Assembly: GCA_020091685.1 (NCBI GenBank)
Contig: CM034606.1
Location: 16,399,695 to 16,463,694 of the forward strand
DNA: 64,000 bases
Direction: 5' to 3'
DNA from: Lutjanus erythropterus
Lineage: Eukaryota; Chordata; Actinopteri; Lutjaniformes; Lutjanidae
The notes under the pieces are model-generated. The model did no database searches, had not been told where the DNA came from, and saw only the letters and a program-made list of their open reading frames with translations. The translations under genes and the position numbers were made by a program. Position 1 is the first letter of the stretch, and each line of letters starts with the position of its first letter. Positions 1 through 64,000 of this stretch are shown here, piece after piece.

Positions 1-272
1 TGCTGTTTTATTTAACTTATCTTGCTACGTAATTTTTAATTTCCATGTATTTGTTTTATATAGTTGATGTGTTTTTGTATGGTTGTTTTGAACACAGACA
101 AATTCCAATCAAAGTCTCATTGAGATGGTAATAAATTATAGGACCTTGAATCTTGAGAAGTATGTACCCCTTTCTCCTTCCATTCCTCATGTTTTTGTAT
201 CCTTCTTCTGATGAAATAAAGATTTGGAGGGAATAAAAGCTTAGGGGTTTGCTCCTCCTTCTCATCCTGCAG

Positions 273-362
273 CACCGCCATCAGAAAGATTTCATTGATC
301 TGGAGAAGAGGCCAGAGGGAGACTTTGCCACTCTGGACTTCAGTCAGACAGACGTGGAGTAA
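273..362 (+). CDS. Terminal coding exon of an unidentified gene (3' end only)
   Basis: A pyrimidine-rich tract ending in CAG (about 250-272) is followed by 29 open codons and TAA at 360-362; the peptide starts HRHQKDFIDL and ends LDFSQTDVE. An AATAAA hexamer at 423-428, about 60 bases after the stop, fits a polyadenylation signal. Acceptor, open frame, stop and poly(A) signal in the right order support a real last exon of a gene whose body lies before base 1. I do not recognise the protein; the acidic tail FATLDFSQTDVE has no motif I can assign. The orientation is tail-to-tail with trim8, as ARL3 is in human, but the peptide does not resemble the ARL3 C-terminus. The frame assumes that the exon starts in phase 0. 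Confidence 0.5.
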   Translation, partial: HRHQKDFIDLEKRPEGDFATLDFSQTDVE

Positions 363-665
363 AGAGTAAATATTTTCTCATGAAATGCTGTGAAGTAACA
401 TACAGCGCTGTGGAAAAATGGAAATAAATAAATATCTACATGTAATTGAGGGACTTCGGAAAAGATATTTTATTAATTTCCACCTCTGACACTTATATGT
501 GTCACTCCAGTGTAGTCCCAGGTTACTATGGCAACAGCTGAAGCACGCCACTTGGTATTCTCACTCAAAAAGCCATACAGCTGTTCTCCACAGAGGGACT
601 CTGAAATGCCCTTTAATTTTGATGTGAGATGCCCGCCATATACAAACACATGTCCACTCATACAG

Positions 666-667
<2 letters not shown>

Positions 668-700
<33 letters not shown>
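668..700. repeat. (CA)n microsatellite
   Basis: About 16 uninterrupted CA units. The open frames read across it (Thr-His or Cys-Val runs) are artefacts of the repeat. Confidence 0.95.
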
Positions 701-702
<2 letters not shown>

Positions 703-870
703 ATCCTGTCTCAGCTTATTTCACTTATATATTGTTTTACAGTTGCCTGTTTCTCCTCAGCTGAAACTCGACAGAGGACTGGTTTATGTTACAGTGATTT
801 CCACAAGCAAAAATAGACCTGGAGATCAATAAACATTGGCCACGGCTCTTTGTCTTTGATGTTTTTGCAC

Positions 871-888
871 TGTGTGTGTGTGTCTGTC

Positions 889-925
<37 letters not shown>
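871..925. repeat. (TG)n microsatellite with TCTG interruptions
   Basis: TG units interrupted by a short TCTGTCTG block near 883-893, then a pure TG run to 924. The interruption points to an older, compound array. Confidence 0.95.
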
Positions 926-927
<2 letters not shown>

Positions 928-2984
928 AGTGCTATCCTGGATTGGAGTTTTGGCACAGATTTCAAAGGCCTTATCAGATGAAGGTTAGCATGCTGCATGG
1001 TTGATGAATAGCTGCTCTGTATGCATTATGCTGTATATGTCTGTGTTCCTGTCAGTGTCACTGGGAGGTCTGTTAAGAGTGTGTGTGTGTCCAGAATAAT
1101 AGAAATTACAGCTGTTCATTCACTCCACACACGATAATGGTCTAAGCTATAGTGTTGTCTTTGGGTAACATACCCATTCTTGACTCTTTTTTTTTTTTTT
1201 TTGACACCTATTACATGGCTTTGTCAAATACTTTATTCTGATTGGTCAGTTACAGCATACTCAGGTCTGTTATTTATGTATAGCAGACTGTTGCTATGAA
1301 GAACACATCATTGCAATGCGTGCATTTCTGCTCATAGACTCTGGAGGAGCAATAAAATCATTTTTAAATCAATAAATTGATTTTTAAATAAAATATTATG
1401 TGTCAGATTAATTACTTTTTTGGCAAGTAAGCATGTAATAAGCAGAATAATATACAGTAAGCAATTCAGCAAAATAAACCCCAACAAGGTGATGCAATTA
1501 TGGCGCAATAGTTTAAAAAGGCAGGGCCCTTAAGACTGATGATTTAGTAATGTACATCTGTCAAAATGTAAACTGTACAATTATAGATTATGATATGATA
1601 TCTAGAGGTCATGTCGAATCCCTTTTTTGCAGCCTTCCTCATATTGATCAGTTTCATCATCTCCCTCCACAAAAATGATGCTTGATACAGATGATTAAGT
1701 AATGGAAAGTTCTTAAAATGTAAATGTTTACTTGAAATACACCGTACCATTATGGATTCCCACCATGACATATCTGGTATTGTGTATTTGGTTTATATTC
1801 TGTTCAACTAATTTAAGATATGGTGTAAAATGCATTGATAATTTATTTTAACTCATAAGCAGTGAGCCAAAGATGGCAGCAACACAACAAATGTGGCAAC
1901 ACACTGTATGTCAGGAAAGCCACACACCAGGAAACTGAAAACAAGCATTTGAATGCAGCACAAATGATCAAACACTGAAATGTAACTCACTGTCTTATTT
2001 TAAAGTGGGTTACAATAGTTTGGTTTGATAGACTGTTCATGTAAAGTTTGCTGACTCTTAAACACAGTCATTCCTACAGTATAGGCTGTTCCACAATGGT
2101 ACAATGTTGTCTGAGGGTAAAGTCCAGACAAACAAACTTATGAAGAGTTCATTTTTAATTTGTTGCCATTTCAAATGGTTTAAATTTTAAGCTGGTGAGA
2201 CAATTTAATATTCTCCATGAGTGTTGTAATTCATTTTATTCTAATTTTAAACATTTTTTCTTTATCATTACATTATCGTTACATGTAAAACTTGGAAAAT
2301 TTCTTCAACTTATGTTTACTTGGTCTATTTTATGACAAAAAAACTCTATTTATTTATTTATTTTTACCAACTGGCATCATAATGCAAACCATTATTTAAT
2401 GCTGTCACCTCTACATCCACTGCTGAACTGATGGGACAGTTACGCAAACAGCAAGCTGTGCAAATGTATCAGGACTATGTGTATAAGTGTTTTCATACAT
2501 CCGGTTCCTCTTTGTGAGCTGGATCACTGTTATTTATGGCTGCAGTCATTCCACCACCATCTCTCAAAGTCAAGGTATCGGTTCAGATACTGATATTGGA
2601 AATTTTTGAACAATACCAAGCCCTGTAAGGAACTGACACGAAAATCTGAGGTGTTCTAGGTGTTTTCCTTCAAGATGTAAAAATTATCTATAAAATATCC
2701 TCTTTTGGCAGGAGCAGCAGTGGATCTGTGGCTGTGAATGTTACAGAGCTACTACTGCCATCTTAGCATGCCAACATCTGTCACAATATCAACATTTCAT
2801 CAAGTGTAAATATACTCTGAGATATATAACATGATAAACAGGGTGGAAATAACCAATTACAGCCGCTCAAATTACTGTAATTAAGTTATTTTTTTGGGTA
2901 CTTGTACTACCCAAGTATTCTTTTATTTTTTCAAGTCTGTAATTTTAGTCATACTTAAGTATGCATCACACTTTATGGGTCTCT

Positions 2985-3310
2985 CAGACAGCTGCAGCTG
3001 ATTCACAACGCTGCTGCTCGTGTCGTGGATCACATCACTTCAGGCTTCCTTTCTACCAAGGAACTCACTTTAAATACTGCTGCTGGTTTATACAGCACTG
3101 AACACTTCAGGACCAAAATACATTTCTAATCTTCTGCTTCGTTACGAAGCATCCAGACCTCTCGGGTCACCTGGGACAGGTTTACTCTCTGTCTCCAAAG
3201 TCAAAACTATAACTCTATAAAAACTGAAGGTCTGCTGCAACTCTCAGTTCTTTTAAATCAAGGCTGAAGACTTTTCCGTTTGCTTCTGCCTTTCATTAAA
3301 CCACAACTGA
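2985..3310 (+). mobile_element. Truncated non-LTR retrotransposon (LINE) 3' coding fragment
   Basis: Translation from about 2990 gives QLQLIHNAAARVV, which matches the motif (QLQLIQNAAARVL) found near the C-terminal end of reverse transcriptase proteins of fish LINEs. Further on, stops and frame changes interrupt the reading, and a stretch near 3245-3310 reads like the usual C-terminal tail. The following AT-rich sequence to about 3470 may be its 3'UTR. The copy is 5'-truncated and dead. The family assignment (L2/Rex-like) is a guess; the LINE origin is more secure. Confidence 0.5.
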
Positions 3311-4003
3311 GGCTTTTGATTAATATCTTAAATTGCACTGTCACTTTTACTCTCCTGTTTTTGTATTATTTTTTATCTTACATTTAACTAGTTTGATTGT
3401 CTCTTTATATTGCTTTATGTTCCTTTTACATTTTGTCTGGATGTCTTTTATGCCTTAAAAATGAATAAGAGCTCTGTTGCACAATTAAAAACTCATCTCT
3501 GTTTAGTAAATCTAAGTTTCACGATGTAAAATTAAAATAAACCAATAGAAAATAAAAAATATAGAAAGCTGTTGGTACCTATGAGTATAAAAGAGGGACA
3601 GCTCATGATGGCTCAGCAGAGAATTATTTTCTCAAACCATTTCAAAGAGGCAGCTCTTTTTTAAAAGTTAAACCTCCTCAAGTGTAATTTAATACTGAAT
3701 CACAGTTCCAGTTATTCTGGTGCAACAGAATTAAATTTATTCTAGGTTTGGAGCAAAAATTAAACTGAGGGGTCTAAATTTAATCTAAATGTTAAGATAG
3801 TTTAAGAGTTTGGTGCAACATCATTTAAAGATAAACACCGATTTAATCGGGTTTGAAAATGAATCCTTGTTGGCGCAACCCAGCCTAGTTTTTGACTACT
3901 AGTGCTTTATACTTTCACTTAAGTGCTTCTTTTAAACACCAGTTTTACTTATAATCAAGTAATTTTTCAGTAATGTAACAGTTCTGATGCTCGACAAGAA
4001 AAA

Positions 4004-4004
<1 letters not shown>

Positions 4005-4049
<45 letters not shown>
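4005..4049. repeat. (TG)n-(AG)n compound microsatellite
   Basis: About 17 TG units followed directly by about 5 GA units. Confidence 0.95.
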
Positions 4050-4309
4050 CAGTGAGAGATAGTGCCCACTGTAACTCCAACAGTACCTCCAGCCACTGGC
4101 TAAAGCACACAAACAACAGCTGCACAACAGCTGACAGTTCCCCATGCATTGAAAACACACACTCACTTGCACACACACACACTACAGGCTCACGTCCTGT
4201 TGCAGGCAGGGGCGTGTTGTGCTCATACACATACAGCTCCAACACACCTGCCACAACAGACCACAGCTGTCAAGTGCATCACCCTTTACCCTATATGTAA
4301 CCTCACTAA

Positions 4310-4310
<1 letters not shown>

Positions 4311-4343
<33 letters not shown>

Positions 4344-4346
4344 ACA
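4311..4346. repeat. (CA)n microsatellite
   Basis: CA units with one TA interruption near 4339. It lies in a generally CA-rich 4.1-4.5 kb stretch. Confidence 0.95.
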
Positions 4347-4811
4347 GAACCCACTTCTGCATATATATGAGGAAACACACAGTAACTGGCTGATTGTGCG
4401 CCGACACCTGAGCACACAGTCACTCGTACGACAGGATCTGACTTGCACCAAGCCTGAACACGAGGCACCACAACCCAAACACACACAAAGCTATGCACCT
4501 TTTTTCAAAGCTTAGTGTTTGTGCCAACAGATAATGAGATTGATGAATTAAATCGCTGTTTGACTGAGTAAAGATCTGCAAAACTTTGCTGAAGAAACCA
4601 TTTAAAAAACTTTAAAAATCCAAATATTTTTGTTTTAAAACAATTTTCAAACTGAAATGAGACAGAATTCAGTCTTATTAAATGTTTAAACCCTCAGTTT
4701 TGATTTTTTTACAGTTTAAAACCAAAAATGAGCAGCTATAAATGAAATTATTTATATGGATTAAATTAATGGTATGGCCTCCTTCAGGACCTACTGAATG
4801 TTTTATTAATA

Positions 4812-4812
<1 letters not shown>

Positions 4813-4867
<55 letters not shown>

Positions 4868-4898
4868 GGAACAGTGCTCAAGGGGAATGCTAATAGGC

Positions 4899-4935
<37 letters not shown>
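4813..4935. repeat. Paired (CA)n microsatellites
   Basis: Two long CA runs, 4813-4864 and 4901-4935, are separated by 36 bases of unique sequence. Confidence 0.95.
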
Positions 4936-4937
<2 letters not shown>

Positions 4938-5040
4938 AAATGTCAGATTCATGCCACACTGTAACTAAACCTCAGCCCCTCCCACTCCTCTGTCTCATGC
5001 ATTCTTTCTGTGGTAAGGATGTCAGAAATTTTAGTTTTCA

Positions 5041-5328
5041 CTAGAGCTCCATTGATTAGTTGTTGTCATTAAATTAATTGCCAACTATTTTAACAATCAA
5101 TTAATTCTTTTGAGTTTTTTTTTAATTAAAAAAAATCAAAATTGCCTGATTTTCGCTTCCTAGACGTGATTAATTTGTGTTTCTTTCGTCCTCTGTGGCA
5201 GTAAACTGAATATGTTTGAGCTGTGGACAAATCAAGACATCAGTGATCAACATTTGCATGAACCAAACTACTAATCAGTTAATCAGGAAAATGATCAACA
5301 GATTAATCAATGATGAAAATAATCGTTA
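5041..5328. mobile_element. Decayed inverted-repeat element of the GGGCTGCAACTAA type
   Basis: The left end (TAGAGCTCCATTGATTAG) and right end (many ATTAATCA and AATAATCG words) resemble the terminal parts of the dispersed element seen better preserved at 22107-22290, 48518-48972, 54834-55135 and 56630-57161. It is strongly diverged and its edges are approximate. Probably a non-autonomous DNA transposon. Confidence 0.5.
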
Positions 5329-5612
5329 ATATTCACTCTCTTGAATTTGAATGGAAAAAAAACAGGCTGGACAAGAGAAAAGGGGAACGAAACAGGAGGG
5401 CAGAACATTTTATAATCCATAAATAAGTGATGTGCCTCACATCCCACCCCCCCTATTTCCTCTCCTCCCCCTCTCAGCCCTCCACTCCGCCCCTCGGCTC
5501 GCTCCCTCTATCTCACCGTCTCGATGAAAGCAGTATGAGTGACAGATAAGTAGATGACTATGCTGTCCCAGCCCTCATTAAAACTCTGCGCTTATATCAT
5601 CCACCGCTCTCA

Positions 5613-5644
5613 CCCTCCTCCTCCTCCTCCTCCTCCTCCTCCTC
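5613..5644. repeat. (CTC)n trinucleotide tract
   Basis: Ten or so CTC/TCC units in a pyrimidine-rich stretch. The reverse strand reads as a poly-Gly frame, which is not a gene. Confidence 0.9.
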
Positions 5645-8128
5645 TGCATTGAGCCCCGGCAAATGATACCCCGGGAGAGGAAGAGACAGAGGAGAGGAGG
5701 GGAGGGAGGTGCTGCTCATCAGTTATTCCTGTTCTCTGACCTAACTTGACAACAAGCTCCAATAATGAGACAAAGAGGGATGAGGCAGAGATTTTGCCCG
5801 AGACCAGGATGTTGACAAGGAAGTGAACTGTCCTAAATTGGCAGATAATGGGCCTGCTGTGGCCCGGTCTGTAACAAATCATTGTCCAAACCTCCTCCAC
5901 CGTGTTCTCCTCTGAGTACAGTCGATCTCAAACATGTGGTCATCCGCTGTCTTGTTTTTCCATTTACGAGCGTTAACCTATGAATAGACTGTGGGTGAAC
6001 TGCAGGGTGGGATGTGCTGCAATAATGGCTTTTCTTTCTTTTTACAGGAAGCTGTGACATTTCAACTGTAACCCAGTGAGTCAAACTGAGAAACCTCTTC
6101 ACCTAAACAAAGCACACAACGTGCCTCTCAGTACAAACACGACTCAAACTGTCATCAAACATTTTTAAACTAACAAATGGGTCACTCGGTTTAAAGGAGA
6201 AATTTGTAATACATTACTGTAATAAATCATAAAATGACCATGATGTGATTAGAGATTAAGAACACGTTAAGTTGAAAATCTGGCTTCTTTGGCAACAACG
6301 CACCAGCAGTGGTATCCTCCTTTGAAACTTTTATTTTTTGCCAGTTTCACATTTATTAGAGTTCAAATTTATGCCAAAAGTTCATTGAATGAGTATGTGT
6401 CTGTTTAGGAGTTGTAAGAAATCATTTATAATCTTGTAGAAGGAGTAGATGTTTATAACAGTTAAAATGAACACTATATTAATGAAGTCTGGCAGGCAGT
6501 CACTGAACTCTTGGACGTCTGTTTTCAGAGCAGTGGGCTTTTGTTTTCAGGATAACGGGCTTAGCTTTACATTGACAGATGACTGACAGTTATAAACAGC
6601 TGATCAACTTAAAAGTGTAGGACTCGTCATTACTTGTAATTGTCAGACTACAATGTTGCGCTTGTCTTGCGCTCCTGCAGCCTGCCTGAGCTTTCTCGAG
6701 CCTGGAGAGGATGAGGCAGGGGGAAACAACGCGCTTCAACCATAGTTAGTAAATCATTCTTGAGAACTGGGACAAAGACATATTTTGAGGGGACTTGGAC
6801 TTCAATTATGCAGGGAAATAACTGTTTTAAAGTCCAAATTCCTGGTTATTAAACCTTGTAATGGACAAACCTCCAAGTGATTACATTTTTTATTACGTGT
6901 AGACATCGGATTTTCCATCTGATGTCTTATGGATTGACAAAATGTTAAATTTTTTTCATTTCACAGCGCAGCTCTGGTGAGAAGCCATATTATTTTCCTA
7001 ACAGTCATCATCAATGCTTATCAAAATACACATTTTTAAATCATAATTCCCATTTAGCTTTGATTTAGAAGGGCTGCAGAGTTGCCATGCTAGGGTTTAG
7101 GAACATCTGACAGCAATATTGATGTGAATTCTTGTCTGGTACAAAGGTCCACGAGGGTGTTTTCTAGCACAAAGCAAGTATAAATACTTAAATAACAGAT
7201 TTTAACCTATAAATGGGAAATGAAATTTTGGTATTAATAGTTCTTAAAAGTTTCTTTTGGGAGGACATAATTTGTCCCTATTCTTAGAAATGCGTGCTAT
7301 AAACTGACAGACAACCGATCGATCGTTATGAAAAGCTGATCAACTTACAGTGAACCATAGACTGGATATTAAATAGGATTTTAACCTATTTAATATACTG
7401 TCTATAGCTTCACCTGACTAATTTTTGGAGGCTTAATTATTACATGTTGACTTTAATCATGGATAAAGGCCCACAAGATGACATAAACATTTGCAAACCA
7501 ATGCTTCAAATACAACAAAAAGGTAAATTAATCTGCTTGTTTATTCAATATTTTCCACTGATTTTGGTTTATTCATAATCTTGTATAAAAATTCATGAAA
7601 AACCTGACAAGCATTTGTCGTCCAGTGTGTTTCTAAAGCCACATGGACTTTGGAGTGCATGGAGAGGCTCCCTGCATGCTTTCAGCCGCAAACAGGAAAT
7701 AATCAAGAGCTAGGAACTTGCAAGTACAATAAGAGCATGTTAACAGTCTTTTTAGGCACTGAAGTCTCTGAAGTCCCACGTCAGGACTCGTCTTGAAGGA
7801 TATGTCGTTTCTTTAGTTCACTGCTTGAATGGATTTAAGACTACATTATTCACATTAGCACTTCCAGTCGAATTGAAACAGAAAATAAATAAAATTACAG
7901 AGGTGTTGTCAAATTAGAGCACTACTACTGTCACTGTGACTACTGTCACTGGAGAAGTAAACAGGGCTACCACAGCTAACAGGGCATGGTTTCCCAAAAC
8001 GGGGTCAAGTAAGTGTCAAAGTAACGTTCTCATGAAGGCGTGTTGGAGACACAAACTGGAAACAAATCTCTGAACCTAAATGGAAAGGAATGAAAAACAA
8101 ACATAGAAATTCTGACGCTGATTCTGAT

Positions 8129-9091
8129 TTAAAGGGACAGTTCAGATTATTTGATTGTGTATATGAGGTACTTATTGACAGGCAGTGTATTATCTACACT
8201 AGATGCTGTGAGGAGGACCACCACACTGTATAAAGTGTGCTTTCAGTAGTAGTTAAAGGTAACTCTCAGTGACTAGTAAAGAACTTTACTTGATTTGAAA
8301 AATTTTAAATAATTTGCGTGTTACCAGCTGAAGTCGTTTTTTATACTTACAATACAACAATTCTCTTTTTTTTCAGTGCACAGAAGCTAAACAAAGAACT
8401 GCAGTGGACAGGGTCAGCAACAAAAACCATTTAAGCCACTTACAAAAGCAAGTGAATGTAATCATGATATTTAGAATATTTTCACCACTTTACTTTGCCA
8501 TCAGACAGCCTTTCCTTACAGGAAACCTCCATAAAGTAAGCCAAATATTACTCTCTCCAAACCAACCAAACTCCATCGACAAAATCAGTAATTTTACTTT
8601 AGAGAACAGAGGAGTTGCTGGGCTACTGCTGCCCTGACTGGTTAGTTTGTTTGTGTTATTGTTTGACTTTAGTGTTGTTAAAAGTTAGTTCAGATTCGTG
8701 AAAGTCACATAATGACACAAACAGACTAACTGATTGAGGCAGTGTTAGTCCGGCAACTCCTGTGCTCTGCAAGGTAAAATCACTGTTTTTCCTTCAGTGG
8801 TTTGGTTGGTTCGGAGAGAGCGATATGTAACTTACATAACGGCAGTTTCCCAACAGAAAAGGCTTACCCTTGAAATGACAATAAATTTTTGGGTGGACCT
8901 TTTTTGATGGCTAAATATCTTTTGTTGCTCACCCTGTCCACAGCAGTTTGTTGTTTAGCATCGGTGCTGGTACTCGTCTCTGCTACTCTAGACTGGGGGC
9001 ATACTGATCTTCATCTACTGTAGGTAATACAACAACTATCGATAAATACCTCATACAAACCCACTTCACATAACCCAAACTATCCATTTAA
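8129..9091. mobile_element. Palindromic dispersed element, family 1, copy A
   Basis: It begins TTAAAGGGACAGTTCAGATT and ends AACTATCCATTTAA, so the ends are inverted repeats flanked by TTAA-like bases. The interior also folds back: GGTTAGTTTGTTTGTGTTATTG near 8640 has its reverse complement near 8710-8735. Three further copies are at 9810-10360, 19992-20824 and 32644-33202. No transposase frame is present, so it looks like a non-autonomous foldback or MITE-like DNA element. This copy ends only 31 bases beyond the trim8 stop codon and so probably lies in its 3'UTR. Confidence 0.75.
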
Positions 9092-9121
9092 TAGAACGGA
9101 ATAAATGCTGATTGTGATTTA

Positions 9122-12100
9122 TTACTTGGTCCCATAATGCTTGGTTGAAGACTGGCCATACAGCCCATAGAAGTCAGGGTGCCTGGCTGTCTGTGAGGCC
9201 TCCATCAGCCCCCTCATGGGAAAATGCTGCAGCGGCTGGCTTGCAGGCAGCGGGGCATGTGGGGGAAACTCCTGAGAGGTCATGGAGGGGAAGGAGTCCG
9301 ACGCTGGGTACGGAGGCCGGGCACGAGCAGCAGTGGGGGCCCTGGAGCAGCAGCAGTTATTCAGAGTGCACATCAGTACTTTCCTCCCTTCGTACATGGC
9401 TTGTTGCGAGGCACCTCCGCTGGGGAAGTGGGAGGGGGGGAATATGGTCCCTGAGTGGTGGCTAGAGCTGGACCCTAGACCCACCATGTGATGGGCTGAA
9501 GTGTCAAGGAGCCGGCTGTGGCCGGGGCCAGCGTGAGGATTCTGGGACAGGCCTTCAGAGGAATACATGGATGAAGCACGGTGGCCCTGGTCACCTAGAA
9601 AGGGTTTTTTGCTGCTGTAGAGCAAAGGCGGAGGATCCTGGGAGGTGGAGTTTGCTGTGTTACTCTCCAGGAATGCCATGCCGTATTTCCTTTTCTGTAG
9701 TCCTGAACTACAAGTGGAGCCAGCGGAGGTGCTGTGAGACTGGACGATCTCAAGTATGGGCGCCTCATTGATTGGTTCTGAAGGTTGTGGAAAAGAAAAA
9801 AGATAATAGTTAAAAGGATAGTACAGATTATTTAATGTATGGTTATACCAGGTACTTATCAATAGTCAGTGTATTGGCTTGAAGAAACAAAGAGGGCCAA
9901 ATATTGCTTGTTTTTTACCTTGCAGAACACAGGAGTTGCTGGTCAACTGCTGCCACGATCGGTTAGTTTGTTTGTTTTATTGTGTGACTTTGATGAATCT
10001 GAACTTATTTAAACACTAAAGTCACACAATAACACAAATGAAGGAACAGATTGAGGCAGCGGTAGACCAGAAACTCCTGTGTTCTACAAGGTAAAATGAC
10101 TGATTTCACCCATGGAGTTTGGTTGGTTCGGAGAGAGGGATATTTGGCTTATCTGACTGCAATTTCTTGCTGGAAAAGGCTGCCTGACACAAAGTAAAGC
10201 AGGGAAAATGTTCTAAATATAGCGTACACTTAAGGTGAACATTTTTTTACCTTAAGTGTACGCTGAACTAAACTGACCTTCATCTACTGTAGGTAATACA
10301 CTGAATATCTGTAAGTACATCATACAACTCCATATTACATAAGCTGAACTAGCCCTTTAATTCTGACAGAAATTGTTAAATATCACATTCATCACTGATC
10401 TTTATTAGTGGTTGCAATTTTTTCTTACCCTCCAACATTTTTCGCAGGTTCTTTTCTCTCGTTGAGAGTTCGGACAGCAAATGATGAGAGTTGAGCTGGC
10501 CCACTCTGAGTGGAGGGATGGCACTAGTCAGGTGAGAGTTCGACCTAAAAAAAAAAAAAAAGAGACGCACATAAAATATAAGAGACCAGATTCAGTAAGC
10601 TGTTTGCACCCATGGTTGAAACCCATTCTGCACTTTGATGCATGCATTTAATTTTCACTGCAAGACTGGAAGCATACTTTGCTGGTAAACTGATATATAC
10701 ATTAGATGCAATAGTGAAATACACACCTCTCCTTCACACATTTTGAGCAGGAAGGTGAATAATGGAAAGAGATTTATCAAGTGTGGTTGATTGAATATTA
10801 CTAGGGTTCTCCAAATTTGCAAGTTTTTACTCTTGCATGATCGGTTCTCTGGTTTGAAAACAGGTAAATAATTCAATTGAGAAGAGAATATCCGATTGTG
10901 TTCTAATGTTCTAACCTCAATGACAGCAGGTTAAGGATCTTTGGATCAAAACATGACCACGAAAGCATCACTAATAAAAAATATACAAAAATATGCAATC
11001 AGGAAATTGGGGTTAATGCTTACCAGTCATGGATTGTGAAAACCAATCTATTGCAAAAAACTTGAGCCAAATTTCAGCTGAGCTGGTGACATGGTCGCAT
11101 GGTAAACAGAAAAAAAACTTAAGTGGCTAGAATATAACACATTTAATGATGTAATGTACTGCGGTGTGCACTGCCAGTTTTCTCAACTTGCCGAGAAGTC
11201 CAGCTTTGTTCCCTGAATGCATCAGAAACAATGCCTCCAGGAAACATCACATCATAGTTAATCGGAAAATTGGACAACACAAGTGTCACATTGACGAAAG
11301 GCTATGTTAAGGTGTGTGAAAATTGTTTTTACACAAGTTTACATTTGGGTCACTAAAAATTTACTTTGACCACTAAAATTAGGGGCTTGGTGCCCGGTGG
11401 GACCTGGGCTTAAAATTATTAACGTCTATCCCTATTAATAATCATCCATTTACTTTGATTGGTTTGACCCAGCCAGACATGATCGCTACAGAAATGGAAA
11501 TGCTTACCTGTCCATTAGCAGCTGGTAAGGTTTTGTGTTCTGAAAAGGACAACAAGATTCATAAGTCATTCAGCAATCATCTGCCATTAAACATCTCACT
11601 AACAGCTAAGATGAGGAGAACAGAAAAATACATGTATATAGGCATCAGTGCTTGCGGTAAATGAGGATTGTTCGTGAAACTGCGGTTTGTGTGTTGCTGA
11701 AAACAGAACATTTAATTCTGTGGTATACTAACACTGTACAACACTTCCAGTTGGCCTGTGCGCTGTGTGTGTATTGTGTGTGTTTGTGTGGCTGTGCAGA
11801 CATGAATGCATGTGGCAGAAGTAGAGAGAGAAGTGCACATTTGTACCTTCATGAAGTTAATGCTGTCTGATCTTTGGAAGAACGTTTGTACTGAGCTCAG
11901 GAGTTTTTCTGCTTCCTGCCGCTTCTCGTTGAGCTGCAGCACCTGCTGGGAGTTTTTCCTCACGTACATGGTAAAAGTGCTCTCCAGCATCTGCACGGTT
12001 TCAGCCTGGTTCGCTTCGAGCAGCGCATGCATCCTCTGATACTGGGCTCTCACACGCTCCTTCAGTTCGGACACTGCGTCCTGTGGAGAGTGGATAGGTT

Positions 12101-15100
12101 GGACACAAGTTTTCTGTTTAGAAAGGAAGTCGCCACCAGCACACATCTCTCTGCTGATACTTGTGGTTGATGAGGAGGAGCTTTTTGTCAAGTCTGAGAT
12201 AAATTACCACTCCACCCATCCCTACCATACACTTATTTTCATCATTTATGGGAGGAGCAGGCATCTTCAGGGGTAGATAGCAGGTCAACAGCATATGCAC
12301 ACTGAAGTGCATCATATGAAAGCTGGGACCCTGAAGTTTAATTTAGGATGCAGACAAATCTGTAAACTGTGTGTTTTCTTTAGGCGCCTATTCAAATTTT
12401 GAAAGTTCAGAGTTTACAGGGGCTAAAAACATTGTGATGGAAGTAAATGATGGTCATTCATATGCTCTTTCTTATCAGTTGTTACAGCAGATTTGGGTAT
12501 AATACCACTTACTACACTGAGCTGTAGCCTTCTTTCAGCACTCGAGAATGAATATAAATGGTCAGAAATCCCCCCAGAATACCACATTGAGCAACAATGC
12601 AGAAAAATCCATGCTGTGATTTAGTACCAAAAACTTGTGACATTTTGGAATTTTTGGAATTGCAGTTTTTTTCTGTGATTGGATGGTGAACACTTCTGTT
12701 CTGGAAATTGCTCGGAACCCCCTTATTGTCAGTACACTGGGGAAAACCATATATCCTCTGAATCCAATGGGCGTCTAGTTTGTGGTCGTGGAGTTTCATG
12801 ACGTTGTGATTGCCGTAGAGGTCAGTAAAGGTCATTTTATAATGTGAGGGAGAGCTTAAGAAAAAATGGTCGCACTAAAATGAAATGGTTACTATGGGGA
12901 CTAACATCATCACACACGGAGACACATGAATCCATTGAATCCACAAAAGTCTCAGCTTTCCAGTCACACCCAAGTTATGAAATTCCAAATCTATGTAGGG
13001 CATGCGGTATGCAGAAATACTGAAATAGAATAGGCTAAAATAACACATTTACTGCATGCAAATAATTGCATGGTTTTGGCCAAAGCGGCATGGGATTAGC
13101 ATGAAGTGGGCATATATATGTAAAGGTGAGACCCATTTTCATTCAGATACCTTGAGGTGACAAGGCTAGGGACTTCTTTGAAGATCGCAACACTAGTTTT
13201 TCACAATTTTCACTTCACAGTTAGCCTAACTTTGGAGTGTTATTCCCACAAGCTAGTATGACAGAAGACATAGGTACAGATAAATATGGTACTAGCTTTA
13301 AAACTGAGCCTGCTACAGCCTCTGAAAGAGAGTCAGGATGACTGAGGCAGTGTTGAAAAAGTTAAATCGCTGGAGTTACCTTTTTAGCACTTGTTTCTTC
13401 AATTTATCAGCAAAAGCATCTAATCTACATAAATTATCATTAGCGCCATTCAGCAAAAACTGGTATAAAACAAAACAAATTATGCATCAATACACAGTAA
13501 TAAATTGATGTGTTCAGTGATTGCATATTTAAGTATATTTTTCTTACTTCATTATGTGGAGTCTGTGCTTTTCTTGTTCAGGACTGAAGAAGGAAAGTCA
13601 TTTATAAAATGCATTTTCCAGCCTAATGCACTAGCCATTCCAAGCTGGAGATAAATTACATTTTCTTTTCATTTTCTAACAGCGAACAAAGGTACGGAGC
13701 CATTTCATTACAGCACCAAAATGCACATGATGACAAAGAACTGTACTGATAATGTTCAGGATGGTGTTTCTGTGTGTGGTACTGTACCTTCATCAGTGTC
13801 TTGTCTGACTCCAGCTTGGTGAGCTGCTCATCGATGTTCTGAACACGACCCTCCAGTCTGTCTTGCTGCCTCATTAGCATGGCCTGTGGAGGGATGACAT
13901 ACGAGAGATGGATTAGACAGATGACCCACAACAAGATGCACTGAAAATAGAAAAATAGTACACATACACACACACACTTTCTTAAAACTCAGGCCTCTGC
14001 TGTGACCTCAGCAAACCTGGCTGCTGTTCATTAGTCACTAAGACAACCTCCTCCTCCACAGGCCTGATGAGACGGAGGAAACAACAGCTGCCAGCGACAA
14101 CCACATGCATTTATCCATTAGGAGAGCACCGGTTAAAGGCACAAACAATTGCGCAAATACATCTCTGATTGCTTCTAAGTTTATCAGGGACTGTGTTACA
14201 TCAAGTGAAGTCCATTGTTGGGACCAGCCTACTTCCTCTGTGGGCTGAAAAGCCAGTAAAAGAGCCGGTAAAACATAATCCTTCTCCATTTACTGCAGGA
14301 GATGGAAATCAATCCACAGTCACAGGCTGACAGCTAACTAGGAACAGGGGAGGGCAGGTACGCTTTTTAATGAACTGTTTCTGCATGGGAAAGGCACCAT
14401 GCCCAAATAAGAGGAAAAAAAAACCTGCTGTCATGGCAACAAAGCCTTGTGTATGTATTTATATGTGGAAGCTAATGTGTATGTGAGGGAGCAGGAGGAG
14501 CAAAAAGCGGGGGTGTCTCTCTCTACCCCTCTCTGCTTTCTCATTTTGCCACATGCATTGCTCCCATTGTTTGCATTGGCCTCTGTGTCAGTGACAGATT
14601 GTCATGTCTGTGTGCATAACGCCGGGGTCGGCTCTCTCCCTCCGCATGAGTGTGCATGGGAGAAAGGCAACGGCAGGAAAGGCAAAGTGCTGTGGGGCTC
14701 TGCTTGCACATGCCAAGAACGGACAGAAAGAAAGTGAGAAAGACATACAAAAAGAGGGTGAAAGCAACAGGGAGAAAGTTTGAAGCAAAAAAAAAAAAGA
14801 GAGAGATAGGGAGAATGAGGACATTCCTGCGGTCTCTTGTGAGCGGGTTTCAGGGTAGCTACATTGTGGTATCACAGCAACAGGCCTCTTCAGCTGCTTA
14901 CAACACTCATGGAGTCTTATGTACAACAACTGGCTGGCCACTACACTATACCACAGTGAACACTTCCAATAGTCTGTCTAGTTTTTTAAAACAAAACAGC
15001 AAAAAAAAGACTCTAGATGACATTAAAAAATATCAAATATATAATATTACACCCACTTTTTCTTGTTTGCATAATCTCAACTGTCCTTCTTAGTGGAGAA

Positions 15101-18100
15101 GTGCTGACAATATTGGCACCTGTGAAAAGGCAGAAATGTTTCTGTCTCCTCCAGCTCATGTTTGACAATTCAGACTTTGGACTATTGGCAATGGAAGCAC
15201 TAACAAGGGAAGACAGCATAAACAAATGAAGCATTTAAACTGTTAAAGCAGCATCAATTGATTTTTTTGGGGGGGCCATTCAGGGACATATTATCACCAT
15301 ATCAAATTGCTGGCGAACGAATCAGCAAACAGTTGTTGAATTACACATCCAGCAGACTGGGACCAACATTAAAATTGGTTTTGAGTTATATCTCTGGTCA
15401 CCCGATGAATGCAGGTTCAATAAACATTCTCCTTTTAGCTCTCCACCAAATTATTTGGCTTACTAGCAGCTAAATGCTGGCAGTGTTAGTTAATCCGTCC
15501 CTATTATATATAGGCAGAGGGCAAAACTCTGCAGATACAGCCACCACCACACACTTTTAACTGGCGAACCTGAACCTGAACCTGAAAATGAACATAATAT
15601 GGCCTGTTTAAGACAGATGTGCTGCGTGAGCAAGTTATGTTTGATGAAGGATCCCGTTCTTCACAACACATCAATGATGAAGACGGTCATGCACACCACC
15701 AACACAGGGGTGAGGTAGTAAGTTGGTGGAGTTCATCTTTGAAAAAATGCAGCAATTCATTAATGGAAGAGGAGAAGAAGAAGTTTACAACAAAGTAAAG
15801 GATGCATTAAGCTACTTTAAGCTAAGCCGAAGCTACACACTTGTGAAACGTAGCAAGCTTAGCTACAGCAACATAGAAAAGTTTTTTTACTACATCAAAG
15901 CTATTTTAATTATCCCTAAGACAATCCCTGAATTCAATACATCATTTTTTCCAGAGCTGACGATGGAAGTGGCTCGCTTCCTTCTCATCTCTGTTGTGAG
16001 TTGCAGGAGGTACAGATCAGTTACTGACAGACACCCTTTAGTTTTGCTGACTTTGCAACCATTAGAGACTAAATTAAATAAAGGTTAGAAACACTTCTGA
16101 GTACATATTGAATACAAATTTGTTTACATGCCTCCTTGTCACATCCCACACCTGCACTACACACTACATCTTGCTTCAGGTAAACAATCCTCTTTAAACA
16201 ATCTGATATCAGCCATAAGGACATACAGATGCCAATTAAGTAAATCAAGTATTTCATTTGATTCCTTTTTGTCTAATACCAACCTTATGAATGGAAAAAA
16301 TGGAGCACAATAAACTACCAGCTGCATCAAATAAACCACTCTTGACTTCGCCACACCACAGACTGTATGGGCCGTAGCTGCTGTGATAGTGGGCCAATCA
16401 CATGTCATCTTAAACTGAAGAACACCTGCAGTGATTGGCTGCGGCCAAAACCACACAAGTAGTGATTTTTTTCAGAATCTGGTTACTAAAAAGATTGAAT
16501 GCAGGTATCGTTTGACTGGATAAATTTGTTTAATCTAGTTTTTCATGTACTGTGTGCACCACACTTAACTTTTCAGAAAGCACTCTTGCGTTAATAATCA
16601 CTGTCTTAACACAATGCATAGTATCTCAGTGGCACCTCAGCTCTTCTGTGTGACTGTATTGACAAAAACAGGAAAAAACACAGTTGGGTTATTGCTATCG
16701 TAAATGGTGCATTAACTGCTTTATGGCAACAGCTTCTCTGTGCCTGGATGCTTCGACTCAACAACTGTGTTTTCCTCATTTTACCGTGTTTCCTCCAATT
16801 CCCTTCTTGTCTTGTTGTGTGCTTGAAATAGCATAAGGAGACAGGAGGGAACTGTCTGGTTGCTGATCTCTCTGTAGCAGCGTGAAAGCCTACCTTTATC
16901 AAGATTAAACCCGCCAATGATCACTTTCCCCACTGTCCTATTTAGGCATCCAGACACCCGCGGGTTGCCAGGAAGCTCATGTTTAAATGAGGAGCCTCAG
17001 GCTCAATGAACAGAGAGCCTCTTTCACAATCAACTGACAACTATTCCCCACGTCTGATGTCAATGGACTGCCCTCAGCATTCTGGGGAACTGACTCACTC
17101 CAGCCCAGATACAAGAAACTGCAAACGGCAGAGCTTCCATGAGCGACGGTTTCCTGCTTTTAGGTGCCTGAGAAAACCAAGGTGAGGTTGTGTGGGAGGG
17201 CTCCTCCTCCGCCTGTCCCAGGGACGACATTACTATTATATTACCCTCCCTTTCTCCTCTTTAAATTACCAGCACGCTTGCAAAAGGTTACTATAAAAGC
17301 CTCCTATGAGAGCCAAAGATAACTGAAGATATGAACATTGGTTTTTCCCTCTTTGTTTATCCCAAAAGCAACAAGAGTGCTGCCAGGGGAATTTAAAGTC
17401 CTTTTACAAAAATAGCCCACAGCAGCTCTGTCAAGGAGAACAACCTTTCAGTAAGTAATGAAGAGAAGCCACTCCAGCCTCAAATTACTTCAACAAAGTA
17501 TTACCCAGCATACAAGACGCCTAACTTTTGCCTACTGCCACATTTATCAATATGAGAGTGCACTCTGTGTCTGGTCTAGAGGCCAGAGCATGGAGAGTGT
17601 TAATCTGAGAAGAGCCAGGACCTCTGACTCCTGGATAGCTCCATTTACTCTGCGAACATACAGTGGGAAAAGAAAGGAAAGATGGGTGGGTGTGTGCATG
17701 TGTGTGTGTAGAGAGCAGCTGTGGAAAGGGCTGAACAGACATCTTTTGTCCCAATAATAGCTCCGGACCAGAGCAACAGTTTGTGCCGAAAAGACTTCAA
17801 CAGATTTAGAACTTTGTGATCTACACAGTGGAAAGAAACGCCATCTGTAACTTTCTAAACTGGAATAATCTGATCACCAAACATATCAACAAGACTGCAA
17901 CATGGCAGATGCTAAAACTAATCTGATTCTCACTCCCACCCTTCACAGATAGGGAGGAAGAGGGAAGAAATGAATATAAGGCAGCGTGGGTGGTTGTTTT
18001 TTTTACACCTTGCCAATTACATTAGACTTGTGAAAAGAAAGTGAAGTGAAAAAAGGTACAGAAGTGAGGAAAATACAGACGTGGACACCACCATGACACG

Positions 18101-21100
18101 CCGGCCTCATGCGAGATATATTCTTTCATGCATCCTGAGGTCAACCCTGCCAGTTAGATTAACACATACTGTAGAGGCCTATTATATTCGCAGCCCCTGG
18201 GCCAAATACGGCGCTAGAAGCTATGTGACATTTCAGCATCAAAATGTATAAAAATGCTGGTCATATGTTATATATTTTGTTAAGTTGTATGCAGACACTA
18301 TCCCAAATGTTTCCAGCCATGTTAACACAGAGAAATCTGTAATTTATTCAAGGTATCAGTGTTTCCTGGTAGTGGTTGGTAGCTAGCTGCATCAGGTACA
18401 TCACATCGAGGAGCAAAAGTTGGTACGTAAGATACAAGAATATTCACTGTCAGTGTGGTAAACGGCTAAACGGTGCTGATGACAGTTACTACTGATGGTA
18501 GTTTGTGTAGGAGGCTGCTGAAGTTCAGTCATTATGATACAGTGCTGAAGCATCAGACTGACGTCTATGAATAAATCTTAGCCTAGCTTAGATCAACAGT
18601 TGTCTTTTAACAGGTTGTGTTATTTACAAACAACATTAGGGCTAACAATACCTGGTAATTCAATATATGCAGTGTCTGGGCACAGTTGGGTCATTGATCC
18701 ACTTGGACAGGGGAAAGACTGAGGAGCATGACAGGTAAGATGTAGCGAACGCTCAAGTTCAGACAAGGTCACCAAATAACAAGACATGTCTGTAAAACAA
18801 AGGTTTGTTTAACTCAATATGAATTCATAAAAGCTCATTCAAATCCGTCTGCCTGAAATTTGGCTTGCAGCAAAAACAAACCGTGTTCAGTAACTTTTTT
18901 CTGTGCAGGTTGTTGATTTAAGAAAAAGAAATGTGTACCTGGACTTTTTCTTCTTTTTGCCATTGTATCCAAAGAGTTATTGTGTATTGGTTTTTTATAC
19001 TATAAAAATACTATTGTATAGAAATCAAAGATGCATTGCTTTTTCCTGCATTGCTTTGTACATAATGTTTCTTTTCCTAATAGAGAAAATACAAAAAGGT
19101 GCATTGTTTACACATTTAAATTCCTAACTTTACGGGTCAAACATAAGAAATGTAAATGTCCAGCCCCTTGGCACTGTGAGTGAATAGGCCTGGCAGTCCA
19201 TTTTCCTCCCTTCTTTTCTACTTTTGTCTCCTCGAACATTTCACTACAATCGCCTTTCAGCTCCTGGGAATGGCTGAAATGCAAACTTGGCTTGTGAGCG
19301 TTTTCACAAATCACCACATTTCCTTCTCAAAAACAGCATGTCAATTCATTCATCAGCCCATGAAGCCTCGCCAGCGTGCATTTCCTCATGAACAAATCCC
19401 GAAACGGATGAGGGCAGCTAACATAAACAAACTACATGTGGATCCACCCCTACTACAGGGGGGGGTCATCATTTCCGGTGCACGCAGATTGCATCACAGC
19501 ACTTACCCGAGGGCACAGGGCGGCTAATGTGAGGGTGTGGCGGTGTGGAATGTGTGGTTTCATCAAGGTTAAAAGCAGCGTGTTTGTGACGTATGTCTAC
19601 ATGTGAGTGCATGCATGTGTGTGTGCTATCATCTACCCTGAGGGGTGGCTTTCACCTGTCCGGTCCTTTCACATCAGATAAGATTAAAGAACGAGGCAAA
19701 GGGAGAAGGCCTTTATAGACTGATGAACTGGAAGAAATGTTTGCTTCTTTGAAAGAACGAAAGAAAGATCTGTGGAAGAGAGTGCATCTATCAAACTTTT
19801 TGACAGTACCCTGCCTGTCAGCTCAAGTGAAAAGACCTTTTTCACGGCAGCCATGTTTATATGAAGATGCCAGGTGTTAGCAATGACACTTATTAAGGTC
19901 CTGTTCCATTTAGTGTAGCAGGGTCTTTCCAGTGAGTCAACATACACAATAGCAGCACCCTGACTCAGTTTAACCAGCATGGAGCGGAACCTTAAAGGGA
20001 TAGTTCAGATTATTTGATGTAGGGTTGCATGAGGTATTTATCGACAGTCAGTGTATTACCTGATGGCCTAGATGGCAGCTGGCATGGAGAAGCAGAGAGG
20101 GGCGCCAGCACAGAAGCTAACCAATGAACTACAGTGGACAGGGTCAGCCAGAAAAAGTATTTTAGCGACTTAAAAAAGGTCCACCTAACAACATCAACAT
20201 CTGTTTAAGTGTACACTATATTTAGAATATGTTCATTGCTTTACTTTGCCATCAAACAGCCTTTTCACACAGCTGTTATATAAGCCAAATATCACTCCCT
20301 CTCCCACCCAACCAAACTGCATAGACAAAAACAGTCATTTTACCTTGTAGAACACAGGGGTTGCAGGTCTACCGTTGCCTCAGTCTGTTAGTTTGTTTGT
20401 GTCATTGTGCGACTTTGGTGTTTAACTAGGATAGTTCAGATTCACCAAAGTCACACAATGACACAAACAAACTAACAGATCGAGGCAGTGGTAGACCAAC
20501 AACTCTTATGTTCTGTGAGGTAAAATCACCTATTTCGCCTATGGAGTTTGGTTGGTTTAGAGAGAGATGTTTGGCTTGTATCACTGTGGTTTTCCATTGG
20601 AAAAATTTTGTCTGATAGCAAAGTAAAGTCGTAAAAAATATCGTGTACTATTAGACTCATATTGATTTTTTATTGATGGACCTTTTCTAAATGTCTAAAT
20701 GTTGTTGACCCTGTCCACAGCAGTTCAGTCCTTAGCTTCCATGCTGGTATTTCTTTCTGGTACATTGACTATTGATAAGTACCTCTAGAAATCCCACTTC
20801 AAATAACTGGAACTATCCCTTTAATCAGTATCATTGATAACACCTGTGTTTACCCTATTATTTCATGTCAAATGGCTTCTGTGAAGCAGGTCCACTGGTG
20901 AGAAGGGGAGGATGTTTATGTACCTGCATTTGTATGCGTTGGGTATCCACATCGCAGACTGTGTGTCTTTGGTTAGTGCAGTGAGAGATGCAGCAGAACG
21001 GACACAGAGCCACCTGCTCTTCCTCACAGTGGAGCAGCCTGTACTCCTCATGACTGGGACAGGTCCAAGCGCTCAGCTCCTCAGCGTCAACTAACAGGTG

Positions 21101-21493
21101 TCCCGGCGCTGCACACGGCTGCTGTAGGTGCGTCTGGATATGGGTTTGGCAGCAAGGCTCCTTACAGCGCAGGCAGACCTTCCGCACGGGCAGCGGGGGG
21201 CCTCGTCTGCAGAGGACACAGTGCAGCACAGCGGGGACTTTCTCAGTGTTCAAGGCATTAAACCGCTTCACTATGTTGGCAAGCTTAAAGTTCTTCTCCA
21301 GTGTGGGTTTCTGGTCGTAGTCATGGTTGCATTCGGGACAGCGGACCGCAGCGTTGTCTTTGGCCCAAGCCTCAGAGATGCAACCCTTGCAAAAGTTGTG
21401 CTTGCATGGCAGCTGGATGGGTTCCTCAAAGACATTCAGGCAAATGGGACACAAAAGCTCCTCTTCGAAGCAGTTTTTCCAACTTGCATCCAT
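9122..21493 (-). CDS. trim8: TRIM8 E3 ubiquitin ligase (six coding exons)
   Basis: Coding exons, 5' to 3' on the - strand: 21493-20924, 13883-13788, 12080-11847, 11539-11508 (32 nt), 10544-10429, 9777-9122; all introns are GT-AG and all join in phase to give 567 aa (human TRIM8 is 551). The RING finger has C15, C18, C30, H32, C35, C38, C52 and C55; two B-boxes follow at about 92-132 and 145-180, then a coiled coil encoded by exons 2-3 (about 191-300). The long C-terminal tail ends in YGQSSTKHYGTK, close to the human QPSTKHYVTS end. Known role of the family: E3 ligase acting in NF-kB, STAT/SOCS1 and p53 signalling, in cytoplasm and nucleus. The start was chosen because MDASWKNCFEEELLCPIC aligns with the human N-terminus; an in-frame ATG 26 codons upstream (21571) exists. 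Which teleost paralogue (a or b) this is cannot be told. Confidence 0.95.
9810..10360. mobile_element. Palindromic dispersed element, family 1, copy B
   Basis: It lies in the last trim8 intron. The left end is TTAAAAGGATAGTACAGATT and the right end CTAGCCCTTTAA. The internal words match copy A (ACAGGAGTTGCTGGTC; GTTAGTTTGTTTG and its inverse). It contains a perfect small palindrome, arms AGCGTACACTTAAGGT and inverse, at about 10218-10264. Confidence 0.75.
13884..20923 (-). other. trim8 intron 1
   Basis: A 7-kb intron between the RING/B-box exon and the coiled-coil exons. Apart from family-1 copy C (19992-20824) I see no coding sequence. The stretch 16920-17760 is less AT-rich and low in repeats, and 14450-14800 is purine-rich. 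Large first introns of developmental genes often hold enhancers, but no individual element can be defined from sequence alone. Confidence 0.7.
19992..20824. mobile_element. Palindromic dispersed element, family 1, copy C
   Basis: The best-preserved copy: it starts TTAAAGGGATAGTTCAGATT and ends AACTATCCCTTTAA. The centre is a strong foldback: GTTTGTTTGTGTCATTGTG at about 20392-20410 and its inverse CACAATGACACAAACAAAC at about 20454-20472. It sits 99 bases from trim8 coding exon 1, inside intron 1. Confidence 0.8.
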
Positions 21494-21756
21494 GACTTCA
21501 GCTGGATCCAAACTGATGTTGTGTGACAAAAAGGAGCAAAGCAAAGAATTATTTTCTGGTCTGAAATGCATAGAAAAATAGGCTACCCTTATAAAGTCTA
21601 AGTTATACTTTACTTATACAGAAAGATGTGGGCAAAGCAAACCCAGAGGTGGAGAGGATCTTAGGTATAAAGATTTAAAAGCATAACTGGGAGTGTATTT
21701 AAACACTGGCAGGTGACAAGTGACTTGACAGAAACAGGTAAGATCAACTCAAAATG

Positions 21757-22745
21757 TGGCCACAGAAAAGTACATTTATTCAAGTACTTTACTATACAAT
21801 TTTGAGATACTTGTACTTTACTTGAGTATATACATTGTATACTACTTTATACTCCAACTCCACTATATTTGAAAAGCCAATAATGTACTCTGTACTCCAC
21901 TACATTTATTTGAATTTATCTACATTTATTTGATTATTATCTTAACTATTTTGCAGATGTGAATTATTAACACAAAATAGAAATCAACTAATAAAACATG
22001 ATTATAATCATAGATAAATCCACAAAACAGTACATTAAGCAGCTGAAAGTAGCTCCACCATTACCAGCAACAATATTTATATATATTTATATGATATTAA
22101 CACATTTAGGGCTACAACTAAAGATTAGTTTAATTTTCGATTAATCTGACAATTATTTTCTTGATTTATCGATTAGTTGTTTGGGCCACAAAATGTCGGA
22201 AAATGGTGAAAAATGTCGATCAATGCTTCCCAATTAATTGGCAATTAATTTAATGGTTGACAGCTAATTGACTGATTGTTGAAGCCCTACAATATTGGAC
22301 TTTTTACATTACTACACTTATTTGCTGACTGATATTGGCCTGTAAAAGGTACTGTATATTGGTATCAGCACATCTGCTGTCCAATATGCGCCGATATTTG
22401 TCACAAGTGTTAAGCATATATTCTTTATTCTGAATATTAGATTCTGTATAAAAACTATTGGTAGATATATCAATACTGGAATTCCTTAAATCCTAGATGT
22501 CAGTATTGGCATCAGCCCCAAAAATCCACTATTGATGGGGCCCTAAAAGAGATTAACACATTAACACATCACTTATTATAATGAAGTAATATAATTCTGA
22601 GCCCTTCATAATGATGAGTACTTGTATTTATACATTTAACGCTTATTTTCTGTACTTTTACTTGAGTAAGATTCTGATTGCAGGACTTTTACTTGAAGTG
22701 GAGTATTTTTACACTGTGTTATTACTACTTTCACTTGCCAAAAAC
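21757..22745. mobile_element. Inverted-repeat element rich in ACTTGAGTA words, with nested insertions
   Basis: The left part (AAGTACATTTATTCAAGTAC, then TTGTACTTTACTTGAGTA) and the right part (TACTTTTACTTGAGTAAG, CTTTTACTTGAAGTGGAG) carry the words usual in a common fish DNA element. Two other elements interrupt it: one beginning TAGGGCTACAACTAA (22107-22290) and one rich in ATATTGGC words that ends near GATGGGGCCCTA (22287-22545). Edges are approximate. It lies between trim8 coding exon 1 and the promoter candidate. Confidence 0.6.
22107..22290. mobile_element. TAGGGCTGCAACTAA-type element, short copy
   Basis: The ends TAGGGCTACAACTAAAGATT and TTGAAGCCCTA form a short inverted repeat. The interior CGATTAGTTGTTTGGGCCAC and AAAATGTCGGAAAATGGTG matches copies at 54834 and 56630. 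No transposase remains; it is nested in a larger element. Confidence 0.7.
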
Positions 22746-22875
22746 TACTGTCATAACCAAACACTTCACATTATGTACAATGACAACATGAAATATGTGT
22801 CTGTGGTAAATTTGCGATGAAGAAATCACTACAGGACGATACAAGCTGTCGTCTGAAGAGCGAGTGACAACTTAC

Positions 22876-23145
22876 TACAGATTAACACTGGAAATGAGAC
22901 TCTGTCTTATAAAATGTCACACTGACATTTTATTTACCACGAAGACACTCTTGTGTCCTGTCAGTAAAGAAACACAGTAGTCAAATGAAGCATAATAGAT
23001 GTGTTCTTATGGAAGAAAAGCAACGTTACCAACTATTTATTGTCCATGTCGTCGGCAGGCAGAGTCCGGTGCACCTAGAAAGCCGTAGAGCTCCACATCC
23101 AGCCCGCGATGAGCTCCAGCCTCTCCGGTTAGATTACAGCAGTCT
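22876..23145 (-). promoter_or_regulatory. trim8: Candidate trim8 5' untranslated exon and core promoter
   Basis: On the - strand a TATAAAA box lies at 23181-23175 within a CpG-rich stretch (about 23040-23340), the only such island near the 5' end of trim8. A good splice donor, TGTA|GTAAGT, follows with its G at 22875, giving a plausible non-coding first exon of roughly 270 bases that would splice to an acceptor just before the start codon (21493). The exact start and exon boundaries are inferred; no transcript evidence is available here. Confidence 0.45.
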
Positions 23146-23424
23146 GACCGACGACACGCCGCTCAACGCCGGGATTTTATACAGATTCCCGGCTCTTACT
23201 CGGCTGCTTTCGGTTTCCCGTCAACTCTTTGACTAATATTTGATGGTAAGTGCAGGAAGACTGTGACTCGTCGGCTGGGAGCTCAGTGCTTTCACACCGA
23301 CTGCCCCCCTCCGATAACGTGACCCGTCACGGAGTTGATAAATAGACGGGGAGGAGCCGAGAGGAGGAAGGCAGAGGGAGCAGCCACAGCAAACTCTACC
23401 GGAGAGACTGTAAATGACCATGAG

Positions 23425-23428
<4 letters not shown>

Positions 23429-23505
<77 letters not shown>
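23429..23505. repeat. Long (TG)n microsatellite upstream of trim8
   Basis: About 38 uninterrupted TG units, the longest pure dinucleotide run in the window, directly upstream of the trim8 promoter candidate. Confidence 0.95.
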
Positions 23506-23506
<1 letters not shown>

Positions 23507-24159
23507 CCCGTCATCCTCTGCGCCACTCGCTCCTGTAAAGTGGAGTCCTGGCTGGCAGAGATAGGGGGCCCCAGGGGCCCATAACAGGGTTAGTGCTTCA
23601 GGAGAAACACTGAATCACACATGGTCTTCTTTTTGTGTATGAAGTGTATTCAGTAGGGGAGACTGGGGTCAATTGTAGCATTTTCTTCAGAGTACTTGAA
23701 ATACCCAAGTCGTATTTTAATATATACACTAATTAATTATACATCTGATAACTTTTACTAATAAGGACAAGACTATAATATTAAATTTAAAAAGAGGTCA
23801 AAGCATTAGAGTTGACCTTTCTAAAGTCCCACCCTATTTGCTTAGTACTCCAATATCCGTTGAGCAAACTTTGTGCCATTCAATCTGAAAATGTCGCGTT
23901 ATGCTACAGTTTTCAGATTAAATGACACATTTCCTCAAAACAGTGTGCAACGGTGTGCAGCTAGCTTTGGGAGACATTTTCTCTCTCAGTTGTTACCCAA
24001 TCAGCAGCGATGTGTGTGTAAACACCACATTTAAGAAGGCAGGTTGCATATACAACAGGGTGTTCAACGCAGTACCGTTTCTGTTTAAATAAATGTTTAC
24101 TACGTTTTGTCTGGGCTGAATGGGGCCTTGGTCAACTTTCTTGAATCAGGAAATATATG

Positions 24160-24330
24160 CTATGTGTTAACACATTTTGAAGATGGTTAAAAGACGTCGG
24201 GGACCTGTAAAAGCGACATATTTAACATCTTAAGTTAGCTTGAACACATGCTAACTAGCAAGCTAATCTACATCAGTCATTAGCTAGGTAGTTATCTAGT
24301 GTTAAGCTAATATTAGCTAACTGAAGATAA
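24160..24330. repeat. Dispersed repeat shared with 63225-63410
   Basis: CATTTTGAAGATGGTTAAAA, then ACGTCGGGGACCTGTAAAAG, ACATCTTAAGTTAGCTTG and a series of GCTAGC/TAGCTAA words recur in the same order and orientation near the right edge of the window. Function unknown; probably part of a larger interspersed element. Confidence 0.65.
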
Positions 24331-26731
24331 TACATATTGCTTTTACAGAAAAAGGAAAAATTTGACTGGTGTAACTGAAACAGTGTTGGGGGCAACTGTC
24401 ACATTGAAAAGATAAGTCAAATTAACCCACAGTGTGTCAAATCAAAGCACACCTCAAAGCAAAAGCCTGTTTCTATTTTTGGAGACGGCTAATCTGACAC
24501 CAAATGTAGTGAAATATGTTCCTTTACCAACATAAAAATGTCAGCACAGACAAACAAGGTGTTCTGTTATTAAGTGCTATCATGACGTGCTACTTAGCAG
24601 TTTTCTGGGTTGAGGGTTACTCTGCTATTGATTTGTGCTACAGTTTTATTTTTTTCGATAAGGCAGCACAAATCAATGGAACACAAAGTGCTTACACTGT
24701 GGCTCCAAGGCAAACTCTTGTTTGCTAGCTAGCAACACTAATATTAGGGTAGTTTATTGATGTTGATTTTTAACCAACCTAAAAATAAAACTGATTTAAG
24801 TTTAAATTCACAGTCAACCTTCAGACATAAAAAGATAAATACTGTACATCAAAAAATGTCTATCTTATACCTCAAAATCTTTTTTTTGTTGTTGTTGTTG
24901 AAAACGTATACATTGTTTATAAGTTCTAACTAACGTCTTCATCAGTGGTTAATATGGTTTTGTTAGTGGTTAAATACTCTACTAACGCTTCATACTTAAA
25001 TTAGGTTGCCAGGTTGTGAAAAATCTCTCTGCTTGTGGATATTCCCCCTCAGCTTAGCATTTATTTTGTCTTTTTACTGAGACTTTAATCACTGGTCATA
25101 TTAACCCATAAGAGAGCTCTGGGAGAGAGATTTTGAATAGTGGGTCCTCACTGGTTCCTTCCCTCCCTATATTGCGTAGTGCTTCTTTGCAACAAAAATA
25201 CTTAATTTGTGTTGGTGTTGGAATATGCACCAAGTGAGCATAACGTAACCTAAGATATTTATAGTAATAATACTGGTAACACGTCACAATAATACACAAA
25301 TCATACATGTAAGTAATGCTTAACAAATGCTCAACTTATGCATGACATGATGATTTAATGCATGAATTAATGCAGAAAGTATCAAATCAGCTGGATTCCA
25401 GTTACATCAAAATGTATTTATGTAACTGTATTTATGTAAATTTTATAAATCATTGCATCAGACAACCAGTTTGATTAAAAACAAAGCTTCATTTTCTGAG
25501 AAGAGACTACTCTGCTCTCAGAGAGGTTGCGCAAATACACAGGTCTTAATTAAACTTTTATGTAAGTGGAATCCAATTAAGTTGATCACATACTGATTAA
25601 TGTATGTGATAACTGTGAATTAATATTCCTTAACTTCTGATCTATTACGTGTGAACTGATTACACATAATCATAGTGATTTCATCATTTGTTAATGATGA
25701 GCAGAAGTATTTCATTGTAAATCCTGCACTAAATCATCATGAGTCATGCATAAGAAAATAATTACTTATATATTTGACTCCAACCCACCAATAAACACAT
25801 GGCAATGAGATCATTAGTTAAGGAGGCCTTAGCTGATGTATTAGGTGAGTGGTGGGCACATGCTTACATGCAGTGAACTCGGGGGCCCGGTGGCAGCTGG
25901 CTCCTTTTCCCTTTTGGTACATTCAGCTTTAGGAAGATCAATGGACCATTAGACCACATGCCGTCCGGGAAAGGTGTGCAGACTCTCTGCATCAAAATCC
26001 TTTTAATAAATACTTAACGTTTGCAACTTCAGACTGCATCTATTATCAGAATGTGGCAAACTCTTCGTTATTAATGATTAAGTACCATTTATAACTGCAG
26101 GCAATGAGTATTTATGAATTGACCAACATTTGTAACTGTAATTACCATATAAAAAGGGTCAACACCAGTCAGTGAGATTTTTTTTAACCAAAACTCGCTC
26201 CCATTAATGGCTTCTATTGTATCCATGAAGCAGTAGCACTTGATTTGGTGACCATTTATAATGCAGTGGGTTACAACTCATGAACTCTTTACAAAAGGTT
26301 CCTTATGCTCATATATTTCACAGGAAGTCATGCCCATATTATGTCACTGCATTTTATGGTTTCTGAGAATTTGTGAAGGCTTTCTGTCGACTTCCAGCTT
26401 GAGAGCAGGGTTGTTCCGATACCAATTTCAGGAAATTTCGGAAATGCCCCCACTGCAGTCTAAAGTGGTGTATCAGATATTGAAAAACACGTGTCTATGC
26501 ATGAGCCAATATCACAGAATTTATCAACCCTGAATAGAGACCCTGCAACTTCCCTGCAGCATCCTGTACGCTAAATGTACTGAAGCTGAGCTAGGCCACA
26601 ATATAATGATAGCAGTCATATCACACCCATACAGCATTAGTAGCATACAGCCACTGATAAATAATATATATATTTTTAATGCACTGGCATTGGATTGGTA
26701 CTCCATATCTGCTGATACGCAAAGTTCAGTT

Positions 26732-26861
26732 ATCAGACTCAAAGGCACAAAAAGGGCTGGAGCACAACTGATAAATCTGTCGTAAGGTTAGACCGCTTGC
26801 AGTATTTATGCTGTAAATTGATGAGCTGTGCTCCAGCCCTTTTTGTGCCTTTGAGTTTGAT
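26732..26861. repeat. 35-bp inverted repeat (long hairpin)
   Basis: Arm 26732-26766 and arm 26827-26861 are inverse copies over 35 bases with one difference, which would be a G-U pair in RNA read from the + strand. The core is CAAAGGCACAAAAAGGGCTG and its complement. The loop is 60 bases. It may be a short MITE or a hairpin RNA gene. Confidence 0.7.
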
Positions 26862-27242
26862 GTCCTCGGGCTAAGAAGCACCTGATTGCAGCTACATTTT
26901 TGCTGAAAGATGCGTGGAAAACCCATTTTCTTCAGTTACTGGAACATCTTTACTTGAGGGTGAAGACAAAGATGGGAAACCATGAGTGAGAGGGGTGTGA
27001 CGAGCAACAAAGGTCAACAATTAGAATCAAAAAGCATCATTTGGCCATGTGACACACACCATAACCATCTGGCTACCAAGGTGCTTTAATATATGCATTT
27101 ATAAGGATGTATAATATTAATCCAGTGTGTCTAAACATACTTCTTAGGATGAAAAACCTACATGACTGCAGCCATTTACCACTTATACACAAAATCTTTG
27201 AATAAAATAAATTCCTCCATAATTCTGCATTAGTTTTGCACC

Positions 27243-28636
27243 TTTATTTGTGTAAATATCTACACTCTTTAATGCACTTGGGATTACAATCAGCCAGTTC
27301 AGTCAATAACATAGTAATTACAAAATACCATATCAACGATGCCTAAACTTTACATTTGTCACTCGGAATAAAAAAGACAAAGAAAAATAAGATGCCATCA
27401 CGTGTTGTATAAGAGTACATTTCTGTAAGAAGACACTGTAGTAAAAGTAGTTTCTGTTTTAGTGTTAAATTGGAATGCAATGACGGTATCAAAAAACAAA
27501 ACAACATGAACGCAGCAGTCTTGATTCAAAGCGATGTCTCCTAACAACGAAGGAGCTATAGGCAGCTTTAAGAGTCAGAGACTACTGTATGTGGTCCTTT
27601 TCAACTCAAGGCACTGAGGAATTTCAGGTCCTACAAATTAAAAAAACAGAAGAAAAAAAAACACCACATTTTTATGTGGCCAATAGAGAAAACAGTTGAG
27701 AAGACTCCCAGTCTTTGAACGTTTACAACGGACTCAGTGAGTTACACTTCATAACTGTGAAACACGCATGATTGTGCGTGAAGAGACAGGGGACACTTTC
27801 AAAAAAATATTACTCAATACAGGAGTCATGTTCTGGGCACAGGGGGGCGAGAGAAGTCAGTTCTACCTGCAGCATTTACCAGATATGTAAGAAAAAAAGC
27901 TCAGATGCTTGCGTGATTATCCCAGACAAATAGGCAGTGAATAATAGATAATTATTACTAAATCATGACACTTTTGAGACACAGGCAGTCCTGGCAGCAG
28001 ACTGCCAACAGTTCAAACTTTGGTATGACCACAAACACACAAGAGAAAAATGTCCAGCATTTGTAAATACTATACACATGAGCTCAATTGAAAAAACACT
28101 GATAAAAAATGGGACTTTTACATCCTTTCTAAGGCCAGTGGAATAAATATAACTGTTTTTGAGCACAGAAAACCATTAATCATTTGGGACACTATGTCTG
28201 GTGATCACAGGACGCCTGCTCAACTGTATTACTGACGTATATTTTGGACCTCGCACCTTGGCAGGCCTTACCGGAGGAACATCCTGTTTTGCCCTGCAGC
28301 TAGTGTGTCACCTCTAATGATTGTTCTTACAGGTCGACCATCTGGACTGGCTGGTTTCAGGCTGATATGACATCCTCAGAAGCATTCAAGCCTCAGAGAA
28401 ATGTTGTAAACAGTGGGGCTAGTCTGAGAATGCAGTAACAGGCAAACAGATCACCCCTCAGGTCATCTTCAGGAGTGAAACAGTCGATGGTCGTCCACTG
28501 TGGGAGCGACGAATATGTGCACCCTTACAGCTCAGGGTCGCTGCATGTCCTGGGAGGTCTCCTGTTCATGATGGTCCACTCTGGAAATGTGTGTCTGCAG
28601 GTGTTTTTCTTGGTATTTTCTGGGTGATTAAGTGTC
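27243..28636 (-). other. sufu: Probable sufu 3' untranslated region
   Basis: About 1.4 kb follows the TGA before a reverse-strand AATAAA at 27248-27243; no such hexamer was noticed closer to the stop. The region is free of the inverted-repeat elements that crowd the neighbourhood, as expected of transcribed sequence. The end point is an inference. Confidence 0.4.
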
Positions 28637-31600
28637 TCATTGTAGTGGATTATCAAACACAGAGTCTGGTAGTACAGAGATCTTCAGCTTCTTTTCTGGC
28701 CAGCTGTACTCCTTTGGTAACTTTGTCTGTGCAAAGAGAAAGGATATACAAGGTTAAGCAGGCAGGTAGTTGAATGAAACAAAAACTCAAAACAAAACTT
28801 AAAATACAGGGGATTTTTTACTAACCTCCTCACGAGTGTTAAGTTCCTGTAAATCCCCAAGCATCTGCTCCACAAACTCTTCAGTCAACAAGATCTATAC
28901 AGGGAGAACAGAAGGTAAAATAAAAGCTTTAAAAATGAAAGCACCACATGGAAACTTTAGTTTATGTGTGGATCTGTGTGTGTGTGTGTGTGTGTATATA
29001 CCTGAAGCCAGGGGCCATGAGCTGCATACGGATGCTCTTCAGTAGCAAAAGCTCCTTCAACTCCCGTAGACACAAATGTAATGGCCGTGTCACCATTGAT
29101 GCTTTTGTAAGTGAAGTGTCTCCCATGGAGCAGCCGTCCCCTGGAACACATTAAATGCAGTGCAATATTTAGTATGAAGCTTTACAGAATTCTCCTGCTG
29201 AAGAAATATTATATTATAATATTTAATAGGTTGAAATCCTATTTAATATACAGTCAATGGTTGAAGCAAGTTGTTCCACCCCTCATCCCCTCTTCCCCAG
29301 ACAAGAGGAAGCTCGGGGAGGCAGCAGGAATGCTGTGCATTGAACAGTGTGATTTGAAGATGCAACTGACTTCAGTTAGCATCGGATTAAAATAAATGGG
29401 CATCATCAGTAAAAAAAAGAAAAAGGAATAAAATGAAGCACTCTAATACTATTGGTGTCACTTTAATGGTGCATGTATTGGTACTGGTGTTGTATTTTTT
29501 AAATGATAACTGGCCTATTGCATGGTGTGAAGTGCTCACCTATTTTTTACAACATTCTCAGATATCAAAAGTCAAATAGTTTGAAGGCATCACTTGCCAT
29601 AATCACACCCAATGTCAGTGTCATATAATTTACACGCCCTTCTCACTCTTTACTCCCAACACATCTCTCATTCTCTCAAACAAAAGGTCTCTGTCAACCA
29701 ACAGTGGCCTTGTTCTTTGCTGAGATACAGATTACATAAAGCAGGTATATCCTCGTCTCCCTTCTGTGCTGAGGAGCATTTATTGTTCTCATTAGACAGT
29801 AATTGCTTAGATGGTGTTTTGCCTGTGAAACATGTTGGGAAAAAATGTTCCAAATAAAGATGAAAACCAGATCCAGACAGTCATTAGTCACAGGTGTGTG
29901 AATTTCACAGACAGAACCTATCAGAGAAAGCCAAAACATAGAAAATCCTGCAAACAAGTAAGTCATCATTTGTTTTATAACCACAGTGTGTAATATTTTT
30001 GCTTCTGTATGTTTGTCCATTTGCTTTCATAACACACATTTTTAGCCTTTTTTGTAGATTTTTCTCATCTCTGGAAATGATATGAGTGGTTGCAGAAATT
30101 ATTTTCAGCATTGTTTAATCTTATTATTTCACAATCAATCTTTTAGTCTAAAAAAAACATCAAAAAACAGATACTACACCCTCTTCACTTACTGCCATTT
30201 TTTGGAATACCCCTGAACTACCCTGAGTTTACTAAAAAGAAATTAAATGTCCTGTCCTTTGCCTCTCTTATTGCCCCTGGATGCATCCTTCGCCACTGGA
30301 AATCACCTAAACACAGATCAGTATGATCTTGCCAGAATGATATGATGTCATTCTTCAAACTGGAAAAAATGAATTTTCTATTAAAGGGTCAACTAAGAAA
30401 TTCTGTATTACACAACAGCCTGTCCTCTCATATACTGATTAAGTACCTACAATCCCTATTGTGTAGAAAATCACTTTCCCATCAGTCTATATCCAGCTGT
30501 ACTTCCGCAGCTGCAAAGAGGACCAACTGGAGGGCAGCGGGCTTTTGTTTCATTTATTTTACACTTTCTGTTTGTTTCTTTTTTGCTCGACATATTTGTA
30601 CTTTCAGACACTGTGTGAGTACTATTTGAATGTCCCAGTAAAACCAACTCGTTAAAAAAAGGGAAAAATGCTCATCACAGTTTCCCAGAGCCCAAAGTAA
30701 GATCTTCAAATCACTTCTTGTGTCCAACCAACAGTCCAAAACATTAAGACTTTCCTTTACTTTCATAAATGACAAAGAAAAGCAGCACAGTGTTACATTT
30801 AAGAAGCTGGAACCAAGAAATGTTTGACATATTTGTTTGAAAAATGATTCAGATGATGTTGAATCGATTATCAAAATATTTGGCAACTAATTTCCTTTCG
30901 ACTGACGGATCCTTGCTGCTCTGGTTAAATGTAAATTGGCTGACATGAAGAGAATCCACATGTTAGTTAATGCACAATAGGCAACTTTGTCATAGAATTA
31001 ATTATTACAGGAAATTCCAGTGTTATTTTAGTGAATCATGATGTTTGTTTTTTTAAAATTACTTCCTGCTGATTGACACTTCAGATTGAGTAGGTGAGAA
31101 GTAAAGCGAGCCCGTCAATGTACATGAGCTGTGTTGACGTCAGTGGTTCAATCATGATGTCACACACAATAATAACCTTAACCAACTTCCCTTATTAGTC
31201 AAAGGTCAGGGAAGAGAGGTAAAAACATATTTACACAAAACATGTCAGACAAATACAGGGAACCAGAGTCCATATCCATTAAACTTACAAGTAAGTGACT
31301 GACAATAAATGCATGGCGGTCATTTATTCCTGTCACAGGTTAAATTTCTGTTCACTTTGAGCACGTTCAGCTCACTAAAAATAGCAGGGGACACTCTAAA
31401 AACTGGCCACCTTTTTATTTTCTTCACACTTTGAAGTGACATCAAAGTGAAAGTAGGTGGGGGAATATCACAGTTTGGGGCTGACTCACAAAAAAGCCCC
31501 TTTTAACATCTAAGAAACTGGTGTCATCTGTCTTTCTTCTCCAGTGTGTTATTGTCACACCCGTCCAACACAAATGTTTGGACTATTTTTTATCGGTCTG

Positions 31601-34600
31601 TCTGAGGACATTCCACAAGGGTGAATATCATGTGTGGGAGTCGGAGAGAGAACACTGCAGTACCGTAGGCAGAGGGGCAGCAGTGTGCCTGACTCTTGGT
31701 TGAATTTCAGATGGACGCTCTCCAACTGTCGCGTTCGGACCAGCTCGTGAGGCACGATGGCCGCTGAACTCTCGCTCTCCAAACTGTCTTTCCGACTCCT
31801 GCGAAACGGACAAAGAAAAGAAACTGAAAGTCTGATAAGGTTCATTCGTCGATGAGATCATGAAAAAACAGCTACTGCGAAGGAAAGGGCAGCTCCTGGG
31901 AAGACGCAACGGCTTCCACAGAAAAATAGCAAAAAATTAGTGACACACTGCCATATAATGCTGGCAGCCAAGAAACAATGGTGATAACGGTTCAAATGTC
32001 AGTTGTGCGGTGAGTCACTGCACATGGCGGAGGGAGTTATCCTGGTCCAACCCTTGTGCTGAGCTGAACCTATGCCGGTGTGTTTGTGTTGGTGTGTGGG
32101 AGGAACACTCACTGAGGTCTCTCGTGGCTCTGTCTCTGGCTGTTGATGGGTGGTAGCGCTGCCTTGCTGTTAAACTCTAGTCCTTTTCTCAGGGTCTCCC
32201 TGATCTGCTCCGTGTCTGTCAACACACAGACAAAGATCAGCATGGAATTATCCCATCATGCACCGCTGACAGCATGAAACCAGAACTCCTGTGTACAGAT
32301 TGGTTAAGCATTCTTGGTCTAAATTAGAGGATCGACTCATTTGGGACTTTGGCGTACCTTTGTCTGAGAGCCTCCGTGGCTGTGATCCTATGCAGATGGA
32401 ACGGCTGTCCTCCTCGTCCTCCGGTGGTCGGCTCAGATCGTCCCACACACACTTGGCGCTTACCCCACTCAGGTTCGAGCCCTCTGTCTCGATACCCTGG
32501 TCCACTCTCTCCTGCTTAGATGAGCAAGAAATATACGCAATCATTAACACTAGCTCACGTGAGGTTTAAGTTTTCAGAAACTAGAAGACACTGCATAAAG
32601 ATTCGTGGGTCAACAGGGAGCACTAAATACAGTCAGAGAGCAACTGGGGTTGTATGAGGTACTTATCTACAGCCAGTGTATTTCCCTTCAAAGCCACCAG
32701 ACTCCTTTGCGAACAGTAATTTTACCTCAGAGAACATGAGAGTTACTGGTCTACCGCTGCCACAATCTGTTCGTTTGTTATTATGTTTAAGTTTCACAAT
32801 AACACAAACAAACTAAACAATCAAGGCAGCACCTAAGCACCGTTCAAAAATGATCTTGCCAGAATGATATAATGTCATCCCTTAAACTAGAAGAGAACGA
32901 TTTGTCTTCCAAAACAGCGGTTTTCTGTCGGAAAAGGCCGTCTGATGGCAAAGTTAAGTGGTGAAAATATTACAGTGAAATCTTAAACTCATTTTTTTTT
33001 AGGTGACCTTCTTTAGGTGGCTAAAATGTCTTTTGCTGCTGACTCTGTCCACAGCAGCACATTGTTCAGCTTCCTACATCAGTACTCCTGCTGCTTTTCC
33101 AAACTGGGCGCGTGCTGACCGCCATCCCATGCAGCTAATACACTGACAATAGCCAAGAACCTCATACAACTCCACTTCAAAAAACATAAACTATCCCTTT
33201 AAAATGCTTTGTAGACATAAAGGTCACTTTGCTTCTGATATCCAGGACAAATCCTTGACCTGTTCCAGGCCAGTTCCAGTTAGCACTGCAAGTTATAAAT
33301 AGCTCTCTTTTATCTATTTATTGGGTCATTTTAAATGTGACTCTTTACAATTGAACTCCACTTTTTCCCCCAAGTCCCTTTACTGACCATCTATCCTAAG
33401 ACAGGCCTTCACAATAAACTTTTCACATAATATAACTGTAGATTACATTAATGTTACACATAATTTGTTGAAAATACAGCCTCATCATCTATATTTGGAG
33501 CTGTATCAATGCTCCTGAAACAGAACACCAAAGAAGGAAATACATATCTAAAATCTATAATACACAAGCAGCTCACAGCTGTGGAACAGAAGATTGCCAC
33601 TTGTAACAAACACTATATCAGGGGTTCTTCAATTTATTACTCGAAGCATCTGATTTTCCAGAACCAGAACAATGTGCAAAAACAAAATAACCCTTAATCA
33701 ACACATAACTTTTAAGCAAAGGACTTTGAAGTTCAAGACCTTCAAAATGCATTGGCTGAAAGCAAATCTCTGGAGTAAAGTTAATGTGTCAACTCCACAG
33801 CAACGACAAACAACTCTGTCCAGCAGTTAAAGTCACCATGACAATGCCGTAAACAATAAGGAAATAAACTACATTAAAAACACATTAATCTGGGGACAGG
33901 ATTGCTGACAACGATCTGCAGCTACACTGTCTTTTCAGAGTCACAGACACAATAGAATTTTTATTTAAAAATAGAAAACGCTACACTTCATAATGTATTC
34001 ACAGCAGGATGTATGGGCTGTGTCGAACTTGTCGTTGACTTTGAGAGGCCCTGCACTATAAATACAATATTTACTTAGCTGAGAATGCAGAACTTACTTG
34101 TAGGTGTGGATCAATGTCAAAAATGGTCTCCCCTCTCCTCATGTCTGTGATTAGCCAGGGACCACCAGCTCTGTGCGCAGGACAATCACCAACATTAGTC
34201 CCAGACAGCATTAACCTCAAGTTAAACACAGAGTTAATGAATGAACAAGTAACTACACTCCATTTGTCAAACTGCTCTCCATATACTTTATACCAGAGCA
34301 TCATTGGTGAAACAGTTATTCTCAATTCAGTGACCGATGCAGATGTAAATACTGTGTTGTGATAGATGACGAAGTCCCCTTTTTTGGATTTGCTACCTGC
34401 ATCATGTAATCAGCATATGGTTCATATAGAAATGCAGGAAAAAAAGACAGATAAGGAACTGGAGCATGTGCCAAGTCAAGTTATATTTACTTCAATCCAG
34501 TCCTTAAGTAGTAAGTAGTAAGTAGTAAATACAACACTGTGTTTATTAAAACAAGCTACTTCTAATTTAGAATGTGTGTTATTTTACACACGAAAATTCT

Positions 34601-37600
34601 TAACTTTACAAATTAGACAGAGAATGTAAAAATCCAGCCCCTTGACAGTTACATTTTCTCAAATATGCCCCCCCCCCCCAAAAAAAAGGGGAGTTTAATA
34701 GGTCTGCCTTAAGACTGACATTTCTATTGACACAGCCATCCCAAACTATGAAACAGAACTAAGCTTACCTGGTTAGACTAATTAACTATGACTCATGAAA
34801 CAAACATGAGCAACAAAAAAAACCTGAGTGTAATAACATATCCCAATATGTAAAGTATCATTTTAAAATCTTAATTTTGACCTCTTTATCTTACTGAACC
34901 TTGCACTGATACAAACACTCACACTCTGACTCCACGCATCAGCTCCAGGATGCCCTGGCCGTTCCACTGTTGGGCCGCCTGCAGCTCCTCTGTACATACA
35001 CCCACAATCTGTAAGAGACGGTGCAGAGCATGAAAGGGTGCGGTCTACAATCTTGTTACTTTGTAGCTGTTTGATACTACAGCTGCTGTTCAATGAACGC
35101 ACTTCCTTAAAGGCAGGGCAAGTGATTCCAGAGAAAGATAGCGGAGTCTGATTCCCATGTTGTCAAACGGTTACAACAACGAGACTCAACGATCAGCCCA
35201 TCCAAAGAGCCAGTTTATGAGTACCTGGGAAAAACATTCAATAATCAACTATTTTTCTCCAGAATTGTTTACATCACCTTTTAACTTCCTTGGAAGAGGG
35301 CTGAGTGTACACACACTAATCATCACAACTACGCAAAAGGTTTTTTTTTCTGTGTTATCTATTAATATCTTAGTTTGGTACTTACAACAGTAGTTCACAA
35401 CCTTTTTCCTTAAAGGGCCCTTTTTCTGTCATTGAGTTAAGTGACAACCAGTGACTAAGCGACATATTGTACAGATATCTATTATTATATTCAATGTATA
35501 ACAATAATAGTACAGAACAATGGATAAACAGTACAATTAACCCAAAGAGTGAACACAATAACTCCAGGAAGTTTGTGTAAAATGAGTGGTTGAGATAAAT
35601 TCTGAGCAGATTATTTCCTGTAAATATTGAATCAGAGATGAGTTGTCCTGATATTTTTAGGAACTTTTTACACACTGTATTATGCATTTTTTAATTTTTA
35701 ACAATGATACATCATCATGCATACTTAACAGGCTTCTTTTTTGTCAAATTCAGTGTAATTTATCCTCCCTGTGCCTTGGCCATTGTCCTTTGAACTGTTT
35801 GGTTGCTTTAACTGTGTACTTTTCTAATGCAGAATGAGGCTGTTTAGCCTGTAAGATTGTTTTGAACTTTATATATTGAATAATATATAAACCTATTTGA
35901 TCTCACCTGTAGAAAGCTCACTGTGCCAAACGGTGTTTGGATTGGTTGCATCTGTGGGTCCTCTGTAAGCAACATATGCTGGATACGAGATTCACTGTTG
36001 TCTAGTGGACTGTGCCACGATACATGGTCACCACTACAAAATGTGTTTTCTGTGAAGGAGAGAACAAAAGAAGACATTAGTTTTCAAGTATGACAAAATA
36101 TGCTGTTTTAATTTGTCTAGAATACACACTCAGTCATGAGTGTTGTTCTGCAGAGTGTGTTTAGGCCCAAAACTTCAGCCACCAGTGGGAAGCAGTCCTA
36201 CTTTCCTATTTTTCATTATCTGACAGCACAGAACCGCTGAAGAAAAGTTACAGAAACAGGCAAAGAGGCGACACAGATGAGCGGGAGAATGAGTAAATGA
36301 CAGACAGTAGATATCGAGCCCCAAATGTGGTAAGAAAAGCATAAAACATACAGTTCAATCTGAGGAATGTGTCTGCTTGGGAGGTAACATGTCCATATTT
36401 GCTGCAGGAGAAAAGCGAGGGGGAAGATGGCCAGGAATCAGCATTCATTTAGCTCAGGAGCCCAGCCCACCCAAGCGCAAATTGACCCCAGCTGGAGAGC
36501 AGAGAAGGGCTGGGTGGCGTGGAGAGGGGAGCCTGGAGAGAATAACCTTCTTCTGTTTCTGCGTGGCTTTTAAATGCCCCCTCCCCTCTCAAACACACTT
36601 CCCCCTGCACATTATATACACGACTTAAGGATTTAAAGAACTTAGCAGCACAGTGTATACCTATTACACACAGAGTTTACATTCACACACTGCAACAACA
36701 GTCTTGTTTACCATTTTAATAGGATTGTTTTCACAAATGGCAAAGGGAGAGAAAGGGGAAACTAGACTTCCTGTCAATACCCAGAGCTCCAACAAATACA
36801 AATGATGTGTACTAAAGCTAGGACTGCTGCCTGCAGCACACTCCTTTGCTTTGTTCTCTTTAAATGTATCAGTGGAATTATAAGCTACCTCTACAAAGAA
36901 AACATTTTCACAAAGACATGATCAGGAGGCACAGCAACTGCAGACAAAAGGGAGTTGTTCTATCAAAACCTTTGCAGATAAATAATTTACTAGACTTTGA
37001 ACAAACTGTGACTAAATGAAAAACACAAATCATTACTATTTAACAAAAGTCTTCCAGGTGAAGGATGAAGAATGTGGGGCTACAACTAACCATGCTTTTC
37101 ATTACATCTTGATCTGTCAGTTATTTGATTGATTAATCAGTTCCTCTCTAAAATAGCACAAAACAATGGTCCAAATTACAGTCTCATCTTGCTTTAGTCT
37201 GACTAAATGAAGAAAAGCATGCAACTATGGCTGTCAAAAGTATTGATGCATCAATATATTTTTAATACGTTTAAAAAGAATACAATACTAACATATATGT
37301 CTGTTATCAAGATCAATTCCAACCCCAGTTCATTTTTTATTGTCCAGCCTCAATTTTGGATTGCAGCAATCCCAGACATTGTTCAGTGAATCAGCACTGT
37401 GTGCAGGTTGGTAGTTAAACTTTTTTTTGCCATGGTATCAAAAAGTGTGTACTAACGTTAAACATTAAAGTAATAAAGTCATTCAAACTAACCTAGAATT
37501 TGTTTTACAGAGCATTTAGGTTTAATTTTGCCTTGACCTGAATGTGTTTTAATATGTAGCTTATTGGATGAAAAACACAAGCACACTGTGCTCTTACCTG

Positions 37601-39867
37601 ACTGGAACACGTAGCGAGCCAAGCCTTGCATGAGTTCAGCTGGCCAGGTTGGTGGTGCCGTCTCACCCACCTCTCTTTTGAGTCTAAAGGTGAGCTCAAA
37701 GCCAAACCCACTGGGTCCGTCTGCCCCCGTGAATCTAGCAAACACACACACAGTGCAAAACCATGTGAATAAAACTCTAGAAGCTGTACTTTAATTCCTT
37801 TATTATATGCAAGAGGGTTATGAAAATCACAATGCTTGTCAAGATCAACAGCCTTCTCTAAAATAATAAAGGATCATTAGGTGCTATGTTAGCGAGAAGG
37901 TGATCTCCTCTTTAAAGAGGTCCTGGCATAAAGAAATATTTACTTAGAAAGGCTTGATGTGATGTACAGATTTCCCAGGTTTTTCACAATGAAAAATGCA
38001 GGGTTCCTACACGTTTCCAGAGGCAAATTTAAGCACTTTTGCAAGAAATTTGAAAGTGCTTTTTCAATTTTTTTCAGCATCTTACAGCTGTGGTAAATTA
38101 TATATCTTTATATTCAAAATGATTATTTTACATCATCACAATAAAGCAGATGATATTGCACTATAAACAACCAAAATTGTTCTGTCATAGCATTGTAGTA
38201 TAGAAAGGTGACAAATTAAAGGAAAACACAATAAAGTTCCATGTTTCAAAGTATGTCACCTGTCTGACTTGGCACTAAGGCTGCACAATTAATCGCAAAT
38301 TATCAAAATTGCAATAAGGGCAAGTGCAATATTCAAATCGCAGAGCCCTGCGATTTTGTGATGATGGAAAAATATGTGACAAAACAGCACTATAGTTTGT
38401 TCTCCAGATGTAAGAAGACATGTTTGTTTGGTACAGACCGCAACAAATACTACATCATCTTGACTTCAATATTTTTTTCAGTGAAATTAAAAACTGTGAT
38501 GCGAAAATTATCATTCTCACTAATCGTATCACATATTGTGATCGCAATTTCGGTCAAAATAATTGCAATATGACTCATTACCATTCCCTGCAGCCCTTCT
38601 TCCATGCAGTCCTTCTTGACATTCTTATCTAAAATGCTAAATATTCAGTCAGATATAGATTTATATGACATTATAATTTCAAGCTGTTTCAAGCACTTCA
38701 ACCAAAATCCAACCCTAAAAACACTACATTAAAATCAAAGTGTTTTCAAGGATTTATAGCACCCTGGAGCCTTGAAATTAATTAATTAAAAAGAAAGAGA
38801 TCAAGAAAGCTCTTCATCTGTCCTACTAATCATGTGTTGATGTGTTACTAAAAGTCAAGTTGTCACAGTAGTGTACTTACTCATGAACCCTATTATCCCC
38901 ATACAGGTCACTCAGTCCAAAGCTGACATAGTGCCAATGCTCCTGGATGTCCTGTGCTGGACAGCCCATACTCCTGTACATACTGATGTAGTCTAATGGG
39001 TCTGGTCCCCCTAACCTGTATGAAGCATAACATGAAAAGAAACGATGACATTAAAAACTGTACTATTATAAATGAACTGCGTTAACTCTTCACAACATGC
39101 AGCAGAGTCAGAAATACTTTATTGATCCCCGGGGCAAAATTGTTTGCGTTACAGTAGCATCCTACAAGTGGTACACTTAATGGTGTAAAAACAACAACAA
39201 TGCGGAGATGGCGGATAAGTGTGTTAGGATACGAGTGTTATGAATAACAGTATGGGTTGGTTTATATGCACAGTATACATAAATACATGCAGAATGATGA
39301 CAGTTCATCAGAGTATTAGACTACTGGATTACTATTACTACACAAAGTATTTAAAAGTTTAATTAGTGCACAAATAACCATATTGTTAGGGTGGAACTGC
39401 ACGTATGAAGATATAAATAAAATATAAATAGTAAATGTTAAGACAGCTAGCCTAGCTGGAAGACCATAACTTGTGCAACAGTAATTTGATATGTTTAATT
39501 TTTTTTTTTTTTAACTAAGCTAGCATACTGTAGTTTGGTACAGTCCTTAAACTCCCACAGTGGCAATTAGCCACAGTTTTGCTCCTGGATGTAGTTAGCT
39601 GAGAAGTTAGCTTAGCAGCTAAGCTAACTGTTGGCTAGCCATACACAAACTTGTTCTACAAACTCAGAGCCTAACTTACAGATGTGCCAGACCCACAACA
39701 AGAGAACAGAGTACCTACCAATATTTTACGATGGCTGTAACTTGAAGTGGGTTGGCCTGCTCGGGGTAAAGTCGCCTGCATTCCCCGTAGATAGCCTGCA
39801 GTCCTGGGGGAAACAGCGGCACCAGCCCGTGGGCTTGAGCACCACTGCTAGGCCGTACCTCATCCAT
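28637..39867 (-). CDS. sufu: Suppressor of fused homologue (twelve coding exons)
   Basis: Exons on the - strand: 39867-39719, 39015-38881, 37734-37598, 36049-35907, 35008-34923, 34170-34098, 32511-32358, 32215-32113, 31798-31664, 29140-29002, 28894-28826, 28726-28637. All are GT-AG and in phase, giving 470 aa (human SUFU 484). The N-terminal SUFU domain includes LFPPGLQAIYGECRRLYP and the HWHYVSFGLSDLYGDNRVHE block; SWHSPLDNSESRIQHMLL follows; the C-terminal domain includes TRQLESVHLKFNQESGTLLP and GRLLHGRHFTYKSI; the end is VFDNPLQ. RKDSLES (about 329-335) corresponds to the human region phosphorylated by GSK3beta and PKA. Known role: binds GLI transcription factors in cytoplasm, cilium tip and nucleus and represses Hedgehog signalling. 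The Pro/Ala-rich N-terminal linker of human is mostly missing here. The start MDEVRPS fits the human MAELRPS. Confidence 0.97.
28977..28995. repeat. (TG)n tract beside the sufu exon 10 donor
   Basis: On the coding (-) strand the donor reads CAG|GTATATAC and runs straight into about 10 CA units. CA repeats just after a donor are known binding sites for hnRNP L. Confidence 0.9.
30680..30905. mobile_element. Partial GGGCTGCAACTAA-type element in sufu intron 9
   Basis: TTTAAGAAGCTGGAACCAAG and GAATCGATTATCAAAATATT match the interior and right part of the element seen at 54834-55135. Both ends are degraded. Confidence 0.5.
32644..33202. mobile_element. Palindromic dispersed element, family 1, copy D
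   Basis: The right end AAACTATCCCTTTAA is intact; the left end is truncated and starts near TATGAGGTACTTATC. Interior words AGAGTTACTGGTCTACCGCT and the foldback around 32770-32815 match copies A-C. It sits in sufu intron 6, about 130 bases before exon 7. Confidence 0.7.
37078..37175. mobile_element. Fragment of the GGGCTGCAACTAA-type element in sufu intron 3
   Basis: The left end GGGGCTACAACTAACCATG and TTGATTGATTAATCAG are recognisable; the rest is lost. Confidence 0.45.
38276..38598. mobile_element. AGGCTGCACAATTAATCGCAA-type MITE in sufu intron 2
   Basis: It begins AAGGCTGCACAATTAATCGC and ends CCTGCAGCCCT, with ATTGCAATATGACTCATTAC just inside the right end mirroring the AATTGCAATA and GCAATATTC words on the left. 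The inverted ends and absence of coding sequence fit a small non-autonomous hAT-like transposon of a type common in teleosts. Confidence 0.65.
39102..39440 (-). mobile_element. LINE-type 3' tail fragment in sufu intron 1
   Basis: Read on the - strand the edge is CCCCGGGGATCAATAAAGTA followed by TTTCTGACTCTGC, a 3' end typical of a fish LINE (I believe a Rex/CR1-like family). The rest of the interval shows no open reverse-transcriptase frame. The left extent is approximate. Confidence 0.5.
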
Positions 39868-40139
39868 GCCAAGGCCTCGAACAAATCCGGTTATTCTATA
39901 TAAAACAACGTATATGCGGCTAACTTCCGCTGTCTACCGCCAGTTCAGTAGAAAAGAAACAAACCTAAATCATAAATGTGTCACAATAATAATATCGTCC
40001 AACGAAAAGCGGGGTTAAACCCGATCGTTGTGTTACTCTCAACAGGGGCACAGCCTGTTGCTCGCCCTCTACAAAAAGCTACTCTACCATTGGTCGGTTG
40101 GGGTCATGACGTAATTGACTGTCGGCACTACTAGCCAAT
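39868..40139 (-). promoter_or_regulatory. sufu: sufu promoter region
   Basis: Upstream of the sufu start there is an ETS-type ACTTCCG at 39923-39929, an inverted CCAAT (ATTGG) at 40089-40093, a CRE-like TGACGTAA at 40107-40114 and a CCAAT at 40135-40139. CpG dinucleotides are frequent from 39850 to 40130, in contrast to the flanks. No clear TATA box is correctly placed. This combination is typical of housekeeping-like vertebrate promoters. The start site is probably between 39900 and 40050, an inference. Confidence 0.55.
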
Positions 40140-43100
40140 GGAACATGAGATTTTAGGTTAGTGTGGATTTGTAGATGATTTTGATTGGCTGATACGCTGT
40201 CAATCAAACAGTAGGAAGATGTGATTTCAGGTTTTGCACTTCAAAAGTTTTTCAAGGGGCCAAATGGGTCTTTAAAGAAAAGTACAATAACGAATGATTG
40301 AAGACGTAGTCAGAGTGTTTATTCAAGAAAAATCAGCAATACGAAAATGTACAATTACTCTATTTAAGTCCCGCACTGAAAGTTTTATTTGAGTGAAAGC
40401 AGAGAAGTAATCTAATAATTTATAACTATTTCTAAATAAATATATTACTCCATCTCCACCAGTCAGACGAGTGTGACCCACATGTAACTCCGTAGTGGTG
40501 GCAGGCTAGGTCAATTATTATTCTTTTTATGTTTATTTTAATTTTAATATATTCTATTATTTACATTTTTATTGTTTATTATTTAAAAAAATCAGAGCAT
40601 GGATTTTATTTTATGCACTAGGAATGAAGCACATTTTTTGTTGACATGGTGCAAATATTCTTAATACATTTCTACTATCTTCCTGATACATTTCTCTTGC
40701 GTTGTTCTTTCATTTAACTAATTATAGAAGTGTAAAAGGCTTAGTCAGTTTTTTCCAGGGGACATGCATGAGGGGATCCTTGATATATTTCCTATCGTGT
40801 AAGGGATCTTTGGCTGAGAAAAAAAAAATTAAGAACCTCTAATTTAATCTACTCATTATCGGAAAATGGAAATATTCAAGTAAAGCACAAGTACCACAAA
40901 ACTGTGCTTCAGTAAAATACTTGAGTAAATGTGTTTCAGTTACTTTCCACCTCTTCAACTGATGTTATTGTATTAAGTAACATTTTGGCTTTTAATTCCA
41001 CATTTAGACATGTTTATTTTATTATTTCAATATGGTTTCACAATCCTTTAGTCTATAAGTATGAAAATATATTTTATTATATTACTAATTGTGCTATATT
41101 AATATTGGTTGCTTGTAAACATTTATTAAAAGAAAGCATTGTTATTAAGGAGCTCTACATTTCTTGTAGGGTCAAAGAATTCAGTCAAAATATCCCTTCA
41201 CTTTGAAAATTATATAGCATATTAGTCTCCATGATACCATCATTATTTTGGGACTGTTCACTACTGATACTTGTACTCTATGCTGTGTACAGAATAATAC
41301 ATGACTTGAATAAAATTATCCACTTAAGAAAAATGAAAATAGGCATTAGAAAACACTTACATCATGAGAAAAAAACGCTTAGTGTTTTTAATCATTACTT
41401 TCCTGATGAGAGATAATTGTGGCACACTCATCTTTTACATAATACTGAATCCGAGAGTAGAGCAACGGTAAACACGGTGTCTTATCAGCCGATGGATTTT
41501 CCGCCGTGCAAAGATCATCTAGGTGTAGAGATGTCAGCCATTCTTTACACACCTCTTCTTTATACCTTATATTTCTCATACATATTGCTGCATGCTGCAA
41601 GAGAGTGATGTTTCCATTAAACCTTCCTCACACACACAGTGGCAAAAAAGCACCCACCCTTTTCTGCCTATCACCATCATACATTATACCTGGAGGCCAA
41701 GAACTATAGAACCAAACCAGGTTGGTGACAAAAAAAAATCACTGATACAGAGCCTTTCCTGTAATGCCGTTAAATTCGTGTGGGAGTTATGTGTGCAAAT
41801 TCAGCAGCCATGACCATCCATGACTGCAGCGCAAGAACAAGGTTTGGATTGAGCTTTGCCGCCTTAAACAGGTCATTTCTTGGCGGAGACTGAAGACGGT
41901 CTATAGTCATGTCATGGAACTAACAGTTGTCAAGAGCATATCCGAGAATAACTTCCAGACTCTAAAGGGACCTAAAAAAGAACTGCTTCAAACCAGTATC
42001 GGTGTACTACAACTCTGATTGAGTCAACATAACAACATGCTGTTTTGTATTTTATGCTTCAAAAGTCACAGCTGTAGGTTATGTTAGATTCCCATGATAC
42101 TGTAATTGAAATGACGTTGGCAGTCATATGTAATCATAGTGTTTACAGCCAACCTAGGTAACTGCCATCACCACAGCTGCAGATTTTATAGGGCTAAAGC
42201 AGAGATAAGATCTGAAAAACAGAGGTCTGTACGTGTGGGTGAGGTAGCCCGGTAGCCATTGTATTTCTGAAAATTATTGTCCTTGAATGCTCTTGCCCTT
42301 TAAAAAATGTATGACTCAAATGTCGCAATATTTTAAACAAACAAAATGTCACGAGAGTTAATAAATTTCAGAGGAAAATGATTCACTTTGCTTGACTTTA
42401 TTAAAAATGTACACGTTTAACAACAACTGATCAGTAATTTAGACACGTTTATTTGACTCACAGTATTATTACATGCAAAATAATTCTTTAATCATCATTT
42501 AAAGAAAGGTAACAATGCACACAAACATACAGATAAAAATAATGCTGGAATGAATGTAAACCACACACTTTGATGGTCATGATTTCCACGCTGACAGGCT
42601 GACAGACTAGTACCATGCCAAAAGAACTGAGCCCATAGATGACACCTGAAGACGCCACCATCTATGGAATTCAGTTCTCATAGTAGAGCACTCATCAAAG
42701 TTTGGCCCTCGGGAGCCTCTTGATCCTTGAATGGCTTAATCATCTGACACATGCTTAATTATTAGTGTCCTTTTCAACTCAGTTTCACAAATAAATGAAA
42801 ACAAAGTAACACCATTTACAACAAATAACACAACACAAAATGTATGAAATTCACAATAAAAAGTGGGTTCAGGATATATGAATATATTGAGCCGCGCACT
42901 GAAGTGAAGTCACTCATGACCAAGCCTATTTCTCAAGAAGAGCAGGGTGATGAGATAATAACGTCAGCCCTACTCCTTTCATTGGAAGATTGAGCAATAG
43001 GGCATTACACTGTAAAAAAAAAAAAGAAAGAAAAAAAAAGAAAAAACTGTTGAAAAAACATAATTTCAAGGAAACTGGCTTCACTTAGTCTTTGAATTTT

Positions 43101-43304
43101 ATGTCAAACTTCAGCTTTTATGTTTTGAAATAGACAAGACAATTTTTGCCGAACTGTAATCTTTTTTTTGGGTTAATTTACTTTTCTTCTTTAGATAAAC
43201 TACAAATGTTTTTGTTTCTAAAACTGACAGATTTAGTTTTAAGATGTTCAAGACGGAAAGATAATCGTCTCAACACAATATATACTTTAGTTTATTTCAG
43301 AATG

Positions 43305-43909
43305 TAAAGGGAAAACAAATCCAAAATACACATTTTCCCTCTTTGCCTGTAGAGCTATTCATTGAACTAGATTGCTTTGGTTTGATTTGCTGAGTTTTGG
43401 AGATACCTGCCATAGAGATGTCTGTCTTCTCTCCAATGGGACTAAATGACACTCGGCTTGTGGTGCTCAAAGTGACAAAACATACTTTTGAAAAATTCAA
43501 CAACAGCGTCTCTTTCCAGAAATCATGATCTGGCTGCTCAAGATAATCCACAAACGTTGTTGTGCGCGGTTTCATGTAGGATCTTCTTTCTTTCTACGGT
43601 AGAATCTACTAGAAATACTTTATTTCTACTAGAAAGAAAGTAGCTCCTACATGAACCTTCTCACAGCAAGGTCTGTGGATCATTTCTGAAAAGAGAGACT
43701 GGTTTTGAATTTTTCAAATGTAATTTTTGGCGCCACAAGCTGAGCGCCATCTAGTCCCATTATATTTGAGAGAAGGAAGACATCTCTGTGGCTGATTTAT
43801 CCGCGACTCGCAACGCGCACCAAAACAATCTAGATTTGAAAAATTGTACTACAGGTAAGAGGAAAAATGTGTAGGCTAATTTTGATTTTGGGGTGAACTG
43901 CCCCTTTAA
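43305..43909. mobile_element. Palindromic dispersed element, family 2, copy 1
   Basis: It begins TAAAGGGAAAACAAATCC and ends TTTTGGGGTGAACTGCCCCT; the two halves are imperfect inverse copies, with the centre at TTTCTACTAGAAAGAAAGTA (about 43620). GAAATCATGATCTGGCTGCT and TAATCCACAAACG recur in copy 2 at 49239. No transposase frame. Confidence 0.65.
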
Positions 43910-45967
43910 GTTGAGTTTGATTTGAAACTCAGAAATTTAGTAAAAACAGTCGCCTTGACTTTTGTCCTTTTTTTACAGTGTACAGTAGCAACTGAAGTTA
44001 ACCATAAACAGTGATAAAACATAGTTGGCATTTTCATCATACATTTATTTAAAACATCTACTGTCGTGGCCACACACCAAGAAGCACTTCATGTCAGTGA
44101 AACAATGTGAAAAACAAACCTCTAAAATGAAGTTATGATTGAAAGGATCCAATGCTGTGGTTAGACAAAGCCTATGGAGCGTTTTAGGGTCATCTGAGGA
44201 AACCCATCCCCTCAACCTCCTGGTATTCCTGGAAAAGCTTCACAACTGAAACGAAAGTCTGTATACTGGGCTGATGCAAGCACTGAATCAGATCATGGTG
44301 ATACTGCTCTGGTCAAGGAATGAAATGACTCATCAGTTATGGCCGAACACTCCCAGGAAAATAACTTTAGGACAATATGATCATTCACATACAGTTGCTC
44401 GCTGTATCTTTGAACCCTCCGGAGTAAAGTTTGCCATTAACTGACCTGCGTTGCATTTTAGGATCTCTTCCTTCATCTAAAATAAAAAAAAAACAACCTC
44501 ACTCAAGGCCTGCAGTCAATATTGACAGTGACAGCTCAGTTGGATCAATGTTATCTCAGTCACTGTAGTTTATTCAGTATGAGTGTACATTCTTTTAGGA
44601 TACATGTAAAACAGTACAATGAACTTTGTGAGGAAGGCCACACCTGAACACGTTCAGGAAACTCCTATCTTTCCGGCAGTTGGACTGGGAAACAACCGGT
44701 TCTACAGCCTATTACTAGACAAGAAATCCCATATTAGGGCATTAACCCACTCATAAGGCCTGCACTCATTTAAACGGCTCTCAAACAAAAAGGTCAGATT
44801 GGTCAAATTACCCACATCCTGATCAGAAATGTGGAAGTTAGTGTTTCTTTATACTTATTTAAAAAATTTCACAACTTAAAACATGTTGAAAGTAGCCTGT
44901 AGTTTTGTTTATGGCAATTTTTAGAAAAAAAGTGTCAAATAGTTTTTAAATTTGATCATAATTTGACCAATTTTCTGCCTATATACTTACCCCAGACATT
45001 CAGAGAAAATGTTCTGTCCAGATCAGAAATACATGTCCTTATGAAGGCCTCCCCGGACTGCGCTCTCGCAGAGTTTAAACCCACTTCAGAGGTCCCATCT
45101 CAACAAAAAGATGTCTGAGCGTTGAATCAGCAGCAAGCCTTTTTCCAAAATGAATGAACACACAGTGGAGCCATCTCTCCCCAGTTCACCTGCACGTTCT
45201 GCTCCCATGGCCTCCAAGTTCCAAGGAAGGATACAGCAGCATACTGTCTGACATTCAGAGCAAAGCACCTTAAATACCACCACCTTTCACATCACCCATC
45301 AGCCTCCCTCCCTCCCTCCCTCCTCTCTATCTGTTTCTCATACACTCCCTCCGTTCGGTAAGCCTGACAGTCACTTCCCAGTAAGAAGGAAACAGTGGGA
45401 GTGAACAGCACGCCCCCTCACAGTGAATCAACACATAATAGTTTCTGAGGAAAACCATCTGACTGGCCCTGCCCCCTGTTCCCATAAAGTAAGCAGGGGA
45501 AAGGCTGCGTCTACTCGAGGAGCCAGGAATTCCCCCACAGGCCATGAACAGCTGTCGAGATGAGAGACGATGACGGAGCCGACACACTGGAAGTTTGCTG
45601 GCCTGGCCGTATGCAAACAGAAACCGTGTTTGGTGTTTTGTATAGAGAAATAGTGTTTAACACTGCAGTGTGTTTACATAATAAGTGAATGGAAATTCTG
45701 TCCACACACTGTGGGTGTTGAAATGCACAGTCATGTTTGAGCTGGTGACACCACGTTTCCTAGAAAAGTGTTTTTTATCTTTGCTAAATGGTATTTATCA
45801 GCAGGTCAGTGCATACTGCTTGCGTCATGGGTGTGTTTAGGATGAGATCGATTCATGTGGATATTTGTGTAGCTGGTGATATTTATTCAGGTGAGGTCTG
45901 ATACGGGTGTATTCAGTGAGGCAGCATTCATAAAATAGCTTTGTTTGCTCTCTGGTCACAATCAAAC

Positions 45968-47562
45968 ACAGAGGTGGCAAAATAAGTACAGATACTTGTG
46001 TAAAAAAAATACTCTGGTAAAAGAAAAAGTAGTAATTCAACATCTTTACTCAAGTAAAAGTGAAAAAACACAGGCTCTGAAATGAACTCAAAGTGTGAAA
46101 GTCTTTCTTTGAAGGACTTTTCTACCAGCTGCTTCTGTGCAAAACTAAATGAACCTTTTTTCTGTGGTCAAATCTCTGTCTGTTTTGCCTTCTGATGATG
46201 TTGTTTTAGTTTTGTTACACATTTTACATCATTTTTTTCTTGTTACAACTTATGTCATTTTCATATTGTTACATCGTTTTTGTCTTGTTGCATCTTTTGT
46301 CATTTTCATCTTGTTACTTCTTTTTTGTCTTGTTGCATCTTTTATGTCATTTTCATCTTTTTATGTCTGTCGTGCATGATACGCACAGACGTATACACCA
46401 AGGAATTGTCTTTTCTGTTATTGTCCCGTACATTTAGGTTGAAATCTCTCTCTGCAGTCAAACCTCCGTTTCCTCTTTTATGTTGTTTTCATCTTATTAC
46501 GTTTTTTAAAGTTGTTTTTGTCTGTGTTCTTACGTCACTTTTGTTTTGGCACCTCTTTTAATTAAAATTAAATAATTTTCATTGTTACGTCTTTTGTCGC
46601 TTTTGTTTTGTTATATATTTAAATAATTTTCATGTTGTTATGACTTATATCGTTTTCACCTAGTTATGACTTTTTTGTCTTGTCACATCTTTTAGGTCAT
46701 TTTTGTCGTAGGTCCGTCGTGCTTGATGTGCACTAATTCAGACTGAAATCAGTCTCTGTAGTCTCACTCTGTTTTGTCTGGTTACATCATTAACATTGTT
46801 CTCATCTTGTGATGTCTTTTACATCGTATTGTTTTCGTCTTGTTATGCTGTTTTTGTCTTTTTACGCCACTTTTGTCTGATGCTTTTGTTTTGTTACGTC
46901 ATGAATGATTCTCCAAGGAATCGTCTTTTCTGTGTTACTGTCCCATCTATTCAGGTTGGAATCAGTCTCAGAGATTAGTCAAGTCTCCCCGTTTTGTCTT
47001 GTGTTTTAGTGTTTTCATCTTGTTACATTTTTTGAGTAATTTTTGTCTTGTGACGTCTTTTACACTGTTTCTGCCTTGTTAGATCTTTTATGTTGTTTTT
47101 ATCTTGAGAAGATTTTTACATTGTGTTCATGTCTTTTGTGTTGTTACGTGTTTTACATTATTTTCATCTTATCATGTCATTTTTATTTTGTGTGTTTAAC
47201 ACAGTTATTTATCTTGTTACATCTTTTTTTGTCGTGTTAAATCTTTTGGGTTATTTTCATCTTGTTACATGTATCATGCATGATATGCACTGATGTATAT
47301 ACCAAGGACTCTTCTGCTCTATGTGTTATTTTTCCATCCATTTAAGGCTTCAATCAGTCTTGATGTTGGGAAGATGGTGCAAAATGACACAACATAAAAA
47401 TAACAAAATAATCCCCCTGAAATGCACAAAATCTAAACTACTAAGCCTGTTTTGAAAACTGAAAGAGTAGAAAGTACAGATGTTTGTGATAAAATACAGG
47501 AAGTAAAAGCAAAAAGCACAGAAACAAATGACTTATACTTAGTTACTTCCCACCGTTGGTCA
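45968..47562. mobile_element. ACTTGAGTA-type element carrying an internal tandem repeat
   Basis: The left end AGAGGTGGCAAAATAAGTAC (with CTTTACTCAAGTAAAAGTG) and the right end GACTTATACTTAGTTACTTC followed by CCACCGTTGG look like the two ends of the fish element whose ends pair AAGTA with TACTT words. The 1.1 kb between them is the compound tandem repeat listed separately. No transposase frame remains. Confidence 0.5.
46190..47365 (+). repeat. Compound T-rich tandem repeat (minisatellite in higher-order units)
   Basis: Short units resembling TTGTTACATCTTTTGTCATT (about 22-28 bases) are repeated with much divergence. They are punctuated by about five longer spacers that share CCAAGGAATTGTCTTTTCTG and GTTGAAATCTCTCTCTGCAG; spacer anchors fall near 46166, 46441, 46745, 46960 and 47351. 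The strand bias (T-rich, A-poor on +) creates open frames rich in Phe, Leu, Ser and Cys that are not genes. Confidence 0.75.
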
Positions 47563-48517
47563 AACATGATGTGAAACTGCTTAATCAGATGAACGAGAGA
47601 GTAGTGGGTCAGCAGGTAAAAACCAGCTTTTAAACAAGCCAGAGGCGAGTAATTTTCAGTTTCATTGTTCAGTGACCCTGTAAAAACCCTCTGATTTCCT
47701 CATCCTCTGCCTCGTCACCTCACGTACGAGAAACTTGTCTGGACTTCATAGATACTTCCTCAGAAAAGGCCCTGTCAGAGTAATTCAATTTATTTCCCTG
47801 ATCTGGACAAAAGGGGGAATCCACACACTGTTGGAAAAATCAAAGCACAGTTCCTTTCTTGTACTTGGATGCCTATTTGCACACATTTCCTGGATATATA
47901 CGTGTGTCACGACTCTTTGTTTTGCAATAGAGCACACCAAGATTATGTTGTGGCTTAAACTGAAGGTAAAAACCCAGCCACAGAAGCACGAGCAGCCATT
48001 ACTAGAATACGAGGTTACAGAGACCCCATAGAGTCCCACCATTGATGTGTAGTGACTCTAGACTCCACTTTCAAACTACATCCTTGGGCTGGTGGGATAA
48101 GTTGCAATTGACATTTTGCGCCGGACTTCAGAAACAAGCCTGGCTTTCATGCTGCTGTTTGAACACTGGGGAAATCACTCGCAAAGGTCACTGAGCCCAT
48201 TTCCTTTCTTTCCTCCCCATGCATCTAAAGACCTGTAACAGCCCCTTTCAACTGCTCTTCACTTACTGGCAAACATATTCAAATTTCTATATAGGAAGTG
48301 AGAGAAGGTGTAGGTAACCAAAGAGCACATAGGACATGAGACAGCATCTTTTATTACAGCTCTTACTTGTTTTATCACTGTTGCTTTCACAGACAACTTA
48401 CACATTTCACATGGAAGGCTGAAAGGAGATGCAGATATTTTTATTTGCATGAAACTGTGTAGTGATCACTAGAGGGGTCACAATTTCAATTCTAAATTGA
48501 AAATCTATTGAAAGCTA

Positions 48518-48972
48518 TAGAGCTGCAGCGATTAGTCAGTTAATCAATTAGATGTCAACTATTAAATGAAGTTCCAGCTATTTTGATAACTGATTATTGG
48601 GAATTATTTTCCATGAAAAAATGTCAAAATTCTCTGATTTCAGCTTCTAAAATATGAGTATTTAAGGTTTCTTTAGTTACAGTAACAAGATTCAACAACA
48701 AGGATTGCCTGCTTAATTGGGGAAAGGAAAATGCCATGTTGGGCAACTAAATCTGGCAATTCACTCGCCCAACCAGGCGAGTGGTGAAAAAGAATTAAAC
48801 TATTTTAATAACTGATTAATTGAGATAGTAGAAAATGATTTCCTGCTTTTCTTTGTTTATTACCATATTAAATGGAATATCTTTTTTGTTTTTTCTGACA
48901 AAACGAAACATTTAAAGACATCGCCATGGACTTTGAGAAACTGGGATGAACGTGTTTCACTATTACAGCCCC
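48518..48972. mobile_element. GGGCTGCAACTAA-type element, diverged copy
   Basis: The left end TAGAGCTGCAGCGATTAGTC and right end TTTCACTATTACAGCCCC are opposite ends of the inverted-repeat element also at 54834 and 56630. Interior GAAAAAATGTCAAAATTCTC is recognisable. A roughly 110-base insertion or rearrangement appears in the middle (near 48690-48790). Confidence 0.6.
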
Positions 48973-49238
48973 AGATTAAACATGACAAATATTAGTCTTT
49001 GTTATTCTTTAATAACGACTAATAAAACAATTTGTAAAGGGGCAAGTAAAAATCAACTTAGGGCAAGTAGATTTCTGTCCCAAAAACTTAAATATTGAAC
49101 CCTGAAATTCAATAAATATTATCAACTATCTGCTGATCTTTATAAGAATCTATAGTCTAACAATGGCATAGCCATTGAAAAAAAAGAAGTTTAAAATAAA
49201 AATGCAATCATGACACCCCTAGTAATCACCATTATTTT

Positions 49239-49751
49239 TTAAAGGGACAGTTCACCCCTAAATCAAAGGTACATTTTTTTTTACCTGTAGTGCTATTTAT
49301 GCGTCTAGACAGTTGTGGTGCGAGTTGCTGAGCTTGGCTGTAGAGATGTCTGCCGTACAATGGAAATAAATGGCATTCAGCTCTTGGTGCTCAAACTGGA
49401 AAAAAAAATACATTTGGAAAATTTAACACCAGCATCTCTTTCTAGAAATCATGACCTAGTTATTCAAAATCATCCACAGACCTTTTCTTTCTTGTAGAAA
49501 GAAAATAGTTACAGTAAATTCTACCACTGAAACAAAGTAGTTTCAGTGGACTCTGCCACAAAAGGAAACTAGTTCTTCACGAAACTGTTCACAACAAAGT
49601 CTGTGGATTATCTTGAGTGCTGAGTTTATGAGATCTAATTTTTGGCGCTTTGATTACGAGAAGCCAACAGCCATCTAGTCCACTGAATAAACAAAACTAC
49701 AGGTAGGAGGAAAAACAGGCATTTTTGATTTTGGGGTGAACTGTCCCTTTA
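49239..49751. mobile_element. Palindromic dispersed element, family 2, copy 2
   Basis: It begins TTAAAGGGACAGTTCACCCC and ends TTTGGGGTGAACTGTCCCTT, nearly perfect inverse copies. The centre TAGAAAGAAAATAGTTACAG resembles copy 1. It ends 62 bases beyond the mettl18 stop codon and is therefore probably part of its 3'UTR. Confidence 0.75.
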
Positions 49752-49812
49752 GCAGATCTTGAAAGAGTCCCTGACAGTATCTGCATCTTAAATCCAGGAC
49801 TGCTTTACTTAT

Positions 49813-52800
49813 TCAACCGTCCTTTGCCGTTTTAAATCGTAGAGCTACTACATGTCTTTGAAGTCCTTCCTCCCCGTCCCAAAGGTGATCCACAGAGAAA
49901 ATCCCCCTCTGCTCCACGAACGTCTCAAACAGGTGCAGCCCACCACCTACGCCAAAGTAGTGGGATTTGGTGGCGAGGTAGACCAGTCCGCCGGGTGCCA
50001 GCAGTTTGTGGAGGGTCTCATGTAGCGTGGAGTAGTATGCAGTGTTGTAGATTGTCTCTGAGGTGAATATAATGTCATATTTGGGTGGTGGGTCCTCCCT
50101 TTTAACCAAAGCAAGAAATGTGCTCCAGTCACCAGAGAAAAAGCGACACTTGGCGAGTAAAGGGTGCTGGGTTAGGTCTAAAGCTCTCTTCTTAGGTGGT
50201 GGGTGGCCATCTTTTACCTCCTGTTTCTCTTTCGCCTTCACTTTTCCACCATCTTCCTGCTGTAATTTTCCTTTGCCCCTCCCTTCTTTGTCATCTTCGC
50301 TGTCTACCTCATCATCCTCTTGGCAGTTTAGTATTACATTTGGCACTGTAAGCTGTTCAATAACTGTGCTGTTATAATCTTGGAAGTGGACCTGCCTGGC
50401 TCCTCTCTTCAGAGCCAAAATCCCCAACAGCCCCGCACCGCAGCCCAAATCCAACACCGTCTTCCCCCCGAACGTCTCTCCGTCTTTCTCAATCAGCTCC
50501 AGAAGGTCATAAGTGCACTCCCACACCTTCAGCCCGCCCTCGTACACGCCAGAGATGAGATCAGACCTCTGCTCCGCGGTGCGGGAGAGAATTTTCTCCC
50601 CGTCCTCCCTCTCAGGGGCCGTCTTTTCAAAAACTGTCTCGTTGAGAAAGTGAAGGGGAGGAAGAGTTCCTATGGTAACGGTTTCAGCGACAGCATCCAT
50701 GAGGAGGAACTGCGGGTCAGATAAGGGAAGGTGCTCTTTGGACTCTTTTACGGGCTCTGCCGGTTTGGTTTCATTGCCAGTCTGAAAAATAAAAGGCAGT
50801 AAACATGGTTAGGGAACAAATGTCTTCCCTCAGATACATACAGTATGTGTCTGAAATGACAAGAAGGGAAGCAACATGTGTTTTATATTGACAATACCAA
50901 GCTTGAGGCACACTCAGCATTACAGATATAAATCAGTAATACGCTGAGGAATGTGCACTCAGAGGAAACAACTTGTAGCATGAAATTTTCAGACCAACTC
51001 TCTTCATAGACCATTTTTCACTTGGCAAATATCATAACCTTATTTTGTGGGTGGACCAAAACAACTCCCACTGCTTCCTGTGCTTACTTTGGGAAAAAAA
51101 AAAAAATCAAAATTCTAGTCAATGGTGAAAGACTGATTTTTTGATCCCATCTGAATTGAACTGTCAATTAATAACATCATTTTTCAACAAAAAAAAGTTG
51201 CTGTTTGTTGTAAAATTGTTGAAGTATCAGACTGTAAAGGTACGTAAGCAATGTCATGGCGACTGGACGGATGTATCGACTATCATTGGGTGATTCTGTC
51301 ATCTTATTTTGCTAATTTAATCATTTGCAGAGTGACAGGCACTGCTCCGCCTACAGTATAATACAGTACACACCCACTGAGCCGGAGGACGAGTGAGAGG
51401 AAAACTGCCTACAGGACATGACTATTGACTATATAGAGTTGGTGATTATTATAACAGTGGACAGAGTGACCAAGACGGTTTTGGGGAGTTTTATTTTTGT
51501 AGCGACTTCGGAGTCGTTGAGAGGCTGAGGCTGGGCCTTCTACTTTGTCTGACAAGCTTATATATGAAAAAAAAAATTACTGAGATACGAAAAAACTCAT
51601 GATACCGTGCACAAACTCATAATCAAAATGATTACAGTGATCAAAGAAAATAGTGGTCAACAAAAATATGGCGACCCCGTTCACCCTCTCTCTCCTACAA
51701 CTGTACTTATGTCTGTCAGGTTTAAATGAAGTGTGTTTTATGGAGTTAAAAAGGCAATTAAAGCTCGTCTCAGTTGTGAAAAGGGATAAAACTTTAATGC
51801 AGAAGATGATCAGTTGTATTTTTTTGATTTAATGTTTAAGAATACTTCCTTTCTTGACTTCTTGTGAATTTAGTTTGTTGTTTCTCAAAGCTTTCATCTT
51901 TAACCACATCCATGTTATGACCATCTTTGTTTTTTCTGACTAGCAGTGGCAGCTGGCATGTGATAAAACATTTCTGAACCACTGCTTCTCGATTCTGGCA
52001 ACCAACAACACAGCACAGTGACATTTAAACTCAGTTACGTGGCCTACTACACTTAAGTGATTTGTTTGCCTCCAGTTTTTCCTTTGTTTGACCTCCAGTT
52101 AACACCATGACATAAACATGACCTCAGCTCTGAAGGGGTCTATAGGAACTTCCTACAAACCGTGGGCGTCACAAATATGCTGTTTTACTCAGAAACAAAA
52201 TGTACACTGTTACTGTTTTATTAAATTAATTCAAATCACTGCACATACAATATCTTACTAACACGCTTTATTATTTTACTTTATTAACTTAGTTTAATTC
52301 TTACTAACAATACAGTACATTCAGAACTGGTTAAAACTGATTCAAAACCCACAAGTTTCAGTTAACATGGCTCTCGTGAAACCTGCTGAGGAAATCAAAT
52401 CAATGTTGTGAGCTCAAAGGAAGCCAGATGATCTGTTATTATAGGATCCTTCTGGATGAGAAACACTGTGAACATGAGGGAGGGGAATTAAACCCCACAA
52501 TACGATATAATCACAATACTTTGTTATTATGATTTTAAGCATTTTGTGATATGAGTATTGTAATAACATAAATACATTTATTACCTTTTGTTCAATTGCA
52601 AATACTGATGCCCAATCCACATATTTGTTGAAGAGTATGGACTGATGTCTGCCTATCACAGCTATATCAGTCTATATCGATATTGGCCAATATGTGCCTT
52701 AATGAAAACTTATTTTATTAAACAGAAACTAAGGAAGATTGCTCTTATTTGTTAGCTTTATATGCCACATTTTCTTTGTTTTCTTCTTTCTCTTAATTCA

Positions 52801-55500
52801 GGTTTAATAAAAAAAAAATTAAAAACACCAGTGAAAATGTACTTTTCAGTGCCCTGATATCATTTTTGTAATTAAAAATTTTTTTTGTTTAATTTTTTTT
52901 TTAATTCTGTAAAATATCCTCCCTCCTTCACTTCTTTGTCATAAACATTAACTAATTTAAAAGGATCATAGCAAAAATGTGTTTATGTATATTCTGTTTA
53001 TTATATTATGAACAAAGAATATTGGCCATATCAAAATCACAAGTTCTTTACTACCAAATATTGATACTGGTATCATCCCCAAAAGTCCAGTATTGGTTGG
53101 GCCCTGGCAATTATGGTCCTCAGAGGAAAACCTTGTCAGCTGCTGTTTTGACAGGATAAAGTTTTCAGTCTGTTCATCTCGCATCAGTCATTTTTTATTT
53201 TATTTTATTTCTTTGCAGCAAAATGGGAGTGTCAAGCACATAGACTGACCAATCAATAGCTGATCGTGACCTCTGAAGACCTCACTGGAAAAATAAAACA
53301 ATTCAACACCTAGTGGACTAAATAAAACAACTGATTTGATTATTCTAGTACCAAAATATTTGGTTTTTATTTGCACAATTAATAATTTATGTAATAAAAG
53401 ATTAATATTTGGCATCTGTGTTATCAGGACAATACTGCCACATAAAATATCGTGATACTACACTATTAGTTACCCTCTTCAAGCTTTCACTTCTGTAAAA
53501 TGTGCTCAACTAACAATGACTACTGACTGGCTCATGAAGTAGACGGTTACGAATCAGCCATGTGATTCACTGTGTGACTGAAACACCATCTGCAAACATC
53601 AATGCGTGGACTGGTTGATCAAACTGTCGATGAAGTCATACCCACCGGAGTGGTTAAGATAAACAGTTTAGATAAAAATGCCTTGTGAGATTTGTGAACG
53701 TCAGAACTTTGGTGTCTGCCAACAACAACTCCTGCAGTCCACTATCAGTATGAGCTTGATTTCCGCCATGACTTTTAATTGACATGCCTCCGCCCTGTGA
53801 TGTCAAGGCTCGTGGGTGAGGAGACTGTCAACCTACGCTCTCTAGTGGTTGCACATCTATCAGAGGAATTCATAGATTGTGACGGAACCACTCATACAGT
53901 GGAAATTACTCAGTTAAATAATCTGCATATTTGTAGTGTGTGTGTGTTTGTGTGAGGGGGTCTGTCCCTGCCCTTCTCCTCTGTGCTCCATTCAAAGGGC
54001 AACTTTACTTTCCCTGTATTACTGTAACAGAAGAAAGGTTAATTTACATAGCTAGATAAATCATAAAGCAAATACTACTCTATCCTTTAATTTATTCTAA
54101 ACTCCAGCCCATAAAATTGAATATATGAAAAGATTAATTATTAACCATTATGATATGATGGGTACATACCACATTAATCCACGTTAACTGAGAGACCAGA
54201 GAACCTCTGAAACAGATTTTTTTTCCGCCTTAGGGGTGTTTTGACCTACACATCAGCCTGTCCAGAAATGCTATTGAGTCATGTATCAGTTTTGTCTTTT
54301 TTAATGAGTTTACTGGCAATGTAACAGTACAAAAACTCATGCTGTGTAAATACCAAGATAGGAAATTGTAATAATAAAGCTACAAGTAACTTTTCCATTT
54401 TATGGATTACAGTGTTTCCACAGCAATAATAATATATAAAAATGAAAGTTGAAAAATTGTCTTTAATTAAATAATACATCTGATGTGTACAGAAATCTGT
54501 TTGTATAAAATGTGTTTTTCCTTACGGTTTTCCAGCTGTGCCTAAACACATGCAAAAAACTGGCATGAATTGTCTTGCAATTAATGTTTGAATTATGCAT
54601 ATACAATTGCAAATAATGCAGTGGTCAGTAGCAGTCCTTTTATAAAATAAAATAAAAATAATACAGTAAAATAATTAACCATACAAATTGCCACAGATAT
54701 CATCACAGATCACAGTACAATATCGAGACACATCATATCCCTATTCCAGTCTCTTTTGTGTTACTTTTTTTTAATATAAATCCATTTGATCCCTTGTCCT
54801 TAAATTCAGATTTTTTTAAAAGAATGAACCTTTTAGGGCAGCAACTAATTATTTTCATGGTTGATTGATCTGTTAATTACTTTATTGATTAGTTGATTAG
54901 TTGTTTGATCCATATAATGTCAGAAAATTGTGAAAATGTCGATTAACTTCCCCAATCCCAAGATGATATCCCCAAAATGCCTTTTGTTCACAACCCAAAG
55001 ATATTTAGGTTACTGTCATTGTGTAACCAGAAAATACTCAAATTTAAGAAGCTTGCATCTGAGAATCAACTGATGATCAGTATATTTGGCAGTTAATTAA
55101 AAAGTTTACAAGTAATCGATTAATCATTGCATCCTTTGAACTTTGACGTGCAGTTATTTAAATAAAGTTGACTGATTTGCTCTCCTTGCTTTGATGTGGC
55201 CTCACTTGTTTCACTACTATCTTTTCCAATGCAACGTTGATGGTATGTGCAGTAGTAAAGTAATTCTTGTTTATTTTTATTTTTAAGACTTGTCTAAGCC
55301 AACTGAACCTAATGCTTTACCGAGAGTCCAGAGACAAGTTCTCTGAGTACTGTACTTTGAGTTCCTTAACCTGAGTCACATTTTCAGCTAACTTTACTCA
55401 CGGATTTAGCAGCATTGTCTTTCTTTCTGTTTTGCACTTCATCCACGCCGTCCGGGTTTGTTGTTTCTGCTGGAACTTCGAAGTTAAAACAAAATGACAT
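49813..55500 (-). CDS. mettl18: METTL18 protein-histidine N-methyltransferase (two coding exons)
   Basis: Exon 1 is 55500-55402 (MSFCFNFEVPAE..., donor TCC|GTGAGT) and exon 2 is 50781-49813 after TTTTTCAG; the junction is phase 0 and the protein has 355 aa. MSFCFNFEV matches the human start MTFQFNFTI. The methyltransferase core has SGVYEGGLKVWECTYDL (about 110-126), the SAM-binding motif VLDLGCGAGLLG (142-153), HFQDYN, then FTSETIYN and KSHYFGVGGGLHLFE. A Glu/Lys-rich low-complexity insert (about 185-230) lies between the SAM motif and KCRFFSGDWS. Known role: METTL18 methylates a histidine of ribosomal protein RPL3 and tunes ribosome assembly and elongation. The gene is head-to-head with zdhhc16, about 0.4 kb apart, and shares a promoter. 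Homology is strong and the boundaries are firm. Confidence 0.95.
51836..52024 (-). pseudogene. Possible decayed THAP-domain N-terminus
   Basis: A 62-codon frame starts MSLCCVVGCQNREAVV, the usual opening of THAP zinc fingers (C-x2-4-C) in fish THAP and P-element-like genes. A later EKQQTKFTRSQERKYS resembles the EKRRxKWxxRIxRKD block of that domain. The AVPTF and C-terminal Cys/His part are not present before the stop, and no following exon is evident. I therefore read it as a transposon-derived or retroposed remnant inside the mettl18 intron. Chance similarity is possible, since only two short motifs support it. Confidence 0.35.
52490..53463. mobile_element. Inverted-repeat element with a nested insertion
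   Basis: The ends CACAATACGATATAATCACA and AAAATATCGTGATACTACAC are loosely inverse. Inside, about 52603-53107 carries ATATCGATATTGGCCAATAT and ends GTATTGGTTGGGCCCTG, matching the element near 22287-22545. No coding sequence remains. Confidence 0.5.
54834..55135. mobile_element. GGGCTGCAACTAA-type element, well-preserved copy
   Basis: It begins TAGGGCAGCAACTAATTATT and ends AGTAATCGATTAATCATTGC. The interior has TGTCAGAAAATTGTGAAAAT, CCCAAGATGATATCC and TTTAAGAAGCTTGCATCTG, all also found in partial copies elsewhere in the window. It is probably a non-autonomous hAT-like transposon common in percomorph fish. Confidence 0.7.
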
Positions 55501-55980
55501 GATGACAGACAACACAGCATGCAGCTATCTTGAGGTTAGAAAGCTGGTGCCCCCCTTTTACCGGAGGCTGCACATGGCGAACAGCAAACTGGCGTGCGAA
55601 TGTAGCTTAGCACAGCCGCTGCGAGTAAGAACTGCAAATCCCAGAATTCCGAGCACCATAGTAGCGGACCACCAGCTTGTCACCTTTCTGTCAATGCAAG
55701 AAAGTAACCGTTATCAATCTGTTTAGGTGAAATTTGGTTTAAATTGTTATAACATAAGAAATTTTGGCACATAAATTAAATTTCCGATGAAACCAATCGT
55801 GTCTGAAATGTTGTAGTTAGTTCCTGACTCATTTTACCATGATGCCTTTCGCTGGCAGTCTGGCGCATGCGCACTACATCCGGATCAGGATTCAGATCTG
55901 TAAACTGTCACAGAAGGTCCCTGATGTTGCTCTTCTCCACTAATATGTGGCTATAATCCCGTTTTGCCTTCCTTTGGAAA
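55501..55980. promoter_or_regulatory. Bidirectional promoter of mettl18 and zdhhc16
   Basis: The two genes diverge from this interval. It contains a ZNF143 (Staf)-like site, ACTGCAAATCCCAGAATTCC, at 55631-55650, an NRF1 palindrome GCGCATGCGC at 55863-55872 and an ETS-like ATCCGGAT at 55878-55885. CpG frequency is raised around 55545-55680 and 55850-55890. No TATA box is apparent. The ACTACAAATCCCAGAATGC form of the ZNF143 site is well known in vertebrate bidirectional promoters. Confidence 0.7.
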
Positions 55981-56025
55981 ATGTCGACGGGAGAGGTGAT
56001 TTCGGGAGCTTCTTTGCCTTTATAG
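55981..56025 (+). CDS. Upstream ORF in the first, non-coding exon of zdhhc16
   Basis: ATG at 55981 with A at -3 opens 14 codons (MSTGEVISGASLPL) closed by TAG at 56023-56025, just before the exon donor ACA|GTGAGT (exon ends 56029). If the first exon starts upstream of 55981, scanning ribosomes would meet this ORF first. The transcription start site is not fixed by the sequence. Confidence 0.4.
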   Translation: MSTGEVISGASLPL

Positions 56026-56629
56026 AACAGTGAGTATTCCCTTAAATAAATCTGAATCTGTCATTAAATATCAGCAGGCAGCACACAGCGTCGGTTTTTT
56101 GAATAGGAAAACAGTGTATGACATCCAAACAAAAGGGATTTGGGAGCGTTAGGATTCTGTGCGACTGTCCACAGCAGTTTGTATTGTGGACAAATGAAAT
56201 GTCAGGGCTTTTCTGAGGCGACATCTCGGCTAATTTGCCTCGTAATGGTCTTTAAATAGCCTGACATTACCTGATGGGGTGAAGCTGAATGCTGCTGGTG
56301 ATTAAAGTCAGCTCCACTCCAGACCACTGCCCCTGTCACCTCAGGTACGATCTCCACCCAGACTCCACCCTGTCTGGAATGCAGCAAGGCAAGAGTTTCT
56401 GCCAGTCCCTTTTTCATTCTCGCTTGGTTACATATATATTTCTGTTTTATTCACCAACTGATGCTCTGACTTGCTCATCTACACCTTTAAACTGTAGCTG
56501 AAGTTAAAGTTAAAGTGTCAGCTGCCACAGACTGATGGGGATGAGTTATATAAACAACTTAACTGCCAAAAAATCCAAGCAGACTGGCTCCCAGATTCAG
56601 CATAGGGTAAGTTTGATGTATTACACTGG

Positions 56630-57161
56630 ATTAGATCTGAAACGATTAGTCGATCAACCGAAGTTTAATTAGCAACCACTCTGATCTGAATCAGTTAATT
56701 GTTTTAGTCACTTTTCAAGCTAAAATGCCAAACATTGTCTGCTTATGGCTTTCCACTTGTAAGGAAGTGCTGCTTTTCTATATCTTAAGCAGAACTAAGC
56801 ATTAATGTTTTTATTCCACTTGCTTGTTTTCATCTAGAGTTAACAATTTCATTACTGTTTAATCCACCAGTTTTTCTAGATTAATTGATTAATCGTTTGA
56901 TTGATAAAATCCCAGAAAAAAGGGAAAATCCATCCCAGTTTCTCAGTGTCTTGTTTTGTCACCCCAATACCTAAAGATGTTTAACCTGATAATATACAGA
57001 GAGAAGTAACAAAACTCCACATTGATAGGCTGAAAACAGCTCTTTTTCTTCTTCTTTTTTTTTTTTTTTTTGCATAAAAAGTTACTTAAATTATTAATTG
57101 TTGGTGATTACTTTTCTGTGGCTTGACTAATCAGTTACTTAATAAATCGTTGTAGCTCTAG
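56630..57161. mobile_element. GGGCTGCAACTAA-type element in zdhhc16 intron 1
   Basis: The left end TTAGATCTGAAACGATTAGT and right end TAAATCGTTGTAGCTCTAG are inverse ends of the same family as 54834-55135. The middle seems to be two copies or halves (a second CGTTTGATTGATAAAATC start near 56897), making this copy longer than the others. Confidence 0.6.
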
Positions 57162-58164
57162 TATAAGTTTACTTTAAGAAAATGAATCAGAAGAGGGACA
57201 CAGTTTGTCATAGATGTAAAGCAACAAACATTGTTGCATATGGAAAATGGTATAACAACCTCCCCCCTCCTTCCCAGAGACAGACTTGTTAACCATGTGT
57301 GTCAGGTTGGAAACTCTACAAGAACAATGTGTTTGTTTTTTACCACTTTCCAGAAGAGGCATTGTAGTTGCCCCAAGCAGTTCTTATTGTTGAGCCCTGT
57401 TTAAGTTACCTTAGGCTTTAGGAGATAACAATGGAAATTTTTGACTACATTTTAAAGACTAAACAATTGCTTGATTAATCAAGAAAAACTTGCATTAAAA
57501 TAACTGTTAATTGTAGCCTGTTGTTTTTTTTATTGTAGATGGATGTTTTACACATGCTATCAGTGTTACAACAAGGGCTCAGACTTAAATTTTTTTCTTC
57601 CATGTCCCCTAACTGTCCCAAATTCTACTTTCAGCAGTCCTAGACTTAACAACCACTGTCCAAAACTGAAGTTGGCTGCTAATCAAACCTTTCCTTAAGA
57701 CAAGTACAACAGGTTCTACACAGTCACACAAATTTTAACAGTGCAATTATTATTTAGACAATTTAATACACCACAATTTAGATGACATGTCAGAGATCAA
57801 ATATATTGACAGTGACCAATATGGTGGATGCATATTATGACAAAGAAATCTTTAATAACAGTGCATATGAACATTTTTACAGTGTTCAGCTTTCATGAAC
57901 AAACACAGAGCCAAATGTTTACAGATCTCACTCTGCTTACCAAGCGTGCAACATGAAGAGGAAATTCTATATGGGAATTCATATGAACGTGATTGTCGTT
58001 AGGCGACAGCTGGGGAGTCAGTAACCATTTAGACAGACATTTAGACACTGTACCTTTGGTCACTACTGGTTATGGACTGTTACAATTAATCATATTGCCA
58101 CATTATTTAAACTTCAAACTTTCAGTTTAGTCTGTTGTTGATTGTTTCTTTATTTTCTTCAAAG
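57162..58164 (+). other. zdhhc16: Right part of zdhhc16 5'UTR intron
   Basis: No coding or repeat feature that I can name apart from a short AATTAATC-type fragment near 57460-57515. The intron ends with TTCTTCAAAG at 58164. Confidence 0.5.
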
Positions 58165-58181
58165 GTGCGTGGATATTACTG

Positions 58182-58286
58182 ATGCAGGATGCGGTGGTGT
58201 CCCAGCTCAGTGCTCCACCTGCTGCGCTGTGTGCGGTTATGCTCATACACCAGGAGAGGAAGGAGCAGAGTGCCTCTGTGGATTAG
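58182..58286 (+). CDS. Upstream ORF overlapping the zdhhc16 start
   Basis: An ATG 7 bases before the main start, in the +1-shifted frame and with a weak context (C at -3), opens about 34 codons ending at TAG 58284-58286 inside the coding region. Initiation here would exclude the main frame, so it could reduce zdhhc16 translation. It may simply be bypassed. Confidence 0.3.
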   Translation: MQDAVVSQLSAPPAALCAVMLIHQERKEQSASVD

Positions 58287-61200
58287 GGAAATATGGGCTT
58301 ACATGAGTGTGCTGGTGCAGTCACTTTACTTTAACTCCCTCACAGACTCAGATGTGGTTTTCGACTCAATCTTTGAACCAGTGTTTTGGACTGTGGATTA
58401 TATCACGCGCTGGTTTGGCACGGTGAGTGTGTGCTTGCTTGTGTGCTTTAACTGCACAGTTTTTAGCTTTTTTTCTCTGAAGAAAACTCACTATGGGCAT
58501 CCCCTGTCTTTGTGTGGTAGGTGTTTGTTTGTCTGGTGGTGATACTGACCAGCTCCATCGTGGTGATTGCCTACGTGGTCCTCCTGCCTCTTGTCCTCAA
58601 CACATACACTCCTGTATGGATCGCTTGGCACGTTTGTTATGGACATTGGAACCTCATCATGATCGCTTTCCATTACTACAAGGCTGCCATGACGTCCCCT
58701 GGATCCCCACCTACAGTAAGATAACAGCTACACTTTTCTGCAGAACTATGAATAGCTTCACTAATCTGGGCTTGCATCAAACTTAGATTTTGTAATGCAA
58801 CTAAAATGTCTCCTTTCAATCAGGAAAAAAATGACAGTCCCTTTGTGGCAGTCTGCAAAAAATGCATCATGCCCAAACCAGCAAGAACACACCACTGTGG
58901 TATCTGTAACAGGTGAGTTTGTCTTCTGTTCTGTATCTCCTTAATTTATGTTTTGTTTTGTTTTTTATTTGTAGTATCAGGTGTTTCTTAGCTTGTCAAA
59001 TTTGCACCATCGATGTCCACAGTTCTTGGAGTAAAAAAAGGTCCTAGCACTGTTAGGTTGAGTATTAAACTTAATTAAACTAAATAAGTTCTTAGTTAAC
59101 CTATAGTCATAGGATTTCCTTAATTAATTTACTAGTTGACTTAATTGAAAAATCTGTAAAAATGTCTTCTTCAGTGTTGCTAACATTCTGCAGATGGAAA
59201 GTGGATTTACAGGTTGCAGGTCTGGTTTGGCTGTGGGCTGTTAAGCAGGGAAAAGCCTTGCTGAGTTGTCTGTATAAATATCAAACTGTGTATTTTCTTT
59301 TTCCTTTGCAGGTGCATTCTGAAAATGGACCATCATTGCCGTATCCTTTGTGCCAACATCATTTCTTGTAGTATCAGAAATGACGTATTGTGACTGTGAA
59401 GAGATTGTACTTTTCCTTAATGTCAGCATTTCAGCCTGGTTGAATAACTGTGTGGGTCACTTTAACCACCGTTACTTCTTCTCCTTCTGCCTCTTCATGA
59501 CCTTGGGCTGTGTCTACTGTAGCATCAGTGGCAGAAAACTGTTCCTAGATGCATACAGTGCTCTTGAGGTGAGATGCTCAGGCTTGTACCACACTGTTGG
59601 ACTGCTATTGTTGCTGGCCTGCTTGACAGTTTTTGTCCTTGTAACAGGGTTTTCACAAGTCCCTAAAAAGTCTGAAATCCAATAATCTGAATTTTAGGCC
59701 TTAAAATATCTTCAATATGATTTTGACATGTCTTAAAATTTGATTAGACTTTGAAAAAAATGTTACTTTTTCAAAGCGAACTGTGCAGCCCGGTCAGAAT
59801 TCGTTTTACTAATTTATTTTATTAGAGCTAACACAGCAATCCTTATGTTTTTGTTAAAGGCATAATTTGCAAGATTTTCATTAAAAAAAAATGCATACAG
59901 AAATAATCCCCCCCAGTTGTCACCCACCATCCACCTTGTGCCTGTGCCATCTTATTTTCTCAACATTCATATACAAGCAAATCCCATTTATTGTACCTTC
60001 AAAGTTACTTTCATTTAATATGTGCAAGTGCAAGTTCAGCTAGATCTGGCTTGAGAACAGTGCATTTAGTGCTTAGTTTAAGCCTGTTGAAAATAATTTT
60101 AAAGCCTGCTGGACTTTGCACAAGCAAACTAGGAACTTTGGGCATAAAGGCATTAGAGTGTCATGGGAAATCAGAAAACCATATATCAAGCCATATAGCA
60201 CCAGCAAACACCTGCCATCACCAAATATTAATCTGGATTAATGTAATTGGTGCATGAACATCGTTAACTCCTGCAACTCCAACCAGCCACCATCTATGCA
60301 AACATTAAAAGCAGAAGAGCACTGGACTTGACACACGGTAACTAAACATCGGTCATAGAAAAGCAGTGAAGGTGTAGGTGAGCTGTTTCAAACCATGTTT
60401 ACCGATTCTGACATGGCTAAAACCTTCATACTTTCTTTGCCAGTATAGATGTGAAATAAGTCCTAAATTGCATCTACAGTGTTCTTAAAAAGGTCTTAAA
60501 TTTAACTTGTTAAACCTGTGCAAACCCTGTTGTAAGGCCTGACGCCTGGTGTCTTTCTTTTGCGGGGCTTAACTGTTCCTGACTGACTCTGCCTTGTTTC
60601 TGTCTTTAACACCCGGGTTTGTTTACGTGGGCTCTTCCATTAGCGCTTTAAACATTTGGACATGGACAAGCCAGGGGTGCCAGTAACAGGGATGGGGCTG
60701 CTTATAGGGCTTCTCCCTCCAGGCCAGGTACAGTTTCAAAAGTACACACACAACAACATGATTAAGCGCGCGTGTTTTATTTTCAGTTAGTTATTTCATA
60801 TGTGCTCTTTTTAGACCAACTATCAGACACCTGCACCTCCGTACACCTTTAAGGATAAGATGATTCATAAGAGCATCATCTACATGTGGGTGCTTACCAG
60901 GTAAGAATTTTATTTGGCCATCATTCATACGTATTGCCATGGCAACTAATGCCCCCTTTAGACTTTGTATTTAACTGTGTCTTGAATTCAAATTGTATCT
61001 AGATATGCTTTAACCTGATTACATTTACACCTGGTATTAATATGTGTCTCTGGTGTCCACAATGAGATCCGACTAAAGACCGCTAAAAGATGCCACATGA
61101 CATAATACACCCACTGGCATGTTTATGACGTCTTCACACATTCATTTACCTATAGCCAAATAATCACAAACTCACTACAGGGACACTGCATTTAATATTT

Positions 61201-62636
61201 AATATTATAAGATCAAACTAACAGTTTAATATTTCCACATTTATTTTCTTATTCTTTTGCAGATTAACTATTTTTTTATGGCACGCCTATGATTCCATAT
61301 AGAAACACCTGAGATCCAGGGGAAGAGAGTGAGAGAAGCTCAAACAAACTATTTAGACATTTACAAGATCAAATGATCTATTTACATATTTCCAAGATAT
61401 AGTAACAGTAGTAATCTAGAGAAAGAGGGAGTAAGCTCACTCATACTTTGAAAAACTTAAGTCTAGCGAAAGTTTCAAAAGCAAGAGTGTCGCTCTCACT
61501 CCTGCATTTTGCTATATTTGTTGCTAGTTGCTTTTTAGAAATAAAAAAAGTCTGAAAAGTTGCAGTGCATCTTGAGTGCATTTTCACCTGTATTGTTAGG
61601 TGATCAAGCACTATCCAAATGCAAGCCATTCACCCACAACACATTTCAAGGCAAGTAGGTCTGATTCAAATCAGGTTTTGTGTATGTTTTACATTAGAAA
61701 AGTTTCAAAATTAAATATACTTAGAGATGTCAGTCTGCATACTAAATCCATTTGGAATGCAGGGACAGCTGTGAAAAACAAAAACAGCTCCAGGAAGAGG
61801 AAACAAACAATAGCATTAATTGTATGGAAAAACCATTTAGGTTCCTTTGTGTCGAGTGCCATTGACAGAGGTATTTACAATCTGATTGAAGGATTTACTT
61901 ATCACTTCCTGGTAGTACAGAACAATAAATTGCCTAGAGTTATGTCACGTCAACTCCAGACAGGTTGCCCTATAAATAACACTGTTTGTCTAAACTGTCA
62001 GTATATGTAGTGTTAAGTTAGGATAAGGTGGCTGTCTTTTATTATCTTGGCGGCCGATCAAGTGAAACGTGTTTTGGTCTTTTAGCACAGTGGGAGTGGC
62101 TCTGGGAGCCCTGACCTTCTGGCATGCAGTTCTCATATCCAGAGGAGAGACCAGCATAGAAAGACACATTAACGGCAAAGAAACAAAGCGAATGGCAAAA
62201 CGAGGAAAGGTGAGCCTGTTAAATACATTAAATGCTGAAATAATTTAAGTTTCGATAAGTTAACATAGATTATTTATGATTAAATTGTGGTGACCTTTAA
62301 TATATGTTTAATTGCTCCATTTCCTCTTAAATTGCTCTGCCAGGTCTACAGAAACCCTTATAACTATGGCAGACTGAATAACTGGAAAGTCTTCTTTGGC
62401 GTGGAGAAGAGAAGGTGTGTTTGTCTGATATCTGTAATGATTTTCTGTTCAGTGTCATGTGTCACTTACGTCACATATCAGTGCTACCTTGTACTTCCTG
62501 TAATCCCTGTTTTGCTTTATCCTTTGTCTCTAGTCACTGGGTGACACGTGTTCTCCTACCCTCTGGACACACCCCACATGGTGACGGTTTGACATGGGAC
62601 ATCTTCCCAGTTAAAAAGGACTTAATACCTGTATGA
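58189..62636 (+). CDS. zdhhc16: ZDHHC16 palmitoyltransferase (ten coding exons)
   Basis: Coding exons: 58189-58422, 58521-58715, 58824-58912, 59312-59340 (29 nt), 59435-59568, 60644-60727, 60815-60900, 62086-62209, 62344-62414, 62534-62636 (stop TGA). All join in phase to 382 aa (human 377). FEPVFWTVDYITRWFG precedes two membrane segments (about 79-100 and 115-135); the cysteine-rich DHHC domain runs from C154 to about residue 205, with CKKCIMPKPARTHHCGICNR, D179-H-H-C182 and PWLNNCVGHFNHRYFFSFC; two more membrane segments follow, and RNPYNYGRLNNWKVFFGVE matches the human tail. C182 is the acyl-accepting cysteine. Known role: ER/Golgi S-acyltransferase (Aph2); ZDHHC6 and phospholamban are reported substrates. 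The intron after 59340 is U12-type. The ATG at 58189 has A at -3. Confidence 0.97.
59341..59434 (+). other. zdhhc16: U12-type (minor spliceosome) intron of zdhhc16
   Basis: The 94-nt intron begins GTATCCTTTG, the canonical U12 donor, and has TTCCTTAAT at 59413-59421, the canonical U12 branch site, 13 bases before exon 5; it ends in CAG. It interrupts the Pro codon of DHHC-P in D179-H-H-C-P. The other introns in this window whose boundaries I set have ordinary U2-type donors. Confidence 0.9.
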
Positions 62637-63031
62637 CAGACTCTACTTAGGCATATTTGTAGCCTAATTTCAGCAGTCTTTGCTGTGTCGAACCTGCTCT
62701 GGACATTTGATCTGGTTGGCGTAAAGGATCCATGCATGGTGGCTCCTTACAGCTGAAGATGGGGTCATGTCAACCTCCAATACCTCAAAAACGTACTGTG
62801 GCATTGCTCATGGCTCGACAGTCTACATTTTGGATGGTTTGTTCTCTCATGGGTTTTACTTAGTCTTAAAAAAGGGTCTTACCTGACTCAGAGCTAATGA
62901 TGGGTTTGATATTTTTATAAGCCACATGCACTGACTGACATATTATTGGACTGAAGTACCTTTAGAATAATGATTTTTTTAAGCAAAGTCTCTCTTCTTG
63001 TTCCGCACAAGCAAAAGAACAAGGGAATAAA
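62637..63031 (+). other. zdhhc16: Probable zdhhc16 3' untranslated region
   Basis: It runs from the stop to an AATAAA hexamer at 63026-63031, the first good poly(A) signal after the coding region. The repeat-free character up to about 63040 supports it. Confidence 0.55.
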
Positions 63032-63045
63032 AACACACTAAGGCA

Positions 63046-63125
63046 TTGGTTCCCAAACTTTTCCTGGCATGCCCCCCTTCTCAATCTGAAAAAAGTTCAC
63101 GCCTCCAGTTTGGGAACCACTACAC
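63046..63125. repeat. Small inverted repeat (GTTCCCAAACTT / AGTTTGGGAACCAC)
   Basis: TTGGTTCCCAAACTT at about 63046-63061 and AGTTTGGGAACCAC at about 63107-63120 are inverse copies; the loop contains CATGCCCCCCTTCTC. The form is that of a short teleost MITE seen widely near genes; similar starts (AGTAGTTCACAACCTTTTTC) occur near 35391. Confidence 0.55.
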
Positions 63126-63224
63126 TAAGGTTCAGGACATAATTTGCCCCTTCTAAGATCTGCCCCTTTTTGCTCTTTGCTCCAGTGACAGTTGAGCAAG
63201 CGTTCTCTTTTCCTGTTTCCTGTG

Positions 63225-63410
63225 CATTTTGAAGAAGGTTAAAAGATGTCGCTGGGGGACCTTTAAAAGCAACATATATACATTTAGTCACATCTTAAGT
63301 TAAGTCCTAATTTCAGCAAAACGCTAGCTAACTAGCTAGCTAATCTACATAGCTAGTTAGCCAGCTTTTTGTGAAAGTTAGCTTCAGCTAACTTAGGATG
63401 TGTCTTTTAT
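63225..63410. repeat. Dispersed repeat shared with 24160-24330
   Basis: CATTTTGAAGAAGGTTAAAA, GGGGGACCTTTAAAAGC, CACATCTTAAGTTAAG and GCTAGCTAACTAGCTAGC match the copy between sufu and trim8 in order and orientation. The remainder to 64000 has nothing I can identify. Confidence 0.6.
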
Positions 63411-64000
63411 GTATTATTTGTTTTCTACAAGATTCTTCCACTCAGTGCTGCCCTGCTGTGCTGTGATTAGCTAGTGTTCATTGCTTCATCAATGTGTGTA
63501 GGTAATCGATAACCATAAACCACAATCTTTTCCTAAACCTGCCAAAATATTTTTTGTGCCTACACCCAACCAAACTGTGACTGAAAAGTTAACAATTCCT
63601 TAAATTTCCCTAAATTTCTCCCAACTGCTATTACACTCACCGTCACAGCCAAGTACACAGACAGTATTTACAGCCAATCATAGCACAGTAGGGCGGGACT
63701 AGTTGGAACAGTTGTGGGGTCTTTTACAGAAACATAAATACGTAAACGCCTCATTGACCGCTTTGGCTTGTTGCTGCATTACTTTTACTATGCTGCCATT
63801 TTTCCTAGGTCAAGACTGACCTGTGAACTTGTACACGTAAATGGTAGAGGTGCAAGTTTTCTTAAAGAAAACAAAAAGCACTAAAAGGTTTATTTCTCAA
63901 CTGATCTCAATGAGTCGTGCTATATTCAAGTGGTTACGATCTATGTGAAGCAAGTTAGAAAAAAAAATCTAAACTTTTTTTCTCACTTGCACTTTTTTCT

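Follow-up and report, generated by a model that had tools for sequence, protein, structure and literature searches.

The window, a stretch of 64,000 nucleotides at C16:16399695-16463694 of the Lutjanus erythropterus assembly (937.6 Mb in 444 contigs), carries on its plus strand a gene whose ten joined coding exons (58189-62636) form a single unbroken reading frame of 382 codons (Table 1). The product contains the DHHC domain PF01529 (E value of 4.2e-33; 114.7 bits against a Pfam cut-off of 28.7). A protein search with this product yielded 1189 matches, and the figures given below rest on the 120 of these that were listed. Sixteen of the 20 best matches listed are named ZDHHC16A and are 77 to 88% identical over the whole query; the other four are unnamed or carry the plain name "palmitoyltransferase", and the best match, which is unnamed, is 90% identical. 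The best match between the product and the solved chains of DHHC20, DHHC5, DHHC9, and ERF2 is confined to approximately residues 147 to 220. As its full-length likeness is to ZDHHC16 and not to another DHHC group, the gene is zdhhc16a. The exon borders are fixed by the unbroken 382-amino-acid frame, the Pfam DHHC match, and the ZDHHC16A relatives. One of the listed relatives, P0001 (382 amino acids), stems from a source whose longest contig measures 1824 nt, and the zdhhc16a coding exons span 4.4 kb here. A whole frame of this type fits on such short contigs only without introns, which suggests that the relatives splice at the same borders. ZDHHC16 isoforms were found to differ by 28 amino acids, the coding length of exon 6 (for example, the Scophthalmus isoforms X1 and X3, with 391 and 363 amino acids), and exon 6 has the look of a conserved cassette exon.

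Table 1. Coding exons, introns flanking exon 4, and splice signals of zdhhc16a in the window.
Feature	Position	Strand
Coding exon 1 (from ATG)	58189..58422	+
Coding exon 2	58521..58715	+
Coding exon 3, cysteine-rich part of DHHC domain	58824..58912	+
Intron 3, U2-type, donor CAG/GTGAGT (9/9)	58913..59311	+
Coding exon 4, 29 nt, ..CILKMDHHC plus first base of Pro codon	59312..59340	+
Intron 4, U12-type GT-AG, 94 nt, phase 1	59341..59434	+
U12 donor GTATCCTTTG of intron 4	59341..59350	+
U12 branch sequence TTCCTTAAT of intron 4	59413..59421	+
Coding exon 5 (CC-TGG.., PWLNNCVG)	59435..59568	+
Cryptic acceptor AG within exon 5	59521..59522	+
Coding exon 6, 84 nt, 28 codons, probable cassette exon	60644..60727	+
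Coding exon 7	60815..60900	+
Coding exon 8	62086..62209	+
Coding exon 9	62344..62414	+
Coding exon 10, to stop codon	62534..62636	+

Several further features lie on the minus strand of the window. A mir-146 microRNA precursor was detected at 42605-42695 (62.9 bits; Rfam gathering score of 50). Pieces of a TRIM-type gene, possibly TRIM8, extend over 9125-21613; they include a RING exon above the Pfam cut-off (20861-21613) and a coiled-coil-like frame that stays under it (11715-12203; 24 bits, cut-off of 30), and the long frame at 9125-9865 gave no Pfam match. An open frame of 331 codons, counted from stop to stop (49816-50808), contains the methyltransferase domains PF13489 and PF10294 and is possibly METTL18.

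Intron 4 of zdhhc16a interrupts the DHHC-P motif inside the proline codon that follows the catalytic cysteine (TGC C/CC TGG). This placement had been claimed in the earlier note, and we could confirm it together with the U12-type donor and the branch sequence, the latter being separated from exon 5 by 13 nt (AG included). The 29-nt length of the preceding exon and the U2 type of the intron upstream of it were likewise borne out, and at the sequence level both the U12 type of intron 4 and the assignment of the gene to ZDHHC16 hold. Only the range 59312..59434, which had been called the intron, has to be divided, as it comprises exon 4 in addition to the intron proper.

Splice sites were scored against 9-mer U12 and U2 consensus strings (U12 donor RTATCCTTT; branch TTCCTTRAY). 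The intron 4 donor GTATCCTTT agrees with the U12 consensus at 9/9 and with the U2 consensus at 3/9 positions, and its branch shows no mismatch. The other eight zdhhc16a introns score 3 to 6 of 9 as U12 donors and 6 to 9 of 9 as U2 donors, with two to three mismatches in the best branch match near the acceptor, so that intron 4 is the sole U12-like intron among the nine. Within the 20 bases before its acceptor AG, the pyrimidine content is 70%. The sequences ATATCCTT and TCCTTAAC are given in PMC2831892.

How often such signals arise by chance was estimated from 60 first-order Markov simulations of the 64-kb window. Among 7800 GT sites on both strands of the window, a single one, the intron 4 donor, reaches 9/9 for the U12 consensus, and a perfect TTCCTTRAY occurs 8 to 20 nt upstream of 4 of the 8119 AG sites. 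The exact combination of donor, branch, and AG was found once in the window and in none of the 60 simulated windows. When one donor mismatch was allowed, four pairs were obtained in the window (both strands), and the simulations gave a mean of 0.53, with at least one pair in 25/60. Since pairs with one mismatch are common in the simulations, what makes the evidence strong is that the match is exact and falls on an exon border that the protein fixes independently. Among the other U12-like pairs of the window is one on the minus strand (45234-44304), with the donor GTATCCTTC, the branch TTCCTTGAC at 44320, and an AG approximately 930 nt from the donor. These other pairs could not be placed in a gene: for the minus-strand one, no adjoining coding exon could be identified, and a long minus-strand frame near it (45330-45656) gave no Pfam match.

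A second ZDHHC16-like gene is located on C20 (locus L013). It also contains a 29-nt exon (1868-1896) with the same codon split; the mini-exon is followed by a C/GTATCCTTC donor, an intron of 142 nt, and an acceptor with CCTGG after it. The branch is weaker (GACCTGAAC; three mismatches, counted by eye), and a script scan detected no perfect U12 branch in L013. Because exon 5 of L013 is similar to ZDHHC16B models (P0123 among them), we regard the locus as zdhhc16b-like. The identical donor at the identical codon indicates that the intron predates the duplication that separated the two genes.

We then placed both genes within the DHHC family of this genome. A PF01529 profile search gave at least 40 matches, all 40 of which are covered by 34 fetched loci and the window gene; these hold 33 distinct DHHC motifs, as L033 is without DHHC codons and L008 and L025 represent one gene. 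Only 2 of the 33 motifs, those of the two zdhhc16 genes, have a U12 donor in the codon that follows the cysteine. U2-like donors (6 to 7 of 9) located 4 nt further downstream (TG/G) were found in L009-L012, L023, L027, L032, and L034. The four DHHC2/15/20-like loci L009-L012 resemble zdhhc16 in the start of the mini-exon carrying ..LKMDHHC (AG/RTGYRT..AARATGGA), and their next exon, VNNCVGFSNYK.., resembles human DHHC20; unlike in zdhhc16, the mini-exon measures 33 nt and the U2-like donor follows CCNTG. The L009 donor GTAGGCTTT matches 7/9 positions of the U12 string and 6/9 of the U2 string but is without the ATCC core.

As a positive control, four loci that we take to be ZDHHC5/8-like (L016, L017, L020, and L029) were inspected. 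In all four, GTATCCTT lies at +167, counted from where the DHHC codons begin, and a sequence resembling the branch, mismatched at no more than one position, precedes an AG within the fetched DNA of L016, L017, and L029, but not of L020. This distance led us to reject a shared position of the ZDHHC5/8-like and ZDHHC16 U12 introns: unlike in zdhhc16a, the motif is unsplit in these loci and the preceding exon is no micro-exon. In locus L014, presumably DHHC3/7-like, a perfect U12 branch, TTCCTTAAC, is located 14 nt ahead of the acceptor border that precedes the DHHC exon. A U12 intron was nevertheless rejected for L014, as the donor is of the U2 type (CAG/GTAGGA), and the locus serves as a useful decoy.

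Protein models of other species provided a further view of the intron, since a model that reads through the exon border reports the DNA adjoining it; such models may be annotation artefacts, and codon degeneracy leaves some bases open. Of the 120 listed ZDHHC16 relatives (out of 1189), 113 read DHHCPW, 3 read DHHCRIL, and 4 are without DHHC. The three read-throughs, which all continue as DHHC-RIL, are from Clinocottus analis (P0019), Echeneis naucrates (P0041), and Hippocampus zosterae (P0075). RIL corresponds to CGT ATC CTT, that is, C/GTATCCTT, whereas RK or RE would be expected from the U2 donor GTRAGT. In the branch region, P0019 has FLN, as TTCCTTAAT reads, and P0041 and P0075 have YLN and ILS, respectively. 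A targeted search, in which the use of the read-through segment as the query biases the outcome towards RIL, yielded 11 proteins from 25 candidates; 3 of these are ordinary and 8 continue past DHHC, with RIL in 7 and RTF in 1. The exception, an unnamed ZDHHC16-like protein (P0122), points to a donor that is not U12-like there. Further RIL models are ZDHHC16B of Syngnathoides, of Acipenser, and of the lizard Phrynosoma, as well as the unnamed P0121, which shows FFLN before the acceptor. The Acipenser and Phrynosoma models (P0124 and P0125) begin with RIL and read the intron only partly. P0124 (Acipenser ruthenus) reads DHHC-RILFLKISA-W, with donor-like and acceptor-like residues, as if the middle of the intron had been removed. 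By its divergence, P0121 could be guessed to come from an invertebrate; a protein search with P0121 as the query returned only P0121 itself.

The earlier note had named, as an outcome that would speak against it, an intron of the U2 type at this place in all other vertebrates. Our observations point in the opposite direction: the donor GTATCCTTC is kept in the zdhhc16b-like paralog, and RIL follows DHHC in seven proteins, which include models from several other vertebrates. The RTF of P0122 and the weak branch of L013 speak against a conserved type. The models from other species suggest that intron 4 predates bony vertebrates, and it possibly also predates their split from invertebrates.

To describe what would result if intron 4 were not removed correctly, we computed the products of three alternative paths. 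Retention of the intron gives a truncated product of 199 amino acids ending with DHHCRILCANIISCSIRNDVL. Skipping of exon 4 had been predicted to shift the frame and destroy the DHHC motif, and the computed product, 176 amino acids long, is indeed frameshifted with the motif lost. A path that uses U2 sites only, by joining 58912 to 59523 behind the cryptic acceptor, stays in frame and gives 343 amino acids without DHHC. The latter kind of junction is present in predicted models of Girardinichthys (P0077) and Solea (P0083), and the DHHC exon is absent in the models of Atractosteus (P0105) and Danionella (P0115). Retention models in which the frame is kept were found in three fish genera; for Hippocampus zosterae, the retained model P0075 (429 amino acids) exists along with a spliced one, P0060 (403 amino acids). 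In the exon-bridging model of PMC8034651, exons that adjoin minor introns are skipped by the major spliceosome once parts of the minor spliceosome are lost, and the predicted zdhhc16a failure products fit this model.

Taken together, we consider it highly probable that intron 4 of zdhhc16a is an old U12-type GT-AG intron, placed in the proline codon after the DHHC cysteine and preceded by a 29-nt exon with a U2 intron upstream. The alternative of a U2-type intron that is removed by the major spliceosome and whose likeness to the U12 consensus is accidental draws on the GT-AG ends, the pyrimidine-rich stretch before the acceptor, and the decoy at L014, where an intron with a U2-type donor nevertheless has a perfect branch ahead of its acceptor, demonstrating that a branch match alone proves nothing. 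Yet the poor agreement of the donor with the U2 consensus, the absence of the exact donor and branch combination from all simulated windows, and the conservation of the donor in the zdhhc16b-like gene as well as in other vertebrate models render this explanation extremely improbable, and it was rejected on the donor and branch scores and the simulations. A different question is whether the U12 intron of ZDHHC16 and the U2 intron 4 nt downstream in the DHHC2/15/20-like genes go back to one ancestor that changed its type and slid. The common start of the mini-exon (29 nt in the two zdhhc16 genes, 33 nt in L009-L012) and the 7/9 U12 match of the L009 donor would agree with such a history; however, a 4-nt difference at both ends needs a concerted shift, for which independent gain is the simpler account, and the occurrence of U2-like donors at this +5 position in L023, L027, L032, and L034 as well indicates that the downstream intron may be separate and old. 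We therefore regard sliding as very unlikely.

Given the U12-type reading, the retained-intron and exon-skipped ZDHHC16 proteins could be regulated products, with the intron switching between active and dead enzyme. The in-frame retention models, among them the pair of Hippocampus zosterae models, and the cryptic-acceptor skipping modeled in Girardinichthys and Solea would be in line with this idea. However, retained or skipped forms amount to only 5 of the 120 listed relatives and are predicted models, in contrast to the 113 that read DHHCPW, and in this window retention breaks the frame and leads to truncation; such a switch thus appears unlikely. An extended version, in which this minor intron has served as an on/off point at the catalytic codon from a time preceding the divergence of vertebrates and invertebrates, and in which the proportion of active to dead enzyme, and with it the ZDHHC16-to-ZDHHC6 palmitoylation cascade (PMC5582869), is controlled by the activity of the minor spliceosome, is speculative and seems more doubtful still.

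For the U12-type intron, we infer that splicing is carried out by the minor spliceosome and that its failure costs enzyme activity. U11 and U6atac would pair with the donor and U12 would pair with the branch, while U11/U12 proteins might form a bridge across the 29-nt exon to U2AF on the acceptor upstream of it. Upon failure, intron 4 could be retained, leading to a premature stop here and, in species in which the intron is in frame, to an insertion after the catalytic cysteine; alternatively, U2 sites could be used to skip the 29-nt exon. Retention and skipping alike would cause the catalytic DHHC-P center to be lost or disrupted. The statement in the earlier note that the correct enzyme cannot be made without the minor spliceosome is itself an inference, and U2 sites alone would still give the in-frame protein of 343 amino acids, although one that is devoid of the DHHC motif.

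A U12-type intron within a DHHC palmitoyltransferase gene is not without precedent. ZDHHC8 carries a U12-type intron, intron 4 of 11, in fruit fly and human according to Table 2 of PMC2831892, and ZDHHC8 is also named in PMC2952598; zdhhc16a resembles it in having a U12 GT-AG intron in such a gene. Retention of the final ZDHHC8 intron in tumors is the subject in PMC10705125. Like the minor-intron genes described in passages of PMC8034651, zdhhc16a has one U12 intron among U2 introns and skipping of the flanking exon as the predicted failure mode. Unlike in the cases presented there, the flanking exon is just 29 nt long and holds the catalytic motif; ZDHHC16 is not named in those passages. Human ZDHHC16 appears as an SF3B1 splicing target at the junction of exons 9 and 10 in PMC4863743, and ZDHHC16 figures in SF3B1 effects in PMC10120771. 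The event in PMC4863743 does not involve intron 4 but another junction, at which SF3B1 mutation acts through a cryptic 3' splice site. Two intron-retention papers use ZDHHC16 merely as a control for decay inhibition. A named report of the ZDHHC16 U12 intron was not found in the literature searched, although the intron may well stand in catalogue supplements, which lay outside the search; zdhhc is absent from the main text of the zebrafish Zrsr2 paper (PMC9501576).

As a DHHC enzyme with a U12 intron is already known from ZDHHC8, the zdhhc16a intron is, by its sequence, an ordinary member of its class in an unusually telling place. It may explain the loss of DHHC in some gene models, such as those of Atractosteus and Danionella. 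An upstream palmitoyltransferase, cut at its catalytic codon, is likely to be a direct dependant of the minor spliceosome, so that fish mutants of this machinery could be assayed cleanly at one intron, scored as retained, skipped, or spliced.
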